Shown one piece after another: positions 1-58,246 of a stretch of 58,246 bases of DNA. Every line of letters begins with the position of its first letter. Positions within the stretch are counted from its first letter, which is position 1. Under the pieces are notes generated by a model. The model was given only the letters and a program-made list of their open reading frames with translations. It had not been told where the DNA came from and did no database searches. The translations under genes and the position numbers were made by a program. The stretch is from a virus, in the IMG/VR virus record IMGVR_UViG_3300048586_000912, positions 1 through 58,246 of that record. One strand, given 5' to 3'.

Positions 1-561
1 TCATGATGGCGTCCAGATTTGACCAGCGCCTCCTGGAGCACCAAACCGCCGCCACCGGTCCACATCGCCGAAAAATCGTTCGTCCATGGTGTTGACGAGG
101 TCGGCCTCGCAGGCGATCTCGCCGCGCTCGGAGATGTGGCCAGCGGCGCCGGACGAGACCTCGTCGCCAGCCGCCACGATCCGGATCACCCGCCCGCCCA
201 GCCGCCGGATGGCCGCCACCTCGTTGGGAAACCGCACGTCGTCGGCCACCACGCGCGGCTTGCCGGCGACGGCGTGTTCCCAGGCGCGGGTCCACAGATC
301 GGGGGCGATCATGTCGCGGCCCCATTCGGTGCCAAGCCACTGCATCGCCTGGCGCGGGGTGCGGCCGCCGAGCAGGGCGCAGGGCATCTCCTTCAGGGCG
401 CCGTCCACCTCCTCTTCAGTGCAGCCGAGCGCGCGCATCATCGCCTTCAGCGGCCCGGCGAAGCGCACGCGCTCGAAGCCGTGATGGCGCACCAAATGCA
501 GCGCCGCCGTGGTCTTGCCCGCGCCGGCGCGGCCGGCAAACCCGATGACGATCTGGCTCAC
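1..561 (-). CDS. Deoxynucleoside monophosphate kinase-like P-loop protein
   Basis: A 186-residue protein that probably phosphorylates deoxynucleoside monophosphates to supply DNA precursors during lytic growth. A P-loop (GRAGAGKTT) lies within the first 20 residues after a hydrophobic strand, and VVADDVRFPNE near the middle matches the Asp-Arg-Phe signature of phage dNMP kinases. The GTG start at 561 overlaps the TGA of the upstream phosphatase gene as GTGA, so it is preferred to longer in-frame starts. The gene is complete and ends at the window edge. It is the last visible gene of the late operon. The family call is fairly secure; substrate preference is unknown. Confidence 0.8.
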   Translation of the reverse strand: MSQIVIGFAGRAGAGKTTAALHLVRHHGFERVRFAGPLKAMMRALGCTEEEVDGALKEMPCALLGGRTPRQAMQWLGTEWGRDMIAPDLWTRAWEHAVAGKPRVVADDVRFPNEVAAIRRLGGRVIRIVAAGDEVSSGAAGHISERGEIACEADLVNTMDERFFGDVDRWRRFGAPGGAGQIWTPS

Positions 562-1826
562 GCCGCCTGTCCCTCCATGTCGTGCAGGATGGCCCGGATG
601 GAGCGGCCTTCCTCGCCGCCCTCCCGGTGATAGGTGATGGTCTGCATGGCCGCGCCGGAGAGGAAGCCGGCGCCGAAGTGCCAGGCGTCCTGCGGCGCGG
701 GCGCGCGGTGCACCTCGACGATGGCGCCACCCGCCTCGGAGGCCAGCAGCTCCTTGTGGTGGCGATGGAACGTATGGATGTAGCGGTGCCGGGAGGCGCC
801 CCAATCCTGCGGGCGGCGCGCGGCCATCACCGCCGGCATGTCGCGCGGGCGGATGGTGTGGCCGTGGGTGGCGCCGAGGAAGGTCGAGCCGAAGCGCAGC
901 CACCAGAACAGCGAGGGGTCGGTGTCCACCTCCACCCGCGGCTCGTGGCGATACCAGGCGAGCAGGAAGTGCGCGATGGCCACCGAGGTGTGCTCATCGT
1001 GATTGCCCGCCAGCACGCGCACCAGCACCTGCCCGCTGATGGCGAGAGCCTTGTCGATGGTGCGCACGATCATGCGCGCCGCCGCCTCCACCACCTTGGG
1101 ATAGCGCCCATCCACGTCCAGCGCGTGGCCCGAGCGATTGGTGCGGTTGAGGTTGTTGTCGGCGTGCACCAGGTCGCCGCCGATCAGCACCACCATCTGA
1201 CCGGCCGGCGGCGTGCCGGCGAGCACCTTGTCCACCGTGGCGTCATAGGTGGCCTCGGCGAGGCGCAGATCCCAGTTGCGCTGGGCATCCAGCCGCCACG
1301 AATAGAGCCCGAAATGCAGGTCGCCGAGCGGAAGCAGGTTGAGCAGGTCCGCCGCCACATCGGCCGGTGCCGGCGGCCAGGCGCCGGCCGGCGGGCCCTC
1401 ATAGCCCTCCAGCCCCGCCTTGAGCGCCGCCACTACGTCGAGCGGCTCCATCCCCTCTCGGGTCTTGATCCATTGCCCGACGATGCGCCCGTCCGGGTCC
1501 ACATAGGCCGAGACGCCCTTGACCACGTGGCCGCCGGGCACCTCGAACACCTCGCCCGGGGCGCGCTCCTGCTGCACCCATTCGCGCCGCACGGCGCCGT
1601 CCTCGTCCAGCTCGGCCGAGGTGCGGGTGAGCACGAAGCCCGGCAGCACCGGGCGCGTGCCGAGCAGGCCGAGGGAGGCGGCCGCCTCCAGTCGGCGGCG
1701 GAAGGTGGTGCGCGCCATGCCGAGCGCGCGCGCCGCCGGCCGCAGCTTGCGCCCCGCGGCCTCGTAGGCGGCAACCACGGGGGCGAGATCGTCAGGGGAA
1801 AAGGCCATGAACGCTCCGGCAATCAC
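558..1826 (-). CDS. Calcineurin-like metallophosphoesterase with N-terminal HTH-like segment
   Basis: 422 residues. The C-terminal two-thirds carry the metallophosphatase signature in order: GDLHFG (D-x-H), GGDLVH (GD), AGNHDEH (GNHD) and THGH, giving a dinuclear metal site. The first 50 residues read like a helix-turn-helix (AARALGMARTTFRRRLEAA). Proteins of this build are common in prophages of Alphaproteobacteria, often annotated only as metallophosphoesterase. The GTG start at 1826 overlaps the upstream stop by four bases; an in-frame ATG at 1808 is the alternative. It lies between the lysis cassette and the dNMP kinase. The target (nucleotide, phosphoprotein or nucleic acid) cannot be read from the sequence. 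Confidence 0.75.
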   Translation of the reverse strand: MIAGAFMAFSPDDLAPVVAAYEAAGRKLRPAARALGMARTTFRRRLEAAASLGLLGTRPVLPGFVLTRTSAELDEDGAVRREWVQQERAPGEVFEVPGGHVVKGVSAYVDPDGRIVGQWIKTREGMEPLDVVAALKAGLEGYEGPPAGAWPPAPADVAADLLNLLPLGDLHFGLYSWRLDAQRNWDLRLAEATYDATVDKVLAGTPPAGQMVVLIGGDLVHADNNLNRTNRSGHALDVDGRYPKVVEAAARMIVRTIDKALAISGQVLVRVLAGNHDEHTSVAIAHFLLAWYRHEPRVEVDTDPSLFWWLRFGSTFLGATHGHTIRPRDMPAVMAARRPQDWGASRHRYIHTFHRHHKELLASEAGGAIVEVHRAPAPQDAWHFGAGFLSGAAMQTITYHREGGEEGRSIRAILHDMEGQAA

Positions 1827-2239
1827 GGAAACAGGCGCTTGAGCGCGAGGCCGATGGCGGCAGCGATGTCGGACCAGAACGTCGTGAGCAGATAGCCCGC
1901 GCCGGCCACCAGCATGCCGGCGGCGGTGCCGGCGAGACCCACCGCGGCGCCGATGCGGGCGCGGAACAGCTTGAGGCCGGCAATGGCGGCCGCATGATCT
2001 TCCGCCGTCTTTTCGGCAGCCGTGTGCCGCTCCGCATGCGCCTTGACTGTCTCGGCCAGCGGCGCGACGCCCACCGCCAGCGCGGTGACACGGCCGTGCA
2101 GATCGTCCATGCGCTCCAGCATCAGGCGGCGGTCCTCGGCCAGCATGTGCTCGATGCGGCCGAGGCGATCATCCTGCGAGTGCTGCAGGGCCTCGATGGC
2201 GGCGAGCGCCGCCGGCGTCTGGGAGGGGCGCGGCGCCAT
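1823..2239 (-). CDS. Small coiled-coil protein with C-terminal membrane segment
   Basis: 138 residues. The first 75 are charged and helix-rich (ALQHSQDDRLGRIEHMLAED), consistent with a coiled coil. They are followed by a glycine/alanine-rich hydrophobic stretch (IGAAVGLAGTAAGMLVAGAG) that should cross the membrane, and a short basic tail. The ATG at 2239 shares its A with the upstream stop (TGATG). It belongs to the lysis cassette and may be a holin-like or lysis accessory protein by position; no family is recognised with certainty. Confidence 0.6.
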   Translation of the reverse strand: MAPRPSQTPAALAAIEALQHSQDDRLGRIEHMLAEDRRLMLERMDDLHGRVTALAVGVAPLAETVKAHAERHTAAEKTAEDHAAAIAGLKLFRARIGAAVGLAGTAAGMLVAGAGYLLTTFWSDIAAAIGLALKRLFP

Positions 2240-2376
2240 CAGAAGATGAACCGCAGGAATGTGGAGGTCAGCGCGCAGACGGGCACAGCGGCGATCAGCA
2301 CCAGCCAGCCAATCAAACCGAAGGCGAGGAGCGCGAGCACTGCGGCGCCGCAGGCGATCGTGGCGAAGCGGATCAT
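2239..2376 (-). CDS. 45-residue single-pass membrane peptide
   Basis: A short protein that is almost entirely hydrophobic after MIRF (ACGAAVLALLAFGLIGWLV), ending TSTFLRFIF. The ATG at 2376 overlaps the stop of the lipoprotein gene (ATGA), and its own stop overlaps the next start, so coupling to its neighbours supports expression despite its size. It is encoded between the spanin pair and another membrane protein. A role as a small holin, antiholin or lysis modulator is possible by position only. Confidence 0.5.
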   Translation of the reverse strand: MIRFATIACGAAVLALLAFGLIGWLVLIAAVPVCALTSTFLRFIF

Positions 2377-2669
2377 CGCAGCGCCTCCAGATAGGCCGCG
2401 AGGCGCTCCGCGTCCGCATCGTGCAGGGTAATGACGCGGTCGAGGCAGCCCGATTTGTCCGCTTCGCTGCCCTTGAGCGCGTCGATCAGGCGATAGGCCT
2501 CGCGCTCCGAGAGGCGCCCCTGCCCCTTCGGCGCGGGCACGCGCTTGCGGGCGCAGGCGCGGATGTCGTCCGGGATCTCGGTGAGGGAGATGGAGGGCTT
2601 GGGCTTGGGCGCCGTGGCGCTGCAGCCGGCGAGCGCGAGGGCGACGGCGATGAGGATGAGCGTGCGCAT
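2373..2669 (-). CDS. Small lipoprotein, probable o-spanin (Rz1-like)
   Basis: 98 residues with a lipoprotein signal: MRTLILIAVALALAGC, where LAGC is a lipobox and the Cys would be acylated. A proline/lysine-rich stretch (APKPKPS) follows, as in outer-membrane spanins. Two further Cys residues occur. The ATG at 2669 shares bases with the stop of the gene encoding the probable inner-membrane partner. Spanins link the inner and outer membranes and fuse them after endolysin has degraded the peptidoglycan. The protein is longer than lambda Rz1, so the assignment rests on the lipobox and gene order. Confidence 0.6.
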   Translation of the reverse strand: MRTLILIAVALALAGCSATAPKPKPSISLTEIPDDIRACARKRVPAPKGQGRLSEREAYRLIDALKGSEADKSGCLDRVITLHDADAERLAAYLEALR

Positions 2670-3115
2670 CACCGGCTCCACAGATCACGGATGGCGGCGC
2701 TCGTGGCGGCGCTGATGGAGGGATCGTCGGGCAGCGAGGCGGCCACTTCCTCGGCCCTGCGGGCGCGCGCCTCGGCCGCAATGGCCTGCTCGGTCGCCTT
2801 GGCCGCGTCGGCGGCGAGGCTCGCCACCTTCTGGCGCTCGCTCTCCACCGTGGCCTCGAGGCCGCGCACCTTGGCGGCCAGCGCCTGGCGCTCGGCGAGC
2901 GCCGCCATGTTGCCGGCGCCGGCGGACCATGCGGAGGCATAGAGCGCAAGGCCGGCACCGATCATCACCGCAGTGCGGTAGGGCATCAGTGGCAGTCGCT
3001 GATAGATCAGCCCGCCGATGCCGGCGACGAGCAGCAGGCCGGAGGCCGCCAGCGTGAAGCCGGACGGCAGCCATGAGATGAGGCCCGCGAACAGGGCGGA
3101 GAATGCGGCGAGCAT
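2669..3115 (-). CDS. Membrane protein with coiled coil, probable i-spanin
   Basis: 148 residues. Two or three hydrophobic segments fill roughly residues 1-60, followed by a long alanine/glutamate-rich helix (ESERQKVASLAADAAKATEQ) of about 65 residues that would project into the periplasm. This matches inner-membrane spanins except for the extra membrane segments. Its stop overlaps the start of the lipoprotein gene, the usual Rz-Rz1 adjacency. It could instead be a holin with a coiled tail. The start has an upstream GGAAAG. Confidence 0.55.
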   Translation of the reverse strand: MLAAFSALFAGLISWLPSGFTLAASGLLLVAGIGGLIYQRLPLMPYRTAVMIGAGLALYASAWSAGAGNMAALAERQALAAKVRGLEATVESERQKVASLAADAAKATEQAIAAEARARRAEEVAASLPDDPSISAATSAAIRDLWSR

Positions 3116-3127
3116 GGCGGCTTTCCT

Positions 3128-3445
3128 TCAGCCGGCGAAATCGCGCGGCGGCTGGGAGGACGGGGGCGGCTCAAGGGGCGGCGCCGGCGCATAGGGCGTG
3201 CCGGAGCGCGTGGCGAAGATGGCGGCGATGTCCTGCGCCGTGGCGAACCCGAGATAGCCGAGCGCCACGGACGCCACGAGCAGGATCCAGCCCCAGGCGA
3301 TGGTCTCGTTGACCCGCGTGTCGGAGGCCGATTCCAAAGCCACGAGGCGCCAGCAGGCGAATCCGAGCAAAGCCACGGCGACGAGACGCCGCCACAGCCA
3401 GGAAGGTTCCCCAGGCGGGCGGCGCCTGCCGCGCTCAGGCCTCAT
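3128..3445 (-). CDS. Small two-segment membrane protein, holin candidate
   Basis: 105 residues with a basic N-terminus (MRPERGRRRPP), a first hydrophobic segment around 20-37 (LVAVALLGFACWRLVAL), a second around 48-68 (IAWGWILLVASVALGYLGFA) and a proline-rich tail. Size, topology and position directly after the endolysin gene (11-base overlap) fit a holin. No specific holin family is recognised, so the function is inferred from context. Confidence 0.5.
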   Translation of the reverse strand: MRPERGRRRPPGEPSWLWRRLVAVALLGFACWRLVALESASDTRVNETIAWGWILLVASVALGYLGFATAQDIAAIFATRSGTPYAPAPPLEPPPSSQPPRDFAG

Positions 3446-3929
3446 TGGCGGAGAGGCGCCCGTCGCTGCGCATCAGCGGCAGGGCGAAGCCGGCAGCGGG
3501 TAGCGGCACGCCAGCCGGCCAGCGATAGCCGAGCACGCGGTCTCGCCCGAAGGGCTTGATGTTGACCGCATCGCCCTGGTTTCCACCGAGCACCATGAGA
3601 TTGCCGCCGCCGTCCACGCCCACGACGAAGCCCACATGGCCCGACCAGCCCGAGGGCGAGCCGCGCCAGAACACGACGACGCAGCCCTCGACCGGACGAT
3701 CAAGCTTGGCACCCCATTTGAGGTAGGAGCGCGCCGCGGCGGAGCGGGTGGACTTGATGCCCACCTCCTCCAGCACGCCGCCCACGAAAGCGGCGCACCA
3801 GGGCGTTTCGTCGTCGCGGAAGTCGGCGAAGATGCGCTGCCACCAGCCCAGGATGGTGGGGTTGTGGCGCGCACCGGGGACTTCGCGCAGCCCGATATAG
3901 GAGCGTGCGCGGTCGATCCATGGTGTCAT
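3435..3929 (-). CDS. CHAP-like peptidoglycan hydrolase (TIGR02594-type endolysin)
   Basis: 164 residues. WIDRARSYIGLREVPG near the N-terminus, PWCAAFVGGVLEE carrying the probable catalytic Cys, and GHVGFVVGVD carrying the His are the hallmarks of the TIGR02594 cysteine-peptidase family related to CHAP and NlpC. It is expected to cut peptide cross-links at the end of the lytic cycle. No signal peptide is visible, so it would need a holin for release, and candidate holins follow directly. Other in-frame starts lie further upstream, but the ATG at 3929 begins exactly where the conserved domain begins. Confidence 0.8.
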   Translation of the reverse strand: MTPWIDRARSYIGLREVPGARHNPTILGWWQRIFADFRDDETPWCAAFVGGVLEEVGIKSTRSAAARSYLKWGAKLDRPVEGCVVVFWRGSPSGWSGHVGFVVGVDGGGNLMVLGGNQGDAVNIKPFGRDRVLGYRWPAGVPLPAAGFALPLMRSDGRLSANEA

Positions 3930-3964
3930 GGCGAACCTCTCAGACTGTCGGGGATGAAAGCCGC

Positions 3965-4330
3965 TCAGGCGGCGGCGAACACGCATTCCGGCGTGACCGG
4001 AAATACCCGAGCCTCCCCGAAGTCGGGGATCGCCGCGGCCGGCCCGTGCCACAGGACGTTGACGTGGAAGCCGGCGACCGGCGCCAGCACCGGCAGGGGG
4101 CCAAGCTCCGGATCGGTCTCGACCGTCTCGCCGGTCGGGCGGAAGATCGTCCCGTCCGCGCCCACCACGGCGATGTCGTAGCGGTGGCCCTGATAGGTGC
4201 CGCAGGACGGCCACGTGGGCACGCCGTCCGGCCCTTCGACGGTGCCGGAGCCGTAGAGCGCGAAGGCCGCCTGTGCGCCCTCGCGGTCGGGAAAGCGCAG
4301 GAAGATCGTGATTGGGACCGCCGTGCTCAT
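3965..4330 (-). CDS. Conserved phage protein of unknown function
   Basis: 121 residues beginning MSTAVPITIFLRFPDREGAQ. It is a mixed alpha/beta-looking protein with no membrane segment or signal peptide. The ATG at 4330 overlaps the spike gene stop as ATGA, which fixes the start over a GTG six bases upstream. Located between the spike protein and the endolysin, it may assist spike assembly or be a minor structural protein. I do not recognise the family. Confidence 0.65.
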   Translation of the reverse strand: MSTAVPITIFLRFPDREGAQAAFALYGSGTVEGPDGVPTWPSCGTYQGHRYDIAVVGADGTIFRPTGETVETDPELGPLPVLAPVAGFHVNVLWHGPAAAIPDFGEARVFPVTPECVFAAA

Positions 4331-5640
4331 GCCCACCCCCTCGCCTGTGCGGTGAGCGCGGCGTTGGAGCCGCGCACCGGCCAGACCACCAGTTCGTCAA
4401 GTTCCAGTGCGCGGCCGGTGGCAAGGCCCTGATAGCCGCCAAGCCAGATGCCCGCTCGCGAGCGGTCGAGGGAGGCGCTGTCAAACTTCGCTGCCTCGCC
4501 GCTGACGGCACCCGCTCGCCCCGTACCATCCCATCCGATGGCTGCATAAACCTCACCGGGCAGGGTGACACCGGTAGACAAGATCAAACCCGAAGAACTG
4601 CTTCCGTCGAGCACGATATTGTTGCTGTTCGCCGATGCGCGCAGCAGCGCATATCCGGAGGGCAGACCGACCAGGGGCATGTTGACGGACGACACCAGCA
4701 CCCGCCCTCGCCACGCCAGCGAAGCCGCCGCGCCCTGCAATGTCGCCGCCGCGCCTGCGGAGAGCTGCACCACGTCGGCGATGCGAGAGCCCTGCGAACC
4801 GGCGGACAGGATGCGCGAGGTGGCCCGTGTGCCCACCTCGAACTGCCCCCACCCGACGTAGCCCCACCCCATGGGCGGGCTAGGCGCAGGCGTTCCGGTG
4901 AATGCGGGATCGGGCGATGTGGCAGGAAAATACAGAATGAGAGCGGAGGTGTTGGTGCCGTTGTTGGCGCACACCAGTTCGATCAGGGAAAAATCGCCGT
5001 AGTCCGTCCGGTAGATCGCGACGGGACTGCCGGACGTATCCCCAAGCGCCCCCGTGATGGGGTTGATCGTCAGGCGGAACTCCTGGGTCGTGCCGCCGGT
5101 GAACTGCACACGGAGTTGCGCACTGGAAACCGCCGTGGGGTCGTGCAGCACCAGGATCGACGCCACGTAGGTGGTCGTATCCGCCAACACAGACACCGTC
5201 TGCCGCACCAGAGCGACGCCGGACGTGGTGTTGTCGTTCACGCGGCACCACGGGGTGACGCCGTCAGGCCCGATAGGCCCGTCGGAAATTTCGCCTTGGG
5301 CGAGCACCCACTGGCGCGGATCGCTGTAGGTGAGGAGATTGGTCGCCGGCCCCTCGATCAAGAGGCGTCGTTTCCCGCCGCGCCACGTGAAGGCCGGCGT
5401 GTCGGCCGGGACGGTCGCCAGCGCACCGGAGGCGTCGAACACCCGTTTGGCGCCGGACGAGACGGCGAGGACCGAGGAGAGCGGCACTGGCGCGCCGGCA
5501 AGAGCGAAGCGCCAGCGGGCGAAGTCGGCCGCGAGGGCGGGCGTGACGCCGTCGAGGCGGTAAGCGTCCGCAAGCCACCAGGGCGACGCGCCCCGGCGCC
5601 GCGCGGAGAAGGGGCGCGCGAGCGCGAGCGCGCCGCGCAT
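4327..5640 (-). CDS. Receptor-binding spike or fibre protein (head-spike-fibre-type fold)
   Basis: 437 residues, rich in Gly, Ser, Thr and Ala. RLLIEGPATNLLTYSDPRQW around residues 92-111 is typical of phage spike proteins with a carbohydrate-binding, jelly-roll type module, and the C-terminal 130 residues resemble a concanavalin A-like lectin domain ending in LELDELVVWPV. Its place after the tail genes and before lysis suggests a host-recognition component. Codon use is less GC-biased than in its neighbours in the middle part (roughly 4600-5250), as often seen in exchangeable fibre modules. Confidence 0.65.
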   Translation of the reverse strand: MRGALALARPFSARRRGASPWWLADAYRLDGVTPALAADFARWRFALAGAPVPLSSVLAVSSGAKRVFDASGALATVPADTPAFTWRGGKRRLLIEGPATNLLTYSDPRQWVLAQGEISDGPIGPDGVTPWCRVNDNTTSGVALVRQTVSVLADTTTYVASILVLHDPTAVSSAQLRVQFTGGTTQEFRLTINPITGALGDTSGSPVAIYRTDYGDFSLIELVCANNGTNTSALILYFPATSPDPAFTGTPAPSPPMGWGYVGWGQFEVGTRATSRILSAGSQGSRIADVVQLSAGAAATLQGAAASLAWRGRVLVSSVNMPLVGLPSGYALLRASANSNNIVLDGSSSSGLILSTGVTLPGEVYAAIGWDGTGRAGAVSGEAAKFDSASLDRSRAGIWLGGYQGLATGRALELDELVVWPVRGSNAALTAQARGWA

Positions 5641-5972
5641 CAGCTCCAGAACTCCAGCGTCACGCGCGCCGCCACCTCGCTGATGGCGGCGATGTGGGTG
5701 ACGTCCTCCGGGATCTGCCGCGTCGCCGGGTTGAGCGCGCTGGCCGAGCCGTCCGCCACGTCGCCGGGCACGGCGGCGGCCACGGCCTCGCCGCCGAAGC
5801 GCACATAGACATCGGCGGAGCCGACGATGTTCACGAACCGCGCGCCCGCGGGCACAGCGACGCGCTCGGACACGCCTGGCGTCAGATTGAGCGCGCAGAC
5901 GTGATCCGACGGCAGCGGCGCGAGGCCGGCGCGGGTGGGCATGGCGGCGGTGCGCGAGAGGAAGTCACGCAT
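5640..5972 (-). CDS. Small beta-rich structural protein
   Basis: 110 residues starting MRDFLSRTAAMPTRAG and ending AARVTLEFWS; the body reads as a beta sandwich (ERVAVPAGARFVNIVGSADVYVRFG). The ATG at 5972 is chosen over one nine bases upstream because a GGAG sits at proper spacing for 5972 but abuts the earlier ATG. It shares its stop region with the spike start. It may be the base or adaptor of the spike; this is inferred from adjacency and fold impression only. Confidence 0.6.
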   Translation of the reverse strand: MRDFLSRTAAMPTRAGLAPLPSDHVCALNLTPGVSERVAVPAGARFVNIVGSADVYVRFGGEAVAAAVPGDVADGSASALNPATRQIPEDVTHIAAISEVAARVTLEFWS

Positions 5973-5999
5973 GAGTAGCATCTCCGGAAAGAGGTTGGC

Positions 6000-7022
6000 T
6001 CAAGAGGCCTTGCGGGTGTCCGCCCCGGGCGCGGGGCGCTTGAGATCGATGGTGGTGGTGAAGCCCTCGCCGCGCGACAGGCTGTGCCGGATCGAGGCGG
6101 CCTGATAGGTGCCGTCGAGGCCGGGCCGCGTGCCGGAGACGGTCACCGGCGCGCCGGGCTGGGCGGCCACATTGCCGAGGATGGTGACGGAGCCCTCGCC
6201 CTTGTCGCGCGCGCTCTCGGCGGCGCCGCCCTCGGCCCGCTTGTCGGCCGCGTCCTCGTCGTCGGCGGGGCGCAAAGAGAGCACGTCGGAGGATTCCATC
6301 TCCTCCACGTCCTTGTCCTTGTAGGTGTACTTCGCCTTCTTCGGGTCCCACGTGCGCACCCTGACGCGCCGCCAGCGCGGCTTGCCGCGCACCGGCGTGA
6401 GCGACCAGCGTTCCAGGTTCACGCCCGCCGCCGCAAGGATGGGCACCAGCGGCCGGCCGGAGGCGGAGAGCCCACCATTGCGCGGGATCAGCAGCGCCTG
6501 GCGGCCCATGATCTTGAAGGTGGCGCCGAGATCCTCGGCGAGCATGGCGCCGAAGCCCTCGAAGGAGAGGCCATCGAGGGCGAGATAGTCGCGCCGGATG
6601 GAGGCAAGCTGCGGGTGCACGCGCACCGAGAGGCCAGCGGCCTGCGCCGCCTTGCTGAGGGCGTCCTCCACGCTCACATCGTCGAAATGGCGTTCGGCCG
6701 GCTTCTTGGCATCGCCCTGCGGATCGGCGCTTTTCGCCTCCACATGCAGTTCGCGCCCGCCGCCGCGCGAGCCTTCGCCGCGCGGCACGTCGACGAAGCC
6801 GGAGAAGACATGCGCCGCGCCGGTTTCCGTGGTGCCGAGGTCGATCTCCACCGGCGCCCGCTCGGGCGGCATCTGCAGTCGGCCCATGCTGTCTTCCAGC
6901 ACCAGGCGCGCGGTGTCCGCGGACGGGTCGTCGGAGAGGTTGACCTCCAGCGAGAGGAGGAAGGGCGCGACGCGCGAGGATACGTCGATGCCGCCCACGC
7001 GCACGCGGTAGAGCGGGGTCAT
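6000..7022 (-). CDS. Tail protein D (P2 gpD / late control D family)
   Basis: 340 residues. The order U, X, D and the sequence (MTPLYRVRVGGIDVSSRVAPFLLSLEV ... DDPSADTARLVLED; later FDDVSVEDALSKAAQAAGLSVRV) identify the P2 gpD hub protein, which forms the tail hub above the spike and with V resembles VgrG. The start at 7022 follows a hairpin repeat whose 3' arm supplies part of the ribosome binding region (GAAAGG), so initiation may depend on opening that hairpin. A charged linker (YTYKDKDVEEMESSD) interrupts the C-terminal half. Confidence 0.85.
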   Translation of the reverse strand: MTPLYRVRVGGIDVSSRVAPFLLSLEVNLSDDPSADTARLVLEDSMGRLQMPPERAPVEIDLGTTETGAAHVFSGFVDVPRGEGSRGGGRELHVEAKSADPQGDAKKPAERHFDDVSVEDALSKAAQAAGLSVRVHPQLASIRRDYLALDGLSFEGFGAMLAEDLGATFKIMGRQALLIPRNGGLSASGRPLVPILAAAGVNLERWSLTPVRGKPRWRRVRVRTWDPKKAKYTYKDKDVEEMESSDVLSLRPADDEDAADKRAEGGAAESARDKGEGSVTILGNVAAQPGAPVTVSGTRPGLDGTYQAASIRHSLSRGEGFTTTIDLKRPAPGADTRKAS

Positions 7023-7030
7023 CGTGCGTG

Positions 7031-7075
7031 GCCTTTCGCGCCGGCGCCGCCGGCCAACCCGCCGGCGCGAAAGGC
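7031..7075 (-). repeat. Family H hairpin, copy 1 (intergenic)
   Basis: A perfect 15-bp inverted repeat (7031-7045 with 7061-7075) encloses the 15-nt loop GGGTTGGCCGGCGGC read on the minus strand. It fills the gap between gpX and gpD. The arm sequence (GCCTTTCGCGCCGGC) differs from all other copies, but the loop is identical to copies at 19135 and 38160. The downstream arm ends in GAAAGGC just before the gpD start. Confidence 0.9.
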
Positions 7076-7077
7076 GC

Positions 7078-7299
7078 TCAATCCCACAGCCGCACCACGG
7101 TGGGCGCGGCGGCCGAGGGCTGCGGCCGCGGCAGGCGCACCAATGTGCCCACCGGCAGCAGCGGGCCGTGGGCGGCAAGGCCGGGATTGACGTCCAGCGT
7201 CGCCTCCATCAGCCCCGGCATGGGCCCCTTGTGGCGGCGCCAGATGAGGAGGTCGAGCGCCGTGCCCTCGGCCTTCACCTCGACGATGTCGTAATCCAT
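7078..7299 (-). CDS. Tail protein X (P2 gpX family, LysM-like)
   Basis: 73 residues, a typical gpX length. DYDIVEVKAEGTALDLLIWRR followed by LMEATLDVNPGLA and GTLVRLP matches the LysM-like gpX signature (nPGLa, l.l.aGt.i.lP). It takes part in baseplate or tail hub assembly in P2-like phages. It sits between U and D as in P2. Confidence 0.88.
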   Translation of the reverse strand: MDYDIVEVKAEGTALDLLIWRRHKGPMPGLMEATLDVNPGLAAHGPLLPVGTLVRLPRPQPSAAAPTVVRLWD

Positions 7300-7310
7300 G
7301 GCCCCACCCC

Positions 7311-7733
7311 TCACCCGAACAGGCTGACGAGGCTGCCGTACCAGGCGGACGCCGCCGGGCGCGGCGTGAGCGCGAAGGTGGCCTCGAACTCGATCAGCCG
7401 GCCGATGCCGCGCCCGTCGAGATGGGAGCCGCGCTCGCCGAGATTGGCCACCACGCGCCAGCCGAAGGGCGTGCCGTCGCCGCGCATGAGCGGCTGCGGC
7501 TGCTGTGCCTCGGCCATGCGGCGCAGGGCCTCCAGCGCCGAGAGGCCGCCGAGCTTGTGCGGGAAGAGCCGGCCCTCCAGCACGATGCGGTCCTCGCCCG
7601 GCCCCACCGCCTCCAGCGGCTGGCGCGCGCCCACAACGGGATGCGCCGCGAAGTCGTAGGAGGCGTCGCGGTCGATGCCGTGCACGTTGAACGGCCAGAC
7701 GGTGAATTGCAGGCCGCCGAACTGGTAGAGCAT
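7311..7733 (-). CDS. Tail protein U (P2 gpU family)
   Basis: 140 residues, beginning MLYQFGGLQFTVWPFNVHGID; the motif for gpU includes the start and the later GEDRIVLEGRLFPHKLGG plus GWRVVANLGERGSHLDGRGIGRLIEFEA. It is needed for tail completion in P2-like phages. Its start touches the tape measure stop. Confidence 0.88.
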   Translation of the reverse strand: MLYQFGGLQFTVWPFNVHGIDRDASYDFAAHPVVGARQPLEAVGPGEDRIVLEGRLFPHKLGGLSALEALRRMAEAQQPQPLMRGDGTPFGWRVVANLGERGSHLDGRGIGRLIEFEATFALTPRPAASAWYGSLVSLFG

Positions 7734-9649
7734 CAGGCGAGACCCGTTGACTTGTACATGCGGTCGCCCTCGAAGCGGACGATGCGGCGCGCATCCGAGC
7801 CGGTGAGCGCCCGGCTCTGCTTGCCCGGCGCGCCGCCGCCGGCCGGCGCCCCGCCGCCCGCGGGCGCGACGACGTTCGGGGCGATGGTGGGCGAGGCGGT
7901 GAAGGAGAGCTTGGCCTGAAGCTGCGCCACGAAGCGGTCGGCGAGCGCCAGCGTCTGCGCCATCTGCTGTTCCATGGCGGAGGTGAAGGCCGCCATGGCC
8001 GTGGCACCGGCGTTCGCCGCCTCGCTCTGCATGTTGAGGGCGCCCTTCAGGGGGCCGATGGAGCCGACGCCCACCATGTCCTCGGCCGTGGCGGGGCCCG
8101 GCGCCGCGAACTCGGCCTGGCGCGCGCGGCGGCCGGCTTCCAGATAGGCGTTGACCGCGGCGTCGAGCTCCTCCTGCGCCACGCGCAGATTGCCCAGCAC
8201 CACCATCTCGCCCGTGGTGGCGCGGCGCGGGTCGATCTTGCCGGCGCGGGTGGAGAGCGCGGCCACCGAGCCGCCGAGCTTCTCGTAGCGCTCGCGGGCG
8301 GCGCGCTCGTCCCTGAGCAGCGGGTTGCGGCGCTCCTCGTCCTCGCGGTCGAGGCGCGCCTTCATATCCGCGTCGGTCTCGCCGCCGAAATTACCGAGCT
8401 TGAGGGCCGCCTCGGCCGGCGTCATGCCGGTGTTGCGCTTGAACCAGGCGGCGAGGTCCTCGAGGTGTGCCTGCGCCTGCCGGATTTCCAATTGCAGGCG
8501 ATGCATGAAGCCGGTGGCGGCAGGCGCGGCGGCATCGCCGAGCTGCAATTGCAGATCGTTGAACACGGCGGAGAGACGGTCGAGCTTGTCCTGCGCGTCG
8601 CCGGCCACGCGCGCAAAGTCCTTCATGGTCGAGCCGTCGACATTCTTCAACGCGGCGGAGAACTGGCGCATGAGGTCCGGCATGGTCATGAGCGCACGCA
8701 TGCCGCGGGCAAACTCCATGTCGGTGAACAACTGCGGCAGCTTCGACATGTCGCCCTTCACCGCCTTGTTGGCGAGCGTGATGAAGGTCTCGAACAGGTC
8801 CTTGCCCTCCTTGCGGGCCTTCGCCATCTCCTTGCGCAAATCGATGCCGAACTTCGAGAACTTCTTGGCAGTCTCATCGCTCTCCATCTTGGAGAACACG
8901 TTCATGGCGGAAGCCGCGGCCTCCTCGGCGGTGCCGGTGCCGGCGCGGATGGTCTGGAGCACGGCGACGAAGCGCTTGAGCCCTTCCGCCCCCTTGAAGC
9001 CCACGGCCGCCGCCGCCGGGCCGAGCGAGGGCAGGAATCGCGCCATGTCCTTCAGCTCGAACTTGCCGAGCTTGCCGCCCGCCACCAGCGTGTCGAAGGC
9101 GCCCTGCATCTGCTCGCCGCTGATCTTGAAGTGCGAGGCGAGCGCATCGGCCGAAGTGGCGATGTCGTCCACCGATGCGTTGGCCGCCACCGCGGTGCGC
9201 GTCACCGCCGGCAGGAAGCTCATGGCCTCTGGCAGCGTGCGGCCCGCCGCCACCAGCGATTCCAGGCCTTCCAACGTCTTGTCGAGCCCGGGCGAGCCGG
9301 GCATCTGCGCCATGCGCTTCAGTTCCAACGTGGCGCGACGGGTCTGCTCGGCCGTGGCGTCGGCGGTGAGGCCCACATAGGTCATGCGCCGGTCAAGGGC
9401 GGCGAAGTCGGTCACCGCGTCCTTGACGATCTTGGCGCCGCCCGCCACCGCCGCCCCGGTCAGGAGCGTGCGCCCGCCGAGCGCCGCAAGCCCCCCTGCC
9501 CGCCCGCCGGCGGCCAGAAGGCCGCCCTTGACGCCGGAGGCACGGCGCGCGTCGGCATCAAGTCCTTTGATGGATTTCGCGGCCTTGGCCGCCGGGCCGG
9601 TGACCTGATCGACCAGGCGCAGCGTGAGGACGGAGGTGAGCGACCCCAT
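7733..9649 (-). CDS. Tail tape measure protein
   Basis: 638 residues. The N-terminus (LTLRLVDQVTGPAAKAAKSIKGL) and the following TP901-type core (GLTADATAEQTRRATLELKRMAQ ... AVTRTAVAANASVDDIATSADAL ... GKFELKDMARFLPSLGPA) identify the tape measure protein that sets tail length. At roughly 1.5 angstrom per residue this would give a tail of about 95 nm, short for a myovirus. Position between E and U is as in P2 (gene T). Confidence 0.9.
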   Translation of the reverse strand: MGSLTSVLTLRLVDQVTGPAAKAAKSIKGLDADARRASGVKGGLLAAGGRAGGLAALGGRTLLTGAAVAGGAKIVKDAVTDFAALDRRMTYVGLTADATAEQTRRATLELKRMAQMPGSPGLDKTLEGLESLVAAGRTLPEAMSFLPAVTRTAVAANASVDDIATSADALASHFKISGEQMQGAFDTLVAGGKLGKFELKDMARFLPSLGPAAAAVGFKGAEGLKRFVAVLQTIRAGTGTAEEAAASAMNVFSKMESDETAKKFSKFGIDLRKEMAKARKEGKDLFETFITLANKAVKGDMSKLPQLFTDMEFARGMRALMTMPDLMRQFSAALKNVDGSTMKDFARVAGDAQDKLDRLSAVFNDLQLQLGDAAAPAATGFMHRLQLEIRQAQAHLEDLAAWFKRNTGMTPAEAALKLGNFGGETDADMKARLDREDEERRNPLLRDERAARERYEKLGGSVAALSTRAGKIDPRRATTGEMVVLGNLRVAQEELDAAVNAYLEAGRRARQAEFAAPGPATAEDMVGVGSIGPLKGALNMQSEAANAGATAMAAFTSAMEQQMAQTLALADRFVAQLQAKLSFTASPTIAPNVVAPAGGGAPAGGGAPGKQSRALTGSDARRIVRFEGDRMYKSTGLA

Positions 9650-10242
9650 CAGCGATAAGCCTTGCGCAGTTCGGACGGCAGGGCATCCACCGCCGCCTTC
9701 AGAACACGCTCGCCATCCTTGCCGCGCAAAGCGCGCAGGAGATCGGCGGGCTCGGCCGTGAGCGCCCAGGCGAGGTCGAAGGCCGAGGGCAGCAGGCCCG
9801 CGACAAGATCGAGCTTGAGCCCGAGATGGGGTTCCGGGATCGCGATGGCGCGCACCTCGCGCGCGCCATAGCGGAACGGATGGTCGAGGATCACCTCGCG
9901 CTTGGGCGGGATGAGATAGGCAATCTCCGGCGCGGGCGGCACCGGCGCCGGGTCTTCGCCGGCATCCTCCGGCGCGGCGGGCACCTCCCCCTCCCCTTCC
10001 ACCGGCGCAGCGCTGGCGAAGCCGGCAGAACGGGCCGCCTCCAGCGCGCGGCCGCGATCCATGGGGAACGGGTGGAGATCGGCCGGATCGACCGGGCCGC
10101 CACCCCAGATGTCGCGGGCGAAGGCCAGATCTTCCTCGGCGCCGTTCGCCACGGCGGGCGTGCCGCCCGCCTGCTCGGGAGTCTTGCTGGCGCCGTTCGC
10201 CACGGCGGGCGTGCCGCCCGCCTGCTCGGGCGCACTAGCCAT
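9649..10242 (-). CDS. Tail assembly protein E-like with repeat-derived N-terminus
   Basis: 197 residues, by gene order the tail assembly chaperone (P2 gpE equivalent) acting between tube protein and tape measure. The conserved part is the C-terminal half (REVILDHPFRYGAREVRAI ... LPSELRKAYR). The first 35 residues are two copies of a dispersed DNA repeat read in frame: APEQAGGTPAVANGA occurs twice, right after MAS. P2-like phages make an extended form by frameshifting here; no clear slippery heptamer was seen. The start overlaps the tube gene stop by eight bases. Confidence 0.7.
   Translation of the reverse strand: MASAPEQAGGTPAVANGASKTPEQAGGTPAVANGAEEDLAFARDIWGGGPVDPADLHPFPMDRGRALEAARSAGFASAAPVEGEGEVPAAPEDAGEDPAPVPPAPEIAYLIPPKREVILDHPFRYGAREVRAIAIPEPHLGLKLDLVAGLLPSAFDLAWALTAEPADLLRALRGKDGERVLKAAVDALPSELRKAYR
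10138..10233 (-). repeat. Family P repeat, two tandem copies inside the gpE-like gene
   Basis: Two 45-nt units (10189-10233 and 10138-10182, minus orientation) repeat with a 51-nt period. Each has GCCCGAGCAGG-type left flank (ACTCCCGAGCAGG in the second), a perfect stem GGCGGGCG / CGCCCGCC around GCA, and right flank GTGGCGAACGGCGCC. The 51-nt period keeps the host reading frame, adding 17 codons per unit. Confidence 0.88.
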
Positions 10243-10780
10243 TGGGGAGCGCCAGCGCGCGGTTGAAGGCGGCGCCCTGGTCGACGCCGCCGACCTTCCA
10301 GCCGCCGGTGAAGAAGTCCCACTCCTTCAGCGGCTCGGTGCGGCCTTCCCACCATTCCTCGAAGTGCATGATCTCATTGAGCGCGTAGTTCGCGCCCATG
10401 GCCGAGCCCTTCTCGAACTGGTCTTCCTCGATGGAGCCGAGGCGCGCCTCGATGATCAGCTTGCGCTGGATGATCTTGCCGGACTGCAGGTCGCGGAAGG
10501 CGTTGTAGCCGGTGTAGATGTGCCGGTCGATGGAGCCGAGGCCGAACAGGCCCACCATGTCCGGATCGGTGCCGAAGAAGGCGAAGGTCGCGCCGAACTT
10601 CTCGATGCCCACCGCGAACTCGGTCGCCACCATGGCGCCGCCTGCCCGGTGATCCACCATGGTCTCGCGGAAGGCTTCGAGCTTGAAGTTCTTGATGACC
10701 AGGTGCTTCGACTTGTCCGGCTCGTGATCCCCGCAATAGAGGTTCACGCCCTCCCAATGATAGATGGTATTGCGCGCCAT
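10235..10780 (-). CDS. Tail tube protein (P2 FII family)
   Basis: 181 residues. MARNTIYHWEGVNLYCGDHE and the later GATFAFFGTDPDMVGLFGLGS, with GKIIQRKLIIEARLGSIEED, are characteristic of the P2 FII major tail tube protein, which stacks inside the contractile sheath. A strong AAAGGAG lies before the ATG. The sheath gene lies upstream, separated by a gap of about 100 bases holding a family H hairpin. Confidence 0.92.
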   Translation of the reverse strand: MARNTIYHWEGVNLYCGDHEPDKSKHLVIKNFKLEAFRETMVDHRAGGAMVATEFAVGIEKFGATFAFFGTDPDMVGLFGLGSIDRHIYTGYNAFRDLQSGKIIQRKLIIEARLGSIEEDQFEKGSAMGANYALNEIMHFEEWWEGRTEPLKEWDFFTGGWKVGGVDQGAAFNRALALPNG

Positions 10781-10830
10781 AGGTTTTCTCCTTTGTCCCG
10801 GTCACTCGACGCCGCGGGCGCCAGCCCGCC

Positions 10831-10877
10831 CCGCGCCGGAGACGGCGGGTTGGCGGGCGGCGCCGTCTCCGGCGCGG
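10831..10877 (+). repeat. Family H hairpin, copy 2 (between sheath and tube genes)
   Basis: A 16-bp perfect inverted repeat (10831-10846 with 10862-10877) around loop GGGTTGGCGGGCGGC, one change from the consensus. With its left flank (GGGCGCCAGCCCGCC) it is nearly the same as the copy at 25819-25865 inside the terminase gene. It could also serve as a transcript-processing or attenuating hairpin between sheath and tube, but no T-run follows. Confidence 0.9.
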
Positions 10878-10881
10878 AAAA

Positions 10882-12159
10882 TCAAACGCCCAGGCGCGTC
10901 AGCGCCTCGGCGAGGTCTTTCACGAACACCTCGACGGCGGCGCGGTTGGGGGTGGTGCGCAGGTGCGCGCGGCGCCAGACGGAGGGGATTTCGTAGACCG
11001 GATCGAGGGTGATGCGGCCCTCGCGGATCTCGTCGACGCCGTTCTGGTCGGGGTCGAAGCGGATGCGCGAGCCCTTGTAGAGGTGGCTGTCCGCCTCCAG
11101 CATGCGCAGGCGCTTGTTGAGCTGGTTGACGCAGGCCTGCACCGCCTGAAGCGTCACGTTGCTGCGGCCGAGATAGTTGCGGATGGTCTTGAGCTCGGAC
11201 AGCCAGATCCAGTCATTGCCGCGGGTCTGGTGATAGAACGGCCAGGTGAGCGTCGTGTCCGCATGGTCGGTACCGATGAACACGAAGCCGGCATCCGCAA
11301 TGGCATCGTCCACGCCCATCTCGCCGCGCTCGACGATGCCGATGCCGGCGGCGAGCAGGTCCTGCCCCTCATTGGCGCCGTCCACCAGCGAGAAGGAATG
11401 GTCCCAGCCCGGCGCCACGATTCCCGCCACGGGGCGGTTGGCGAAGGAATGGAACGGCATGCCGTCGTGCTCGTGGTCGACGCGCACGCCGAGGCCGAGC
11501 ACGCGCGGCGCCAGGGGGCGCTCCAGCGTCTCGCCCGCGCCGCCGCGCACCTTCACGCCCCCCACCACCGGGATCAGGCGCTTGGAGGAGAAGGTCTCGC
11601 GCCAGGTGATGGCGTCTTCCACCGAGCCCTTCGGCCCTTCCACCACGGAGACGGCAAACAAGTGGTCGAGCACGCTCGGCAGCTCGGCCACCACCACATT
11701 GGCCTCGTCCTCGCCGAGCAGCTGGTGGGTATAGCCCGGCACGCACACCATGCGCGGCGTGTAGCCGATCTGCGAGGCGGCGCCCTTGAGCGCGTGCAGC
11801 CCGGTCATGGCGGTGCTGTCGCCGGCGATGGCGAGCAAATCGGCCTCCAGCCGGTCCTGCGCGTCCTCTTCGGTCGAGTGCGGCGTGCGCACGATGCAGA
11901 CCTTGGCCGCGCGCTGGAACTCGCCGAGCTGGTCGTTGATGCCCTCCACCGCGTCGCGCAGCCAACCCTGGGTGCCGAGATTGGCGAGGGTGTTGGCGTC
12001 ATTGGAATAGACGGCCACCGGCTCGTTGGCCGGGAACGCCGCCGCGTCCGCGGCCGGCGCGGGGCCGACGAGGGCGATGGTGGAGAAGTCGCCACCGGCG
12101 ACGGAGCGGTATTCGTCGTTGCGCTGCTCGAACGTGACGCCGAAGGTCGGTTCGGTCAT
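10882..12159 (-). CDS. Contractile tail sheath protein (P2 FI family)
   Basis: 425 residues. TFGVTFEQRNDEYRSV at the start and PVGVYSNDANTL-like PVAVYSNDAN, AYTWRETFSS-like ITWRETFSSKRLIPVVGGV, and the C-terminal NYLGRSNVTLQAVQACVNQL with DPVYEIPSVWR establish it as a phage tail sheath. Its presence shows that the tail is contractile (myovirus). CTGGAGG precedes the ATG. Confidence 0.93.
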   Translation of the reverse strand: MTEPTFGVTFEQRNDEYRSVAGGDFSTIALVGPAPAADAAAFPANEPVAVYSNDANTLANLGTQGWLRDAVEGINDQLGEFQRAAKVCIVRTPHSTEEDAQDRLEADLLAIAGDSTAMTGLHALKGAASQIGYTPRMVCVPGYTHQLLGEDEANVVVAELPSVLDHLFAVSVVEGPKGSVEDAITWRETFSSKRLIPVVGGVKVRGGAGETLERPLAPRVLGLGVRVDHEHDGMPFHSFANRPVAGIVAPGWDHSFSLVDGANEGQDLLAAGIGIVERGEMGVDDAIADAGFVFIGTDHADTTLTWPFYHQTRGNDWIWLSELKTIRNYLGRSNVTLQAVQACVNQLNKRLRMLEADSHLYKGSRIRFDPDQNGVDEIREGRITLDPVYEIPSVWRRAHLRTTPNRAAVEVFVKDLAEALTRLGV

Positions 12160-12232
12160 GTCAGCCTCCAGGGAAGATGTGGGCGCCGGCGGCGCCGAGA
12201 GAGGGAATTCCGCCTAGGCGGGGATTCTTGTG

Positions 12233-12379
12233 GGCGCCATTCGCTACGGCAGCGCTGCGCGCCGCCTGCTCGGGCATGTTGCCGGAGCCATTCGCTACGG
12301 CAGCGCTGCGCGCCGCCTGCTCGGGCATGTTGCCGGAGCCATTCGCTACGGCAGCGCTGCGCGCCGCCTGCTCGGGCTC
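12233..12379 (-). repeat. Family P repeat, three tandem 51-nt copies upstream of the sheath gene
   Basis: Three units (12335-12379, 12284-12328, 12233-12277; minus orientation) with exact 51-nt spacing. Flanks are CCCGAGCAGG and GTAGCGAATGGC; the stem is GGCGGCG / CGCTGCC with one G-T pair. They differ in stem from the copies at 10138 yet keep the same period. They fill most of the 228-base gap between the small fibre-assembly gene and the sheath gene. If translated on the minus strand each would read PEQAARSAAVANGSGNM, but no gene covers them. Confidence 0.9.
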
Positions 12380-12387
12380 ACTCGGGC

Positions 12388-12723
12388 TCAGAGCGTTGCC
12401 GCCAGCCGGAAGAGGTCGTCGATCTCGCCCGGCGCGAGGCCGAAGGCGGCGCCGATCTCGGCCACGAAGGGGTCGGCGCGCCGCCAGACGGGATTGGCGC
12501 TGAGGATGCGGGCGCGCTCGCGCGCCAGCGGGTCCTCCATGGCGTCGATGGCGGCGCCGATCTGCGCCTCGGTGATGGGCGTCTCGCCGCCTTCGAGGAG
12601 CGCGAGCAGAGCCTGCGTGCGCGTGACCTGCACGGGCACCAGTCCCGCTGCGCTCTCGGCATTCCAGGCGGCCTGCTCGGCGTCGGAGAGGTCCGTCAGG
12701 ACGCCATTGATGAGGGCCTGCAT
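12388..12723 (-). CDS. Probable tail fibre assembly protein
   Basis: 111 residues, encoded directly after the fibre gene with TGATG overlap. The N-terminal half contains SDAEQAAWNAESA, resembling the LTPAEQAAWNAKPDA segment in the neighbouring fibre protein. The C-terminal half (ANPVWRRADPFVAEIGAAFGLAPGEIDDLFRLAATL) is helical. Position after the fibre gene is the usual place of assembly chaperones; the family itself is not recognised. Confidence 0.55.
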   Translation of the reverse strand: MQALINGVLTDLSDAEQAAWNAESAAGLVPVQVTRTQALLALLEGGETPITEAQIGAAIDAMEDPLARERARILSANPVWRRADPFVAEIGAAFGLAPGEIDDLFRLAATL

Positions 12724-14033
12724 CAGAACTTCACCCCATAGGTGGTGATCCGGCCGGCATCGATGAAGCTGGAGCCGGCGAACGCGATGCGGATGCGGTC
12801 CACATCGGCGAAGCTGCGCTGCGCAAGGGCGTTGACGGCGTGGAGCCCCCTTTTGGTCCACTGCACCGTGCCGGAGACGATGTCGGAAGCCGCGTAGGCG
12901 CCGGCATCCGCGAGGGTTTCGCGGGAGGTGGAGGGAGACCGTAGCGTGACGTTGATGGCGGCCGTCGTGGCGCCGAAGCGCGAGACCCCCTCCAGCACCG
13001 TCACGGCATAGCAATAGGTCGAAAAGTCCACGGCCTGCTCGACATAGCCCACATTGCTGGTGACCACGTCGTCATGCAGCTTCACGACGGTTGGGCCGCC
13101 GGGGTTGACCTCCACCCACGCACCCCACGTGCCGCTGAGCAAGGACCGCACATATTCGCGGCCATCGGTGAAGCTGATGGCCCGCTGGGTGCGCCAGTCC
13201 CCGGGATTGGCGCTGTGGGCCTGGCACTGCACCCAGAACCAGCCGGCGCCGGGGCCGTTGACGGGGTTCGAGACGTCATACCAGCCGCTGTCCACCAAGG
13301 CGTCGAGATCGGCCTCGGCGCCGAGGGCGAAAGACTTCTGGAACCGCAGCGTCTCGAACTGCGGGCTGCCGCCGGTGAGCGGCGCCTTCTGCGCCACGAT
13401 GGCCGTGAGCGCGTCGAGCGCCGCCGCGGACGCCGCCGCGAGGGTGGTGCGCGCCGCCGCCGCGTCGGTGAGGTCGGAAAGGTTGGCGGACTTCGAGAGC
13501 TTGCCGGCGATGGACGCGGTCAGCGCCGCCACGGTGCCGGCATTGTTGCCCAAGGCCGCGGCGAGCTCGGCGATGGTGTCGAGCGTGCCGGGCGCGCCGC
13601 CCACCAGATCGTCGATGGCGGCGCCGATCATGGTGCCGACGGACGCCGCGTCGGGCTTGGCGTTCCACGCCGCCTGCTCGGCGGGGGTGAGGAACAGGCG
13701 GCTGCCGGTCTCGCTCACCACGTCGGCGGAGATGCCCTCGGCCGCAAGGGTCGCGAGGATACCGGCGATCTGGACCGCGAGGGCCTCGGCCTCCGCCTTG
13801 AGATTGGCGATCTCGGCCTGCTTTGCGTGGGCGTCGGCGATCGCCGGGCCGATGCCCTCGTCGATCAAGGTGAGCGAGCGCTGCAGCGCCTGGTCGGCCA
13901 CGCGGTCGAGCGCGCCGATCCGGCCCTGCATGTCCGCCAGCTCGCCGCCGAGGTGGCGCACGAAGGCGTCCCATTTCTCCGGCGAGAGCGCGCGCATGCG
14001 CGCCGCCAGGAAGCGGTCGATGGCGCCGGACAT
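12723..14033 (-). CDS. Tail fibre protein
   Basis: 436 residues. The N-terminal 130 residues form a coiled coil (AKQAEIANLKAEAEALAVQIAG). Phage tail repeat segments follow (GGAPGTLDTIAELAAALGNN, then KSANLSDLTDAAAARTTLAA), and the C-terminal part contains a pyocin-knob-like beta region (GSGWYDVSNPVN-like DSGWYDVSNPVNGPGAGWFW; GREYVRSLLSGTWGAWVEV). This is a collar or long tail fibre that would contact the host surface. Confidence 0.8.
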   Translation of the reverse strand: MSGAIDRFLAARMRALSPEKWDAFVRHLGGELADMQGRIGALDRVADQALQRSLTLIDEGIGPAIADAHAKQAEIANLKAEAEALAVQIAGILATLAAEGISADVVSETGSRLFLTPAEQAAWNAKPDAASVGTMIGAAIDDLVGGAPGTLDTIAELAAALGNNAGTVAALTASIAGKLSKSANLSDLTDAAAARTTLAAASAAALDALTAIVAQKAPLTGGSPQFETLRFQKSFALGAEADLDALVDSGWYDVSNPVNGPGAGWFWVQCQAHSANPGDWRTQRAISFTDGREYVRSLLSGTWGAWVEVNPGGPTVVKLHDDVVTSNVGYVEQAVDFSTYCYAVTVLEGVSRFGATTAAINVTLRSPSTSRETLADAGAYAASDIVSGTVQWTKRGLHAVNALAQRSFADVDRIRIAFAGSSFIDAGRITTYGVKF

Positions 14034-14034
14034 G

Positions 14035-14253
14035 TCAGACGGCGATCCGCTCGAAGGCCGTAACCGCGCCGGGCGCGTCGGCGGCGAGGCGCTGGATTAC
14101 GTCGCCGCGCAGGCGCACCGGCGCGCCGGGCCGCACGAGAGTGCGGCCGACGGGCACGGCGCGCGAAAGCGTCACGTCATAGAGCGCCGCGGGATCGATG
14201 TCGGCGGTCGCGGCGGCGCGCGCGGGCGCCGCCTTGGGGCTACGGGGAGGCAT
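14035..14253 (-). CDS. Small protein between fibre and large tail protein genes
   Basis: 72 residues; the first 18 are basic and alanine/proline-rich, then ALYDVTLSRAVPVGRTLVRPGAPVRLRG reads as a short beta domain. Small proteins of this sort occur in tail clusters, possibly as fibre connectors. Function is unknown; coding is supported by tight packing (one base before the fibre start) and the expected codon bias. Confidence 0.6.
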   Translation of the reverse strand: MPPRSPKAAPARAAATADIDPAALYDVTLSRAVPVGRTLVRPGAPVRLRGDVIQRLAADAPGAVTAFERIAV

Positions 14254-14265
14254 CAGCGCTGCTCC

Positions 14266-16539
14266 TCAGCTCGGGAAGGCGATGTCGGTGGCCTCGGCCA
14301 CATGGAAGACGGAGAGCGCCGACGCCGTGGTGAGCGTGATCTTGCGCTTGTAGGTGTCGTCGGGCGTGAGGCCCGAGAAGGTCCAGGTGCGGCGCGTGGT
14401 GCCGCCCGGCAGCACCTTGTCCACGGTCGCCGTGGGCGAGACCGGCGTCGCATAGCCGGCGCCGGTGAGCAGCTGCGCGCCGCAATCGTGCACGGCGTCG
14501 TCGAAATGCTCCAGCAGCGCCACCACGTGCACCTCGTCCACATCCACCGGGGTCGTCCGGGCGGCGGAGATGTGCGTGCCCGTGGTGCGCGGGCGCGTGA
14601 GCGTGACCTTGGAGGGGCCGAGCCAGATGCCGGGCATCACGTCCGTGGTGCCCACCAGCACCATGCGCGCCTGCACCTGCGCCGGCAGGCCATAGAGCGG
14701 ATGGTTGCCGGCGCCCACCTCGCCGATGGGGTACCAGGTGCCCGAGTGGCGCACCTCGAAGATGATGCCGGCAGGGTCGCGCGCCACCATGTCGAGGTTC
14801 ATGTCCACCGCCTCGATGCCGCCGGAGAGGTTCCAGGGATCGAGGGAGATTTCCAGGCGCGGGGCATCGAACTGCGCCATCAGCACCTGCATGCAGGCAT
14901 CGCGCGTGATGTCGCCCTGGAACCAGGCGCCGTCGGTGGAGGCGAAGAAGGAGCCCTGGCCGTACTTGTTGCCCTCGGTCATGGCGAGCCAGTGATTGCC
15001 GCCGGTGACCACGTGCACCGCCACGCGCTCGCCCGCCTCCACATAGGTGGGCGGCAGCGCGATGTCGGTGATCTCCGGATAGAGCTTGAGGCTCGCGCGC
15101 GGCACCAGCACGGTGGCGAGCGCGTTCTTCGGGTCCGGCGCCGCATTGGCGGTGCAGCGGGAAAGGATGATGCGCACGTCGCCGGCGCTGTCGAGGCGCG
15201 AGAAGCCGAGCCGCACCTTGGTCATCCAGCCCGCGCGCGGGGCGAGGAAGGTCTGCGCGTTCACCGTGCCCACATAGGAGGCATCGGTGGTGACCGCGTC
15301 CCAATAGACCTCCTCGTAATCGTCCTTCCAGAAGCGCTCCACCCGCACGAAGCCGAGCCGCAGCATGAAGGCGTCGGGTGCGGAGACCTCCCAGGTCTCG
15401 CCCGCGCGGCGGAAGATGTGGGTGGCGGGGTCGTAGCGGCCGGTGCGCCACCAGATGGAGTTGATGGAGACGAGGAAGGACTGGCCCCAGCGGATGCGGG
15501 TGCGGGCCACCGTGCGCTGCGTGTATTCGGTGGTCTGCGAGCCGGCATTGGAGAGCGCCACCTCGCTGTCCTTGCCGAGGTTGGAGATCACCGGCACCTC
15601 GGCATAGGCCGGCAGCAGCAGGCCGCCGGGATGGATCACGAAGCGCGTGTCGGCCGGGTTGGCGAGCACCGGCGAGAAGGTAGACGCGTTCTCGTCGGAG
15701 AAGCGCAGGCCCTCCTCCACCTTGGCCTGATAGGTGAGGTGCGCGGTGTCGCTGTCATCCTCGGTGAGGAAGAAGTCGGTGACCGAGAAGGCCGCGTCGG
15801 GGGCGATGCCCTCGGCCTCGTTGAGGCGCGCGGTCTGCTCCAGCAGATAGGAGATGACGCCGCGGTCGGCCTTGCCGCGCCCCTCGGCCATGAGCTTGGC
15901 GACGTCGGACTTGAGGCCGTCGATCACCGGCGCGGTGCGCGCCTGCCACTCCTCCAGCAGCACCAGGCGGCCGTTGACCTCGATGAGCTGCGGCAGGCGG
16001 TTGGCGCTCACCTGGCTGACGCTCTCGATGCCGGTGGGGGTCAGCACCACATGGGCGATGATGGTGTGCTCGGCCGGCACCGCGGGCGGCGCCGGATCCA
16101 CCGCCGCCGCGCCGGCGATGGCGTTGACCTGCGCATAGCGGTTGGAGCGGGTGGCCGTGGGCTGCGCCTCGGTGGCGCGGGTCACCGGATTGGTCAGGAA
16201 GTCGCGCTCGGCCACCTGGTCGGAGATTTCCGAGCCGGTGAGCGAGAGCGCCACCACGCGCTTGAAGCCCGAGGCCGGCAGCGAGCCGAGCAGGTCCATC
16301 TCCACGCCGTCATCGGTGCGGTTCACGTACCAGCGGCCGTCGCGGATGAGGAAGACGGGCGTATCCACCAGCACCTTGGTGGTGGAGAGGATGGAGACGC
16401 CGCCGCCGGAATATTTCGCCGCCGAGCCGATGGCGTGCTCGGTCAGCGCGTCGAAGCTGGCGCGCGGATAGAGGCCGAGATTGTTGAAGTCCTCCGCCGT
16501 GACCTTCTGGCGGGAGGCGATCTTGACGGCGTCGAGCAT
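14266..16539 (-). CDS. Large tail or baseplate protein (DUF4815-like)
   Basis: 757 residues. Its start (KIASRQKVTAEDFNNLGLYPRASFDAL) and central segments (YQAKVEEGLRFSDENAST, RTRIRWGQSFLVSINSIWWRTGRYDP) resemble the DUF4815 family found in tail clusters of contractile phages. It lies between gene I and the fibre, so a baseplate wedge or fibre-attachment role is likely. No enzymatic motif was seen. The DUF name is from recall and should be taken as moderately sure. Confidence 0.65.
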   Translation of the reverse strand: MLDAVKIASRQKVTAEDFNNLGLYPRASFDALTEHAIGSAAKYSGGGVSILSTTKVLVDTPVFLIRDGRWYVNRTDDGVEMDLLGSLPASGFKRVVALSLTGSEISDQVAERDFLTNPVTRATEAQPTATRSNRYAQVNAIAGAAAVDPAPPAVPAEHTIIAHVVLTPTGIESVSQVSANRLPQLIEVNGRLVLLEEWQARTAPVIDGLKSDVAKLMAEGRGKADRGVISYLLEQTARLNEAEGIAPDAAFSVTDFFLTEDDSDTAHLTYQAKVEEGLRFSDENASTFSPVLANPADTRFVIHPGGLLLPAYAEVPVISNLGKDSEVALSNAGSQTTEYTQRTVARTRIRWGQSFLVSINSIWWRTGRYDPATHIFRRAGETWEVSAPDAFMLRLGFVRVERFWKDDYEEVYWDAVTTDASYVGTVNAQTFLAPRAGWMTKVRLGFSRLDSAGDVRIILSRCTANAAPDPKNALATVLVPRASLKLYPEITDIALPPTYVEAGERVAVHVVTGGNHWLAMTEGNKYGQGSFFASTDGAWFQGDITRDACMQVLMAQFDAPRLEISLDPWNLSGGIEAVDMNLDMVARDPAGIIFEVRHSGTWYPIGEVGAGNHPLYGLPAQVQARMVLVGTTDVMPGIWLGPSKVTLTRPRTTGTHISAARTTPVDVDEVHVVALLEHFDDAVHDCGAQLLTGAGYATPVSPTATVDKVLPGGTTRRTWTFSGLTPDDTYKRKITLTTASALSVFHVAEATDIAFPS

Positions 16540-16548
16540 GGGGTGGCC

Positions 16549-17805
16549 TCAGTCGTAGATGGGCACGAGCGTGCCGAGGGCCAGGCCGGCACCGAAGGCC
16601 GGCGCGTCCTGGAACTCGACCTCGCGCAGGGTGCGGGTGGTGAAGCGCAGGTCGTCGCGATGGGATTTCGCCACCGTGATGGCCTCGGCGATGCGGTCCA
16701 TGGTGCCGAGGATGGGCAGCGCCGCCATGTCGTCGGCGAAGGCGCCGCCGGCAAAAGCGGAAAGCGGGGTGTCCTCGCCCGGCGCGCGGATGCGCAGTTC
16801 GGCATAGAAGGGCGGCAGGTCCACCACCGTGAAGTCGGCGAAGGCGCCGTCGTCCTGGCCCGCCACCGCGCGCGTGCGGGTGGGATCGAACAGGTGATAG
16901 CGGTCGAACAGGCGCAGCGACGCGTCCTTGTGGTCGGCGAAGCCGAAATCCGCGAAGGCGTCATCCGCATGGATCACGTCGAGGCCGGCGATGCCGCCGG
17001 TCGAGACGCGTTCCGGCACCACGGAGATGAGGTCCAGCGGCACGCCGTCGGCGACTACCACCGGCTGCGGCGAGAGCGGCACAAAGGAGCGGTCGGCGGC
17101 GATGGTCAGCAGGCGCGAGGTGATGCGCGCGGCGCTCGCGAAGGCCGCGTCCGCCGCTGCGTCGCCGGCAAAGGCGCCGCCATCGTCCTCGCCGGGGATC
17201 ACCACGCCGATGAGGTCGGCATTGATGGCGTCGGCCCCGGCCCATGTGACCGGCAGGAGGCTCACAGGCGTCACCGTGCCGCCGTCATGGATCTCGCCGC
17301 GCCGGCCATAGCGCTCATGGGCGGTCGAGACGGTGGCGAAGCCGTCGTCGGCGAAACCGTCGTCGGCATAGAGGTCGGCATCGGCGGTGCCGGGCTCGGA
17401 GCGCAGATAGATGCGCAGTTCCGGAAACAGCGCCACGAAGGCGGCCCGCTCCTCCGCCGTGCGATCGGGCGCCGCGAACGCGCCCACCGGCGGGATCACA
17501 TAGGACTGGATCTCACCATCCACCAGCGAGAGCGTCAGCTCGATCGCCCGCAGCGTGCCGAGGCTGGCGCAGATTTCCGGCGCGAGGCGGGCGGCGGCGC
17601 GCTTCTTGTGCTCGGGCCAGTCGCGCACCCACAATTTGAGCCCGCGCTCCCAGGCGAGGAAGGGCACGAATTCGGAGGGCGCATCGTCCGGGCGCTTCAC
17701 GGCGTCGATGGGCACGGGCACGTCGGACAGGCGCGCCACCGCCTGCGAGAGCGTCGCCTCGAGGCTGGTGGTGGAGCGCGGCGGCAGCAGGTGGGGCGCG
17801 TTCAT
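16549..17805 (-). CDS. Baseplate protein I (P2 gpI family) with long repetitive extension
   Basis: 418 residues, against about 180 for P2 gpI. The N-terminal 140 residues carry the family signature (LEATLSQAVARLSDVPVPI; PFLAWERGLKLWVRDWPEHKKR). The extra part contains repeated short motifs rich in Phe-Ala-Asp (YADDGFADDGFA, GGAFAGDAAADAAFA, DDAFADFGFADHKD, GAFADDM). Long gpI variants occur in other alphaproteobacterial phages. Adjacent to J, four-base overlap. Confidence 0.85.
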   Translation of the reverse strand: MNAPHLLPPRSTTSLEATLSQAVARLSDVPVPIDAVKRPDDAPSEFVPFLAWERGLKLWVRDWPEHKKRAAARLAPEICASLGTLRAIELTLSLVDGEIQSYVIPPVGAFAAPDRTAEERAAFVALFPELRIYLRSEPGTADADLYADDGFADDGFATVSTAHERYGRRGEIHDGGTVTPVSLLPVTWAGADAINADLIGVVIPGEDDGGAFAGDAAADAAFASAARITSRLLTIAADRSFVPLSPQPVVVADGVPLDLISVVPERVSTGGIAGLDVIHADDAFADFGFADHKDASLRLFDRYHLFDPTRTRAVAGQDDGAFADFTVVDLPPFYAELRIRAPGEDTPLSAFAGGAFADDMAALPILGTMDRIAEAITVAKSHRDDLRFTTRTLREVEFQDAPAFGAGLALGTLVPIYD

Positions 17806-18728
17806 GCCGGGATCGCCTGACCGGGCTGCACCATTTCGATCTCGATGGCGCTCACATGCACCGCGCCGAACGCGCCGGGATCGAGGTCGGCGGCGGGCTC
17901 CAGCACGGTGACCTTTTCCACGTCGCCCACCCGGGCGGCGGCGATGATCGCGTCGGTGCGCAGCACGCGGCCGATGGCGTGGATGGTGGACGCCAGCGCG
18001 GCGAGATTCGCGCGCGCCCTCGCTTCCACCGCGTCCGGGTCAGGCCCGCGTGGGATGTCGAGCCGCACCCGCATTGCCTGCGGCACGATGGTGGCGGAGC
18101 GCACGCGCACGTCGTCGGTGAGCGGGCGGCAGGTCTTCGGCGAGAGCGCCTCATAGACCGCGACGATGGCCGCGTTATCGGCCGTGCCGTCGCCGTCGCG
18201 GCCGAGCAGCACCACGTCCACCCGGCCCGGCGCCACGTTGAGCGCCGCGGCATCCTTGACCGAGGGGTCGGACGAGAGCGCCCAATATTCATAGGCGCCC
18301 TGCGCGCCGGCCGTGGACCAGGCATCAAGGGCGAGGTGGATGCGGCGGCGATAGGGCTCGTCCGCCTCCATGACGGCCGGCGCGGACGACGTGGCGGGGC
18401 TGAGCTCCAGGCGGGGCGTGAGCACGGCGGCGCCGAGATGGTCGAGGTCGGCGCCAGTGGCGAGCGCCAGCATGACGGCGCGGGCCTTGTCGTTGACGAG
18501 GCCGCGCAGCAGCGTCTCGCGCGTGGCCGCCACCTCCAGGATGATGACGATGGGGTCGGTCTCAAGCTCGAGGATGTCGAGCTCCGGCAGTTCCGGCCGC
18601 AAGGCGCGCAGCGCGTCCCAGCGCGCGCGCACGTCGGCCTTCATGTCGGCCAGCACCTGCTCGAAATCCAGCGCCTCGATGGCGTCCGGCGGCGGCAGGC
18701 GGGAGAGGTCGGCGGCGATGAAGCGCAT
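17802..18728 (-). CDS. Baseplate assembly protein J (P2 gpJ family)
   Basis: 308 residues. The segments ELDILELETDPIVIILEVAATRETLLRGLVNDKARAV and EPYRRRIHLALDAWSTAGAQGAYEYWA are the gpJ signature; VNVVLLGRDGDG-like VDVVLLGRDGDGTA follows. It forms the edge of the baseplate with I and W. Confidence 0.92.
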   Translation of the reverse strand: MRFIAADLSRLPPPDAIEALDFEQVLADMKADVRARWDALRALRPELPELDILELETDPIVIILEVAATRETLLRGLVNDKARAVMLALATGADLDHLGAAVLTPRLELSPATSSAPAVMEADEPYRRRIHLALDAWSTAGAQGAYEYWALSSDPSVKDAAALNVAPGRVDVVLLGRDGDGTADNAAIVAVYEALSPKTCRPLTDDVRVRSATIVPQAMRVRLDIPRGPDPDAVEARARANLAALASTIHAIGRVLRTDAIIAAARVGDVEKVTVLEPAADLDPGAFGAVHVSAIEIEMVQPGQAIPA

Positions 18729-19126
18729 CAGGACCCCGTGACGGTGATGGTGCCGGACGCCGCCTCGGCGGCGATGGTGCGCCGGCCGGCGGGCGTCGTG
18801 TCGCCCAGATGGCCGCGCGGCAGATAGACGGCGTCGATCTCGAAACGGCCGGTGCCTTCGCGCACCTCGTCGGCATTGCCGGCGAAGCGGATGCGGGCGA
18901 TGCGCAGGCGCGGCTCCCAGAGGTCCAGCGCCGTCCAGATGGCGGTGAAGAAGCGCAGCACGCTGCGCTCGACCGCCAGTTCGCCGAGCAGCGCCGGCAC
19001 GAAGGAGCCGAACCAGCGCCGGCCCATGCGCTCGCCGAAGCCGGTGAGCAGGATCTTCTCCACGCTCTGGAGCACATGGGCCCAGCCGGCGAGCAGCTTG
19101 CCGGTGCGTGCGTCAATCCCTGCCAT
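18728..19126 (-). CDS. Baseplate assembly protein W (gp25-like)
   Basis: 132 residues; AGIDARTGKLLAGWAHVLQSVEKILLT and GERMGRRWFGSFVPALLGE match the gpW/T4 gp25 family, whose conserved EPR-like motif appears here as WEPRLRIARI. The ATG at 19126 is preferred over upstream in-frame starts because GGGAG lies seven bases before it. That ribosome binding site abuts the 3' arm of a family H hairpin. Confidence 0.88.
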   Translation of the reverse strand: MAGIDARTGKLLAGWAHVLQSVEKILLTGFGERMGRRWFGSFVPALLGELAVERSVLRFFTAIWTALDLWEPRLRIARIRFAGNADEVREGTGRFEIDAVYLPRGHLGDTTPAGRRTIAAEAASGTITVTGS

Positions 19127-19134
19127 TTTCGTCT

Positions 19135-19181
19135 CCCGACGCGCCCGCGCGCCGCCGGCCAACCCGCGCGGGCGCGTCGGG
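19135..19181 (-). repeat. Family H hairpin, copy 3 (between gpV and gpW genes)
   Basis: A perfect 16-bp inverted repeat (19135-19150 with 19166-19181) around the consensus loop GGGTTGGCCGGCGGC on the minus strand. Arms are CCCGACGCGCCCGCGC and complement. The downstream arm runs into the GGGAG of the gpW start, so the hairpin may occlude that ribosome binding site. Confidence 0.9.
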
Positions 19182-19204
19182 GGCGGCTGCGCCGCGGGTG
19201 AAAA

Positions 19205-19738
19205 CTAGAAACCGTAGACGTTCTGTGCGGGCGTGAAGTCTTCCAGCAGCACGCGCTTGGCCGCGTCGGGCTTGCCGAGGCGGGTCTCGCCGTCCGTGCG
19301 CACGATGCCCTTCAGGCTGTGCGCGCCGGCTTCATAAGCGAGGGCATCGCCGGAGAAGGTGATGCGCGTGGCGCCGAAGCGGAACACGCGCTCGTCCGCC
19401 GAGGCCGACGGCGGCGGCAGATCGTCCGAGAAGCCGAACGGCAGGATCAGCGACTGGCCGAGCACGCCCGTGGGCGAGAAGAGGAGCACCTGCTGGCCCG
19501 CCTCCGGCACCGTCCAGTCCTGCGCGCTGGCGCCGGCGATGGCCGACCAGGGCCGCCAGGGCGAGAGGAAAACCTCGCCCGAGGCGTCGGAGAGCTTCAC
19601 CCGGGCGCGGTATTCGCCCGCTTTGACCTCGGAAACCGTGCCGGGCCGGAACATGTTGGCCTGGCGGTGCCGCAGCACGGCCACCTCGCCGCGCAGCAGG
19701 GCGATCTCCTGCGCCAAGGCGCGGACGATGTCCTCCAT
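19205..19738 (-). CDS. Baseplate assembly protein V (P2 gpV family)
   Basis: 177 residues, the tail spike/baseplate hub protein. MEDIVRALAQEIALLRGEVAVLRHRQANMFRPGTV leads to the OB-fold segment (YRARVKLSDASGEVFLSPWRPW) and GQQVLLFSPTGVLGQSLILPFGF, all gpV features. It opens the baseplate block V-W-J-I. Confidence 0.88.
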   Translation of the reverse strand: MEDIVRALAQEIALLRGEVAVLRHRQANMFRPGTVSEVKAGEYRARVKLSDASGEVFLSPWRPWSAIAGASAQDWTVPEAGQQVLLFSPTGVLGQSLILPFGFSDDLPPPSASADERVFRFGATRITFSGDALAYEAGAHSLKGIVRTDGETRLGKPDAAKRVLLEDFTPAQNVYGF

Positions 19739-19741
19739 GGC

Positions 19742-20512
19742 TCACTCCCGCGCGTCGTCGGGCGCCACCACGCCGCCCACGGCGATGCGGGTGAGCGTCA
19801 CCGGCGCGCCGGCCTCGTCGGCGGCGAGCGGCGAGAGGCCGAGCGCCTTGGCGCCGGCCGCATCGAGGAACATGCGGGCCTGCTCGCGGAAGGCGGCGCC
19901 GGGGCCGCTGCCGGCGAGGAAGGCGGACAGCATGCCGTGCACGGCGCCATATTCGCCGTCATCCTCGATCAGATCGAGGAAGCGCTCCAGCCAGTCGCAC
20001 GGCTCGCCGCGGACCGGATCGAGCAGCGTGTCGGCGGTCAAGAGGATCTGACGCGCCGCGAGGCGCTGGCCCGCCGCGCCGACGCCGCGGATGGAGGAAT
20101 AGTCCGAACCGGGCGAGTTGACGGCCTCGCCGCCGCACAGCGTGCGGAACAGGTCCGCCGCCGCGCTGTCGGGCCGCGCGAGGGCATCGAGCGTCTCGCG
20201 CTCGAACAGATCGAGCATCAGATCGAGGTCGGCGTCGGTCTCGGCAAAGCCGATGACGATTTCGTCGGTCTCCTCGTCCGGCCGCGGCTTGGCGGTGAGC
20301 GCCAGTTCCAGCACCAGGCTGGTCTGCTGCATCTGCGCGCCGCGCTTGCGCTCGGTGGCCTCGGTGGACACGGTGATGACCGGCGCGCGGTCGTGTTCCA
20401 CGAGGGCGTCGAGCTGCGAAAGCGCGCTGTCGCGCACGCGGTCCTGCGCCATGGTGGCATCGCGCAGGGCAATGACGGCGCAGATGCGCAGGGCCATGCG
20501 GGCGAGGCTCAT
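19742..20512 (-). CDS. Phage protein of unknown function, tail-completion position
   Basis: 256 residues beginning MSLARMALRICAVIALRDATM. A beta-rich first half (APVITVSTEATERKRGAQMQQTS) is followed by helical segments; no catalytic motif was seen. It lies between the head-tail connector-type gene and baseplate V, where tail terminator or completion proteins are usually encoded. The family is not recognised. Confidence 0.6.
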   Translation of the reverse strand: MSLARMALRICAVIALRDATMAQDRVRDSALSQLDALVEHDRAPVITVSTEATERKRGAQMQQTSLVLELALTAKPRPDEETDEIVIGFAETDADLDLMLDLFERETLDALARPDSAAADLFRTLCGGEAVNSPGSDYSSIRGVGAAGQRLAARQILLTADTLLDPVRGEPCDWLERFLDLIEDDGEYGAVHGMLSAFLAGSGPGAAFREQARMFLDAAGAKALGLSPLAADEAGAPVTLTRIAVGGVVAPDDARE

Positions 20513-20522
20513 GACCGGACGC

Positions 20523-20930
20523 TCACGGCAGTTCGCTCTCCAGGATCAGGATGAGGCGGGTCGGGTCGTCCCGGTCCACCCGCGCGATGGCGAAAACGGG
20601 CACGCCCGGGCGATCAAGCAGGCTCACGCGGTCGCCGCGGCGCACCTCCAGCGCACCGATGACGGCGCGGGTGAGCGACACCTGGCGGGCGACGGCGGCG
20701 GCAATGGTGCCGACGCGGTCTTCGCGGGCGGTGCCGCGGGCATCGAGCGGCCGCACCGTCTCCGGCGCCTCGCCGACGGGCGCGATGCCTTCCCAGGCGG
20801 CGCGGGCGGGGTCTTGAGACGGGCGGCCATTGGGGCTGCCCGCCATGGGCGTGATGCGCACGCGGTCGCCGAACGTGCCGTCGAACGCGGAATCGGCCGC
20901 GGCGAGCGCGGCCGCGAACGGCGAGGGCAT
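20523..20930 (-). CDS. Head-tail joining-type protein
   Basis: 135 residues, starting MPSPFAAALAAADSAFDGTFGDRVRITPMAG. SVNGRP-like SPNGRPSQDPARAAWEGI and the C-terminal beta segment (VRRGDRVSLLDRPGVPVFAIARVDRDDPTRLILILESELP) resemble phage head-tail adaptor or stopper proteins that follow the major capsid gene. Start codon abuts the capsid stop. The role is inferred from position and size. Confidence 0.6.
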   Translation of the reverse strand: MPSPFAAALAAADSAFDGTFGDRVRITPMAGSPNGRPSQDPARAAWEGIAPVGEAPETVRPLDARGTAREDRVGTIAAAVARQVSLTRAVIGALEVRRGDRVSLLDRPGVPVFAIARVDRDDPTRLILILESELP

Positions 20931-21967
20931 CAGCCCTCGACCGTGCCCTTGCGCAGCGCGGACGGCATGGTGCAGACGAACAACGGCCGGGCATAGGCCT
21001 CGACGTCCGCCCACATGTTGCGATCCTTGTCGCGCACGATCATGGAGTAGAACTCCTTGCCGACCGTGTTCACGAGGTCGAACGTCTCCAGCGGCGAGTT
21101 GGTCTGCTGGAAGATGCCGGCGCCGATGGGGAAGAAGCTCGCCTCGTCGGCGGCAACGCCCACCTCGCCGTCGTCCGAGCCGCGGTAATTGTGCCAGGTG
21201 ACGTTGCCATAGCGGAACGTCTCCCAGGCCCCGCCATGGCCCTCGCGCAGCTGGTTGGCCGCCTGCTGGTTCTCGTAGGTGCGGATGACCTCCGAGTGGT
21301 TGACGAACTCGTCCCAGAAGTCGTCGCCGACGACGGCGTGGATGGTGATGCCTGCGCCGGTGCCGCCCACGCCCTTGAGGTTCTTGACCATGGTGCGGCG
21401 CAGGTCGTTGCACTTCTTGCGGATGGCTCCGGTCTCGGGGTCGGCCGCGGTGAGGTCGAAGTTGATCGCCGCGGGAATGGCCTGGCCGAACTCGGACGCC
21501 CAGTCGTAGAGCACCGTGCCGTCGGCATCGAGCATCTTGGCCTGGCAGACGACGCCGAGCCGGTAGTGCTCATAGGTGAAGTCGGCGTCGGCCTTGAGGG
21601 CGGACTGGCGCTGGACGACCTCGGCTTCCACCTGGGAAAGCTCGGTCTCGCTGCCGAAGGCGCGGATGCCCTGCACCTCGGAAGCGTTGATGCGCCGGCC
21701 CTTAGCGAAGCGCACGGTCTTGTAGGAGCGCAGGCCGCGCCGGCCGCGCGGCGCGGCGGCCTCCGGAGCGGTGCCGGGCGCGGAGGTGTGGATCAGCGCC
21801 GGCGCGTTGGAGCGCTCCTCGATGAAAACGTCTTCGGTGCGCACGCCGGTCTTGGTGAAGATGCCGAGCTCGCCGAGATAATTGGGGGCGTAGTCCACCT
21901 TCTCGATGGCGCCGATCATGGACACCAGCGAGAAGGCGTCGTCGTTGAAGATGTCCATGCTGGCCAT
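20930..21967 (-). CDS. Major capsid protein (lambda gpE family)
   Basis: 345 residues, matching lambda gpE in length. MDIFNDDAFSLVSMIGAIEKVDYAPNYLGELGIF is the family N-terminus, with GVRTEDVFIEERSNAPALI and the conserved C-terminal GIFQQTNSPLETFDLVNTVGKEFYS. It builds the icosahedral head and follows the decoration protein as D-E do in lambda. Confidence 0.92.
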   Translation of the reverse strand: MASMDIFNDDAFSLVSMIGAIEKVDYAPNYLGELGIFTKTGVRTEDVFIEERSNAPALIHTSAPGTAPEAAAPRGRRGLRSYKTVRFAKGRRINASEVQGIRAFGSETELSQVEAEVVQRQSALKADADFTYEHYRLGVVCQAKMLDADGTVLYDWASEFGQAIPAAINFDLTAADPETGAIRKKCNDLRRTMVKNLKGVGGTGAGITIHAVVGDDFWDEFVNHSEVIRTYENQQAANQLREGHGGAWETFRYGNVTWHNYRGSDDGEVGVAADEASFFPIGAGIFQQTNSPLETFDLVNTVGKEFYSMIVRDKDRNMWADVEAYARPLFVCTMPSALRKGTVEG

Positions 21968-21980
21968 GGAAGGGTCTCCG

Positions 21981-22005
21981 AAAGAAAGAGCCGCCCGAAG
22001 GCGGC
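21981..22005 (-). terminator. UUCG-loop hairpin with T-rich tail before the capsid gene
   Basis: On the minus strand GCCGCC-TTCG-GGCGGC is followed by TCTTTCTTT. It lies between the decoration and capsid genes, so it may act as a weak attenuator that sets their relative expression rather than a full stop. Confidence 0.45.
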
Positions 22006-22030
22006 CGCGATGGTTGAGGGGAGAGCGCGA

Positions 22031-22699
22031 TCAGCGCGTGGTGATGCCGGCGTCGATGAGCTGGGCGATGGCGAGGGCCTTCTCCTCCGGCGTGATGCCG
22101 GCCTTGAAGGTGAGGTCACCCGCCCGCCAGGTGCAGTGGCGCACCAGCAGCAGAACCGCCGCGGTGCCGTCCGCCGGCGCCGCGGCCTTGTCGTAGGCGA
22201 CGGCGCGGGCCACCTGCGAGCCGTCGGTGGCGTCGGGGTCCCACGCGCGCCACTGGCCGAAATTGGCGGGCGCTGCGATGGCCACATGGACCTGCGCCTG
22301 CTCGCCCGGCAGGAAGTCCGTGGCGCCGTCGGCGATGGTGAACTTCACCGCGGCGTCGAAGGCGACGCCCACGGTGCCGCGGCCGACCACGATGCCGTCG
22401 GGATCCTCCACCACGAAGGTGCCCGCGTCGGCCGCGGGTTCGACGAACACCACGCGGTAGGTGCCGGCCTTCACGCCGGCGCCGTGCGCGGGATTGGCGA
22501 GGGTGAGGACGCCCTTGTTGGCGCCCGCCACGTCGGTCTTGGTGACGGTGACGGCGCCGCCGCCGGAGATGCGGCCGAGCACGCCGGCCACATCCACCTC
22601 CTCGCTCGCCGCAAGCACGCCGGCCTCGCGGGAATAGTAGTTCTCGGCCTCGTAAAGGAGGCCCTCGCCGGCGTGCCGGCCCTCGATCAGGTGAGCCAT
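22031..22699 (-). CDS. Head decoration protein (lambda gpD-like)
   Basis: 222 residues, longer than lambda gpD (about 110). The N-terminal half contains an inserted beta domain (KAGTYRVVFVEPAADAGTFVVEDPDG). The C-terminal half shows the gpD pattern (ILLVRHCTW-type LLLVRHCTWRAGDLTFKAG and KALAIAQLIDAGITTR). It should bind the capsid surface as trimers and stabilise the filled head. Confidence 0.82.
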   Translation of the reverse strand: MAHLIEGRHAGEGLLYEAENYYSREAGVLAASEEVDVAGVLGRISGGGAVTVTKTDVAGANKGVLTLANPAHGAGVKAGTYRVVFVEPAADAGTFVVEDPDGIVVGRGTVGVAFDAAVKFTIADGATDFLPGEQAQVHVAIAAPANFGQWRAWDPDATDGSQVARAVAYDKAAAPADGTAAVLLLVRHCTWRAGDLTFKAGITPEEKALAIAQLIDAGITTR

Positions 22700-22748
22700 G
22701 GTTCAGTACCTTGTTCCGGGCCTGCGGCCCGCCGATGGGTGAATAGGA

Positions 22749-23108
22749 TCAGCGACGCTTGAAGGCGGCGTTGAAGCGGTCGACGGCGCTGTCCAGCGTG
22801 CGCGGCTTGCCGTCTTCGCTCTTGGTCTCGCCCTTCGCATCGCCGCCGATGACGACCTTGGGGGCGCTCTCGCGCAGGGCGCCGAGGCCGTCCGCGGCGG
22901 GGGCGGACTTCTCGGCCTTGGCGAGAATCTTGACCGCCTCCTCGGCCGACATGTCGTGGGCGAGCGCGAGATGACGCGCGAGGCCCTCGCGGCCCGCGGC
23001 CTCAGGATGGTCGAGGATGGCCGAGATGCGCTCCCGCTCGTTCTTCGCGGGGGCATTGTCGTTGGCGGGCGCGGCGGGGGCCGTCCCGGTCTGGGTCTCG
23101 TTGGGCAT
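22749..23108 (-). CDS. Nested scaffold protein from an internal start
   Basis: An in-frame ATG at 23108 inside the protease gene is preceded by CGGAG at seven bases and would give a 119-residue protein beginning MPNETQTGTAPAAPANDNAP, identical to the protease C-terminus. Lambda makes its scaffold Nu3 in this way from gene C. The existence of the internal product is inferred from that precedent and the good ribosome binding site. Confidence 0.5.
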   Translation of the reverse strand: MPNETQTGTAPAAPANDNAPAKNERERISAILDHPEAAGREGLARHLALAHDMSAEEAVKILAKAEKSAPAADGLGALRESAPKVVIGGDAKGETKSEDGKPRTLDSAVDRFNAAFKRR

Positions 23109-23807
23109 GGGAGGCTCCGAAGTGGCGGCGGGCTGCGCCGGGGTCTTGCGCCGCGCGATGGCGGCGTTGAGCGGAACGCCCCATTCGCCCACCGGGCGCG
23201 GGGCCTTCAGCTTGCGGGCCGAAGCCACGAGGGGCTTGGGCGCATGGGCATAGAGGCGATAGTCGAAGGCGCTCGCCTTGGCGGCCTTCTCCTCGCCGGC
23301 GGCCGTGGCGAAGCCCTTCTCGACGGCCTCTGTGCCGTCCATCCAGGTCTCCGCGTCCATGAGGCCGGTGATTTCGGACAGATCGAGGCCGGTGCGGGCG
23401 GCATAGACGGCGGCGAGCTGGCCATCGAGCTTGCCGAGCAGGGCCGCCGACTTCTCGTGATCCTCCGCCGTGCCCCAGGTGATGGTGGAGGCGTCGTGGA
23501 TCATCATCAGCGCGCCGGTGCGCATGACGATGTCGTCGCCACCCATGGCGATGACGGAGGCGGCGGAGGCCGCGATGCCGTCGATCACCACCGTCACCTT
23601 CGAGGTGCGGGCGTGCAGCGCGTTGTAGATGGCGATGCCGTCCCAGGCGATGCCGCCGCCGGAATTGAGGCGGACGGTGATGTCGCCTTCCATCTCGGCG
23701 AGGGCCTGGAGCACTTCGGTGGCGGTGAAGCCGCCGTCGTCCCACCAGGAGCCGCCGACCGGGCCATAGAGCATCAGCTCGCCGTCGACGATGAGGTCAG
23801 AGGGCAT
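22749..23807 (-). CDS. ClpP-type head maturation protease
   Basis: 352 residues. Residues 1-185 are a ClpP-like serine protease: VRLNSGGGIAWDGIAIYNALH, the catalytic Ser in GIAASAASVIAMGG, His in MIHDAST, and AVEKGFAT after it. The remaining part is charged and low in complexity, typical of a fused scaffold. It removes scaffold during prohead maturation. ATG 23807 is chosen because GAGG lies nine bases upstream; a second ATG at 23816 abuts that GAGG. Confidence 0.9.
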   Translation of the reverse strand: MPSDLIVDGELMLYGPVGGSWWDDGGFTATEVLQALAEMEGDITVRLNSGGGIAWDGIAIYNALHARTSKVTVVIDGIAASAASVIAMGGDDIVMRTGALMMIHDASTITWGTAEDHEKSAALLGKLDGQLAAVYAARTGLDLSEITGLMDAETWMDGTEAVEKGFATAAGEEKAAKASAFDYRLYAHAPKPLVASARKLKAPRPVGEWGVPLNAAIARRKTPAQPAATSEPPMPNETQTGTAPAAPANDNAPAKNERERISAILDHPEAAGREGLARHLALAHDMSAEEAVKILAKAEKSAPAADGLGALRESAPKVVIGGDAKGETKSEDGKPRTLDSAVDRFNAAFKRR

Positions 23808-25449
23808 TGCGCGCATCCTCGTTCTGTTCGTCGGGCCCACCGTTGGGACCGGGCACCGCCGCGGGGTTGAGCAGCGCGCCCTCGGGCAGGCCGTAGGACG
23901 CCTCCAGCTCGCGCACGCGCTTCAATTCCCGCGCGCGCTGCTCGAGGTTCTCTTCCCAATCGAGCCCCTGCTCGGCGGCCTCGCGCTCCAGGGTCGAGAT
24001 GCCGAGGCGCACGCGCAGGTCCGCCGCCTGCGCCTCCTTGAGCGGGTCCACCCAGCCGCGGCCCGGCATGCGCCAGCGGGCGCGGGTCCAGGCGGCGCGG
24101 GCCTCCTCGAATGAGGGCGAGGTGCGCGGCAGGACGATGCGCCGGCGCGCCACCGCCTCCTCGAACCAGCGCACATAGATGGGCTGGACGAACTGGTGGG
24201 CGAAGTGGCCGGCGCGGGCGGTGAAGCCGCGCCACACCTCCAGCAGCGCGGCGCGGGCCGAGGAATAATTGACCTGGCCCCAATCGGCCGAAAGCTGCTC
24301 GTAGGTGATGCCGAGGGCCGAGGCGATGTTGCGCAGCGAGGCGCGGGTGAAGCTCTCGAACACCGAGTTCGGGTGGTGCGGGTTGGAGAGCTTGATCTCC
24401 TCGCCCGGCGCCAGGAAGTTGATGGCGGCGCCCGGCAGCGTCATGGGCGGCGCCTCGGCCCAATGCTTCTCGCGCGCCGCGCTCATGGCGTCGAGAATGT
24501 CCTCGGTCTTCGAGCCGCCGGCCATGGCTTCCGCCATGGCGTCGGGATCGTAGGGCGTGGTCACGAAGGCCGCGAGCACGGCATTGATGACCGCCGCCTG
24601 CAGCTCCGCCTCGTCGTAGCGGCCGAGCATGCGCAGCTTCTTAACCACGCTGGCGAGCGCCGGCACGCCGCGAATCTGGCCCGCGCGGGTGGGCTCGAAG
24701 GCGTGCACCACGAGGCGCCGGCCGCCCATGAAGCGCGGCACGCGCAAATGCTCGGCATCGCGCCAGGTGAAGGCTTCGCCGGGATGGGCGCGGCGGATGT
24801 GATAGGCGAGCGGCTCGGTGCTCGGACCAAGCTCGATGCCCTGGCGGAAACGGTCGGTCTCGGGCGCCGCCTGCGGCTGGGACAGCCGGTCGGGGTCCAC
24901 CACCTGGATCGCGGTCGCCCAGGGGCCGCCGCGCTCGTCGAAGGAGATGACGGCGAGCGCCTCGCCATCCATGGCGCGGTGCCGGTAGGCGAGCGCCAGC
25001 AGTCCGCCGAAGCCGTTGCGCATCTCCGTGTCGCACCAGCAATCGGGATCGGTGGCCCAATCCTCGAACTCCGCCTCGATCTGCGCGGCGATGTCGGTGG
25101 CGGCGGCGTCGTCGAGCCTGAGGCGGCGCCGGTTGAGCAGCGCATTGAGGCCCCAGCCGCCGCCGATGACGTTGTCCACCAGGCGATCGAGCCCGGCGGA
25201 GGCCCAGCCGTCATTGCGCGCCAGATCGTGGATGCGCGAGGTGAGCAGGTTGCGATCAGGCGAGAGCGCCGACTGCGCCGAGAAGGCGCGCGGCAGCCAG
25301 GACGCGAGGTCCTGGTGGGTGCGCGAGGCGCCCTGATAGCCGGCGTCCGCGCGGGGAATGGCACGCTCGCCCGCCCCGGGCGCGCCGGGTTGGCCTGCGG
25401 CGGCGCGCCCGGGGCGGAAAAGCTCAGCCAACGCGCTGCGCAGGCCCAT
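23797..25449 (-). CDS. Portal protein (lambda gpB family)
   Basis: 550 residues. GYQGASRTHQDLASWLPRAFSAQSAL, RIHDLARNDGWASAGLDRLVDNVIGGGW, and EDILDAMSAAREKHW followed by LPGAAINFLAPGEEIKLSNP are lambda-type portal features. It forms the ring through which DNA enters. The first 25 residues (RPGRAAAGQPGAPGAGERAI) are encoded by an in-frame family H hairpin just before the conserved region. Confidence 0.92.
   Translation of the reverse strand: MGLRSALAELFRPGRAAAGQPGAPGAGERAIPRADAGYQGASRTHQDLASWLPRAFSAQSALSPDRNLLTSRIHDLARNDGWASAGLDRLVDNVIGGGWGLNALLNRRRLRLDDAAATDIAAQIEAEFEDWATDPDCWCDTEMRNGFGGLLALAYRHRAMDGEALAVISFDERGGPWATAIQVVDPDRLSQPQAAPETDRFRQGIELGPSTEPLAYHIRRAHPGEAFTWRDAEHLRVPRFMGGRRLVVHAFEPTRAGQIRGVPALASVVKKLRMLGRYDEAELQAAVINAVLAAFVTTPYDPDAMAEAMAGGSKTEDILDAMSAAREKHWAEAPPMTLPGAAINFLAPGEEIKLSNPHHPNSVFESFTRASLRNIASALGITYEQLSADWGQVNYSSARAALLEVWRGFTARAGHFAHQFVQPIYVRWFEEAVARRRIVLPRTSPSFEEARAAWTRARWRMPGRGWVDPLKEAQAADLRVRLGISTLEREAAEQGLDWEENLEQRARELKRVRELEASYGLPEGALLNPAAVPGPNGGPDEQNEDARNAL
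25371..25417 (+). repeat. Family H hairpin, copy 4 (inside the portal gene)
   Basis: A 16-bp perfect inverted repeat (25371-25386 with 25402-25417) around loop GGGTTGGCCTGCGGC. It encodes about residues 11-26 of the portal protein on the opposite strand, ahead of the conserved domain. Confidence 0.88.
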
Positions 25450-25664
25450 CAGAAGACCACCAGGCGGCGGCGGGCGCGGCGCGGGCCGCCGGAAAGCTGC
25501 GCCTTCAGCTCGTCGATGCGGCGGCGCAGGGCGATCTTGTCCACCTCGCTGTTCTCGATCTCGCGCTCGCCCATGCGGATCTTGCGGGCACGGGCGCCGC
25601 TCTCCGCCTCCACGAGGATGCCCTCGAGGCGCGCAATCTCGGCGGCGATCTCGGAGGGCGTCAT
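25449..25664 (-). CDS. gpW-like head-tail connector
   Basis: 71 residues, helix-rich, ending ELKAQLSGGPRRARRRLVVF. Size, the basic C-terminal tail and position between large terminase and portal match lambda gpW, which plugs the portal after DNA packaging. The segment GARARKIRMGEREIENSEVDKIALRRRIDEL fits the family's helix-turn-helix with beta hairpin. Confidence 0.75.
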   Translation of the reverse strand: MTPSEIAAEIARLEGILVEAESGARARKIRMGEREIENSEVDKIALRRRIDELKAQLSGGPRRARRRLVVF

Positions 25665-25674
25665 GGATGGGGTC

Positions 25675-27756
25675 CTATCTGGTGTGGCTCATGGCGCGGC
25701 GCAGCGCGGCGCCGAGAGCGGAGGACTTCGCCCGCGCCGGCCGGGCCGGACTGGCGAGCGGCGGCGATGCCGGCGCGGAATCGGACTGTTGCGAAGACCT
25801 CGCGGGCGCCAGCCCGCCCCGCGCCGGAGACGACGGGTTGGACGGCGGCGGCGTCTCCGGCGCGGTGAACAAATCAGCTTGCGCCTGCGCAAGCTGATGT
25901 CGCTCCATGAGGAGCGCGCCCCATTGGGCGCGGGTGACGTTTTCCAGCCCGAGGCCGCCGCGCGGCACGCCGAGCGCCAGCGCGCGGGCATAGACCGCGA
26001 GGTCGAGGCCCTCGTTGCGGATGCCGCGGCGGGGCACCCACACATCCTCGGTGCGGCCGTCGCGTCGTTCGCGGGCCACCAGCACCTCGCCGAGGAGCTG
26101 ATCGGCCATGCCGAGATCGACGATCTCGCGCGGCAGATGGATGGCCGAGCCGCGCGGCTGGCGCTGGGCGAAGGCCGAGAGCGCGCCGGCGAGCCAGAGC
26201 TTGAGGTCGTGCGAGCCGACCGGATAAAGGTCCACCCGGAACTTGATGCGCCCGTATGCGTCCTTCGCCGCGGCCTTGGTGGGCGTGCCGAGCGGCAGCG
26301 CCTTGCGCACATCGCCGGCCTTGGGCGGGCGGCCATCGAGGGCGCGCACGTCCGGCTTGCCGCGGGCGAGCTTGTAGATCTCGTAGGTGCCGAAGCCGGT
26401 ATCGAGGCCGACGCGATCGGCCCGGTAGGCGCCGCCGCCGGCATAGGGCCATTCGCGCTCGAACAGCGCCTCGAGCGCGAGGCCGAGCTCGGCATCGCCG
26501 GGCCGGCCGGGGCAGGTGCCGTGCTCCACCAGCCATTGGTCGACGCCGTCGCCCGCCACCGAGGGGCCGAATGCCCATAGCGCCCATTCGGCCCAGGTGG
26601 AGTTGAAGTCCACCGCCAGCACCGTGCGGCCGGCGCGGATGGGGACGATGCCGCGGGGATAGTCCTCCGTGGCAGCCACCAGTTCCTGCGCCGTGACCTC
26701 GGAGAGCTCCTCCTCGTAGGGCAAACCGAGGGTGAGGTTGAAGAAGGTCTTCAACTTCGCGGAATCGTCGCCGGCCTCGACGAAGCGCTTGGCGATCACG
26801 TCCCACGGCACGAAGGGCGAGGACATGCCGCCGAAATGGTAGGACGGATGCCGGCCCGAGCCGGGCGCGGTGGCGATCCAGCGGCCCTTGCGCACCAGCG
26901 CATTCTTCTCGTGGGCGCCGATGACGCGGTCGCAGCAGGGCGCCAGATAGTGCGCCTCATAGGGATAGGTGCGGTTGAAACGGAAGCGCGGGCCGTGCTC
27001 GAACACGAACTCGGTGCCGCAGCCGGGGCACGGGACGTGCCATTTGCGCTGGTCGCCGCGGGCGTGGGACGCCTCGATGCGCGAGCCGTTCTTGATGGTG
27101 GGGGTCGAGATCTTGACCCGCTTCCACTCCCCCGATTCCAGGAAGGATTCCTGGCGGGCGGTGGCCATGTCCACCGGGTCGCCCTGGCCGTTCACGTCGT
27201 TCGGGTATTCGTCGACCTCGTCGAGGAACACCTTCTGCTTGGTCTTCGAGCGCAGGTCCGAAGTGGACGTGGCGATGGCCAGCGTCAGCGTGTAGGCGCC
27301 GAATTTCTTGGCATAGGTGGTCGAGCCGGCGCCCGAGCGGGACGTCTGCGGCTTCACCTTGGCGGCGAGCGCCTCGGTGGCCTCGATCATGGGGCCGAGC
27401 TTGAGGCCGTTGAAGTCGGTGAGCGCGCCGTCGGTGGGCTGCACCAGGAGCGTGTCGGACGGCTCGCGGTCGATGGTGTGGCCGACGGCGGCGAGCAGCA
27501 GCGTGGTGAAGCCGGTCTGCGCCGACTTCATGACGTCGATTTCGTTCACCGGGGAGGCGAGCGAGCACATGTCGAGCGGCTCCCGGATGTACGGGGTCAG
27601 CTCCGGGTCCCAGGCCTCCAGCTTGCGCGGGCCGTCCGGCACGATGAGGTGCTCGGCCGCCCACTGCGACGGCGCGATGGGCGGCGCGAGGCGCAGCGCC
27701 CTGCCCCAGGCCCGCGCCACCACCTCGCCGAGGGTGCTGGCGAAGGCGAAGCTCAT
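25675..27756 (-). CDS. Terminase large subunit (lambda gpA family)
   Basis: 693 residues. The N-terminal ATPase contains APSQWAAEHLIVPDGPRKLEAW, the adenine-binding and P-loop-like region VMKSAQTGFTTLLL, and Walker B VFLDEVDEYP. A zinc-finger-like CPGCGTEF lies near residue 245, and the nuclease domain includes AVDFNSTWAEWALW and GVDTGFG-like VGLDTGFGTYEIYKL. It cuts concatemers and drives DNA into the prohead. The last 60 residues lie beyond the conserved domain and hold an in-frame family H hairpin. Confidence 0.93.
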   Translation of the reverse strand: MSFAFASTLGEVVARAWGRALRLAPPIAPSQWAAEHLIVPDGPRKLEAWDPELTPYIREPLDMCSLASPVNEIDVMKSAQTGFTTLLLAAVGHTIDREPSDTLLVQPTDGALTDFNGLKLGPMIEATEALAAKVKPQTSRSGAGSTTYAKKFGAYTLTLAIATSTSDLRSKTKQKVFLDEVDEYPNDVNGQGDPVDMATARQESFLESGEWKRVKISTPTIKNGSRIEASHARGDQRKWHVPCPGCGTEFVFEHGPRFRFNRTYPYEAHYLAPCCDRVIGAHEKNALVRKGRWIATAPGSGRHPSYHFGGMSSPFVPWDVIAKRFVEAGDDSAKLKTFFNLTLGLPYEEELSEVTAQELVAATEDYPRGIVPIRAGRTVLAVDFNSTWAEWALWAFGPSVAGDGVDQWLVEHGTCPGRPGDAELGLALEALFEREWPYAGGGAYRADRVGLDTGFGTYEIYKLARGKPDVRALDGRPPKAGDVRKALPLGTPTKAAAKDAYGRIKFRVDLYPVGSHDLKLWLAGALSAFAQRQPRGSAIHLPREIVDLGMADQLLGEVLVARERRDGRTEDVWVPRRGIRNEGLDLAVYARALALGVPRGGLGLENVTRAQWGALLMERHQLAQAQADLFTAPETPPPSNPSSPARGGLAPARSSQQSDSAPASPPLASPARPARAKSSALGAALRRAMSHTR
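25819..25865 (+). repeat. Family H hairpin, copy 5 (inside the terminase gene)
   Basis: Arms 25819-25834 and 25850-25865 pair with a single mismatch around loop GGGTTGGACGGCGGC. Including the left flank it matches the copy at 10831 over about 65 bases. It encodes TAPETPPPSNPSSPARGG in the terminase tail. Confidence 0.88.
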
Positions 27757-28424
27757 GACGGTGCGTCGGTTGGCGCGAGGTCCGGGTCGGCGTCCGGGTT
27801 CGGGTTCGGGTCGAAGTCCTCGATGGGGCGGCGCGGCTCGGCGGAGAGCGCGGCGGCGAGTTCCGCCAGCGCCCGGGCCGCGTCGTTGCGCAGGGTCGCG
27901 ACGAGGCCCTTGAGATAGGTGCGCACGCCCTGCTGGCCGCTCTCATTGTGGGCGGCGACGATGGCCTCGGCGTGCGAGGGCAGCCGGTCGAGCGCCTTGA
28001 CGATGGGCTCGACGAGGCGGGCGGCCTCCTCCTCGACGCGGTCCACCGGCACGAGGCGGCGGGTGCGCTCGCCGAGATCGAGGCGGGCGATGTCGGCCTG
28101 GTAGGCGACGCGGCGGGCCTGTTCGCGCGAGAGCACGGGGTCGGAGCTTGCGGCCTCGCCGCGATTGGCCGCGGCGGTGTGGGCGGCCAGCTCCTTTGTG
28201 GCGTCGAGATGCTCGCCGGCGACGCGCTCATAGGCGGCGACGTTGACGAGCTTGGCGCCGCGCGGGCCGGGGCGGGTCGAGAGCAGGCCCTCGGCCTCGA
28301 AGCGGGCGATGCGCCGCGACATGGCCGCCTTGTCGATGGACTTCTGCCGGGCGAGCTCCGAGACGGCAACCCAAAGGCCGTCGGCGGCGGCACCGTTGTT
28401 GTCCGTTGTCGCCACCGTTGTCAC
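27753..28424 (-). CDS. Terminase small subunit (Nu1-like)
   Basis: 223 residues. The N-terminus has a helix-turn-helix (VSELARQKSIDKAAMSRRIARFEAEGLL) as in lambda Nu1, the central part is helical (DPVLSREQARRVAYQADIARLDLGERTRRLVPVDRVEEE), and the tail is acidic/proline-rich. It should recognise the packaging site. A 112-base G-rich gap upstream (28425-28536) with no gene is where a cos site would be expected. Overlaps gpA by four bases. Confidence 0.78.
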   Translation of the reverse strand: MTTVATTDNNGAAADGLWVAVSELARQKSIDKAAMSRRIARFEAEGLLSTRPGPRGAKLVNVAAYERVAGEHLDATKELAAHTAAANRGEAASSDPVLSREQARRVAYQADIARLDLGERTRRLVPVDRVEEEAARLVEPIVKALDRLPSHAEAIVAAHNESGQQGVRTYLKGLVATLRNDAARALAELAAALSAEPRRPIEDFDPNPNPDADPDLAPTDAPS

Positions 28425-28536
28425 CGTTGACCCAGGTTTCAGAAGGTCCGGCTAGCGTTTTTCCGGGCTGCGGCGGCCGCGTGGGGGGGTGGGCCCGGGG
28501 GGAAGGACCCGTGGTATACCAGAGACCACCCCGCCC

Positions 28537-29064
28537 TCAGGGCATCAGGCGCCCGACGCGGCGGGGCAGGATGCGGGCGACCTCGGCCGCGCCCGTGCTC
28601 TCGAACGTCTCGGCCGACTGGTCCTTGATCAATTCCTTCGGCATGCTCGGCCCGAACAGCCGGCGCACCGGGAAGCGGGCCGAGCCGAGGCGCGCCCGAT
28701 ACCCGCCGTTCGCGAACGAGCGCTTGAAGGTGCGCGGCGAATTCCACGGCGCCGCCGAAACACCCCTGCGGGTGACCCTCAGCCCCTTGAATTCCTCGAT
28801 CGGCAGACCCTTACCCTTGGCCTCGATCCGATATTCGAGCACGGCCGGCAGGATGTAGGAGCGCGTCGCCGCGACGATGGTGCCGTACTTCTTCGCCGCC
28901 GTCTGGCGCCAGAGCGCACGCCGCACCGCGGTGCGGGTCTTGTCGCCGGCCTGGCCGAGCGTCTCGACCATGGCCCGCTGCACCGCCGGGCTCGCGAGCT
29001 TGCGCGCGCCGACCAGGAAACGCTGCGTGCCCGAGCCGTCATAGCTGACGACGAATGCGGCCAC
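28537..29064 (-). CDS. Minor tail protein Z-like / virion morphogenesis protein
   Basis: 175 residues. ARKLASPAVQRAMVETLGQAGDKTRTAVRRALWRQT, then VEYRIEAKGKGLPIEEF and GPSMPKELIKDQSAETFE, follow the layout of lambda gpZ-type proteins needed for head-tail joining. The GTG at 29064 follows a GGAGG by six bases, which decides the start. Unusually it lies upstream of the terminase genes. Confidence 0.65.
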   Translation of the reverse strand: MAAFVVSYDGSGTQRFLVGARKLASPAVQRAMVETLGQAGDKTRTAVRRALWRQTAAKKYGTIVAATRSYILPAVLEYRIEAKGKGLPIEEFKGLRVTRRGVSAAPWNSPRTFKRSFANGGYRARLGSARFPVRRLFGPSMPKELIKDQSAETFESTGAAEVARILPRRVGRLMP

Positions 29065-29081
29065 GGCGCCCTCCAATGAAA

Positions 29082-29110
29082 AACCCCGGTCGCGAGGCCG
29101 CGCCGGGGTT
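29082..29110. terminator. Bidirectional hairpin terminator between early and late regions
   Basis: AACCCCGG (29082-29089) pairs with CCGGGGTT (29103-29110). Read leftward, GGTTTTT follows; read rightward, TTCTTCTT follows. It separates the leftward early genes from the late genes. A TTGACT just upstream on the minus strand could be part of a late promoter, but the -10 is weak. Confidence 0.65.
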
Positions 29111-29153
29111 CTTCTTATCCGTGGCAAGTGATGCACCAAACTTATGTCGAAAG

Positions 29154-30038
29154 TCAAGCGGCCTCTTGCTTCTTCTTTTGCCGCCCCGCACGCGTCACGC
29201 GCTCGGGGACGGGCGGCACGAGGAGCGAGGGCAGAATTCGCCGCTCCGGATCGGGCCGCTCCCACGGCCGCGCCGAGCGCGCGCTCGGCCTCACGTCGTG
29301 CGCGTCCAGCGCACCGTCGAGATCCTCGGCCAGGATGTCGAGCGCGGCGCGCCACAGCTCATATTCCGCGCGGCCCTGCACCACGGGTTCCGGGTCGGGG
29401 TCGAGAATGGTCTTGGTGTAGGCGTCGGGAAAGGGCTCGCGCCGCTTGGGGTCGAAGCCGTCCAGCTCCACCTCCTCGCACACCGGCCCGAATGCGCCCT
29501 CCACAGTCACCAGCACGCGCCGAAACCATCGCACCTTGCCACCCTGCGCGGTCACCAGCCGGCGCGCCGGCACATCGCCCTCCCACGCGGGACAGCCGCC
29601 GAGGATCGCATGGCGGATAACCAGCCGCGAAACCGACCGGCGCAGCACCGCATCCCCCTTTTCGGTGATGAGGGTCAACCCGGCCAAGGCCCGCGCCACG
29701 GCTGCCGGCCCCTCCGGCCCAAGGTCGCCCATGTCGGCGATCGGGTTCCAGCCCTCGGGCATCGCCATCTCGCAGCTTTGCAGCGCCATCACCGCATCAT
29801 GCACGCGCACGGCATCATCGTGCGGCTCGCCGTCGGCGAAGCGGTCGGGAAAAAGGCCGAAGCGGTTGCGCACGTCCGGCTCGTCGATCACCGCCAACAG
29901 CTCGCCATAGCGCTCGACGCCGCCCCAGCCGGTCTTGAACCCAACCGCCAGCCGCCCCGGCGTCGCCGCCGCCTTCGGCAGTTCATCCCGATAGGCCCAG
30001 CGCACAAGTGCTTCAATATCAACGGTTTTCTTCGCCAT
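29154..30038 (-). CDS. Phage protein of unknown function downstream of the primase
   Basis: 294 residues starting MAKKTVDIEALVRWAYRDELPK. It has a mixed composition with several Trp and a basic tail (VTRAGRQKKKQEAA); no motif was recognised. Proteins of similar size occur beside D5-type primases in other alphaproteobacterial prophages, suggesting a replication accessory role. It is separated from the primase by a 373-base repeat-rich gap. Confidence 0.65.
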   Translation of the reverse strand: MAKKTVDIEALVRWAYRDELPKAAATPGRLAVGFKTGWGGVERYGELLAVIDEPDVRNRFGLFPDRFADGEPHDDAVRVHDAVMALQSCEMAMPEGWNPIADMGDLGPEGPAAVARALAGLTLITEKGDAVLRRSVSRLVIRHAILGGCPAWEGDVPARRLVTAQGGKVRWFRRVLVTVEGAFGPVCEEVELDGFDPKRREPFPDAYTKTILDPDPEPVVQGRAEYELWRAALDILAEDLDGALDAHDVRPSARSARPWERPDPERRILPSLLVPPVPERVTRAGRQKKKQEAA

Positions 30039-30061
30039 AACCGCTCCTCAACCCCGCTGTC

Positions 30062-30390
30062 AGGGAGGCTAGGGAGGATAGGGAGGCAAGCCCTTTCGCC
30101 AGCCGCCCGAAATCGACCATCGCCAACCCATTGAAACACATAAACTTCTCTATCCTCATGGGAGGCTAGGGAGGCTAGGGAGGATAATTCTCACGTACAC
30201 ATAGAGAGAGGGCTCAATGCATTCGCTGTCCTCGGCGAAAACGAAACACATCACCTCTCTACGCGTACACGCGGATTATCCTCCCCAGCCTCCCCAGCCT
30301 CCCAAAACGACCGCTAACCCATTGATCCCCCGCACCCCCGCAAGCCGAAACCCGCCGGGGCGCTTGCCTCCCTTGCCTCCCTAGCCTCCC
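30062..30390. repeat. Iteron-like repeats arranged as nested inverted blocks, candidate origin
   Basis: Four blocks of GGGAGGCTA-type units with 9-base spacing lie in this gene-free gap: direct at 30062-30088 and 30160-30186, inverted at 30275-30304 and 30366-30390. The inner pair extends into GGATAAT and a GTACAC segment, so the two halves form an imperfect inverted repeat of about 50 bases per arm. AACCCATTGA occurs at 30126 and 30316. Adjacency to the primase-helicase gene suggests a replication origin; an operator array is the alternative. Confidence 0.7.
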
Positions 30391-30411
30391 GCGACATCGC
30401 GCGCGCGAGGT

Positions 30412-32373
30412 TCAGTCCCCCGCCGCGCCATAGCCGAAGGGGGTGTGAGAGGGGCCGAATTCGGCCCGGATGCGCACGCCGCTGTAATAGGAGACCGAGG
30501 CCTTGCCCTTCTCGATGCCGAACTGGTCGGCCGCCTTGGGCATGCGCCGGTTGAAGGTGGACTTGCCGAGCGGCGTCAGGCCGCTGCGCTCGCAATACTT
30601 GGCGAAGGCGGCATAGAGTTCGCCCGCCTCCACCGTGTCGTGCGGGTTGCGGGTCAGCTCCAGCGCCGCGCGCACGAAGGCGCCCACCACGTCGCTCTCG
30701 TCGCGATATTCCTGCGTCGCCGCCAGGATCTTCTCCGGCGGGTCGAGCGCGCCGCGCCCGAGATAGTCGAGCGCGCCGTCGATCATCCAGTTGAGGATGC
30801 CCGGCATCTCGGCCTGCAATTTCTTCGGCAGCGCCTTGTCGCGCTCGCCTTCAGGAATCTGCACCTCGAACGGCACCAGGATCACACGGCGCCAGATGCC
30901 GTCGTCATTGCCATAGATGCGGGGCTTGCGGTTGCACGAGATCACCAGCTTGAAGAACGGATAGACCTCGATGAATTCGTGGTGCAGCCGGCGCACATTG
31001 ATGGGCTCGGAGCCGGTCACGTCCTTGATGAAGCTTTCGTCCAGCGGCAGCCCCTCCTTCGGCTCGGCCGAGCGCACGAAGCGCGCCGCCGGCAGGCGGA
31101 TGAGGTCGGGCGTCGCCTCCGAGCCCTTTCGGTTCTGGTCGGAAACGATGCTCATCACCGGCACGGTGGTGGCATAGTCGCCCATGACGCGGGCGATGAT
31201 GTCCACCAGCGTGGATTTCCCGTTCTTCCCTTCGCCATAGAAAATGCAGAAGGCCTGCTCGCCCGTGAGCGCGGTGAGGCAATAGCCGAACCAGCGCTGG
31301 AGGAAGGCCCGCACCTCCGGATCGGGCACGCAGCGCTCCAGGAAGGCCATGAACCGCGGCGCCTTCGCCTCTGGGCAGTGGAAGGCCGGCGCGCGCTTCG
31401 TCATCAGGTCGCCGCGCGCATGGGGGCGGATGGAATAGCGCCACACCGTGCGCAGCCGCACCGCCTCTGGGTCGGGGCATTCCGGGTCCGGCTCCTCGCT
31501 CTTCTCGAAGCGCAGCGTGCCGTTGGCGAGACCGAGGGCCAGAGGGTCGGCATCGAGCGCCGAAAGCGGCTGGGCGAGATAGGGCCGCGCCTCGCCCAAC
31601 ATGCCGTCGAGCTTGCCGGAATTGCCGGAAGAGGTGGCGAAGCGCCGCCGCTGCGCCTGGCGCGCCTGCAGGGCCTTCATGGCCAGAGCGCCGCGCGAGG
31701 TCACCTCCTTCAGTCGCGCCGCCTCGGTCTTGAGCACGTGCGCGCGCCGCCGGCGTTCGGTCTTGCTGATGTCCTCGTCATCGAGGGCGATGATGTCGTG
31801 CGGGATCTCGCGCAGCCGTGCCAACGCCTCCTCCGCGTCGCCCACCGCCTCCCGCTCGCGCGGGGTCAGTTCCAGCACATAGGCCTCGAGGGCGATCGCC
31901 TCAGCGGTCGGGTGGGCGAAGCGGCGCACCACGTCCTCGTCATTGTCCGGCCGGAACCAGCGCGTGGCGTCCCAATAGTGCCAACCGAGGTTGGGCACGA
32001 AGAGAATGTCGGCGCCGTGGCGCAGCCGCAGCCGGCGCGAATTGCCGATGTCGTTCATGGGCTCGCGCGCGCAGGCGGCCAGCGTGCCATCGCCCGGGTC
32101 GAAGCCCTCCGGCGGCGGCTCCAGATCTTCCAGCGGCGCATCATCCGGCGGTTCATCATCGCCGCCACGCTCCATGCTCCCCTCCGGCGGATCCTCGCGC
32201 GCGGGGGAAGCCGGGGGCCGAAGGTCGCTCTCCCAATCGTCGTCATTCGCCGCGGCCGGCGGAAACGCGGCAGCCGGAGGCGCGGCCGCGCCCTCCCCGC
32301 GCACCAGAGCGGCGATGCGCTCCTCGGGCGAGAGGTCGGGCGGGGCGGCCGGCTTTTCGGCGGGGTCGGTCAC
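30412..32373 (-). CDS. D5/P4-type primase-helicase
   Basis: 653 residues. The first 105 are proline/acid-rich and disordered. The D5_N region follows, then an SF3-like AAA+ helicase: Walker A GEGKNGKSTL around residue 390, Walker B-like VSFVRSAEPKEG-type RFVRSAEPKEGLPLDESF, and sensor PFFKLVISCNRKPRI with EIWRRV-like GIWRRVILVPFEV. It unwinds DNA at the phage origin. Its ATG overlaps the methyltransferase stop. Confidence 0.9.
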   Translation of the reverse strand: MTDPAEKPAAPPDLSPEERIAALVRGEGAAAPPAAAFPPAAANDDDWESDLRPPASPAREDPPEGSMERGGDDEPPDDAPLEDLEPPPEGFDPGDGTLAACAREPMNDIGNSRRLRLRHGADILFVPNLGWHYWDATRWFRPDNDEDVVRRFAHPTAEAIALEAYVLELTPREREAVGDAEEALARLREIPHDIIALDDEDISKTERRRRAHVLKTEAARLKEVTSRGALAMKALQARQAQRRRFATSSGNSGKLDGMLGEARPYLAQPLSALDADPLALGLANGTLRFEKSEEPDPECPDPEAVRLRTVWRYSIRPHARGDLMTKRAPAFHCPEAKAPRFMAFLERCVPDPEVRAFLQRWFGYCLTALTGEQAFCIFYGEGKNGKSTLVDIIARVMGDYATTVPVMSIVSDQNRKGSEATPDLIRLPAARFVRSAEPKEGLPLDESFIKDVTGSEPINVRRLHHEFIEVYPFFKLVISCNRKPRIYGNDDGIWRRVILVPFEVQIPEGERDKALPKKLQAEMPGILNWMIDGALDYLGRGALDPPEKILAATQEYRDESDVVGAFVRAALELTRNPHDTVEAGELYAAFAKYCERSGLTPLGKSTFNRRMPKAADQFGIEKGKASVSYYSGVRIRAEFGPSHTPFGYGAAGD

Positions 32374-34220
32374 TCGGCGGCCTCCCTGAATTCCCCGGCC
32401 GCGCGGCGCCTGGGCGCGGCATCGGCCATCAGCGCGCCGACGCAGGCGCGCATCTTCGCCACCGAGACGGCATTGCCGATCTGCTTGATCTGCTCCGTCT
32501 TCGTGCCCGCGAACTCGTAGGTGGCCTCCTCGCTGTTGAAGCCCATGGCCGCCGCCAGCTCGTGCGGCTCCAGCATGCGGAAGAGGATGTCGAACTGCCG
32601 CCCCTCTACCGCCACGGGCTCCACCAGGTTGACGCGGCCGGTGGCGCAGATGGTGGGCGCCGGCTCGGCGATATCGTGCACGCGCGGCGCCTGGCCTTCG
32701 CGCTCGCCGAACTGCGCGGCGATGAAGGCGAGCTCGCCGCGATTGGCTCCGGTCACGGTCGGCAACGGCTCGCCGGCATCGCGCACGCGGTCGCTGCCGT
32801 CATGGTGCGTCACCGGCATGACAATGGCGAATTCCCCGCCCTTAGCCGTGGTGAGGGTCGGGATCGGCTCGGCCACGTCGCGCGGGCCCGGGCCGCCGCC
32901 GGATTGCGTCACCGGCACCACCATGCCGAACCGCGCCTTTGCGGTGCAGGTGGGCAGCGGCTCCTGGGCCGAGACACAGGTCTCGCCGGAGCCGGAGCCG
33001 TAATAAGGCGAGATGAGCGCGTGCGCCGCGCCGTTGCCGCCCGTGGTCGCCGTGGGGATCGGGTCCGCGACGGAACGCGGCGCGCCGCCGGAGGCCTGGG
33101 AAAGCACGAAGGGCTGCACCAGCAGCCGGGCGCAGCCGGGGTGAACCTCGGTTGCAGCGCCGCCCGTCGTGATGGTGGGCAAAGGCTCCCGCGCCGAGCG
33201 CGCCGCCCCACTGTTATGCTGGGAAAGCACCAGCGGCTCGGCACAATACAGGTGCGGTGCATGCGCGGTCTGCGTGGGTAAAGGCTCCAAAGCGCTGGAA
33301 GCGGTGGACTGCCCCTTCATGTTGACAATGACCGGCTCGGCCAGCCCGATATGCTGCCCGCCGGCCGCGATGGTCGGCAGCGGCGCGTCGAGGCCTTGTG
33401 CCGCCATGTGGTTGCGCAGCACGACCAGGAACGGCTCTGGCCAGCCGAACTTGACGGCGCCGGCATGGATGCGCGCCAGCGTCTTCGGCGCTAAGGGCTT
33501 CGGCCGGTCGAAGATGGAGCGCCCCTTGATGGACCAGTCGATGATCTCCCGCGCCGGCCGCCAGGGCTGCGCGCCCGCAAAGAGGTCGCCAGCGATCGCC
33601 TCACGCTTCCTGTGCGTCGGCATGGGCCAGCGCACCTTGCGCCCATCCGAGCGCGCCATGAGGATGAAGCGCGAGCGCGTGGTCGCGTCGCCATAGTCGG
33701 CGGCGTTGAGCTTGCGCCATTCCGGCTCGAAGCCGAGGCGCTTCAGGGTCTCGATCCAGGCGTGGAAGTACTCCCCCTTGCGCGAGGCGATGGGCCGCCC
33801 GCTCCTCGGGTCCACCGGCCCCCAGCCGATGAATTCCCAAACATTTTCAATGATCAGCCGCTTCACCCGCAGCTCGGTGAGCCAGGTGATGATGTGCCAC
33901 GGGTCGGAGCGCTGCTGGTCGCTGGTCGGCTTGCCGCCCCGCGCCACCGAATGGTGGGTGCAGGTGGGCGAGGCCATGAGCAGGTCCAGATAGCCCTCCG
34001 GCACCAGCAGATGCGGGCGCACGGTGGCGATGTCCTGGACATAATGCCGGGCCGCGGGATGGTTGCGGCTGTGCGTATCGATCGCCACCGGCCAATGGTT
34101 CACGCAGGTGAGCACGATGTCGGCGGGCGCGAACCCGAGCCCCACCAGCGCCTTGATGGCGCCCGTGCTCGAGCCCCCGGCCCCGCAGAGCAGGTCGGCG
34201 ATGAGGATCTTGCGGCTCAT
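32370..34220 (-). CDS. C5-cytosine DNA methyltransferase with eight target-region repeats
   Basis: 616 residues. Motif I is LIADLLCGAGGSSTGA, the catalytic-cysteine motif is ASPTCTHHS around residue 84, ENVWEF is the ENV motif near 125, and TRSRFILMAR the QxR-type motif. From about residue 279 to 545 lie eight repeats of 31-41 residues, each opening with E-P-L-P-T-x-T or a variant. C-terminal GFNSEEATYEFAGTKTEQIKQIGNAVSV closes the fold. It probably protects phage DNA from restriction. The ATG at 34220 has GAGAGGG before it. Confidence 0.88.
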   Translation of the reverse strand: MSRKILIADLLCGAGGSSTGAIKALVGLGFAPADIVLTCVNHWPVAIDTHSRNHPAARHYVQDIATVRPHLLVPEGYLDLLMASPTCTHHSVARGGKPTSDQQRSDPWHIITWLTELRVKRLIIENVWEFIGWGPVDPRSGRPIASRKGEYFHAWIETLKRLGFEPEWRKLNAADYGDATTRSRFILMARSDGRKVRWPMPTHRKREAIAGDLFAGAQPWRPAREIIDWSIKGRSIFDRPKPLAPKTLARIHAGAVKFGWPEPFLVVLRNHMAAQGLDAPLPTIAAGGQHIGLAEPVIVNMKGQSTASSALEPLPTQTAHAPHLYCAEPLVLSQHNSGAARSAREPLPTITTGGAATEVHPGCARLLVQPFVLSQASGGAPRSVADPIPTATTGGNGAAHALISPYYGSGSGETCVSAQEPLPTCTAKARFGMVVPVTQSGGGPGPRDVAEPIPTLTTAKGGEFAIVMPVTHHDGSDRVRDAGEPLPTVTGANRGELAFIAAQFGEREGQAPRVHDIAEPAPTICATGRVNLVEPVAVEGRQFDILFRMLEPHELAAAMGFNSEEATYEFAGTKTEQIKQIGNAVSVAKMRACVGALMADAAPRRRAAGEFREAAE

Positions 34221-34267
34221 GCCACCCTCTCGACAACTTGAGCGCGAGCAGGCAGGCTCGAAGAACG

Positions 34268-35002
34268 ATGGCACGACGATATGAGATACTGCTGGCGGTC
34301 GCGGTGGGAGCAGCCGGAGGCATTTCGGCGTCTGCCGCTGTTATTTGGACAAGCCGCGTACACGACGCGGCCTGGGTATCCCTCATGGGTTCGATTTTTG
34401 GTGGCTTCGTAGGGGGTGTTACGACCCTCGTTGCCGCGTGGATTGCGTGGCGCGGCATCAAAGCTCAGATGCTCGAACAAAAGAGAGCAATGGCATTTCC
34501 GTTTCGCGTACGGGAGTATGAAGCAATCTGCGAACGCCTCCCAGGAACGCAGAACATCATGCTTTTTTCGAACGTAATACTCAATTTGTTTGGAGATGAA
34601 ACGAAAACACATAATGAAATTCGTCAAACTATTTTCTCCTTTTTCGCAAAGAAAAAATTGTCCGAGAGCGAAATTCGATCGTTTCAGATACGGAAATTCA
34701 TCGAAGATCGATGCAGAAACACAAATGTCCTTTTGCAGAATCAATTCATATCCGCACTGGAATTTGTTCAACAAACTGCTGAGATACCGGTTGAGTATGC
34801 GCGCAGCATCCATGCAGATGACGTGATAAAGGAGCAAATTGAAAGTCGCATTTCGAACAATACTGAACAATGCCAATTCGCTATGAAGCGGCTCAGGTCG
34901 GCATGCACTCACATTGCCGAAAGTGCGGATCGTGACGAGCGCCGAAGTCGTGCGCTCAAAAATGAGATCGATGCCGTCCTCGGCGACCCCGCCATAGATT
35001 AA
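34268..35002 (+). CDS. Two-pass membrane protein with cytoplasmic helical domain, moron candidate
   Basis: 244 residues encoded against the direction of the whole surrounding operon. Two membrane segments occupy about residues 8-26 (LAVAVGAAGGISASAAVIW) and 38-57 (VSLMGSIFGGFVGGVTTLVA), followed by a helical, Lys/Asn/Phe-rich domain (IRQTIFSFFAKKKLSESEIR). Base composition from 34500 to 34900 is far less GC-rich than its neighbours, indicating separate origin. The stop lies two bases from the convergent methyltransferase stop. Such independent membrane-protein genes often give lysogens superinfection exclusion; that role is inference. Confidence 0.75.
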   Translation: MARRYEILLAVAVGAAGGISASAAVIWTSRVHDAAWVSLMGSIFGGFVGGVTTLVAAWIAWRGIKAQMLEQKRAMAFPFRVREYEAICERLPGTQNIMLFSNVILNLFGDETKTHNEIRQTIFSFFAKKKLSESEIRSFQIRKFIEDRCRNTNVLLQNQFISALEFVQQTAEIPVEYARSIHADDVIKEQIESRISNNTEQCQFAMKRLRSACTHIAESADRDERRSRALKNEIDAVLGDPAID

Positions 35003-35004
35003 CA

Positions 35005-36516
35005 TCACTCCGCCGCCTCCCCTGCTTCGTCTGCGCCGAACAGCGGCAGCGGTGCGGTCTGAGCGCCGCGCGCCTTCGCTGCCTCTCGCTTGCGGGTGGC
35101 GGGGCCGGCGAGGCACAGGTCCATGCGGCGGCGAATGTCCGCCTGATACTCGGCCTCGCGCTCGATCAGCACGGCCGAGAACCCCTCGCGCCACGCCGCC
35201 TCGCCCGTAGTGCCGGTGCCCGCGAACGGGTCCAGCACCGTGCCGCCGGGCGGCGTCACAAGGCGGCAGAGCCACTGCATCAGATCCACCGGCTTGACAG
35301 TGGGGTGCTTGGAGCCGAGGCGGTCTTCCGCATCGGCTTTGGACGAATAGAAGAAGCGGGCGGCGGAGCCGCCGGAATCGGCATGGCCGCGCGAGACCCA
35401 ATCGCCTGCGGATTTCCCCATGGACGAGCTGGCATTATGTGCCGCAGCCGAATTGCGACGCTCCCCGCCCGATGAGGCCGCGGCTTCAGGAAACGCCCCC
35501 ACCACCTCCGGCGAGCCGTCGTGCAGCACGTTCGCAGGCCAGCGACCGAGGCCGGTGTCTCCAACGGCGCGGGAGCCGCCGAGGCCGGAACCAAACGTGT
35601 TGCGGTTTTGGTCGACGGAGGGGTTGGCCCGAGACACGCGCCGTGGCCGGGCGCCTTCGGTTTCAACCCGGCACCCATCGATATTGAGTGCCCCCGTCCC
35701 ATGCGCGAGCACATTGGCCGCCACGGTGCCGTCCAGCGGCTTGCGCGCGAGAATGATCGGCTCCCAAGCTGGTTTGACTGCCGTTCCCCAGCCCTGCCAA
35801 GTGGCGGCTTCAGGCGAGCCGGGCACATAGTCCCCCGGCTGATACTTGCGGTCGGCCAGCTTTTCCCATGAGCCATCCTTGTGCTGGTCGGCACCGGGCC
35901 GGATGCGCCGAACGGGTGCGCCGGTCGGCACCACTTCGCCTTCGACACCGAGGGCCTTGTCGATCCCCTTCGCCAGGTCGTGGCTCTTGGGGAAGCCCGA
36001 GCCGTAGACCCACGCCAGCAGCCCCTCGAAGCCGAGCAGGTCCATCACCCGCAGGAAGGCGGAAAGCTGGGCATCCGAAAGCGAGTTGACGAAATCGCGG
36101 ATGATGGGGTCGCGGCTCATCAGCTCCAGCAGCGTGTCGCGCACCTCGAAGCCGGCATCCTCGATCGCGGATTTCAGCCGATGGTCGGTGCGCGTGCCGC
36201 CGAAAGCCACGACGTGGCCGCCCGGCTTGAGCACCCGCAGCACCTCGGCCCAAAACTCGGCCGCGAACGCGGTCTCGCCGGTGTCCCACTGCTTCCCCAT
36301 GAAACCCGCCGAGGCGCGGGCATAGAGCCCGTCGCGCCCGTGCTGCGCCGGCGCCGCATCGGCCGCGCCGAAGCGCTTGCGGATGGAGACGAGCGCATAG
36401 GGCGGGTCCGTGACGACCGCATGGATGCTCGCGTCCGGCAGCGCGCGCAGCACCTCGCGGCTGTCGCCGCAATGGAGTGCCACCCGCCCGCCGAGGAATA
36501 GTTCGGGCGCGCTCAT
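35005..36516 (-). CDS. Site-specific N4-cytosine/N6-adenine DNA methyltransferase
   Basis: 503 residues of the beta-type order: DPPY catalytic motif near residue 38 (VVTDPPYALV) and the AdoMet-binding FAGTGTTGEAAW motif near the C-terminus, preceded by KHPTVKPVDLMQWLCRLV. A long central insert (RDPIIRDFVNSLSDAQLSAF, then SGFPKSHDLAKGIDKALG) is the presumed target recognition region. Together with the C5 enzyme it likely masks phage DNA from host restriction. Confidence 0.9.
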   Translation of the reverse strand: MSAPELFLGGRVALHCGDSREVLRALPDASIHAVVTDPPYALVSIRKRFGAADAAPAQHGRDGLYARASAGFMGKQWDTGETAFAAEFWAEVLRVLKPGGHVVAFGGTRTDHRLKSAIEDAGFEVRDTLLELMSRDPIIRDFVNSLSDAQLSAFLRVMDLLGFEGLLAWVYGSGFPKSHDLAKGIDKALGVEGEVVPTGAPVRRIRPGADQHKDGSWEKLADRKYQPGDYVPGSPEAATWQGWGTAVKPAWEPIILARKPLDGTVAANVLAHGTGALNIDGCRVETEGARPRRVSRANPSVDQNRNTFGSGLGGSRAVGDTGLGRWPANVLHDGSPEVVGAFPEAAASSGGERRNSAAAHNASSSMGKSAGDWVSRGHADSGGSAARFFYSSKADAEDRLGSKHPTVKPVDLMQWLCRLVTPPGGTVLDPFAGTGTTGEAAWREGFSAVLIEREAEYQADIRRRMDLCLAGPATRKREAAKARGAQTAPLPLFGADEAGEAAE

Positions 36517-37067
36517 GCCGCCCGCGCCTCGGCCTGCGCCCCGTTTGAATTCAGCGTGTTACACTCGATGTTTCCCGTGGAACCTGCCGCGCCCGCGCGC
36601 GTGCCCGCCTCGGGTGCCGTGAAGTCGGTGGGGTGGCGGCCCATGAGGGCGCAGATGCGCAGGGTGCTGGTCACGTCCACCGCGTCGCCGTGCTCGGCCC
36701 GGCACCAGGTGGCCACCGAAACGCCCGCCGCCCGCGCCGCATCCCGCATGGCCTGCTCGGCTGCCGAGCGGTAGAGCATCATCGCCGCCGCGAAGAACCA
36801 CCACAGGAATGGCCCGCGCGGGGAAAGCGGCAGGCGCCCCGGCAGCGGCGCGGAGAGCGGGCGCAGCGTCACGGCATCGAGGCCGCGCACCGCGCAGGTG
36901 GCGAGCCAGCAATCGAGCCGCACCGGCCGGCCCGCCCGCAGGGCCCCGAAGATGCGCCCGGCCGTGAGCGGCGCGATACCCGCCATGGCCTTGATGCGGT
37001 CCATCTCCGGATGGGTGAGCGGCTGCGCCGCCAGAACAGCGCCGAGGCGCTCATGGATAGTGCGCAT
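36513..37067 (-). CDS. DNA-binding regulator with two HTH-like segments
   Basis: 184 residues. Two similar helical stretches occur: PEMDRIKAMAGIAPLTAGRIFGALRAG at about 19-45 and AMRDAARAAGVSVATWCRAE at about 107-126, the second followed by TSTLRICALMGRHPTDF as in XRE-type proteins. The tail is disordered. It is coupled to gcrA by TGATG and to the methyltransferase by ATGA, so a role in early-gene control is plausible. Family not identified. Confidence 0.6.
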   Translation of the reverse strand: MRTIHERLGAVLAAQPLTHPEMDRIKAMAGIAPLTAGRIFGALRAGRPVRLDCWLATCAVRGLDAVTLRPLSAPLPGRLPLSPRGPFLWWFFAAAMMLYRSAAEQAMRDAARAAGVSVATWCRAEHGDAVDVTSTLRICALMGRHPTDFTAPEAGTRAGAAGSTGNIECNTLNSNGAQAEARAA

Positions 37068-37716
37068 CACGCGGCCTCCCCGATCTCGTCCAGCATGTCG
37101 CCGGTGCGTTCGGCCCGTGCCTCGTCCGGGCGGCGGGCGCGGCGCGCCACCTCGTGCGGCGCCCGCACGGGGCGCAGCGCCCGCGGCTCGTAGGCGAGCC
37201 GGCAGCAAGCGGGGCAATAGGAGAGCCCCGGCGCGGCCGGCGCGCCGCAGACCCTGAGCGCCAGCCCCCCCCCGCCACCGGCCACCGGCAGGCATCGCGG
37301 CCAACGGCGGTGAAGAGCACGCCTCCGGCCGGCCCGGCGGGCGGTGCCTTTTCCACCCCGTCATGCTCCGGCTTGACCGGAGCATCCATGCCCGCTCCCG
37401 GCATTGCGCCCGGCCGCAGGATGGGCCCTCCGGTCAAGCCGGAGGGCGACGGCGGGGAAGCGTCAGCGGCGCGCGCGAGTCCCGAACCGCCGTCATGCTC
37501 CGGCTTGGCCGGGGCGCTCGCGCGGACGGCCGCATAGCGCGTCTCGTTGCCGCGCAATTGCAGGCCTATGCGCATGCACTTGCCGATCACGGCATTGCGG
37601 CTCGCGAAATGCCCGGCCGCGCACATGGCGGCGGCGATCGCGGACGCGGGTTGCCCGTCCTCGGCCAGCCGGCGCAGCATCTTCTCGGCCTTCGGATCGT
37701 CCCACACGCTGCTCAT
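37067..37716 (-). pseudogene. gcrA: GcrA-family cell-cycle regulator, disrupted by a homopolymer frameshift
   Basis: The N-terminus (SSVWDDPKAEKMLRRLAEDG; SRNAVIGKCMRIGLQL) is the GcrA DNA-binding domain, which in Alphaproteobacteria joins sigma70-RNA polymerase at GANTC-methylated promoters. CRWPV marks the C-terminal region, but in frame the sequence then becomes unrelated. Reading resumes in the other frame as LALRVCGAPAAPGLSYCPAC and ends at 37067, where the stop overlaps the next ATG. The switch is at a run of nine C (37265-37273); ten would restore the frame. About 55 codons of palindromic repeat DNA lie between the two domains. It may be an error, a true mutation or slippage-controlled. 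Confidence 0.75.
37360..37516. repeat. Alphaproteobacterial-type palindromes inserted in gcrA
   Basis: Three hairpins: TGCTCCGG-CTTGA-CCGGAGCA (37364-37384), CCCTCCGG-TCAAG-CCGGAGGG (37426-37446), and a degenerate TGCTCCGG-CTTGG-CCGGGGCG (37496-37516), the first and third each preceded by CGTCA. They resemble the paired extragenic palindromes common in alphaproteobacterial genomes. Here they are translated, giving a linker with the peptide KPEHDG twice. Confidence 0.8.
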
Positions 37717-38969
37717 GCCGCCGCTCCCATGGGATGGCTCGCGCGCGCGGGCGGCGCGAGCATATCGTTGAAGTCCTTGCCAGCCGGCGCCCAGATGGTG
37801 CGCACCAGGCGGCCGGGGGCGGCGTGGCGGGCCTCGGCGCGCCGCATTGCCATCTGCGTCAGGAACGGTTCCGAATCCCCGTCGCCGAGCAGCAGCAGCT
37901 CGCGCACGCTGTCCTCCACCGGCATGGCGAGGCTCTCGAAATCGGGCGTCGGGCCGGGCACGCGCACCTGCATCAGGCGGCCGGCCTTGTCCGGGCGGCG
38001 CAGGGTCGGGTGCACGATGGTCTCGGCCGCCTTGCCGGCGAGATTGCCCAGGTCGATGCCGGCGGCGAACACGTCGCCGGGCTCATCGGCGCCGAGGCGC
38101 CGCAGCGCCGTCCACACCGAGAGCACGGTCTCGATGCCCTCGCCGGCCACCATCCGCGCCGGGCCGGCCTCTGCGGGTTGGCCGGCGGCGCAGAGCCCGG
38201 CCCGCACGAGCAGGATCCGGCCGCCCTGCTTGGAACCGCGCGCCTTGCGCGCCGGCAGCACTTCGCCGGTCTCGGGATCGGCCAGCACCGCCTTGCCGTC
38301 CGCGGCGGCGAGGTCGAGCCAGGTGAAATGCAGGCCGCGGAAATGCCCGTCCGCGCCGGTGATGGCCGCGAGCATGGCCGGCCCGCGATGGATGATGCGC
38401 GGGCGCGTCTCGCCGCGCCCGTCTGCCTCGCGGCCGTGGAAATAGGGCGCGGCAGGCAGGAAGCGCAGCGCCGTGCCGGGCGGCAGCGCGAGCCCGTTGC
38501 GCCGGTCCAGATAGGCCGCGACCATGGGATGGCGCGGCATGGCCTGCCGCCACATGGCATAGAGCGCGCGGCGCTCCTTCTCGCGGAAGAAGGAGGCGGA
38601 CTTCTCGCTCTTCTCCTGCTCTGCCGTGCGCTGCGCCGCGCGCGCGGCGAGCTCCTCCGGCGAGAGGCGGTGCCCCTCCCCCTTCGGCGGCGGCGCTCCG
38701 GTCAGCGTCTCGCAGGCGGCGAGGAAATCGGCGCCGTCGAGATGCATGACGAGGCCGATCACGTCGCCGCCCACGCCGCAGTGCCGGCAGTTCCACAAAT
38801 TCTTGCGCGTGTTAAGCCCGAACCGATCGCTGCCGCCGCACACCGGGCACGGCCCCACCATCTCGGAGCCCGCCTTGCGCAGCCGAATGCCGCGCCGCCC
38901 CACCTCCTGCGCCACGGAGTTGGCGCGGGCCTCGGACACCCAATCGGCGAAGGCGAGGTCGCGGGTCAT
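37713..38969 (-). CDS. DNA primase with CHC2 zinc finger and Toprim domain
   Basis: 418 residues. The zinc finger is CPVCGGSDRF ... NLWNCRHCGVGGDVIGLV (residues about 42-75), placed as in CHC2 primases. A Toprim core begins at MVAGEGIETVLSVWTAL and continues to ELLLLGDGDSEPFLT. Between the strand ILLVRA and MVAGEG lies AGLCAAGQPAEAGPAR, encoded by a family H hairpin. It would prime phage DNA synthesis alongside the D5 helicase. Start at 38969 overlaps the DUF4326 stop. Confidence 0.88.
   Translation of the reverse strand: MTRDLAFADWVSEARANSVAQEVGRRGIRLRKAGSEMVGPCPVCGGSDRFGLNTRKNLWNCRHCGVGGDVIGLVMHLDGADFLAACETLTGAPPPKGEGHRLSPEELAARAAQRTAEQEKSEKSASFFREKERRALYAMWRQAMPRHPMVAAYLDRRNGLALPPGTALRFLPAAPYFHGREADGRGETRPRIIHRGPAMLAAITGADGHFRGLHFTWLDLAAADGKAVLADPETGEVLPARKARGSKQGGRILLVRAGLCAAGQPAEAGPARMVAGEGIETVLSVWTALRRLGADEPGDVFAAGIDLGNLAGKAAETIVHPTLRRPDKAGRLMQVRVPGPTPDFESLAMPVEDSVRELLLLGDGDSEPFLTQMAMRRAEARHAAPGRLVRTIWAPAGKDFNDMLAPPARASHPMGAAA
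38160..38204 (+). repeat. Family H hairpin, copy 6 (inside the primase gene)
   Basis: Arms 38160-38174 and 38190-38204 pair with one mismatch around the consensus loop GGGTTGGCCGGCGGC. The arms contain CTCTGC / GCAGAG, unlike any other copy. It is read in frame through the Toprim region of the primase. Confidence 0.85.
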
Positions 38970-39376
38970 GGCACCGCCTCGCAGACCGGCCGGTTGGCAA
39001 TCTCCAGCAGCACGTCGGCATGGCAGGGCGCGCCGCGGGCGCACCAGCAGGCAAGGTTCTTGCCAGCGAGGAAGCGACGGATGCTGCGCTGGTTGACGTG
39101 GATGAGATCGTCGTAGCCGCCCGAGACTTCGATCACGTCATCATTGGTGCACAGGTAAGTAGTCCGGTTGGGGTCCCAATCAACAGCATTGCGGAACGCC
39201 TCAACGCAGTCTTCAGCAGTCAGGCAGGGCCTATACTCATTTGTTGACCGATCCAGCATCTTTTCGCCGACGCGCCAAGAATTGCCCCAACGGGTCGACC
39301 GGTCGACCTTCACCGTGTTCTCCGGCATGCGCCAGCCCTTGGCGCGGGAAAGCTGGATGCGGCGGGGGGCGTCCAT
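38966..39376 (-). CDS. DUF4326 family protein
   Basis: 136 residues. RRIQLSRAKGWRMPENTVKVDRSTRWGN at the start and LAGKNLACWCARGAPCHADVLLE at the end are the DUF4326 signature, with a conserved cluster of Cys and His (CWC ... PCHAD). The family is frequent in phages and actinobacterial or alphaproteobacterial genomes and has no assigned activity. Codon use in the middle (YRPCLTAEDCVEAFRNAVDWDPNRTTYL) is less GC-biased than its neighbours. Confidence 0.85.
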   Translation of the reverse strand: MDAPRRIQLSRAKGWRMPENTVKVDRSTRWGNSWRVGEKMLDRSTNEYRPCLTAEDCVEAFRNAVDWDPNRTTYLCTNDDVIEVSGGYDDLIHVNQRSIRRFLAGKNLACWCARGAPCHADVLLEIANRPVCEAVP

Positions 39377-39379
39377 GGC

Positions 39380-40072
39380 TCAGGCGGCCTTGTCGCCGGC
39401 GGGCGCCAGCAGGCGCGCGGCGAGGCGGCGGGCGTCGGCCAGCGCCTTTCCGGCGTCGTCCAGCCGCTCAACGGCTTCGACGACGTCGCGGGTCGCCTCC
39501 TTCACCGCCGCCTTGGCGCGGCCAAGCTCCGCCTCCAGCACGCCGAGGGTCTGCGCCAGATCCTCCCGCGTGGTGTCCACCACCAGCGGGCCGAAATCAC
39601 GCTCGCGGCGCTCGCGCACCACGGCGAGCGCGAGGCCCGTTTCCTTCGCCAGGCGCTCGTCGCTCCAGCCCTCGCGATAGCGCCTGGCGGCGCGGTCATA
39701 GGCATCATCGAGCCGCATATAGAGGTCGACGATGGCGCTGGAGGCCGGGGCGCTGGGCGCCTGGTTTTCATTGGCAGCCGCGACCTTCGGGGCGGGCTTC
39801 GCCTTCGTCTCTTCTTTCATCGGCGGCTCCTTCGGCGGGCGGGCCTTGCGTGAATCAGCCAGGGTGCAGGCGGGGCACAGATGCTTGCCCACCCCGCGCA
39901 CGCTCCAGCCGCGCTGGGCGAACTTGAGGGCCGCGGTGTGCGGCGGCAGGCGGCCGTCATGGGCGGAGATGGCGTCGGTCGCCGGGCAGCGGCTGCAGGC
40001 GATCTCCTGCACCGGGCGCGGCGGCAGCCTCTTGCCGGCGGCCCGGCTGACGACCGGGAATTCGTCCTGCAT
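39380..40072 (-). CDS. Zinc-ribbon and coiled-coil protein of unknown function
   Basis: 230 residues. CSRC near residue 26 and CPAC near 66 could bind one zinc. After a Lys/Pro-rich linker, a helical region resembles a DNA-binding turn (RYREGWSDERLAKETGLALAVVRERRERDFGPL), then a long alanine/glutamate-rich helix (EAELGRAKAAVKEATRDVVEAVERL). It may be a small phage regulator. No family is recognised. Confidence 0.6.
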   Translation of the reverse strand: MQDEFPVVSRAAGKRLPPRPVQEIACSRCPATDAISAHDGRLPPHTAALKFAQRGWSVRGVGKHLCPACTLADSRKARPPKEPPMKEETKAKPAPKVAAANENQAPSAPASSAIVDLYMRLDDAYDRAARRYREGWSDERLAKETGLALAVVRERRERDFGPLVVDTTREDLAQTLGVLEAELGRAKAAVKEATRDVVEAVERLDDAGKALADARRLAARLLAPAGDKAA

Positions 40073-40293
40073 CAGCCCGGCTCCCGTTCCGCGCCGCGCA
40101 CGTCCGGCGGCGGGGCGCCGTGGGCGCGCACCAGGGCCACCAGAAGCGCGGCGCTGCCCTTCACGGCGGCGCGGGCATGGTGCCGGTCGGCCCCCTCGAC
40201 GACGCCGGGGCGCGCCTCGCGCACCTCCAGCGTGCGCCGTCCCGGCTCGCGCCGGCCGAGCTGGCGGTGCATGGGGGCGGACACCTTGCCCAT
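40072..40293 (-). CDS. Small basic protein
   Basis: 73 residues, Arg-rich (HRQLGRREPGRRTLEVREARPG), joined by TGATG to the following gene. No motif visible. Coding is supported by tight packing in the leftward operon. Confidence 0.5.
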   Translation of the reverse strand: MGKVSAPMHRQLGRREPGRRTLEVREARPGVVEGADRHHARAAVKGSAALLVALVRAHGAPPPDVRGAEREPG

Positions 40294-40296
40294 GGC

Positions 40297-40800
40297 TCAG
40301 ACCACGCGCAGCGGCTTGGCGGCGCAGGAAGGGCCGGCGGCGCGCACCGCGGCGAGGCCGGCGCGGAAGCCGCGCACGCCCTCCTCCATGGTGGACGCCG
40401 CGCGGTCGAGCGCCTCCGCCTCGGCGGGCGTGATGGTGCCGTCCTCCAGCGCCGAGGCCATGTGGATGGAAAGCTCGCCCTGCGCCCGCAGCAGAGCCGA
40501 ATGGCGCGCATTGATGGAAGCGGCCGAATTCATGGCCGCCTCATCGGTCAGGCGGCGCCCGTGCGCCTCGGCCATCACGGTGGTGACCAGCGGCAGGCCG
40601 CAGTCCGCCTCCAGCGCATAAGCGGAGGCGAGGTCGATCACCTCCGGGTGGCTCGCGTGCTGCCAGCGCGAGACCTCGGTCTTCGAATGGGCGCAGATCT
40701 CGCCGGCGCGCACCACGCCGCCGCAATGGCGCACGAGGTCGCGCGTCACGGCCTTGATGCGCAGAAGGAACGGATCGGAAAGGGCGTTCGGCTCGCTCAT
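40297..40800 (-). CDS. CII-like phage regulatory protein (CP76 type)
   Basis: 167 residues. KAVTRDLVRHCGGVVRAGEICAHSKTEVSRWQHASHPEVIDL is the helix-turn-helix region characteristic of CP76-type CII regulators of alphaproteobacterial prophages, followed by a helical C-terminal half (SINARHSALLRAQGELSIHMASAL). It may set the decision between lysis and lysogeny. A perfect 13-bp-arm palindrome lies 43 bases upstream. Confidence 0.7.
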   Translation of the reverse strand: MSEPNALSDPFLLRIKAVTRDLVRHCGGVVRAGEICAHSKTEVSRWQHASHPEVIDLASAYALEADCGLPLVTTVMAEAHGRRLTDEAAMNSAASINARHSALLRAQGELSIHMASALEDGTITPAEAEALDRAASTMEEGVRGFRAGLAAVRAAGPSCAAKPLRVV

Positions 40801-40842
40801 GGCTGCTGCCTCGTGGTGTCAAGCGAAAACGCGTTTCCCGGT

Positions 40843-40869
40843 CCGGGAAAACGCAGTGCGTTTTCCCGG
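40843..40869. promoter_or_regulatory. 27-base perfect palindrome upstream of the CII-like gene
   Basis: CCGGGAAAACGCA (40843-40855), one central base, then its exact complement (40857-40869). A further related half-site, AACGCGTTTCCCGG, lies at 40828-40841, so three similar half-sites form a cluster. Position suggests an operator for the leftward operon. Confidence 0.6.
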
Positions 40870-40911
40870 TGTGGGAAGGCTTCGAAGGTGGTTCAGTGGT
40901 GCGCGTTCAGG

Positions 40912-41487
40912 TCACGGCGGCGGGCGTTCCCTCCGCGGCACGATCGGTTCGGGATGCAAGCTGGACGGGAGGTCGGGATGGTCGAGCGGGTGGGGCTCAA
41001 CGTGGGGCAGGCCGGCTACCAGGCCTGCCTCCTGGTGGTGATCGCCAAGATGGCCCGGCGCATCGCCACCCACGATTCCGGCGGCCACGCCTTCCTCGGC
41101 TTCGTGCGGCACCACCTCATCGCCGGCGCCGCCGCCCAGCACCAGGCGGATGCGCCCATCCAGGCCGAGTTCCAGCTTCTCGCCGACCTCGTCCGCGACG
41201 CGGCGCGCGAGCCAGGGCCCGAGCGCCTCCGACGGCAAGGTGGCGGCGCCGATCAGAAGGGCGCGCGTGTGCAGCCGCGCCGCCGTGACGATGTCGAGAA
41301 GCAGTGAGGCGTCCACATGCTCCAGCATGAGATCGAGCGGCACGTGCAGCACCAAGGCGCCCTCGCGCACCTCGAAGCGGGCGACGGCGGCAAGGTCCGC
41401 CAATTCGACGAGCGCGAAGTCGCGCTCCGCCTGCGAGAGGGAGGTGCCGAGCCGCGGCCGCTCCGAGATGTTGCGCACCGCGCTCAT
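40912..41487 (-). CDS. Leftward protein of unknown function, overlaps an antisense gene
   Basis: 191 residues. The N-terminal 115 (SAVRNISERPRLGTSLSQAE; ASLLLDIVTAARLHTRALLI) look protein-like; the last 70, rich in His, Pro and Asp, look like the complement of a gene on the other strand. GAGGAATCGGC precedes the ATG, and the start overlaps an upstream minus-strand stop as ATGA. Both strands are open here and I cannot decide how far each is used. Confidence 0.4.
   Translation of the reverse strand: MSAVRNISERPRLGTSLSQAERDFALVELADLAAVARFEVREGALVLHVPLDLMLEHVDASLLLDIVTAARLHTRALLIGAATLPSEALGPWLARRVADEVGEKLELGLDGRIRLVLGGGAGDEVVPHEAEEGVAAGIVGGDAPGHLGDHHQEAGLVAGLPHVEPHPLDHPDLPSSLHPEPIVPRRERPPP
40978..41307 (+). 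CDS. Rightward protein of unknown function, overlaps an antisense gene
   Basis: 109 residues, starting MVERVGLNVGQAGYQACLLVV after GGAGG at five bases. The first 75 residues are plausible (HAFLGFVRHHLIAGAAAQHQ); the last 30 look like the complement of the opposite-strand gene. It is the mirror image of the doubt about the minus-strand gene at 40912-41487. Confidence 0.35.
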   Translation: MVERVGLNVGQAGYQACLLVVIAKMARRIATHDSGGHAFLGFVRHHLIAGAAAQHQADAPIQAEFQLLADLVRDAAREPGPERLRRQGGGADQKGARVQPRRRDDVEKQ

Positions 41488-41543
41488 GCCGATTCCTCGC
41501 AAGGCAGGCCAACCTTGAACACCGGCTGGAAGGAGAAGAACCC

Positions 41544-41822
41544 ATGACCAAGGCGACGGACGACGAATTGCGGGGGCGGCTCATGGCCCTCGAGACCATC
41601 GTGGTGACGCTGGCGGCGCACATGGCCGCCCACACCTCCGATCCCGTGCTCTTCACCGCACAGGTGATGGACGATGTGGAACGCGCGCTGCGCAACGCCG
41701 AGGAGACGGCGCCGAAAGGAATGGAGAAGACGGCGCGCTACGCCGTCGCCAGCTTCGAGGCGCTCTCCGCCGGGATGCTGGCCCACCTGAACCGCTACGC
41801 GGTCCCGCAAGGCAAGGGCTGA
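41544..41822 (+). CDS. Small helical protein (switch-region pair, member 1)
   Basis: 92 residues: TKATDDELRGRLMALETIVV at the start, acidic and helical throughout (VMDDVERALRNAEETAPKGM). GGAGAAG precedes the ATG. The ALE motif followed by hydrophobic residues resembles the start of the neighbouring gene at 41951, suggesting related proteins. Function unknown. Confidence 0.6.
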   Translation: MTKATDDELRGRLMALETIVVTLAAHMAAHTSDPVLFTAQVMDDVERALRNAEETAPKGMEKTARYAVASFEALSAGMLAHLNRYAVPQGKG

Positions 41823-41950
41823 CCAGAGAAATCGGCTCATGCCGCCTCCTCCCGCGCGGCCGCGGCGAAGTCCGCGAGCCAGCGTTTGACGAAGCGGCGG
41901 ACGTACCAATCTTCGGGCGACATGCCCCCGAGATCGTGAAGGGACAGATC

Positions 41951-42244
41951 ATGAAGACCGGTCAGACGCTTGAGGACCTCGAAATCAAGCTGCAGGGCAA
42001 GCTCCTCGCCCTTGAGCTGGTGCTCATCCAGATCCTGCGCACCGTGCCCGAAGCCGACAAAAGGCTCGGCATGGCGCTGCGCGCGCTGGGCGAAAACAGC
42101 GAGGATGTCACGGCGCTCCAGGCGGCGCATGACCACGAAAAGCTTGCGCCCCATATCCGCGAAGCGGCGTTCTGGCACATCGAGGAGATGGCCCGCGCCT
42201 TCGACGACATGGACGACCTCGATCCCGGGCTCGATGACGTTTGA
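41951..42244 (+). CDS. Small helical acidic protein (switch-region pair, member 2)
   Basis: 97 residues: MKTGQTLEDLEIKLQGKLLA ... WHIEEMARAFDDMDDLDPGL. The ATG at 41951 follows AAGGGA at proper spacing, better than an earlier GTG. On the opposite strand, 41837-41923 encodes a 28-residue peptide (MSPEDWYVRRFVKRWLADFA) ending REEAA and coupled by ATGA, so a minus-strand chain may also exist here. Confidence 0.6.
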   Translation: MKTGQTLEDLEIKLQGKLLALELVLIQILRTVPEADKRLGMALRALGENSEDVTALQAAHDHEKLAPHIREAAFWHIEEMARAFDDMDDLDPGLDDV

Positions 42245-42249
42245 CGCGC

Positions 42250-42540
42250 TCATGCAGCCTCCTCTCGCGCCGTCGGGGCGTCGTCATTGGCGGGCTTGGG
42301 CGGCAAAGGGCGCGGTTCGGGGCGGGGAATGTCGCCGGGCCAGTCGGCGCCGTCAGGCCAATTGGCAGAGAACCATTCCAGGGCGCGGCCGAGCCGCCGG
42401 GCGCCGATCTCGCTGCCACCCCGCAAGGCGGCCAGCCGCTTCCCATCGGTGAAGCAACGCGACGAAACGGTCGCCTCGGCGAGGCCGGTGGCGGCGCAAT
42501 AGCGCTCTGCGAGACGCAGGAGTTGGGCAATGGCATCCAT
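42250..42540 (-). CDS. Cro-like regulator, first gene of the leftward operon
   Basis: 96 residues. MDAIAQLLRLAERYCAATGL-AEATVSSRCF is a helix-turn-helix, followed by GARRLGRALEWFSANWPDG and a proline-rich tail. It is transcribed divergently from the S24 repressor from a promoter that contains operator O1, the classic place for a Cro-type protein. Confidence 0.65.
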   Translation of the reverse strand: MDAIAQLLRLAERYCAATGLAEATVSSRCFTDGKRLAALRGGSEIGARRLGRALEWFSANWPDGADWPGDIPRPEPRPLPPKPANDDAPTAREEAA

Positions 42541-42549
42541 GACGATGGC

Positions 42550-42579
42550 ACAATGCGGTACATATACCGCACCTGTCAA
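42550..42579 (-). promoter_or_regulatory. Leftward promoter with operator O1
   Basis: On the minus strand TTGACA (42579-42574) is followed after 18 bases by CATTGT (42555-42550). The spacer holds a perfect palindrome GCGGTA-TATG-TACCGC (42555-42570), so a bound repressor would block RNA polymerase. Confidence 0.65.
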
Positions 42580-42593
42580 GCACCCGGACTACG

Positions 42594-42609
42594 ACGGTAC
42601 ATTTACCGC
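42594..42609. promoter_or_regulatory. Operator O2 upstream of the repressor gene
   Basis: ACGGTA-CATT-TACCGC, one mismatch from the palindrome of O1. Its centre is 39 bases from that of O1, about four helical turns, which would suit cooperative binding. It lies 38 bases before the repressor ATG and could mediate autoregulation. Confidence 0.65.
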
Positions 42610-42646
42610 TAAAGCCCCCGCTCTGGCGCGGTCATATTCCCACGCC

Positions 42647-43408
42647 ATGAATGCCGCCGACCTCCTGTCCCGCATTGATCGCCGCCTGCTGGCGCTCGGG
42701 TTGTCCGAGCGCGCGGCGAGCCTGAAGGCGCGCAACAAGCCGGACATCATCCGCAACATCCGGCGCGCGGTCGAGAAGTCCGAGCCTTATGACCCCCGCT
42801 CCGGCACCATCGAGGCGCTGGCCCCGGTGCTCCGCACCACCACGGAGTGGCTCGTGCACGGGACGGGGCCGGAGGAGATTTCCGGCGCCGAGGCCGCAAG
42901 GGGCGTGCTCCAGATCGCCGAGCGCCGCGCCCGCAAGGCAGCGCGCGGCGCGGCAGATGCTCATGCAATTCGCGAGATCGAGATCCACGCCGGCATGGGC
43001 GGCGGCGGCGTGCCCGCGCGCGAGATGGCGCAGATCGTCGGCCGCGAAAGCTACGCGGCCGACGCCGTCCGCGGCTATTGGGTGTTTCCCGACCACGCGT
43101 TGCGCGCGCTCGGCCTTGATCCGAGCTTTGCGGATATCGTGCCGGGTGTCGGCGATTCCATGGAGCCGGACATCCGCAGCGGCGACTGGTGCGTGATTGA
43201 TCGGCGCCATCGCGTGCCCTCGCCGGATGGCATCTATGCGCTTTGGGATGGCTTCAGCGTCGTGTTCAAGTCGCTGCAACTGATCCCCAACAGCGACCCA
43301 GTGAGCGTACGGATCATCTCCAAAAACACCGCCTATGAGAGCTACGAGCGCGCGCTTGAAGAGGTGGCCGTGATCGGCCGCGTGGTCAGCCTGGTTCGGG
43401 CGCTCTAG
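42647..43408 (+). CDS. CI-type repressor with S24 (LexA-like) peptidase domain
   Basis: 253 residues. An N-terminal helical DNA-binding domain (LGLSERAASLKARNKPDIIRNIRRA; TTTEWLVHGTG) is followed by the S24 domain: VGDSMEPDIRSGDWCVID contains the catalytic Ser and the Lys lies in VVFKSLQL. It should keep the prophage silent and be inactivated by RecA-stimulated self-cleavage; an Ala/Gly-rich hinge (ARGAADAH, GMGGGGVP) may hold the cut site. The 3' end overlaps the convergent WYL-TerB gene by 23 bases. Confidence 0.9.
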   Translation: MNAADLLSRIDRRLLALGLSERAASLKARNKPDIIRNIRRAVEKSEPYDPRSGTIEALAPVLRTTTEWLVHGTGPEEISGAEAARGVLQIAERRARKAARGAADAHAIREIEIHAGMGGGGVPAREMAQIVGRESYAADAVRGYWVFPDHALRALGLDPSFADIVPGVGDSMEPDIRSGDWCVIDRRHRVPSPDGIYALWDGFSVVFKSLQLIPNSDPVSVRIISKNTAYESYERALEEVAVIGRVVSLVRAL

Positions 43409-44255
43409 GCGGCAGGCAGGCGCGCAGCCGCGCCGCCCTTCCTTCCTCCAGGCGCGTCTTGGCGCCATCCGCCAGCATCAGCGCATCCATTGTGGCGATG
43501 AACCGCGCCGCCTCCGCACGCCCCATGCGGCCGATGGCCGTGCGCGTGTCGGCGAAGATCGGCCTTTCATTGCGAATCCATATCCGCGCCGCCTCTCGGC
43601 TCCAGGCCTGCGGCCCCTGCCGGCCGGCAGCTGCACGAAACGCCACCCAATCCAGCAGGACCTCGATCTCGCTTTCTGACATCTCGCCATCGGCGGCCGC
43701 CAGCCAGATGAGCCCGCGCAGGCCGCCGCGCGCGCGTTCCATCACCCGTTCGTGCGTCTTGGGTATCGAAAGGCCGGCATAAGGATCGGGCGGCGCGGGC
43801 CAGCCTAAAATTTCGTCCCGCCGCGCCACTGAAACTCCTGGATAGGCCGCGAAATATGCCGCTGCCGCAGCGACGGCGCGGCCGGAGGGCAGTTCGGAGA
43901 GCCTCAACATTCGGTCGGCGCGAAACGTTCTTTCCTCATGCCGCAAGCCGCAATAGGCCGTCACATAGAGGATGCCGGTATAGGCTTCTCTCTGCACGGA
44001 CAGGACACGGATGCTGCGCGAGGTTACTTCGCCGAGAGCGTCGGCATACTCGATCCAGTGCGTAAACCCCGCGCGCGGCGGCGGGCGGGCCGGCGATACC
44101 ATTCGGGCGTCTTGCCGCGGTTCGCGCCGCTCCTCTCGCCGGGGCCGCTCGGGCTCGAACGGCAGCGCCTCGTGTGATCGCGCACGCTTTGGCCGCCATC
44201 GCCATGCGGCGACCGCGACGCCGACGACGATAGCCGCGAAGAGCAGAAACTCCAT
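43386..44255 (-). CDS. Membrane-anchored WYL-TerB protein
   Basis: 289 residues. A membrane segment (FLLFAAIVVGVAVAAWRW) at 3-20 leads through a basic, charged linker to a WYL-like domain at about 65-128 (THWIEYADALGEVTSRSIRV ... ERTFRADRMLRLSEL) and a TerB-like helical domain at about 175-280 (LIWLAAADGEMSESEIEVLL). WYL domains sense ligands and TerB domains occur in stress and phage-response systems. It forms an operon with the membrane protein gene upstream. Placement beside the repressor recalls the rexAB genes of lambda. A lysogenic-immunity role is inference. Confidence 0.7.
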   Translation of the reverse strand: MEFLLFAAIVVGVAVAAWRWRPKRARSHEALPFEPERPRREERREPRQDARMVSPARPPPRAGFTHWIEYADALGEVTSRSIRVLSVQREAYTGILYVTAYCGLRHEERTFRADRMLRLSELPSGRAVAAAAAYFAAYPGVSVARRDEILGWPAPPDPYAGLSIPKTHERVMERARGGLRGLIWLAAADGEMSESEIEVLLDWVAFRAAAGRQGPQAWSREAARIWIRNERPIFADTRTAIGRMGRAEAARFIATMDALMLADGAKTRLEEGRAARLRACLPPRAPEPG

Positions 44256-44257
44256 GA

Positions 44258-44674
44258 TCAGCGCCGCCGGGACGGAACCTCGGATTTGATCTTCGCCCAG
44301 TCCGAATCGGCTGGAGTATCCACCGCTCGCGCAGGAGGTGGCGGCGGCGGCGCTGGGCTGGCGATGGGGGCCTTGACGCTGGCATTCACCCGCGCGACGG
44401 CGGAAGCCACGTCCTTCAAGCCGCACTCGATATTGAACCCGACATAGATGATGGACGCGGAAACCAGCGCCGCCAGATAGAGAACCGCGCTCAGGATCTG
44501 ATGGATGACCGTCGGGCCGAAGAAGGTCAGGCCTGCGGCGACCAGCAGCACGATGGACACCGCTATCGAAATGGCGCTGCGCGCCATGATCGAGAGGATG
44601 AACGGCGCAGCGGCGGCGAGAGCCGCGATGACAAAGAGAAGCTGCCCAAAAACCGCCGCGCCGGGTGTTCCCAT
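44258..44674 (-). CDS. Multi-pass membrane protein, partner of the WYL-TerB protein
   Basis: 138 residues with three or four hydrophobic segments (VFGQLLFVIAALAAAAPFIL; ISIAVSIVLLVAAGLTFFG; ILSAVLYLAALVSASIIYVG) and a cytoplasmic tail of eight consecutive prolines then DTPADSDWAKIKSEVPSRRR. A strong GGAGGGG precedes the ATG. It is three bases from the WYL-TerB start, so the two probably act together at the membrane. Confidence 0.7.
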   Translation of the reverse strand: MGTPGAAVFGQLLFVIAALAAAAPFILSIMARSAISIAVSIVLLVAAGLTFFGPTVIHQILSAVLYLAALVSASIIYVGFNIECGLKDVASAVARVNASVKAPIASPAPPPPPPARAVDTPADSDWAKIKSEVPSRRR

Positions 44675-44748
44675 CTGCCCCTCCAGATGATGGACGACAT
44701 GAAGACACGCAGCGATTGCGCGCGCAACTGAGGAACGCCGCTCGATAT

Positions 44749-44764
44749 GCGGTATTTGTCCCGC
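44749..44764. promoter_or_regulatory. Operator O3
   Basis: GCGGTA-TTTG-TCCCGC, one mismatch from the consensus half-site. Flanking AT on each side extends the symmetry. It lies 29 bases from O4 and between the divergent membrane-protein gene and rightward operon, so it could also repress the leftward gene pair. Confidence 0.6.
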
Positions 44765-44772
44765 ATATTGAC

Positions 44773-44800
44773 TTGACGCGGTACATATACCGCGTCTAAG
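44773..44800 (+). promoter_or_regulatory. Rightward early promoter with operator O4
   Basis: TTGACG (44773-44778), 16-base spacer, TCTAAG (44795-44800). The spacer is occupied by the perfect palindrome CGCGGTACATATACCGCG (44777-44794). The arrangement mirrors the leftward promoter at 42550-42579. Confidence 0.65.
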
Positions 44801-44830
44801 GTTCGCCCATCACACCCGATGGGGACACCA

Positions 44831-45229
44831 ATGCAGCTTCCCAACCAGATCACCGACGCCGAGGCCGCCGGCCTCATGGCGATCCTCGCGCCGCTCAAGC
44901 CCCGGCTCGCCGATCTTGAAGGCAACATCGACAACATCGAGGACGCGGCCCGCGTGCTGGCGGACCTCACCGCCGCATCGAACCAGGCGGAGACGCTGCG
45001 CGACGCCATCGACGCCGACACGCACGGCGCCGAGCACGCGCAGGCCGAGGACCTTGCGGCGCACCAGGAGGGGCTCCTTTCCGAGGAGCAGACCGCAGCC
45101 GCCCTCCACGCTTTGCATGCGCTGCGCGCGCTGGAGGCGCTGAAGACCGAGGTGGACGCCGCCCTTGCCGCCTTCCGCGCCGCGCTCGCCGCCGCCGCGG
45201 CTGCCGAGCAGACCAAGGACGCCGCGTGA
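44831..45229 (+). CDS. First gene of the rightward operon, coiled-coil protein
   Basis: 132 residues, Ala/Glu/Leu-rich and probably all helical (LADLEGNIDNIEDAARVLAD; RALEALKTEVDAALAAFRAA). The ATG at 44831 follows GGGGA by six bases and is preferred to one at 44819. It is 30 bases from the promoter and so made immediately on induction. Function unknown. Confidence 0.65.
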   Translation: MQLPNQITDAEAAGLMAILAPLKPRLADLEGNIDNIEDAARVLADLTAASNQAETLRDAIDADTHGAEHAQAEDLAAHQEGLLSEEQTAAALHALHALRALEALKTEVDAALAAFRAALAAAAAAEQTKDAA

Positions 45230-45630
45230 TGGCGCCGGTCTATCCCACCTTCGCGGCGCGGGACGTGGTGCGCTGCATCCACCCCACGGGGTTGCTGGTG
45301 AAGGGCCAGATCTACCTCGTCTCGGGCGTGGAGCCGGCCGAGGATGCCCTGGCTGCCGCGCGCGGCGAGGGGCCCTATGTGCACCTCGACCGCATCAGCG
45401 GCAGCTTCATCGCCCAGCGCTTCGTGCTGGTGGCGCGCGGCCCCGCGAACGACGACGAGGCCGTCGACATCCCCCGCCGCATGGCGGACGTGATGCGCGA
45501 GCGCGTGGCCCTGGCGGGCTCCTGCGACGCGCACGATTTGGCCCGCGCCGGATTCACCGCCGCGCAGATCCTCGAATATGCCGACGAGGCCCGCGGCATC
45601 GCCGGCCCGCCTCCCGCCGAGGTGGCGTGA
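45229..45630 (+). CDS. Early protein of unknown function
   Basis: 133 residues. APVYPTFAARDVVRCIHPTG and LVKGQIYLVSGVEPAED read as a small beta-barrel; the C-terminal third is helical. The start overlaps the previous stop (TGATG). No family recognised. Confidence 0.6.
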   Translation: MAPVYPTFAARDVVRCIHPTGLLVKGQIYLVSGVEPAEDALAAARGEGPYVHLDRISGSFIAQRFVLVARGPANDDEAVDIPRRMADVMRERVALAGSCDAHDLARAGFTAAQILEYADEARGIAGPPPAEVA

Positions 45631-45947
45631 TGCAGCGGGTGTCGTTCCCCCTCATCGGCCACGCGCTCGCAGCGATGGCGGCCGGCGCCGTCCGCGCCAT
45701 GGGCACGCCCGAACTCAAGGCCAAGGCGGAGGCGCTCGCCGCCGCCCAGGCCCGCCTCGCGCTCCAGGTGCCGCGCGGCCGCAAGGGCACCGTCCTGCGC
45801 CGCGCGGCGTACCGCGACCGCTCCCGCTACAGCGGCGCCATTCTCCGCGCCATCCGCGCCGAGCGCGGATGCGGTCGCCCGCCCAAGGTGCTTGCTGCCC
45901 GCCGGGCCAAGATCGCGGCGGCGCGCCAGATGACCGAGGCGGCGTGA
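45630..45947 (+). CDS. Small basic early protein
   Basis: 105 residues, with many Arg and Lys in the second half (RGRKGTVLRRAAYRDRSRYS; RPPKVLAARRAKIAAARQM), suggesting nucleic acid binding. Coupled to both neighbours by TGATG overlaps. No family recognised. Confidence 0.6.
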   Translation: MQRVSFPLIGHALAAMAAGAVRAMGTPELKAKAEALAAAQARLALQVPRGRKGTVLRRAAYRDRSRYSGAILRAIRAERGCGRPPKVLAARRAKIAAARQMTEAA

Positions 45948-46249
45948 TGGTCCGCACCCTTGGCCTCCGCCTCACCAACCCCTTCCGGCGCTACTGCCCC
46001 CCGGCGCCGGGACATGCGGAGCCGCGGATGCCGCGCGCGCCCGAGCAGGTCGCGCGGCGCGCGGCCGTTGCGAACGGCGCCACGAACATCTGCGGCTCCG
46101 CGCCTTCCCCCTACCCCACCGATCCGGCGGCGGCCTTCGTGCAGCAGTGCGCCCTTGGGGCCGTGCACATCGGCGCCGGTGTCGGCCTGCTGTGGCTCGC
46201 CGGCGCCGCCGCCCTATTCCAGGCCACGCGCGAGATGATGGAGGTGTGA
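45947..46249 (+). CDS. Early protein containing a family P repeat
   Basis: 100 residues. The middle section RAPEQVARRAAVANGATN is a translated family P repeat. The C-terminal 35 residues contain a hydrophobic, possibly membrane, segment (GAVHIGAGVGLLWLAGAAALF). Removing the repeat would leave two short, weakly conserved pieces, so its identity is uncertain. Confidence 0.5.
   Translation: MVRTLGLRLTNPFRRYCPPAPGHAEPRMPRAPEQVARRAAVANGATNICGSAPSPYPTDPAAAFVQQCALGAVHIGAGVGLLWLAGAAALFQATREMMEV
46037..46081 (+). repeat. Family P repeat, single copy in an early gene
   Basis: GCGCCCGAGCAGG left flank, stem GGTCGCGC / GCGCGGCC with one G-T pair around GGC, and right flank GTTGCGAACGGCGCC. The stem differs from the other copies while the flanks are the same. 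Confidence 0.88.
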
Positions 46250-46252
46250 CCC

Positions 46253-46531
46253 ATGGCGCTCATCACCTATTCGCCGTCCGGCACCGGGCCCGGCGCCATC
46301 GCCAAGCTGGTGTGGGCCGCGAGCCAGGCGCTGCTGCAGGCGGCGCGCGACGGCCAGCGCGAGGCCGCCGAGCAGATCGGCATGTGGCTCGCCAACACGC
46401 GGCCCGACCCGCGCTGCACGCCCCGCGTCCAGCGCACCATCGACCGCAGCCTGGAAATCGCCCGCGCCCGCCTCGGCGGCGCCGGGCCGGATTTCCAACC
46501 CATCCAGCCCGACGACGGAGAGGCGGCATGA
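46253..46531 (+). CDS. Small early protein
   Basis: 92 residues, helical (KLVWAASQALLQAARDGQRE) with an Arg-rich second half and acidic end. It starts four bases after the previous gene and overlaps the next by four. Function unknown. Confidence 0.6.
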   Translation: MALITYSPSGTGPGAIAKLVWAASQALLQAARDGQREAAEQIGMWLANTRPDPRCTPRVQRTIDRSLEIARARLGGAGPDFQPIQPDDGEAA

Positions 46532-46884
46532 GCGCGCCGGACAAATTTCTCACCGACGCGGCCATGGCGATCCCCAAGGAAGCCGCCGCTGCTCTCGGGG
46601 CGTCCGTGCGGCGGGCGTCAGACCTGCTGAATGAGGCGGCCCAAGGCCTCGGCCTCGTGCTCGATGCGCATAATTGCCCTTTGGTCCAGGCCCTTACCGC
46701 CAATGTCTTGGCCGAGATGTCCGGCGGGATGTACGCCCGGGCCGCATGGGTCGCGGCGGCCACCGGCGCCGAGCGGAAGGACGCCATGGAGCTGATCCAG
46801 TCCGCTTTCCTGAAGGGCAAGGAAGAGGCCCTCGACACCATGATGGCCGCCCGGCGCGCCGCTCAAGGGGAAACCATCCAATGA
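46528..46884 (+). CDS. Early protein of unknown function
   Basis: 118 residues, mostly helical: SAPDKFLTDAAMAIPKEAAA ... AMELIQSAFLKGKEEALDTM. Overlaps both neighbours by four bases (ATGA). No catalytic motif. Confidence 0.6.
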   Translation: MSAPDKFLTDAAMAIPKEAAAALGASVRRASDLLNEAAQGLGLVLDAHNCPLVQALTANVLAEMSGGMYARAAWVAAATGAERKDAMELIQSAFLKGKEEALDTMMAARRAAQGETIQ

Positions 46885-47585
46885 GCGCCCGCACCGAAAA
46901 CCCCTGGATCCAGACCGGCACCGGCCGGGCGCTCGACCTCATGGCGCCGACGGCGGCCATGATCGACCTCGACACGGACGTGGCCGAGGCGCTCGCCCGC
47001 GAGCCGCGCTTCGGCGGGCACGTGCGCGGCGGCCCCTACAGCGTGGCGCAGCACATGGTGCTCGGCGCCGACGCCATCGTCGAGCAGACCGGCAGCATCG
47101 AGACCGCGCGGGCGTTCATCCTGCACGACGCGCACGAATATGCCTGCAAGGACATCATGACGCCGCTCGCCAAGGCGCTCGACTTGCGCGTGCGTACCAT
47201 CGCATCGGCGCGGGTGCGGCGGGTGCTGCCGACCTCATCGCAGGACGAGGTGGACCGCATCAGCGTGGGGCTCTTCCACGGCGCCCTTCACGCCCTGAAG
47301 GCCGACCTCGACCGCGCCATCCACGCCGCCGCCGGCCACCCCTGGCCGCTGGCGCCGGAGATCGCCAAGCGCGTGGCCGAATGGGACCTCGCCATGCTGG
47401 CGGCCGAGCGCCGCCATCTGCTCGCGCCTTCGCCGCAGCCGTGGGACCCCGCGGTGGAGGATTGGGCGCCCGCGAAGCTCAAGGGCCGCATCCAGGTCTG
47501 GCCCTGGCCCAAGGCCGCCGACGAATGGCGCGCGCGGCTCCACAGCTACTTCCCCCACCTCGCCGCCGCCAAGCGGGCGGCGTGA
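46881..47585 (+). CDS. HD-domain phosphohydrolase
   Basis: 234 residues. The metal site is visible as SVAQHMVLGA (His) and ILHDAHEYACKDIMTPLAK (His-Asp), and a later D in the helical bundle, as in the YfbR-like phage HD hydrolases acting on deoxynucleotides. The C-terminal 50 residues (DWAPAKLKGRIQVWPWPKAA) are an extension. It may trim host nucleotides for phage DNA synthesis. Confidence 0.78.
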   Translation: MSARTENPWIQTGTGRALDLMAPTAAMIDLDTDVAEALAREPRFGGHVRGGPYSVAQHMVLGADAIVEQTGSIETARAFILHDAHEYACKDIMTPLAKALDLRVRTIASARVRRVLPTSSQDEVDRISVGLFHGALHALKADLDRAIHAAAGHPWPLAPEIAKRVAEWDLAMLAAERRHLLAPSPQPWDPAVEDWAPAKLKGRIQVWPWPKAADEWRARLHSYFPHLAAAKRAA

Positions 47586-47607
47586 CGTGCCCGCCGTCGC
47601 GAACGGC
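47586..47607 (+). repeat. Half copy of family P
   Basis: Only the right half is present: the stem's 3' arm GCCCGCC and flank GTCGCGAACGGC, just after the HD gene stop and before the AAAGGAG of the next gene. Confidence 0.6.
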
Positions 47608-47627
47608 ACAAACCAAAGGAGAATTCC

Positions 47628-47966
47628 ATGGCCCCGCGCCTCATCCGCAGCTTCTTCCAGGCTGCCGGCCTCATGCACCGCGGCAAGGTGGACGAGCGCC
47701 TCAATGCCGAGATGGGCAAGCTGCTCGAAGCCATCGAGCAGCACCCGGACGAAAAGGTGAGCGGCACGCTCTCGCTCTCCGTCACCGTGACCAAGGTCGG
47801 CGACCGGCTCTCCGTCCTGCCAAAGGTCGAGACCAAGCTGCCGAAGGAGAAGGGCTTCTCCGAGACCACCTTCTGGCTGGTCGACGGCGCGCTCTCGCTC
47901 GAGCACCCCGACCAGGCCGACATGTTCACGCCCCGCGACACCGCCCGCGCGCCCGCCGCCGGCTGA
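47628..47966 (+). CDS. Small protein paired with DUF2303
   Basis: 112 residues starting APRLIRSFFQAAGLMHRGKV. The central part reads as two beta strands (VSGTLSLSVTVTKVGDRLSV) followed by LPKEKGFSETTFWLVDGALS. Proteins like this precede DUF2303 genes in other prophages. Strong AAAGGAG upstream. Function unknown. Confidence 0.65.
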   Translation: MAPRLIRSFFQAAGLMHRGKVDERLNAEMGKLLEAIEQHPDEKVSGTLSLSVTVTKVGDRLSVLPKVETKLPKEKGFSETTFWLVDGALSLEHPDQADMFTPRDTARAPAAG

Positions 47967-48009
47967 ACGCCCCCTCCCCGCGCTCCAGCGCCAACCCGAA
48001 GGACCGACC

Positions 48010-49056
48010 ATGACCGAAGAGACCAACAATCCGGACGCCGAAACGGCCGCTCCGGAGCGGGACGATCGCCCGCATCTTTCCATCGGCACGCTCATCGCCG
48101 AGCGGATCGACCAGAAGTACACGCCCTATTCCGGCGAGCTGCGCGGCGACGCCATCGACCGCATCAAGGCACTGGCGGCCGAGGGCACCGAGCCCAAGCT
48201 GGTGATGATCCCCACCGCCGGCTTCGGCCCCGATCTGCCCTCGCAGGTGCCCGTTTTGTGGGACCGAGCGGCGCAGGAGCCGATCCCCGTCATCGATATC
48301 ATCGAGGACGCCCGCCAGGCGCCTCGGCGCCGCGGCACCGCCAAGGCGACGACCCTCGCCTCGTTCGTGGATCTCGTGAACCGCCACAAGGATTCGGACT
48401 CGGCGATCTTCGCCGCGACCTCCTGGCCCGGGCCGAAGCTGACCGCGGTGATCGACTATCACACGCGCGACGGCGAGGCCCGGCGCGCGGCGCACCGCAT
48501 CGTCTACGACTTCCCCATCACCAAGGAGTTCAACGCCTGGATCCAGGGCGATGGCAAGCCCATGAGCCAGGTGGCGTTCGCCGCCTTCCTCGAGGACCAC
48601 GCGGCCGAGTTGGCGGCGCCCTATGATGCCGAGAAGTCCGAGATCGAGCCGCGCTTCAAGGAGCGCTTCGCGACGCCGGCCGAGCTGCTCGACCTCTCGC
48701 GCGAACTGGAGGTCCACGAGGGCTCGAAGGTCAAGCAGGGCGTGCGCCTGCAGACCGGAGAGCGGGTGGTGGAGTTCACCACCGAGCACACCAACAGCAA
48801 GGGCGAGAAGGTCAACATTCCCGGCATCTTCATCGTGTCGATCAAGCCCTTCCTGGAGGGCGACCGGCCGGTGGAGCCGGTGCGGCTTGTGGCGCGCCTG
48901 CGCTACCGCATCAGCGAAGGTGCGCTGCTCTGGTTCTACTCGCTCTATCGCTGGGAAGAGGTGCTGCGCGAGCGCATCCAGCTCGACCTCCTGCGCACCG
49001 CGAAGGAAACCGGACTGCCCTGCTTCGAGGGCACCCCGGAGATGGCGGCGGCCTGA
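48010..49056 (+). CDS. DUF2303 family phage protein
   Basis: 348 residues. ATTLASFVDLVNRHKDSDSA, then ITKEFNAWIQGDGKPMSQVAFAAFLEDH, and the central FTTEHTNSKGEKVNIPGIFI are hallmarks of DUF2303 (E. coli YfdQ). The family occurs in prophages with recombination or replication genes but has no proven biochemical role. It is the largest protein in this part of the operon, so probably important early. Confidence 0.85.
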   Translation: MTEETNNPDAETAAPERDDRPHLSIGTLIAERIDQKYTPYSGELRGDAIDRIKALAAEGTEPKLVMIPTAGFGPDLPSQVPVLWDRAAQEPIPVIDIIEDARQAPRRRGTAKATTLASFVDLVNRHKDSDSAIFAATSWPGPKLTAVIDYHTRDGEARRAAHRIVYDFPITKEFNAWIQGDGKPMSQVAFAAFLEDHAAELAAPYDAEKSEIEPRFKERFATPAELLDLSRELEVHEGSKVKQGVRLQTGERVVEFTTEHTNSKGEKVNIPGIFIVSIKPFLEGDRPVEPVRLVARLRYRISEGALLWFYSLYRWEEVLRERIQLDLLRTAKETGLPCFEGTPEMAAA

Positions 49057-49057
49057 C

Positions 49058-49103
49058 GCGCCCGAGCAGGCGGGCGGCAACGCCCGCCGTCGCAAACGGC
49101 GCC
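49058..49103 (+). repeat. Family P repeat, intergenic copy after DUF2303
   Basis: GCGCCCGAGCAGG left flank, perfect stem GGCGGGCG / CGCCCGCC around GCAA, and right flank GTCGCAAACGGCGCC. It is nearly identical to the copies in the gpE-like gene 39 kb away, apart from one inserted A in the loop. Confidence 0.9.
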
Positions 49104-49122
49104 ACGAAAAGGACAGCACACC

Positions 49123-49371
49123 ATGACCTCCGCCGCCACTCCCAGCGCCCGCGCCGAGCACCTCGAGCGCCGCCGCCGCGACGTGGCGGCGGACTATGCC
49201 AAGGCCGCGCGCCGGCATGCCCCGCGCGCGGCCCTCGCCACTCGGCTGGTGCGCGCCACCTGCGACGTGCTGCGCGAGGAAATCCGCGCCGCCAGGCGCA
49301 AGGCCCAAGCCCGCCGCATCGACCGCGAGGCCGAGGCCATCACCGCCGATCTGTTCGGAGAGCGGCCATGA
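49123..49371 (+). CDS. Small arginine-rich protein
   Basis: 82 residues, highly basic and helical (AEHLERRRRDVAADYAKAARRH; ARRKAQARRIDREAEAIT). Probably nucleic acid-binding. AAAAGGACA precedes its ATG. No family recognised. Confidence 0.6.
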   Translation: MTSAATPSARAEHLERRRRDVAADYAKAARRHAPRAALATRLVRATCDVLREEIRAARRKAQARRIDREAEAITADLFGERP

Positions 49372-49682
49372 CCGACGACCGCGCGCTCTGCGCCGCCCGC
49401 ATCGCGGCGCTGCAGGATGTCTCCTTCCAGCTGGGCGCGCGGCACAAGTCGTTTGCCCGCTCGGTGAAGCACAAGGCGCCGGCCGAGCTCTCCCCAGCCC
49501 AATACGCCCACGTCGCCCGCCTTTGCTGGCGCTACCGGCGGCAACTGCCGGCGCACCTGGTGCCGCCAGCCGATCCGGACGCCGGCCAGCGCGCGCCGCT
49601 GCGGGCCGCCTCACCGCTGGTGGTGGTCTCCAATCCGCCGCCGCCCGACGACCTCTTCACCCTCATGGGGACAAGAAAATGA
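49368..49682 (+). CDS. Small early protein before dnaN
   Basis: 104 residues. TDDRALCAARIAALQDVSFQ and ELSPAQYAHVARLCWRYRRQL are helical; the tail is proline-rich and ends DDLFTLMGTRK, whose DLF tripeptide is similar to clamp-binding motifs. It overlaps dnaN by four bases. Confidence 0.55.
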   Translation: MTDDRALCAARIAALQDVSFQLGARHKSFARSVKHKAPAELSPAQYAHVARLCWRYRRQLPAHLVPPADPDAGQRAPLRAASPLVVVSNPPPPDDLFTLMGTRK

Positions 49683-50794
49683 AGCTCACCGCCGAGCGCG
49701 ACGCGCTCCTCTCCGCCGTCGAGCGGGCCGCCCGCGTGATCGAGCGGCGCAACACCATCCCCGTGCTTGCCACCATGAAGGTGGTGGCGGAGAAGGGCCG
49801 CCTGGTGCTCACGGGCACGGACCTCGACATGGAGGTGACCACCACCTGCCCGGCCGAGGTGGCGCAGGCCGGCGGCGCCGCGATGCCGCTCACCGCCGTG
49901 GAGTTCCTGAAAAAGCTGCCGGCCGGCGCGCAGGTGGAGATCACGTCCGAGAAGGGCCGCGCCACGCTCAAGGCGGGCCGCAGCCGCGCCACGCTCAACA
50001 CGCTGGACGTGGAGGATTTCCCGGAACTGCCCGCCGTGGCCGGCGAGGCGGCCGAATTCCCGCTCGCGGCCTCCAGCCTCGCCGCCATGATCGACCGAGT
50101 GAGCTTCGCCATCTCCACCGAGGAGACGCGCTATTACCTCAACGGCATCTATCTGCATGGCGCCGCCTGCGAGGACGGCCCGCTGCTGCGCGCCGTGGCG
50201 ACGGACGGCCACCGCCTGGCGCTGCACAACATCCTCGCACCCGAGGGCGCTTCGCCCATGCCGGGCGTGATCGTGCCGCGCAAGGCGGTCGCCGAGATCG
50301 CCCGCCTCATCAAGCCGTTGGGCGACGAAAAGGTGACGCTGCGCGTGAGCCCGACGCGGCTCTCGCTGACCGCAGGCGTCACCACGCTGGCCACCAAGCT
50401 CATCGACGGCACCTTCCCGGACTATGACCGCGTCATCCCCAAGGACGGCGAGTGCCGCGCCCTCGTGGACGCGGCGGCGCTGGACGCAGCCGTTGCGCGG
50501 GTCTCCACCGTCTCCGGCGAGCGCGGGCGGGCGGTGAAGTTCGCCTTTGCCGCTGGCCTCCTCACCCTCTCCGTCACCAACCCCGACACGGGCGAGGCGC
50601 GCGACGAGGTGGAGGCCGAGTGGTCCGCCCCGCCGCTGGAGATCGGCTTCAATGCCGGATACGTGGCCGACATCCTCGGCGCTTTGCCCGGCAAGGCCGC
50701 GCGGCTCGCCATGAAGGATCCCGGCTCCCCCTGCCTCATCACCGCCGAGGGCGACACCGCGTCGCTCTTCGTGCTCATGCCGATGCGGGTGTGA
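49679..50794 (+). CDS. dnaN: DNA polymerase III beta subunit (sliding clamp)
   Basis: 371 residues, full length for a three-domain clamp. KLTAERDALLSAVERAARVIERRNTIPVLATMK at the start, LTGTDLDMEVTT, TRYYLNGIYLHG ... AVATDGHRLAL in domain 2, and the C-terminal DTASLFVLMPMRV are diagnostic of DnaN. It tethers the polymerase to DNA. Since the host has its own dnaN, this is a phage copy that may recruit host polymerase III to phage forks. Confidence 0.95.
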   Translation: MKLTAERDALLSAVERAARVIERRNTIPVLATMKVVAEKGRLVLTGTDLDMEVTTTCPAEVAQAGGAAMPLTAVEFLKKLPAGAQVEITSEKGRATLKAGRSRATLNTLDVEDFPELPAVAGEAAEFPLAASSLAAMIDRVSFAISTEETRYYLNGIYLHGAACEDGPLLRAVATDGHRLALHNILAPEGASPMPGVIVPRKAVAEIARLIKPLGDEKVTLRVSPTRLSLTAGVTTLATKLIDGTFPDYDRVIPKDGECRALVDAAALDAAVARVSTVSGERGRAVKFAFAAGLLTLSVTNPDTGEARDEVEAEWSAPPLEIGFNAGYVADILGALPGKAARLAMKDPGSPCLITAEGDTASLFVLMPMRV

Positions 50795-50796
50795 CC

Positions 50797-51222
50797 ATGA
50801 AAATCAATCGAACGATGTCCCTCGCATCCGAACCGTTCCTCCTTGAGAACGTGATGATCGGCCTAAGGACAGGACAGTGCGACGGCGAATTCCCGCGCCA
50901 CCGCCCCGACCCAGACGGCCACGAGGTGGTCGCCTATGTGGGTCAATCCATCGCTCCGTTGGGCTTTGTGACCATGTATCCGGTCTCGGACACCCGCCTT
51001 TGGGTAGACCTCCTCTATGTTCTCCCGCCCGTTCGGCGAAGAGGGATCGGCCGGGCGTTGCTGGCGGAGGTCCGGCGGTTCGCCGCGGAGCAAGGGCTGT
51101 CGCGGATCGAGTTCGGCACGCTCACCTCCAATAAGCCGATGCTGGCGCTGGGGCGCGCCGCAGGCTTCGCCATCGAAGGCCACATTCTCGCGGCCGCACT
51201 TGGCCAGTCAGAGGCGGCCTGA
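50797..51222 (+). CDS. GNAT-family acetyltransferase
   Basis: 141 residues. The acetyl-CoA motif A is VDLLYVLPPVRRRGIGRALL with RxxGxG, and motif B includes ARAAGF-like GRAAGFAIEGH. The substrate is unknown; phage acetyltransferases can act on host proteins or on antimicrobial or toxin molecules. ATG lies two bases after the dnaN stop. Confidence 0.8.
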   Translation: MKINRTMSLASEPFLLENVMIGLRTGQCDGEFPRHRPDPDGHEVVAYVGQSIAPLGFVTMYPVSDTRLWVDLLYVLPPVRRRGIGRALLAEVRRFAAEQGLSRIEFGTLTSNKPMLALGRAAGFAIEGHILAAALGQSEAA

Positions 51223-51225
51223 GCC

Positions 51226-51615
51226 ATGGAACATATCTCCTTCCTCATCGGCGCCTGCGCGCTCGCTCTGTTCCTCGGCATCCTCGTCGGCATCGCCATC
51301 GGCGCGAACGTGCGGCCCGACACCGAATACCAGCAGTGGCTTCGCGGCTATTGCGACGGCTTCCGCCACGCGCTCACGTCCGTCGAGACGGGCCTCGACG
51401 AGATCCCCGCCGCCATGGTCGCCGGGCGCGAGGTGGTGAAGGCCTCGGGCTCCTATGGCGGCCCGGGCATCGTGCGCGGCGCGGCCCTCACCGTCTCCGG
51501 CGAACCGCGCCTCGTGGTCGGCCACAAGCTGGCGGACGGCTTCGGCGAGCTCCTCCACATCTACCGCCCGCAGGACATCACGCCGGCGGAAGCAAAAGAG
51601 GAGGCGGCAGCGTGA
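51226..51615 (+). CDS. Single-pass membrane protein
   Basis: 129 residues. A hydrophobic N-terminal segment (FLIGACALALFLGILVGIAI) anchors the protein; the rest is soluble (YQQWLRGYCDGFRHALTSVE, then SGSYGGPGIVRGAALTVSGE). Function unknown. Confidence 0.65.
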   Translation: MEHISFLIGACALALFLGILVGIAIGANVRPDTEYQQWLRGYCDGFRHALTSVETGLDEIPAAMVAGREVVKASGSYGGPGIVRGAALTVSGEPRLVVGHKLADGFGELLHIYRPQDITPAEAKEEAAA

Positions 51616-51959
51616 ACCACTTTACAGCGATCAACGATCTGTTTGGCGAAGCGCCGACCCGCCGAATTCTCAGGGGTGACAAGAAAAAGAAGGCGGAACC
51701 CGCACAACATATTATCGAATTTCCCGGCGGTGCCATCGAATTGTCTCGCCTGGATGATGGGTCCTATTGGGCTCATATCATCATCAACCGTGGCCAAGCA
51801 CTTTCGTGCCTGAATGGTCTCAACAGCGCACAGGGCCGTGTCGTCGACAGTCGGATTGATTGGGCAGAACGCAGGATGGAGGCCATTCCGGGTCTGCCAG
51901 ACGGGGCGCATCTGACGCAAATCGCAGTCCGGATCATGCCGGAGATCCCCCATGGCTGA
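51612..51959 (+). CDS. Small beta-rich protein of unknown function
   Basis: 115 residues from a GTG start in a GTGA overlap. IIEFPGGAIELSRLDDGSYW and AHIIINRGQALSCLNG are strands; codon use is less GC-biased than the neighbours. No family recognised. Confidence 0.6.
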   Translation: MNHFTAINDLFGEAPTRRILRGDKKKKAEPAQHIIEFPGGAIELSRLDDGSYWAHIIINRGQALSCLNGLNSAQGRVVDSRIDWAERRMEAIPGLPDGAHLTQIAVRIMPEIPHG

Positions 51960-52929
51960 CCGCACCGCCATCGAATGGGCGCAGGCGACCTGGAATCCCG
52001 TCGTCGGCTGCTCGCTGGTCTCGCCCGGCTGCACGAATTGCTATGCCATGCGCATGGCGGCGCGGCTCGAGGTCATGGGCCTGCCGGCCTATGAGGGCAC
52101 GACGCAGCCGAGCGCCGCCGGGCCGGTGTGGACGGGCAAGGTGCGCCTCGACCGGCGAGCGCTTTTCAAGCCGGCCGACTGGAAGAAGCCGCGGCGAATC
52201 TTCGTCAATTCCATGAGTGACCTGTTCCACCCGGCCGTCCGCGCCGAGGACATCCTCGATGTGTTCACCGTGATGGCGGCGGAGGGCCGGCACGAGTTCA
52301 TGGTGCTCACCAAGCGCGGCGACCGCATGCGCGACTTCGTCACCGGCCGCGAGCTGGTGTGGGACATCTACGCCAATTGGTCCACCTTCAGCGGCGGCCC
52401 GGTCGAGGTCTCTTCCTGGCCGCTGCACAATGTGCTGCTCGGCGTCTCGGTGGAAGACCAGCGCCGCGCCGATGAACGGCGCGGGGATCTCGCGCACCTC
52501 GCCGCGCTCGGCTGGCGCACCTTCGTGAGCTACGAGCCCGCGCTTGGCCCGGTGGACTGGACGGGCTGGGATTTCCTCGCCGGCCTCATCTCCGGCGGCG
52601 AGAGCGGCCCGCGCGCCCGCCCCTCGCACCCCGACTGGCACCGCGCCGCCCGCGACTTCTGCGCCGCCCACGGCATCCCCTATTTCTTCAAGCAGTGGGG
52701 GGAGTTCCTGACACCAGACCAGCGCCACGGGATCACCTTTGGCACCGACGCCGAAGGTAAGCCGATAGACATCGGAACCGCGCTTCGTCGAGGGCAAGCC
52801 GTCGCAATAGATGGCTTTTGGGCTTACCGCGTCGGCAAGGCCAAGGCCGGCCGCCTCCTCGACGGCCGCGAGCACAACGCCCTGCCGCTCTCCCGCGAAG
52901 ACCTCAAGAGCCTGAGGATGGCAGCATGA
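51952..52929 (+). CDS. DUF5131 (Gp37/Gp68) family protein with Cys cluster
   Basis: 325 residues. SPGCTNCYAMRMA after TWNPVVGCSL gives a three-Cys cluster like that of radical SAM enzymes; RIFVNSMSDLFHPAV, VLTKRGDRM and LISGGESGPRARP follow as in Gp37/Gp68 phage proteins. The conserved W-N-P and G-G-E-S-G segments are present. Probably an iron-sulphur enzyme of unknown substrate. Confidence 0.88.
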   Translation: MADRTAIEWAQATWNPVVGCSLVSPGCTNCYAMRMAARLEVMGLPAYEGTTQPSAAGPVWTGKVRLDRRALFKPADWKKPRRIFVNSMSDLFHPAVRAEDILDVFTVMAAEGRHEFMVLTKRGDRMRDFVTGRELVWDIYANWSTFSGGPVEVSSWPLHNVLLGVSVEDQRRADERRGDLAHLAALGWRTFVSYEPALGPVDWTGWDFLAGLISGGESGPRARPSHPDWHRAARDFCAAHGIPYFFKQWGEFLTPDQRHGITFGTDAEGKPIDIGTALRRGQAVAIDGFWAYRVGKAKAGRLLDGREHNALPLSREDLKSLRMAA

Positions 52930-53225
52930 GCATCGCAACATGCAAACGCATCGCCAAGCAGGATGACCGCCAAGCCGTCGTGCTCATCACCGTGGCGCGC
53001 GACGGAACCGTGACCGTGTCGAGCTATGGCGAGAACAGGGCAAAGTGCCACGCCATCGGCATCTGGGCGCAGGGCCTGTGGGACCACGCCGTCAGCACCG
53101 TGCCGTTCCGCACCATATTCGGGTGGGGCAACGACGGAACGCCCCTTCCTCTCACCCCCGAAGAGCGCGCCGGCCTCTCGCCTGCCGGGCGCGCCTATGA
53201 CGATTCCATGAGGCTCAAGCCATGA
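52926..53225 (+). CDS. Small protein of unknown function
   Basis: 99 residues; beta-rich N-terminus (QAVVLITVARDGTVTVSSYG) and GIWAQGLWDHAVSTVPF. Overlaps both neighbours by four bases. Similar short proteins occur in alphaproteobacterial prophages; none has a function I can state. Confidence 0.6.
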   Translation: MSIATCKRIAKQDDRQAVVLITVARDGTVTVSSYGENRAKCHAIGIWAQGLWDHAVSTVPFRTIFGWGNDGTPLPLTPEERAGLSPAGRAYDDSMRLKP

Positions 53226-54235
53226 CCGCGCTCGCCACCGCCCTCTCCGAGGCCCGTCCGGAAGACATCATCGCCCAGGTCGCCCGCCTGCAGGCGGAGC
53301 GCGACGCGCTCCAAGAGGAAAACGCCGCGCTTCGCGAGATCCTCGATCTGAAGAAAAGCCACGAGACCGACCTCATCCTCGCCAATAACCGGGAGGTGGA
53401 ACGCCGCCGCCAGGCCGAGCGCGCGCTGGATGCCTCCTCCTTCCAGCACCGCGTCGGAAAGTGGATGCAGGCCTGCTTCGGCGCGGACATCTCGGCCGAC
53501 CGGCTGGAGCGCGGCGACCGCCTCGTCGAGGAGGTGCTGGAGCTGCTGCAATCGGTCGGATACCCGCCCGAGCGCGTGGTGGCGCTGCTGGCCTATGTGT
53601 GGGACCGGCCGGCGGGCGACCCGCAGCAGGAGGTGGGCGGCGTCATGGTCACGCTCGCCGCCTTCTGCGCCGCCCATGACCTCGGCATGCACACGGACGG
53701 CGAGGCCGAGCTCGACCGCATCTGGGGCAAGATCGAGCAGATCCGCGCGAAGCAAGCGGCAAAGCCCACCGGCTCCGCCCTGCCGAAGGCGGAGCCAGAG
53801 CAATTTGCGTGGCCGCATGCAGACAAGTGGGGCGGCCCATCCCTGCTTAAGCAGGCGCGCGCGCTTTGCGAAGCAATCGAGCGCCTTCCGGGATGTATCG
53901 ACCAGAGTAACCTGATCTCCCTGGCATCTGGTGCGGCGCATGCGCTGCAGGGGCTCCAGATGAAGGATCATTATTTCTGGCACTACCCCGGCTTGAGCGG
54001 GGCCACCCCACCCATGCCCGCGCAGGGATGGAGCCCCACGCACCGGCACGTCAAGCGCGGCTCGACCTATCGGCTGCTGGGCAAGGTGCAGGTGCAGGCG
54101 CCCTCCGACGATCCCCTGACCGACTATGAGCTCGCCTATCTCTACCAGTCTGCGGACGGTCAACTATGGGTGCGGCGGTGCTCCGAATTCGATGACGGCC
54201 GCTTCGAGGCCATCCCTACCCGCAAGGAGGCCTGA
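53222..54235 (+). CDS. MazG-like pyrophosphohydrolase fused to DUF1653-like domain
   Basis: 337 residues. Residues 1-65 are a coiled coil; 72-180 are MazG-like (FQHRVGKWMQACFGADIS; RLVEEVLELLQSVGYPPERV with the metal-binding EExxE pattern). The C-terminal 70 residues (HRHVKRGSTYRLLGKVQVQA; DYELAYLYQSADGQLWVR) resemble DUF1653. It probably hydrolyses nucleoside triphosphates to monophosphates. Confidence 0.75.
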   Translation: MTALATALSEARPEDIIAQVARLQAERDALQEENAALREILDLKKSHETDLILANNREVERRRQAERALDASSFQHRVGKWMQACFGADISADRLERGDRLVEEVLELLQSVGYPPERVVALLAYVWDRPAGDPQQEVGGVMVTLAAFCAAHDLGMHTDGEAELDRIWGKIEQIRAKQAAKPTGSALPKAEPEQFAWPHADKWGGPSLLKQARALCEAIERLPGCIDQSNLISLASGAAHALQGLQMKDHYFWHYPGLSGATPPMPAQGWSPTHRHVKRGSTYRLLGKVQVQAPSDDPLTDYELAYLYQSADGQLWVRRCSEFDDGRFEAIPTRKEA

Positions 54236-54238
54236 GCC

Positions 54239-54718
54239 ATGGCCCGAATCTATGCCGCTTCCTCGTGGCGCAACCCGCACCAGCCGGAGGTCGTGAAGGC
54301 CCTTCGCGCCGCCGGCCACGAGGTCTACGATTTCCGCGCCCCCTTCAACGGCGTGCCGGGGTTCCAGTGGTCGGAGATCGATCCCGGCTGGCAATCCTGG
54401 CGCGCCGAGGAATACCGGCGCCTGCTCACCACGCACCCGATTGCGGCGCGCGGATTCGTCTCCGATCTGCGCGCCATGCAGTGGGCCGACACCTGCCTCC
54501 TCATCCTGCCGTGCGGGCGCAGCGCCCACCTGGAGGCCGGCTGGTTCTGCGGCCAGGGCAAGCGCTGCCTCATCCTGACGCGCGACGGCGAAGAGCCGGA
54601 GCTGATGGCGCTGCTGGCCACCGACATCTGCGTGAGCATGGAGGAGGTGATCGCCGCCCTTGACCAAGGCGGGCCGATGAACCGCCGGTTGTACGAAACC
54701 CGTTTGCTGGAGGTCTGA
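54239..54718 (+). CDS. Nucleoside 2-deoxyribosyltransferase-like protein
   Basis: 159 residues. ARIYAASSWRNPHQPEVVKALRAAGHEVYDFR is the Rossmann-like start and GRSAHLEAGWFCGQGKR contains the conserved Glu of the family. Phage members can act in nucleotide salvage or as nucleotide-cleaving enzymes. Three bases after the MazG-like gene. Confidence 0.75.
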   Translation: MARIYAASSWRNPHQPEVVKALRAAGHEVYDFRAPFNGVPGFQWSEIDPGWQSWRAEEYRRLLTTHPIAARGFVSDLRAMQWADTCLLILPCGRSAHLEAGWFCGQGKRCLILTRDGEEPELMALLATDICVSMEEVIAALDQGGPMNRRLYETRLLEV

Positions 54719-54721
54719 CCC

Positions 54722-55189
54722 ATGGCCAGCAGCGTCAACAAGGTCATCCTCATCGGCAATCTTGGCCGCGATCCGGAGATCCGCGCCTTCCAGGATGGGC
54801 GGCGCGTGTGCAACATGCGCATCGCCACCTCGGAAAGCTGGCGCGACAAGGCCACCGGCGAGCGCAAGGACCGCACCGAGTGGCACTCCATCGTCATCTA
54901 CAACGACAACCTCGTGGGGGTGGCCGAGAAGTTCCTCAAGAAGGGCTCGAAGGTCTACATTGAGGGCCAGTTGGAGACGCGCAAATACGAGAAGGACGGT
55001 CGCGAGGTCTACACCACCGAGGTGACGCTGCGCCCCTATCGCGGCGAGCTGACGCTGCTCGACAGCCAATCGAGCCGCCCGCCCGGCCCTACCGAGGAAG
55101 ACATGGACCGCGGCCCCTCCGCATCCGCCAGCGCCCGCCCCGCCGGCCAGGCCCCCAGCCAGGACATGGACGATGAAATCCCGTTCTGA
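54722..55189 (+). CDS. ssb: Single-stranded DNA-binding protein
   Basis: 155 residues. SVNKVILIGNLGRDPEIRAFQDG, SESWRDKATGERKDRTEWH-type segments and KKGSKVYIEGQLETRKYEKDG form the OB fold; the acidic C-terminal tip DMDDEIPF recruits replication partners. Length and motifs are canonical. Confidence 0.95.
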   Translation: MASSVNKVILIGNLGRDPEIRAFQDGRRVCNMRIATSESWRDKATGERKDRTEWHSIVIYNDNLVGVAEKFLKKGSKVYIEGQLETRKYEKDGREVYTTEVTLRPYRGELTLLDSQSSRPPGPTEEDMDRGPSASASARPAGQAPSQDMDDEIPF

Positions 55190-55673
55190 CCGCGCCCGCG
55201 CCTGGCGGGCCGTCATTATCGCCGCGATGATCGTCTATGGCGGCGTGTTCCTCATCACCGCGCTCATCGTGTGGGCGCGAACCGCCCGCGCCGAGCCGAT
55301 CGCGCCCGGCGCCATCCACGTAATCGACGGCGACACCATCGCCGTCGGGCGGGAGCATTACCGCCTCGTGGGTTTCGACACGCCCGAGGCAGCCTCGCGC
55401 GCCCGCTGCCCGGCCGAGCGCGCGCTCGCCGCCCAGGCGACGCAGCGCCTGCGGCGCCTGGTGGCCGCCGGCGGGCTCGACCTCACCGAGGTGGACTGCC
55501 GATGCCGCCCGGGCACCGCCGGCACACCGCGCTGCAACCACGGCCGCCGCTGCGCCCGCCTCACCGCCGCCGGCCGCGACGTGGGCGAACTGCTGATCGC
55601 CGAGAGCCTGGCGCAGCCTTATGTCTACGACCCGGCCCACCCGGCGCCGCCGGCCGACTGGTGCGGGAGGTGA
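55173..55673 (+). CDS. Membrane-anchored staphylococcal-nuclease-like protein
   Basis: 166 residues. A membrane or signal segment (AVIIAAMIVYGGVFLITALIVW) is followed by IHVIDGDTIAVGREHYRLVGFDTPEA, the thermonuclease core with its metal-binding Asp residues. Several Cys (DCRCRP, RCNHGRRC) are unusual. Export or membrane anchoring suggests action on incoming or extracellular DNA. Confidence 0.8.
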   Translation: MKSRSDRARAWRAVIIAAMIVYGGVFLITALIVWARTARAEPIAPGAIHVIDGDTIAVGREHYRLVGFDTPEAASRARCPAERALAAQATQRLRRLVAAGGLDLTEVDCRCRPGTAGTPRCNHGRRCARLTAAGRDVGELLIAESLAQPYVYDPAHPAPPADWCGR

Positions 55674-55675
55674 GG

Positions 55676-55960
55676 ATGGCGCCCCGCTCCAACGCGCCGG
55701 CGCGCTTTCCCCCGGGCGGTTCCTGGCCCGCCGTGCTGCGGGCGGACATGGCTGCCGCGTATCTCGACTATCCAGACACACAGGCGCTCTCCCGCGCCGT
55801 GGTCGCAGGCGAGGCGCCGCCGCCCTCCTGCATGCGCAAGGCAGGCGCCAAGCGCGAGCCGGTCTGGGCGAAGGAGGTGCTCACGCAGTTTGTTGCGCGC
55901 GTGCACGCCGTGGCCAATGATAATGCCCCCGAAACCGAGAGCATCCGGGATCTCGTGTGA
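55676..55960 (+). CDS. Excisionase-like DNA-binding protein
   Basis: 94 residues. SWPAVLRADMAAAYLDYPDTQALSRAVVAG resembles the winged-helix start of excisionases, then REPVWAKEVLTQFVARVHAV. It lies directly before the integrase with GTGA overlap, the usual xis-int order. Confidence 0.6.
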   Translation: MAPRSNAPARFPPGGSWPAVLRADMAAAYLDYPDTQALSRAVVAGEAPPPSCMRKAGAKREPVWAKEVLTQFVARVHAVANDNAPETESIRDLV

Positions 55961-57204
55961 AGCCGCCGCGCACCACAATGCCTCTGCCCCGCTATGTGCG
56001 GCGCAAGCCCCTGCGCTCGGGCCAATGGGCCTATTTCTTCGAGGTCCCCACATGGGCGCGCAAGGCGGGCTGCCAGCTCGCCAACGAGGCGCTCGGCACC
56101 GACTATGCCGCCGCCGTGCGCCGGGCCGAGGACGTGTTGCTGCCACAGCTGGATTCCTGGCGCACCGGCGGGCTCTCGGATCTGCGGCCCATGGGCCCGA
56201 CGCTGGGCACGCTCGACTGGCTGATCGCCGAATACAAGGCGCACCGCACCTATTCCGAGCTCGGCCGGTGGACGAAGATGCGCCACGAGATCGGCTTCGA
56301 CCTGGTGGCGGGGCATGTGCTGAAGGACGGGCGCACGCTCGGCAGCGTGCCGCTCGCGGCGATCGAGACCGACATCGCCGACCGCGTCTATGACCGCCTC
56401 CTCCATGTGGAGGAAAGGGACGAGGCCACCGGCACGATTGTTCGCCGCGAGCGCCGTGCCACCGCCAACCACGCCATGAAATCCTGCCGCCGCGCATGGT
56501 TCGTGGTGGCGCGGCTGCACCCGAAGACCGTGCCGGCGCGCAACCCCTTTTCCAAGATGGGCCTCAAGGCGCAGGAGACAGCGACGCCCACCGCCACGCT
56601 GGACGAATTACGCGCCTTCGTGGCGGCCGCCGACCGCATGGGCCGGGCCTCGCTCGGCACCGCGGCCTGGATGGCCTGGGAATGGGCGCCGCGCGAGGAG
56701 GACGTGTTCGGCACCTTCGAGGCCGGGCACTACCGGCCGAAGGAACGGCCCGGTGCCGTCCGCGTCATCCACGAAAAAACGCGTGAGGAGGCGTGGATAC
56801 CGCTGTTCGACGACGACGGATCGGCGCTTTACCCCGAGCTGACGTCGCGCCTTGATGCGCTGCGCGCCGGCCGAATCGCCGGGCTCATGATCGTGCGCGA
56901 CTGGAAAGAGAAGGACCGCGAGGCGCCTGCCGCCTGGGTCACCGAAAGCGGCGACCTCACCTATATGCGTCACGAGGTGAAGCGCATCATCCGCGCCGCC
57001 GGCCTGCGCGACGAACTGAGCTTCCGCAGCTTCCGCCATGGCGGGATCACCGAGGCCGCCGACGCCGACGCCACCGACCGCGAGATCCAGGCCGTGACCC
57101 GCCACCGCTCGGCAAAGGTGCTGCCGCGCTACGCCAAGCGCACCATGACGCAGGTCTCGAACGTGGCCAGGAAGCGGCGGGCAAGCCGGGAGAAACTGGC
57201 GTGA
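55957..57204 (+). CDS. Tyrosine-family phage integrase
   Basis: 415 residues from a GTG at 55957 (ATG at 55978 is an alternative). The C-terminal catalytic domain shows SFRSFRHGGITEAAD (RHxxxxE region), TRHRSAKVLPRYAKRT (H/R and the nucleophilic Tyr) and WMAWEWAPREEDVFG for the first Arg region. Its orientation toward the tRNA-Arg gene matches site-specific insertion there. Confidence 0.9.
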   Translation: MKPPRTTMPLPRYVRRKPLRSGQWAYFFEVPTWARKAGCQLANEALGTDYAAAVRRAEDVLLPQLDSWRTGGLSDLRPMGPTLGTLDWLIAEYKAHRTYSELGRWTKMRHEIGFDLVAGHVLKDGRTLGSVPLAAIETDIADRVYDRLLHVEERDEATGTIVRRERRATANHAMKSCRRAWFVVARLHPKTVPARNPFSKMGLKAQETATPTATLDELRAFVAAADRMGRASLGTAAWMAWEWAPREEDVFGTFEAGHYRPKERPGAVRVIHEKTREEAWIPLFDDDGSALYPELTSRLDALRAGRIAGLMIVRDWKEKDREAPAAWVTESGDLTYMRHEVKRIIRAAGLRDELSFRSFRHGGITEAADADATDREIQAVTRHRSAKVLPRYAKRTMTQVSNVARKRRASREKLA

Positions 57205-57737
57205 ATAAAATCAAGTATTATCGAATCAAGAACGGTAACGGCTTTTGGGAACCGAACCGCGTCATGAAGCAGCTCGGCTTTTCGAGTGTTGCGTGCGGTC
57301 CAGATGGTCCTTCTGCACATCGCATTGCTGAGGAATGGAACATGCGATGGAAGGCTCACCGCGCCAAAACGAAGAGCGAGTCCGCCGTCATTACCAACCC
57401 TAAACACGGCTACATCTACTACCTCAAAGTTGGGGATCGCATAAAGATTGGGTGGAGTGGCGACCCCTTCACGCGAGTCGCACGTATGAAAACTGCCCTG
57501 ACCGCGCGCCCCTCCACGGTTGCGGTCGTCAGGGGCACCAAGCGTGACGAGCAGCTACTTCACCATAGGCTAAGGGCCTATCAAACGTCGGGCGAGTGGT
57601 TCGTCGCTAGCCCAGCGGTTGTGAGAAACATGCTGCGCAGCATCGCGATGGGCCGTCCCGATCATGGACAAGAGAGGGACGAACAGGTTTCTTTGTCGGA
57701 ACAGCTTGTCGGAACGGAGGCTCAATCCTGTCCGTAA
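57201..57737 (+). CDS. GIY-YIG-type (T5orf172/MUG113) nuclease-like protein
   Basis: 178 residues. GYIYYLKVGDRIKIGWSGDP with RVARMKTALT and the later DEQLLHHRLRAY-TSGEWF match the T5orf172/MUG113 branch of GIY-YIG domains. The N-terminal 65 residues include a Lys/Asn-rich stretch. GC content is lower than in the integrase. It starts with GTG in a GTGA overlap and is the last gene before the attachment site. Confidence 0.75.
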   Translation: MNKIKYYRIKNGNGFWEPNRVMKQLGFSSVACGPDGPSAHRIAEEWNMRWKAHRAKTKSESAVITNPKHGYIYYLKVGDRIKIGWSGDPFTRVARMKTALTARPSTVAVVRGTKRDEQLLHHRLRAYQTSGEWFVASPAVVRNMLRSIAMGRPDHGQERDEQVSLSEQLVGTEAQSCP

Positions 57738-57754
57738 ATCCTTTAAGCCATTGA

Positions 57755-57795
57755 AACCGCTGGCGACCCCGGCAGGGCTCGAACCTGCGACCTAG
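57755..57795. other. Prophage attachment site (right end) at the tRNA-Arg 3' end
   Basis: The gap between the last phage gene (57737) and the tRNA 3' end (57761) has no gene. Integration into a tRNA 3' half normally restores the tRNA, so the shared core should lie within about 57755-57795. The matching copy at the other prophage end is outside the window. Confidence 0.5.
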
Positions 57796-57837
57796 TGCTT
57801 AGAAGGCACTTGCTCTATCCAGCTGAGCTACGGGGCC
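57761..57837 (-). tRNA. tRNA-Arg (TCT)
   Basis: The cloverleaf folds with acceptor GGCCCCG / CGGGGTC, D-stem GCTC / GAGC, anticodon stem AGTGC / GCACT around CTTCTAA (anticodon TCT), T-stem GCAGG / CCTGC with TTCGAGC, discriminator G and an encoded CCA at 57763-57761. Its 3' end faces the integrase gene, so it is the attachment site of the prophage. Confidence 0.96.
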
Positions 57838-57940
57838 GGCGCGAGTGGTTTTAATCGCGCCGCGGCGCCGATGGAAGCGCCGCGAGGCCGGCCTCCCGCC
57901 CGCTCCTCGCCAGTTCGGCGGCACGGCCTCGCGAGGCGGT

Positions 57941-58246
57941 TCAGTGGGTCCACTGGCCCATGCGCTTGAAGGCGAAATTGTCGGAATAGGAAATCTTCTT
58001 GCGCTCGGCCTCATGCGGCTCGAACACGCGGAACGGGATGCCGCGCTTCTCCGCATAGGCCACGGCCTCTTCCTTGGTGGCGAAGGTCAGGCGGATCTGG
58101 CTGCGCATGTCGGCGGAAGAGGTGTAGCCCATGAGCGGCTCCACCATGCGCGCGTGCTCGGGCTCGTAGTCGAGAACCCAGTTCTTGGTCTTCGCCACGC
58201 CCGATTGCATCGCATTGCGCGACGGCTTGTAGATGCGTGCCACCAT
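57941..58246 (-). CDS. NADH dehydrogenase complex I subunit of the NDUFS4/18-kDa family
   Basis: 101 residues, complete, starting at the window end. ARIYKPSRNAMQSGVAKTKNWVLDYE and DMRSQIRLTFATKEEAVAYAE, with ISYSDNFAFKRMGQWTH, are the signature of the ETC complex I conserved region. It is a host gene, one of the accessory complex I subunits shared by Alphaproteobacteria and mitochondria, and marks the chromosomal side of the attachment site. An inverted repeat (GCCTCG / CGAGGC) follows its stop. Confidence 0.92.
   Translation of the reverse strand: MVARIYKPSRNAMQSGVAKTKNWVLDYEPEHARMVEPLMGYTSSADMRSQIRLTFATKEEAVAYAEKRGIPFRVFEPHEAERKKISYSDNFAFKRMGQWTH

Follow-up and report, generated by a model that had tools for sequence, protein, structure and literature searches.

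Caulobacter GcrA (Pfam family PF07750; solved chains 5yix and 7ye1) is described in a review as consisting of a DNA-binding part (residues 1–45), an unstructured linker (residues 46–107) and a sigma-interacting domain (residues 108–173) (PMC7403470). Homologues within the GcrA family have also been reported in phiCbK-like phages (PMC3556154) and in phiLM21-like prophages of Sinorhizobium (PMC12429752). The gene analysed here lies in a stretch of viral DNA of 58,246 nucleotides (IMG/VR virus record IMGVR_UViG_3300048586_000912; hereafter the window). Like those of the phiCbK-like and phiLM21-like viruses, it is a phage or prophage member of the family, and it keeps the order of the Caulobacter protein, with a DNA-binding N-terminal part, a variable linker and a cysteine-containing, sigma-interacting C-terminal module. 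It differs from Caulobacter GcrA in being phage-borne, in having a linker drawn from a dispersed repeat and in being frameshifted in the record. Against the equivalog model for cellular GcrA (NCBIfam NF050816, cut-off 280 bits) it scores 26.7 bits, and its two intact relatives also fall short at 49.2 bits (the metagenome virus L002) and 29.7 bits. The window gene contains both a repeat-derived linker and a homopolymer tract, neither of which is mentioned for the phiCbK-like or phiLM21-like proteins in the available text of PMC3556154 and PMC12429752. Palindromic repeats translated in frame inside protein genes are known as Rickettsia palindromic elements (RPE), as outlined in a review (PMC10969869).

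The prophage and its operon

The window most likely represents an integrated prophage in a Xanthobacter-like host, closest to Xanthobacter. This assignment follows from an integrase gene (55957–57204) adjoining a tRNA-Arg gene (57761–57837), and from the flank past this tRNA, whose match to X. tagetidis is 88% and which is found to some degree in each of the 14 genomes of the genus. The gcrA-like gene is a phage gene, a prophage paralogue rather than the host's own gcrA, and X. tagetidis has a separate gcrA of its own besides the copy in its prophage. A previous inspection of the window (the sequence-only reading) had labelled the gene a cell-cycle regulator; the label calls for caution, the gene being a prophage paralogue.

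The features of the region are collected in Table 1. The start of the primase gene was taken as the ATG at 38969, a longer ORF with a GTG start beginning at 39044, and no Pfam or PHROG family match was found for the small gene downstream of gcrA. Five junctions were checked. Neighbouring genes overlap by 4 bases (ATGA) at three of them and are separated by 3 bases at another, and the fifth, at the end of the gcrA-like gene, is a 1-base TGATG overlap. The stop of the C-terminal frame does overlap the next ATG, as had been claimed, but the added statement that it does so exactly like every other junction is too loose. Two DNA methyltransferase genes are found in the region, one of the N6/N4 type (Table 1) and one of the cytosine-5 type (32370–34274). 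Their proximity to a prophage gcrA recalls the host pair of GcrA and CcrM; the N6/N4 enzyme scores 58.2 bits against the CcrM equivalog NF050803, far under the cut-off of 830 bits.

Table 1. Features in and around the gcrA-like gene of the window.
Feature	Position	Strand	Remarks
gcrA-like prophage gene, extent inferred from intact relatives	37067..37716	-	N-terminal part, REP linker and sigma-interacting C-terminal module; frameshifted in the record
Frame-0 ORF open in the record, 221 aa	37051..37716	-	ATG at 37716; N-terminal part, linker, CRWPV and out-of-frame tail
N-terminal GcrA-type DNA-binding part	37516..37716	-	
Palindromic REP/BIME-like dispersed host-type repeat forming the in-frame linker	37354..37515	-	palindrome cores at 37368, 37430 and 37500
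Nine-G run of the gene strand (nine C on the strand shown)	37265..37273	-	relatives: GGGGGAGGGG
C-terminal part past the tract in the conserved frame, 65 codons + TGA	37067..37264	-	counterpart of the relatives' GcrA sigma-interacting domain
Upstream primase gene (DnaG zinc ribbon, Toprim)	37713..38969	-	overlaps gcrA by 4 bases
Downstream small gene, 184 aa	36513..37067	-	start overlaps the C-frame stop (TGATG)
N6/N4 DNA methyltransferase gene of the same operon	35005..36516	-	weak CcrM match

The frame break and the intact relatives

The N-terminal part of the window gene matches PF07750 with 32.5 bits (cut-off 26.9 bits; 58.9 bits for an intact relative), confirming the GcrA N-terminus recognised in the sequence-only reading. 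The C-terminal module of L002 matches the solved GcrA chains 7ye1 and 5yix, and its N-terminal part matches 5yiu weakly (E = 0.058). Both parts lie in a single frame in the two intact relatives and are divided between frames in the window record, so we file the window gene as a frameshifted relative rather than as a working GcrA. The CRWPV motif is still found in frame 0 and the CGAPAAPGLSYCPAC segment is not, so the tract splits the C-terminal module itself. The frame of this segment ends with a TGA at 37069–37067, which shares one base with the next ATG, and the two frames meet at the nine G. A GcrA homologue split at nine C, with its C-terminal segment in another frame and a shortfall of one base, is thus present in the DNA as originally described.

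The tract is the only homopolymer of at least eight bases in the 58 kb window. A first-order Markov model predicts about 1.1 G/C runs of at least nine bases, with one observed, and 15.8 of at least seven, with two observed, so the run by itself does not exceed the chance expectation. The feature that does go beyond chance is that the two halves of one protein family join exactly at this run.

The same two relatives were recovered in three protein scans of viral contigs, and one of them in a scan of genome contigs. The match in the genome of X. tagetidis ATCC 700314 shares 10,261 identical bases with the viral record 2894340795, and the two count as one sequence, so that the comparison of close relatives rests on two independent relatives in the collections searched. 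The gene is intact in both, encoding 227 aa in the metagenome virus (L002) and 292 aa in the X. tagetidis prophage (L003), and has the same TGATG end. At the site of the window's nine G both relatives carry a ten-base stretch that is interrupted by A (Table 1). Because this is the case in 2/2 independent relatives, the pure homopolymer tract is, as judged from these sequences, not conserved.

The wider family search matched 203 of 296 genomes, nearly all of them weakly and, by their sequence, through the cells' own GcrA-type genes; the sole strong match was X. tagetidis. We also inspected GcrA-type C-terminal modules between their first two cysteines, using 24 rows drawn from 24 loci (no row from L016 and two from L017); three of the rows are chance pattern matches (the second of L017, L020 and L021). 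A G/C run of at least six bases was found in 0/24 of these rows, and one row contained a run of six T. When viral contigs were scanned for a pattern covering the context of the tract, 16 contigs were returned, among which the only GcrA genes were those of the two known relatives; no GcrA motif was found around the match in the other 14. Searches of phage and plasmid records hit, among the matches listed, mainly the methyltransferase and in no case a gcrA locus.

In both relatives gcrA is separated from the next gene by an antisense insert (L002:3687–4286, minus strand, and the same place in L003), which the window lacks. The products encoded by the insert of L002 are a HigA-family antitoxin (107.6 bits) and a weakly matched partner (16.2 bits). 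In the X. tagetidis prophage, the insert downstream of gcrA contains runs of seven and eight G one base apart (L055:10492–10507).

Readings of the nine-base tract

In the conserved frame, comparison of the C-terminal part past the tract with L002 gives 7 synonymous and 4 nonsynonymous changes (dN/dS 0.22) and comparison with L003 gives 12 and 3 (dN/dS 0.10), and in the other two frames dN/dS is at least 1.1. This pattern indicates that the C-terminal part is under purifying selection in its proper frame. The changes private to the window comprise 4 synonymous and 3 nonsynonymous ones, for which neutrality is not rejected (P = 0.10). After application of a clean-flank filter, which rejected 50 further gap sites out of 57 gap entries, isolated frame-changing indels occur at three sites, 22737, 25667 and the tract, across the 30,851 window bases aligned at 85% or above. 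The indel at 22737 lies between two ORFs and that at 25667 just past the terminase stop, so that the tract is the only one inside a gene. Among the 34 G/C runs of at least five bases in the aligned parts, the tract alone differs in length; the 33 unchanged runs, mostly of 5–6 bases, serve as controls for what is the single longest run, and they argue against a generally homopolymer-prone assembly. Together these tests speak more for a real event of recent date than for an assembly that is error-prone in general, and leave room for a miscall at the longest run.

We consider it likely that the window copy either carries a singleton frameshift of recent origin or reflects a miscalled tract. The two relatives have an intact gene without a pure run, and the window copy accordingly looks like a one-off broken or mis-read gene and not like an evolved on/off switch. 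The intact gene would encode a prophage GcrA-like sigma cofactor in which a linker joins the DNA-binding part to the sigma-interacting module, and in which the tract presumably had the state seen in the relatives, G5-A-G4 with a GAG codon in its middle. In the window lineage the A may have been lost, or may have changed to G before the pure run lost one base, either of which would leave nine G. Translation would then depart from the conserved frame at the tract and give the DNA-binding part and the linker followed by a tail unrelated to GcrA. As the shift is placed near the start of the sigma-interacting domain, the product would lack almost the whole of this domain. It might at best still bind DNA but should neither engage sigma nor activate transcription, which would amount to a loss of function.

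Within this explanation we lean slightly towards a real mutation. The other form, in which base calling or assembly fell short at the tract and the real prophage carries an intact gene, is possible but somewhat doubtful. It would suit the position of the shortfall at the longest homopolymer of the window, the evolution of the C-terminal part as if expressed in its proper frame and the preserved stop–start overlap, and, according to a survey of frameshifted genes, sequencing errors are expected to account for one class of singletons (PMC3711429). It sits less well with the constant length of the other runs (0/33 differ) and with the lack of any other isolated in-gene frameshift in the aligned bases, and it would also require a prior A-to-G change, since the tract of the relatives is interrupted.

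A contingency locus, in which slippage of the G run would switch the phage regulator on and off reversibly, is improbable. The nine-G run does lie within the coding part, where the frame switches with a one-base change in length, and the start of the downstream gene is near either stop; in its nine-base run within a coding region, the window resembles the contingency loci described for Neisseria, Bordetella and Campylobacter. Unlike those loci, its tract is not conserved in relatives, being interrupted in both of the close ones, and a single length is seen, with no variation. The other C-terminal modules examined have no G/C run of at least six bases at the tract position, and the genes usually switched are, going by the survey cited above, of a surface or modification type to which this one does not belong (PMC3711429). 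The sequence-only reading had offered a switch, a decayed gene or an error as the three ways to understand the locus; a recent mutation or a miscall is left, and the switch finds no support. If the ordinary explanation is right, the case is a reminder that a frameshift at a homopolymer in a single record should be compared with relatives before being read as a switch.

The heptamer G GGG GGG would be expected to be slippery, and a −1 ribosomal shift on its in-frame copy, or slippage of the polymerase, would allow some full-length protein and hence two products. Frame 0 reads G GGG GGG GGC, from which a −1 step enters the conserved frame, and purifying selection on the C-terminal part would agree with its being translated. 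We nonetheless regard this as very unlikely, the RNA structure downstream being ordinary (z −0.55) and the relatives lacking the heptamer and needing no shift, which argues against an evolved frameshift programme shared by the family; the locus was not classed as a programmed −1 frameshift gene on the same two grounds. Neither switching nor ribosomal rescue thus finds positive support. That the gene is an old pseudogene, long since broken and in decay, is extremely unlikely, because although the conserved frame is open from the start codon only as far as the tract, the C-terminal part has no further stop or indel and evolves conservatively (dN/dS 0.10–0.22) and the operon overlaps are intact.

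A palindromic repeat as linker

The linker repeat matches dispersed copies in 14/14 genomes of the genus, among the matches listed mostly via the linker stretch. Of its matches, 67 are in X. tagetidis, including a few within the prophage's own operon. It contains three palindrome cores and is read in frame in the window, L002 and L003, with L002 differing in the first half. Twenty chromosomal repeat loci were hand-picked from the match list, 18 from X. tagetidis and 2 from another genome, and flanks that both have coding-type composition in the same frame were, judged by eye, seen at 0/20. Its many dispersed palindromic copies, mostly intergenic by their appearance, place the repeat among elements of the REP/BIME type.

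The linker and C-terminal part of the X. tagetidis gene (L003) are 91% identical to those of the window, but the sequence from its start codon to the palindrome does not align with the N-terminal part of the window gene and has a weak GcrA match of 20.2 bits, below the cut-off. Two phage-type loci with the gene in the same operon place (L017 and L018) have no such repeat in their linkers, according to their printed translations. We tentatively suggest that host palindromic repeats in the linker of a phage sigma cofactor might act as interchangeable joints, by which DNA-binding parts could be swapped onto a constant sigma-binding module; the X. tagetidis gene would represent one swap and the nine-base tract a separate, incidental off-allele. 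With one clear swap in hand, we put this forward as a lead and not as a result. The repeat linker and the unrelated N-terminal part that meets it at the palindrome in X. tagetidis are of more interest than the homopolymer.

Like the RPE, as these are reviewed in PMC10969869, the window repeat is palindromic and translated in frame within a protein gene. It differs from them in the repeat and host concerned, in forming one 162-base unit in the linker of a phage gene, and in that the 20 sampled chromosomal copies look intergenic. A search for in-frame linker use of repetitive extragenic palindromic repeats in phage gave no related match among the PMC papers covered. If the repeats do serve as joints, they would offer phages a simple route to retarget a host-type sigma cofactor, and would be a case of a translated palindromic repeat outside the Rickettsia elements covered by that review. 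A small ORF of the X. tagetidis prophage (L055:6432–7100) also contains an in-frame half palindrome near its start, and the window stretch at about 40930–41376 is homologous to it only over the later part.

What the first reader, a model, noticed from the sequence alone, without database searches (positions are those of the whole stretch)
43386..44674. Membrane protein plus membrane-anchored WYL-TerB protein inserted at the immunity locus
A two-gene operon lies between the S24 repressor and the rightward promoter, pointing back toward the repressor. One product has three or four membrane segments and a polyproline tail; the other has an N-terminal anchor, a WYL-like ligand-sensing domain and a TerB-like domain. 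Position next to the repressor is where lambda keeps rexAB. The set looks like a lysogen-expressed sensor-effector that could abort infection by other phages; I know of no described system with this exact pair.
Basis: partly seen in the sequence, partly recalled or inferred. Interest (0 to 1): 0.75.

Follow-up and report, generated by a model that had tools for sequence, protein, structure and literature searches.

The report
Membrane-anchored WYL-TerB protein beside prophage repressor
A dormant phage carries, right beside its master repressor and inside its repressor-binding sites, a membrane-tethered protein that looks built to sense nucleic acid; relatives sit in the same kind of place in many unrelated phages, which makes it a candidate defence gene against rival phages, although no function has been tested.

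Summary
Two minus-strand genes, 2 nt apart, lie between an S24 repressor and the rightward early operon: a 138-aa protein with 3-4 membrane segments and a polyproline tail, and a 289-aa protein with an N-terminal anchor, a WYL domain (Pfam, above cut-off) and a TerB-like domain (fold-level match).

They sit in a cargo slot. In the window and in related prophages, repressor and cargo are bracketed by the phage's own operators, while repressor, operators and cargo differ between phages. WYL-TerB genes face S24 repressors tail to tail in several other prophages. More broadly, 14 of 24 families of phage WYL proteins, mostly membrane-anchored, lie within 1 kb of a repressor-type domain (3.2 expected, P 3e-9). 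Several follow CI directly in isolated P2-like phages, an interval that is a published antiviral hotspot in K139-like phages.

The two-gene pair is not conserved: only the WYL-TerB gene recurs. The orientation is opposite to lambda rexAB and lysogen expression is not shown.

Best reading: a lysogen-expressed, membrane-tethered nucleic-acid sensor that blocks or aborts superinfection. It works like a Rex system but is not shown to be a RexAB homologue. Function is inferred, not shown.

The parts
44258..44674 (-). Gene A: 138-aa small membrane protein, 3-4 membrane segments, polyproline C-terminal tail; first gene of the cargo operon
   Evidence: ORF and hydropathy; homologue about 51% identical over 70 aa in another prophage, L140
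43386..44255 (-). Gene B: 289-aa protein: N-terminal membrane helix (2-19), disordered linker (21-56), WYL barrel (about 62-128), TerB-like helical domain (about 166-279)
   Evidence: Pfam WYL above cut-off; AlphaFold2 models; Foldseek/VIA matches to PafBC, CapW, BrxR, DriD and to 2h5n/2ou3
42647..43408 (+). S24-type (LexA/CI-like) prophage repressor, convergent with gene B; ORF open from 42530 but the left operators lie before 42647
   Evidence: Pfam PF00717 E 8.1e-11; phrog_4 E 3.4e-25
42250..42540 (-). Cro-like small regulator, divergent from the repressor
   Evidence: 58% identical to the gene at the same place in prophage L057; Cro role by position
42553..42571 (.). Left operator 1, ATGCGGTACATATACCGCA
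   Evidence: Repeat family D1; operator role is inference from position and symmetry
42592..42610 (.). Left operator 2
   Evidence: Repeat family D1, 74% to reference
44747..44765 (.). Right operator 1, 73-91 nt upstream of gene A start
   Evidence: Repeat family D1, 79% to reference
44776..44794 (.). Right operator 2, over the presumed rightward promoter
   Evidence: Repeat family D1, 89% to reference; promoter position is inference (no promoter called by the scan)
44819..45229 (+). First gene of the rightward early operon, right edge of the cargo slot (ORF open from 44819; an internal ATG at 44831 is the more likely start)
   Evidence: ORF; gene with the same position and start context in L022 and L024

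Best explanation
The two genes are cargo in an exchangeable slot of the prophage immunity module, bracketed by the repressor's own operators. Gene B is tethered to the inner membrane by its N-terminal helix and faces the cytoplasm. Its WYL barrel probably binds single-stranded nucleic acid, such as replication or repair intermediates of an incoming phage. Binding is passed to the TerB-like domain and so to the membrane, and in this phage perhaps to the small membrane protein gene A; the cell then stops supporting the infection. Shown by computation: gene structure, domains, fold, slot, repeats that look like operators, and recurrence of the WYL-TerB gene next to repressors. Predicted: the anchor. 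Inferred only: ligand, membrane output, lysogen expression, and the superinfection-blocking role.
For: WYL fold and membership. The best solved relatives bind ssDNA or act in phage defence: PafBC, DriD, CapW, BrxR. PafB arginines R204, R208, R211 and R214, needed for ssDNA binding (PMC11804915), match R105, R109, R112 and R115 with the same spacing; PafB R181 probably corresponds to R80. TerB-like domain. Cargo slot bracketed by operator-like repeats in the window and relatives with different cargo. WYL-TerB convergent with S24: L057, L102/L174, L175, L196 and, less certainly, L179. Phage WYL families lie near repressors far more than chance: 14/24 versus 3.2, P 3e-9; in genomes 5/29 versus 0.05 within 1 kb of S24. 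In PV94, Mannheimia 587AP1 and Yersinia 201.16 the WYL gene directly follows CI, and the cI-int interval of K139-like phages is a published antiviral hotspot (PMC9122126).
Against: No functional or expression data. No promoter for the operon was recognised, and the right operators lie 73-120 nt upstream of gene A, so the repressor might shut the operon off in the lysogen instead of leaving or turning it on. The L057 homologue has no membrane anchor. Some phage WYL genes lie far from any repressor (L086, L095; L060 in tail genes). WYL-TerB proteins also occur as chromosomal genes with no visible phage context (L058, L077), so the architecture alone does not mean defence.
Confidence: 0.5

Rival explanations
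1. Lysogeny or induction modulator: the WYL domain senses ssDNA from DNA damage, the same signal that activates RecA, and adjusts the decision to leave lysogeny through a partner, without acting on other phages.
For: Known WYL proteins PafBC and DriD sense ssDNA in DNA-damage responses (PMC11804915); the gene lies next to an S24 repressor, a type that RecA usually makes cleave itself, and such genes lie next to repressors generally. Abstracts in the library report that lambda RexA also acts on the lysis-lysogeny switch (PMC11077077, listed).
Against: No DNA-binding HTH domain and a predicted membrane tether; cargo in the slot is exchanged between close relatives, unlike a core part of the switch.
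Confidence: 0.2
2. Two unrelated cargo genes that sit together by chance: gene A changes the envelope or excludes phage at entry, and gene B is a separate stress protein.
For: Each gene family occurs without the other: gene A homologue alone in tail genes (L140), WYL-TerB alone, and chromosomal WYL-TerB genes.
Against: The 2-nt spacing points to co-expression; WYL genes concentrate at repressors instead of being spread over the genome.
Confidence: 0.2
3. The operon is repressed in lysogens and acts early in lytic infection, for example as an anti-defence or host-takeover protein.
For: The right operators lie just upstream of gene A, between it and the early operon; in L024 and L022 the operators lie about 35-50 nt upstream of the cargo start.
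Against: In P2-like phages the related WYL genes directly follow CI on the same strand, where the lysogen would be expected to express them with CI.
Confidence: 0.1

Closest known systems
Lambda RexAB and RexAB-type systems (Sbash, CarolAnn, P. putida RexABpp)
   Same: Accessory genes in the immunity region next to the repressor; a candidate nucleic-acid sensor together with a small multi-pass membrane protein (RexABpp: PMC12894663).
   Different: Convergent with the repressor instead of following it on the same strand; the sensor is WYL-TerB and itself membrane-anchored; the pair is not conserved; no Rex match was seen in the family scans.
WYL regulators PafBC, DriD, CapW, BrxR
   Same: WYL fold and basic residues.
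   Different: No HTH domain; a membrane helix and disordered linker take its place.
WYL-TerB and other WYL fusions (Makarova 2014, PMC4012209)
   Same: WYL-TerB fusion was listed there; chromosomal relatives here carry TerB just below the Pfam cut-off.
   Different: The passages read do not describe membrane-anchored forms in prophage immunity slots.
Prophage cI-int antiviral hotspot of K139/phiO18P-like phages (Rousset 2022, PMC9122126)
   Same: Variable cargo next to the repressor; anchored WYL genes of P2-like phages sit in that interval.
   Different: Here the slot lies between repressor and rightward operon in other alphaproteobacterial phages; in that paper's text WYL appears only in the reference list.
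Shango (TerB-like protein, ATPase, helicase)
   Same: TerB-like domain in phage defence (PMC10250203).
   Different: No helicase or ATPase gene in this operon.

Membership tests
WYL domain (PF13280) | Score above Pfam's curated cut-off | tested here: met
   24.7 bits against 21.8
WYL domain (PF13280) | Sm/SH3-like barrel with conserved basic groove residues | tested here: met
   Barrel 65-128, Foldseek top hits all WYL proteins, R80/R105/R109/R112/R115 correspond to PafB R181/R204/R208/R211/R214
TerB-like domain | Pfam TerB (PF05099) score | tested here: not met
   No TerB match in gene B; relatives of the same architecture fall just below the cut-off
TerB-like domain | TerB-like all-helical fold | tested here: met
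   Domain alone, pLDDT 90.2; 2h5n Z 8.2 and 2ou3 (tellurite resistance, COG3793) Z 7.3, next 4.8. Foldseek E-values are weak (best 0.16), and that 2h5n belongs to the TerB-like superfamily is from memory
RexAB-type exclusion system | Located in the immunity region next to the repressor | tested here: met
   Between two operator pairs, adjacent to the S24 repressor
RexAB-type exclusion system | Downstream of cI on the same strand | tested here: not met
   Opposite strand, tail to tail
RexAB-type exclusion system | Homology to RexA and RexB | tested here: inconclusive
   No Rex match seen in Pfam, PHROGs or PADLOC; whether those libraries hold Rex models was not checked
RexAB-type exclusion system | Both proteins needed; phage exclusion in the lysogen | not testable with these tools
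   Needs experiment
WYL transcription regulators (CapW/BrxR/PafBC/DriD) | N-terminal winged HTH | tested here: not met
   N-terminus is one hydrophobic helix and a disordered linker
Shango | Adjacent ATPase and helicase genes | tested here: not met
   Operon holds only genes A and B
Any catalogued defence system (PADLOC) | Whole-protein match to a system component | tested here: not met
   Only the WYL part matches WYL models of DRT/CRISPR accessory genes

The most novel reading that the evidence does not exclude
Membrane-tethered WYL proteins are a widespread and undescribed class of prophage immunity proteins: nucleic-acid sensors held at the inner membrane, carried next to the repressor in unrelated temperate phages, with interchangeable relay domains (TerB-like, BRCT, zinc ribbon) that turn sensing of foreign DNA into a block of infection.
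Probability: 0.35. Interest if true: 0.8.

Novelty: new variant of a known kind. Interest (0 to 1): 0.58.

Why it matters
Genes beside prophage repressors include known defence genes such as RexAB. If membrane-anchored WYL proteins are one more such class, they would give a defined, testable set of candidate defence genes, some in isolated phages where they are annotated as hypothetical protein or DNA ligase. They would also extend WYL domains from transcription factors to membrane-bound sensors.

Tried and rejected
Close relatives of gene B by direct back-translated search in viral and genome collections: none; found only through an alignment of WYL motifs. DNA-level relatives in annotated phages: none. 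Conserved A+B pair: rejected. Gene A relatives in phages, plasmids and viral contigs: none; in genomes only L140 is a clear match, L141 and L143 are more distant, and most other matches are weak. Promoter recognition for the cargo operon: nothing found. A first alignment of nine WYL proteins was too diverse to search with. A narrower WYL-TerB search returned only the L102 contig again. K139 orf2 as a possible named WYL relative: papers read did not settle it. Structure matches of the full model to non-WYL Sm-like proteins were taken as shared barrel fold only.

Full report
What is there. The window is an IMG/VR virus record of 58,246 bases. Between an S24 repressor on the + strand (42647-43408; S24 E 8.1e-11, phrog_4 E 3.4e-25) and the rightward early operon (from about 44831) lie two genes on the - strand. 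Gene A (44674-44258, 138 aa) has three to four hydrophobic segments and a polyproline tail. Gene B (44255-43386, 289 aa) starts 2 nt after gene A's stop codon and ends 23 nt inside the repressor gene, tail to tail.

Domains. Gene B scores above Pfam's cut-off for WYL. Pfam does not call TerB in it; DUF533 appears at E 0.073. AlphaFold2 on eight sequences gives an N-terminal helix (2-19), a disordered linker (21-56), a five-stranded barrel (65-128) and a helical bundle (166-279), mean pLDDT 73.9. Foldseek's best matches for the whole model are WYL proteins: PafBC, CapW, BrxR, DriD. The bundle folded alone has pLDDT 90.2; its two best structural matches are 2h5n (Z 8.2, rmsd 3.7, 106 aligned) and 2ou3, a tellurite-resistance protein of COG3793 (Z 7.3, rmsd 5.6, 114 aligned), and the next is 4.8. 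Foldseek's own E-value for 2h5n is weak (0.16). A profile of nine such domains also ranks 2h5n first among chains that are not designed proteins (E 0.0047). Chromosomal and phage proteins of the same WYL-TerB layout score 20.7-23.8 bits for Pfam TerB against a cut-off of 24.4.

Ligand inference. In PafB, arginines R181, R204, R208, R211 and R214 are needed for ssDNA binding (PMC11804915). Gene B has R80, R105, R109, R112 and R115, with the same 4-3-3 spacing for the last four; R105 is not kept in the L102 homologue. Binding of nucleic acid is therefore likely but not shown.

The slot. The window carries four copies of ATGCGGTACATATACCGCA-like operators, two left of the repressor and two right of gene A. 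Relatives with closely related flanking genes have a different repressor, different operators and different cargo in the same place: a SWIM-type protein in L021/L022 (Xanthobacter tagetidis) and a 146-aa secreted protein in L024. A more distant relative, L025, has a 222-aa membrane protein there. In L022, L024 and L025 repeats also bracket repressor plus cargo. Prophage L057 has the same Cro-like gene (58%), operators GCGGGACATATCCCGC with the same 29-bp spacing on the right, and a WYL-TerB gene convergent with its S24 repressor, but without a membrane anchor.

Recurrence. A full-length phage homologue, L102, is 36% identical (E 2.6e-35), anchored, convergent with its S24 repressor, and bracketed by operator-like repeats. 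A survey of 397 genomes of the same order found 29 WYL-TerB matches, 5 of them within 1 kb of an S24 domain (0.05 expected, P 2e-9; 4 and P 2e-7 without the genome that carries L102's gene). The query alignment held proteins from such slots, so it favours phage forms. L175 is a clear anchored homologue with an integrase-like gene nearby; L196 is convergent and unanchored; L179 is less certain because gene calls there are poor; L201 has a Cro-like gene, repressor, a small 75-aa membrane protein and WYL in one direction between matching operators.

The wider family. A search for phage WYL motifs returned 43 viral loci in 24 families, most with an N-terminal membrane anchor, some with TerB-like, BRCT or zinc-ribbon regions. 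Fourteen families lie within 1 kb of an S24, HTH_3 or CI-repressor match, against 3.2 expected by random placement on the same contigs (P 3e-9). In Vibrio phage PV94, Mannheimia phage 587AP1 and Yersinia phage vB_YenM_201.16 the WYL gene directly follows the CI repressor gene, and the cI-int interval of K139-like phages is a published hotspot of antiviral systems (PMC9122126). The papers searched do not describe membrane-anchored WYL proteins at prophage immunity loci; most subscription journals are not in that library.

The pair. Gene A has one clear homologue (L140, about 51% over 70 aa), a lone gene on the opposite strand among tail genes, with no WYL neighbour. L057, L102/L174 and L175 have WYL-TerB without a gene A. 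The pair is therefore specific to this phage on present evidence.

How it may work. Position, exchangeable cargo, recurrence at repressors and a nucleic-acid-type sensor tethered to the membrane fit a gene that protects the lysogen from other phages, comparable in logic to RexAB, where a DNA-binding sensor triggers a membrane effector (PMC12894663). It is not a RexAB member by the tests run: orientation differs and no homology was seen. Because the right operators lie close upstream of gene A and no promoter could be recognised, it is open whether the repressor turns the operon on, off, or neither. The cargo promoter would lie where lambda has PRM relative to PR, which is why lysogen expression is plausible, but this is analogy. 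The main rivals are a modulator of induction and two independent cargo genes.

Noticed in passing
L022:8872-9532 and L022:8243-8875: Same slot in the Xanthobacter tagetidis prophage holds a SWIM-type zinc-finger gene pointing back at the repressor (two overlapping frames, maybe frameshifted) and a zinc-ribbon membrane protein following the repressor.
   Followed up: partly
L024:9124-9564: Secreted 146-aa protein is the cargo in the slot of another close relative.
   Followed up: no
L075:8299-9267: Prophage slot with a 119-aa anchored WYL protein and a secreted 200-aa protein without Pfam match, convergent with an S24 repressor.
   Followed up: partly
L127:2971-3489 and L106:7773-8465: WYL-BRCT genes (anchored in L106) directly after CI in P2-like phages; in some RefSeq records annotated as DNA ligase, probably because of the BRCT part.
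   Followed up: partly
L063:6790-8970: Single protein fusing WYL, TerB, RNase T-type exonuclease and BRCT domains in a genome of the Xanthobacter tagetidis family.
   Followed up: no
L086:7650-8810 and L088:7650-8831: Anchored WYL-TerB proteins with a C-terminal zinc ribbon, in L086 beside a terminase-like gene, about 9 kb from any repressor match.
   Followed up: no
L067:8217-8669, L072:8053-8526, L080:8229-8678: About 150-aa chromosomal WYL proteins, in L067 between a ZapA-like gene and a 5-formyltetrahydrofolate cyclo-ligase-like gene; function unknown.
   Followed up: no
L140:8101-8412: Lone gene A homologue on the opposite strand among tail genes of another prophage.
   Followed up: yes
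window 49196-50794 (+): Phage-encoded beta sliding clamp (DnaN-like) by sequence, in the C-terminal part of this ORF; similar genes in L022, L024 and L025.
   Followed up: no
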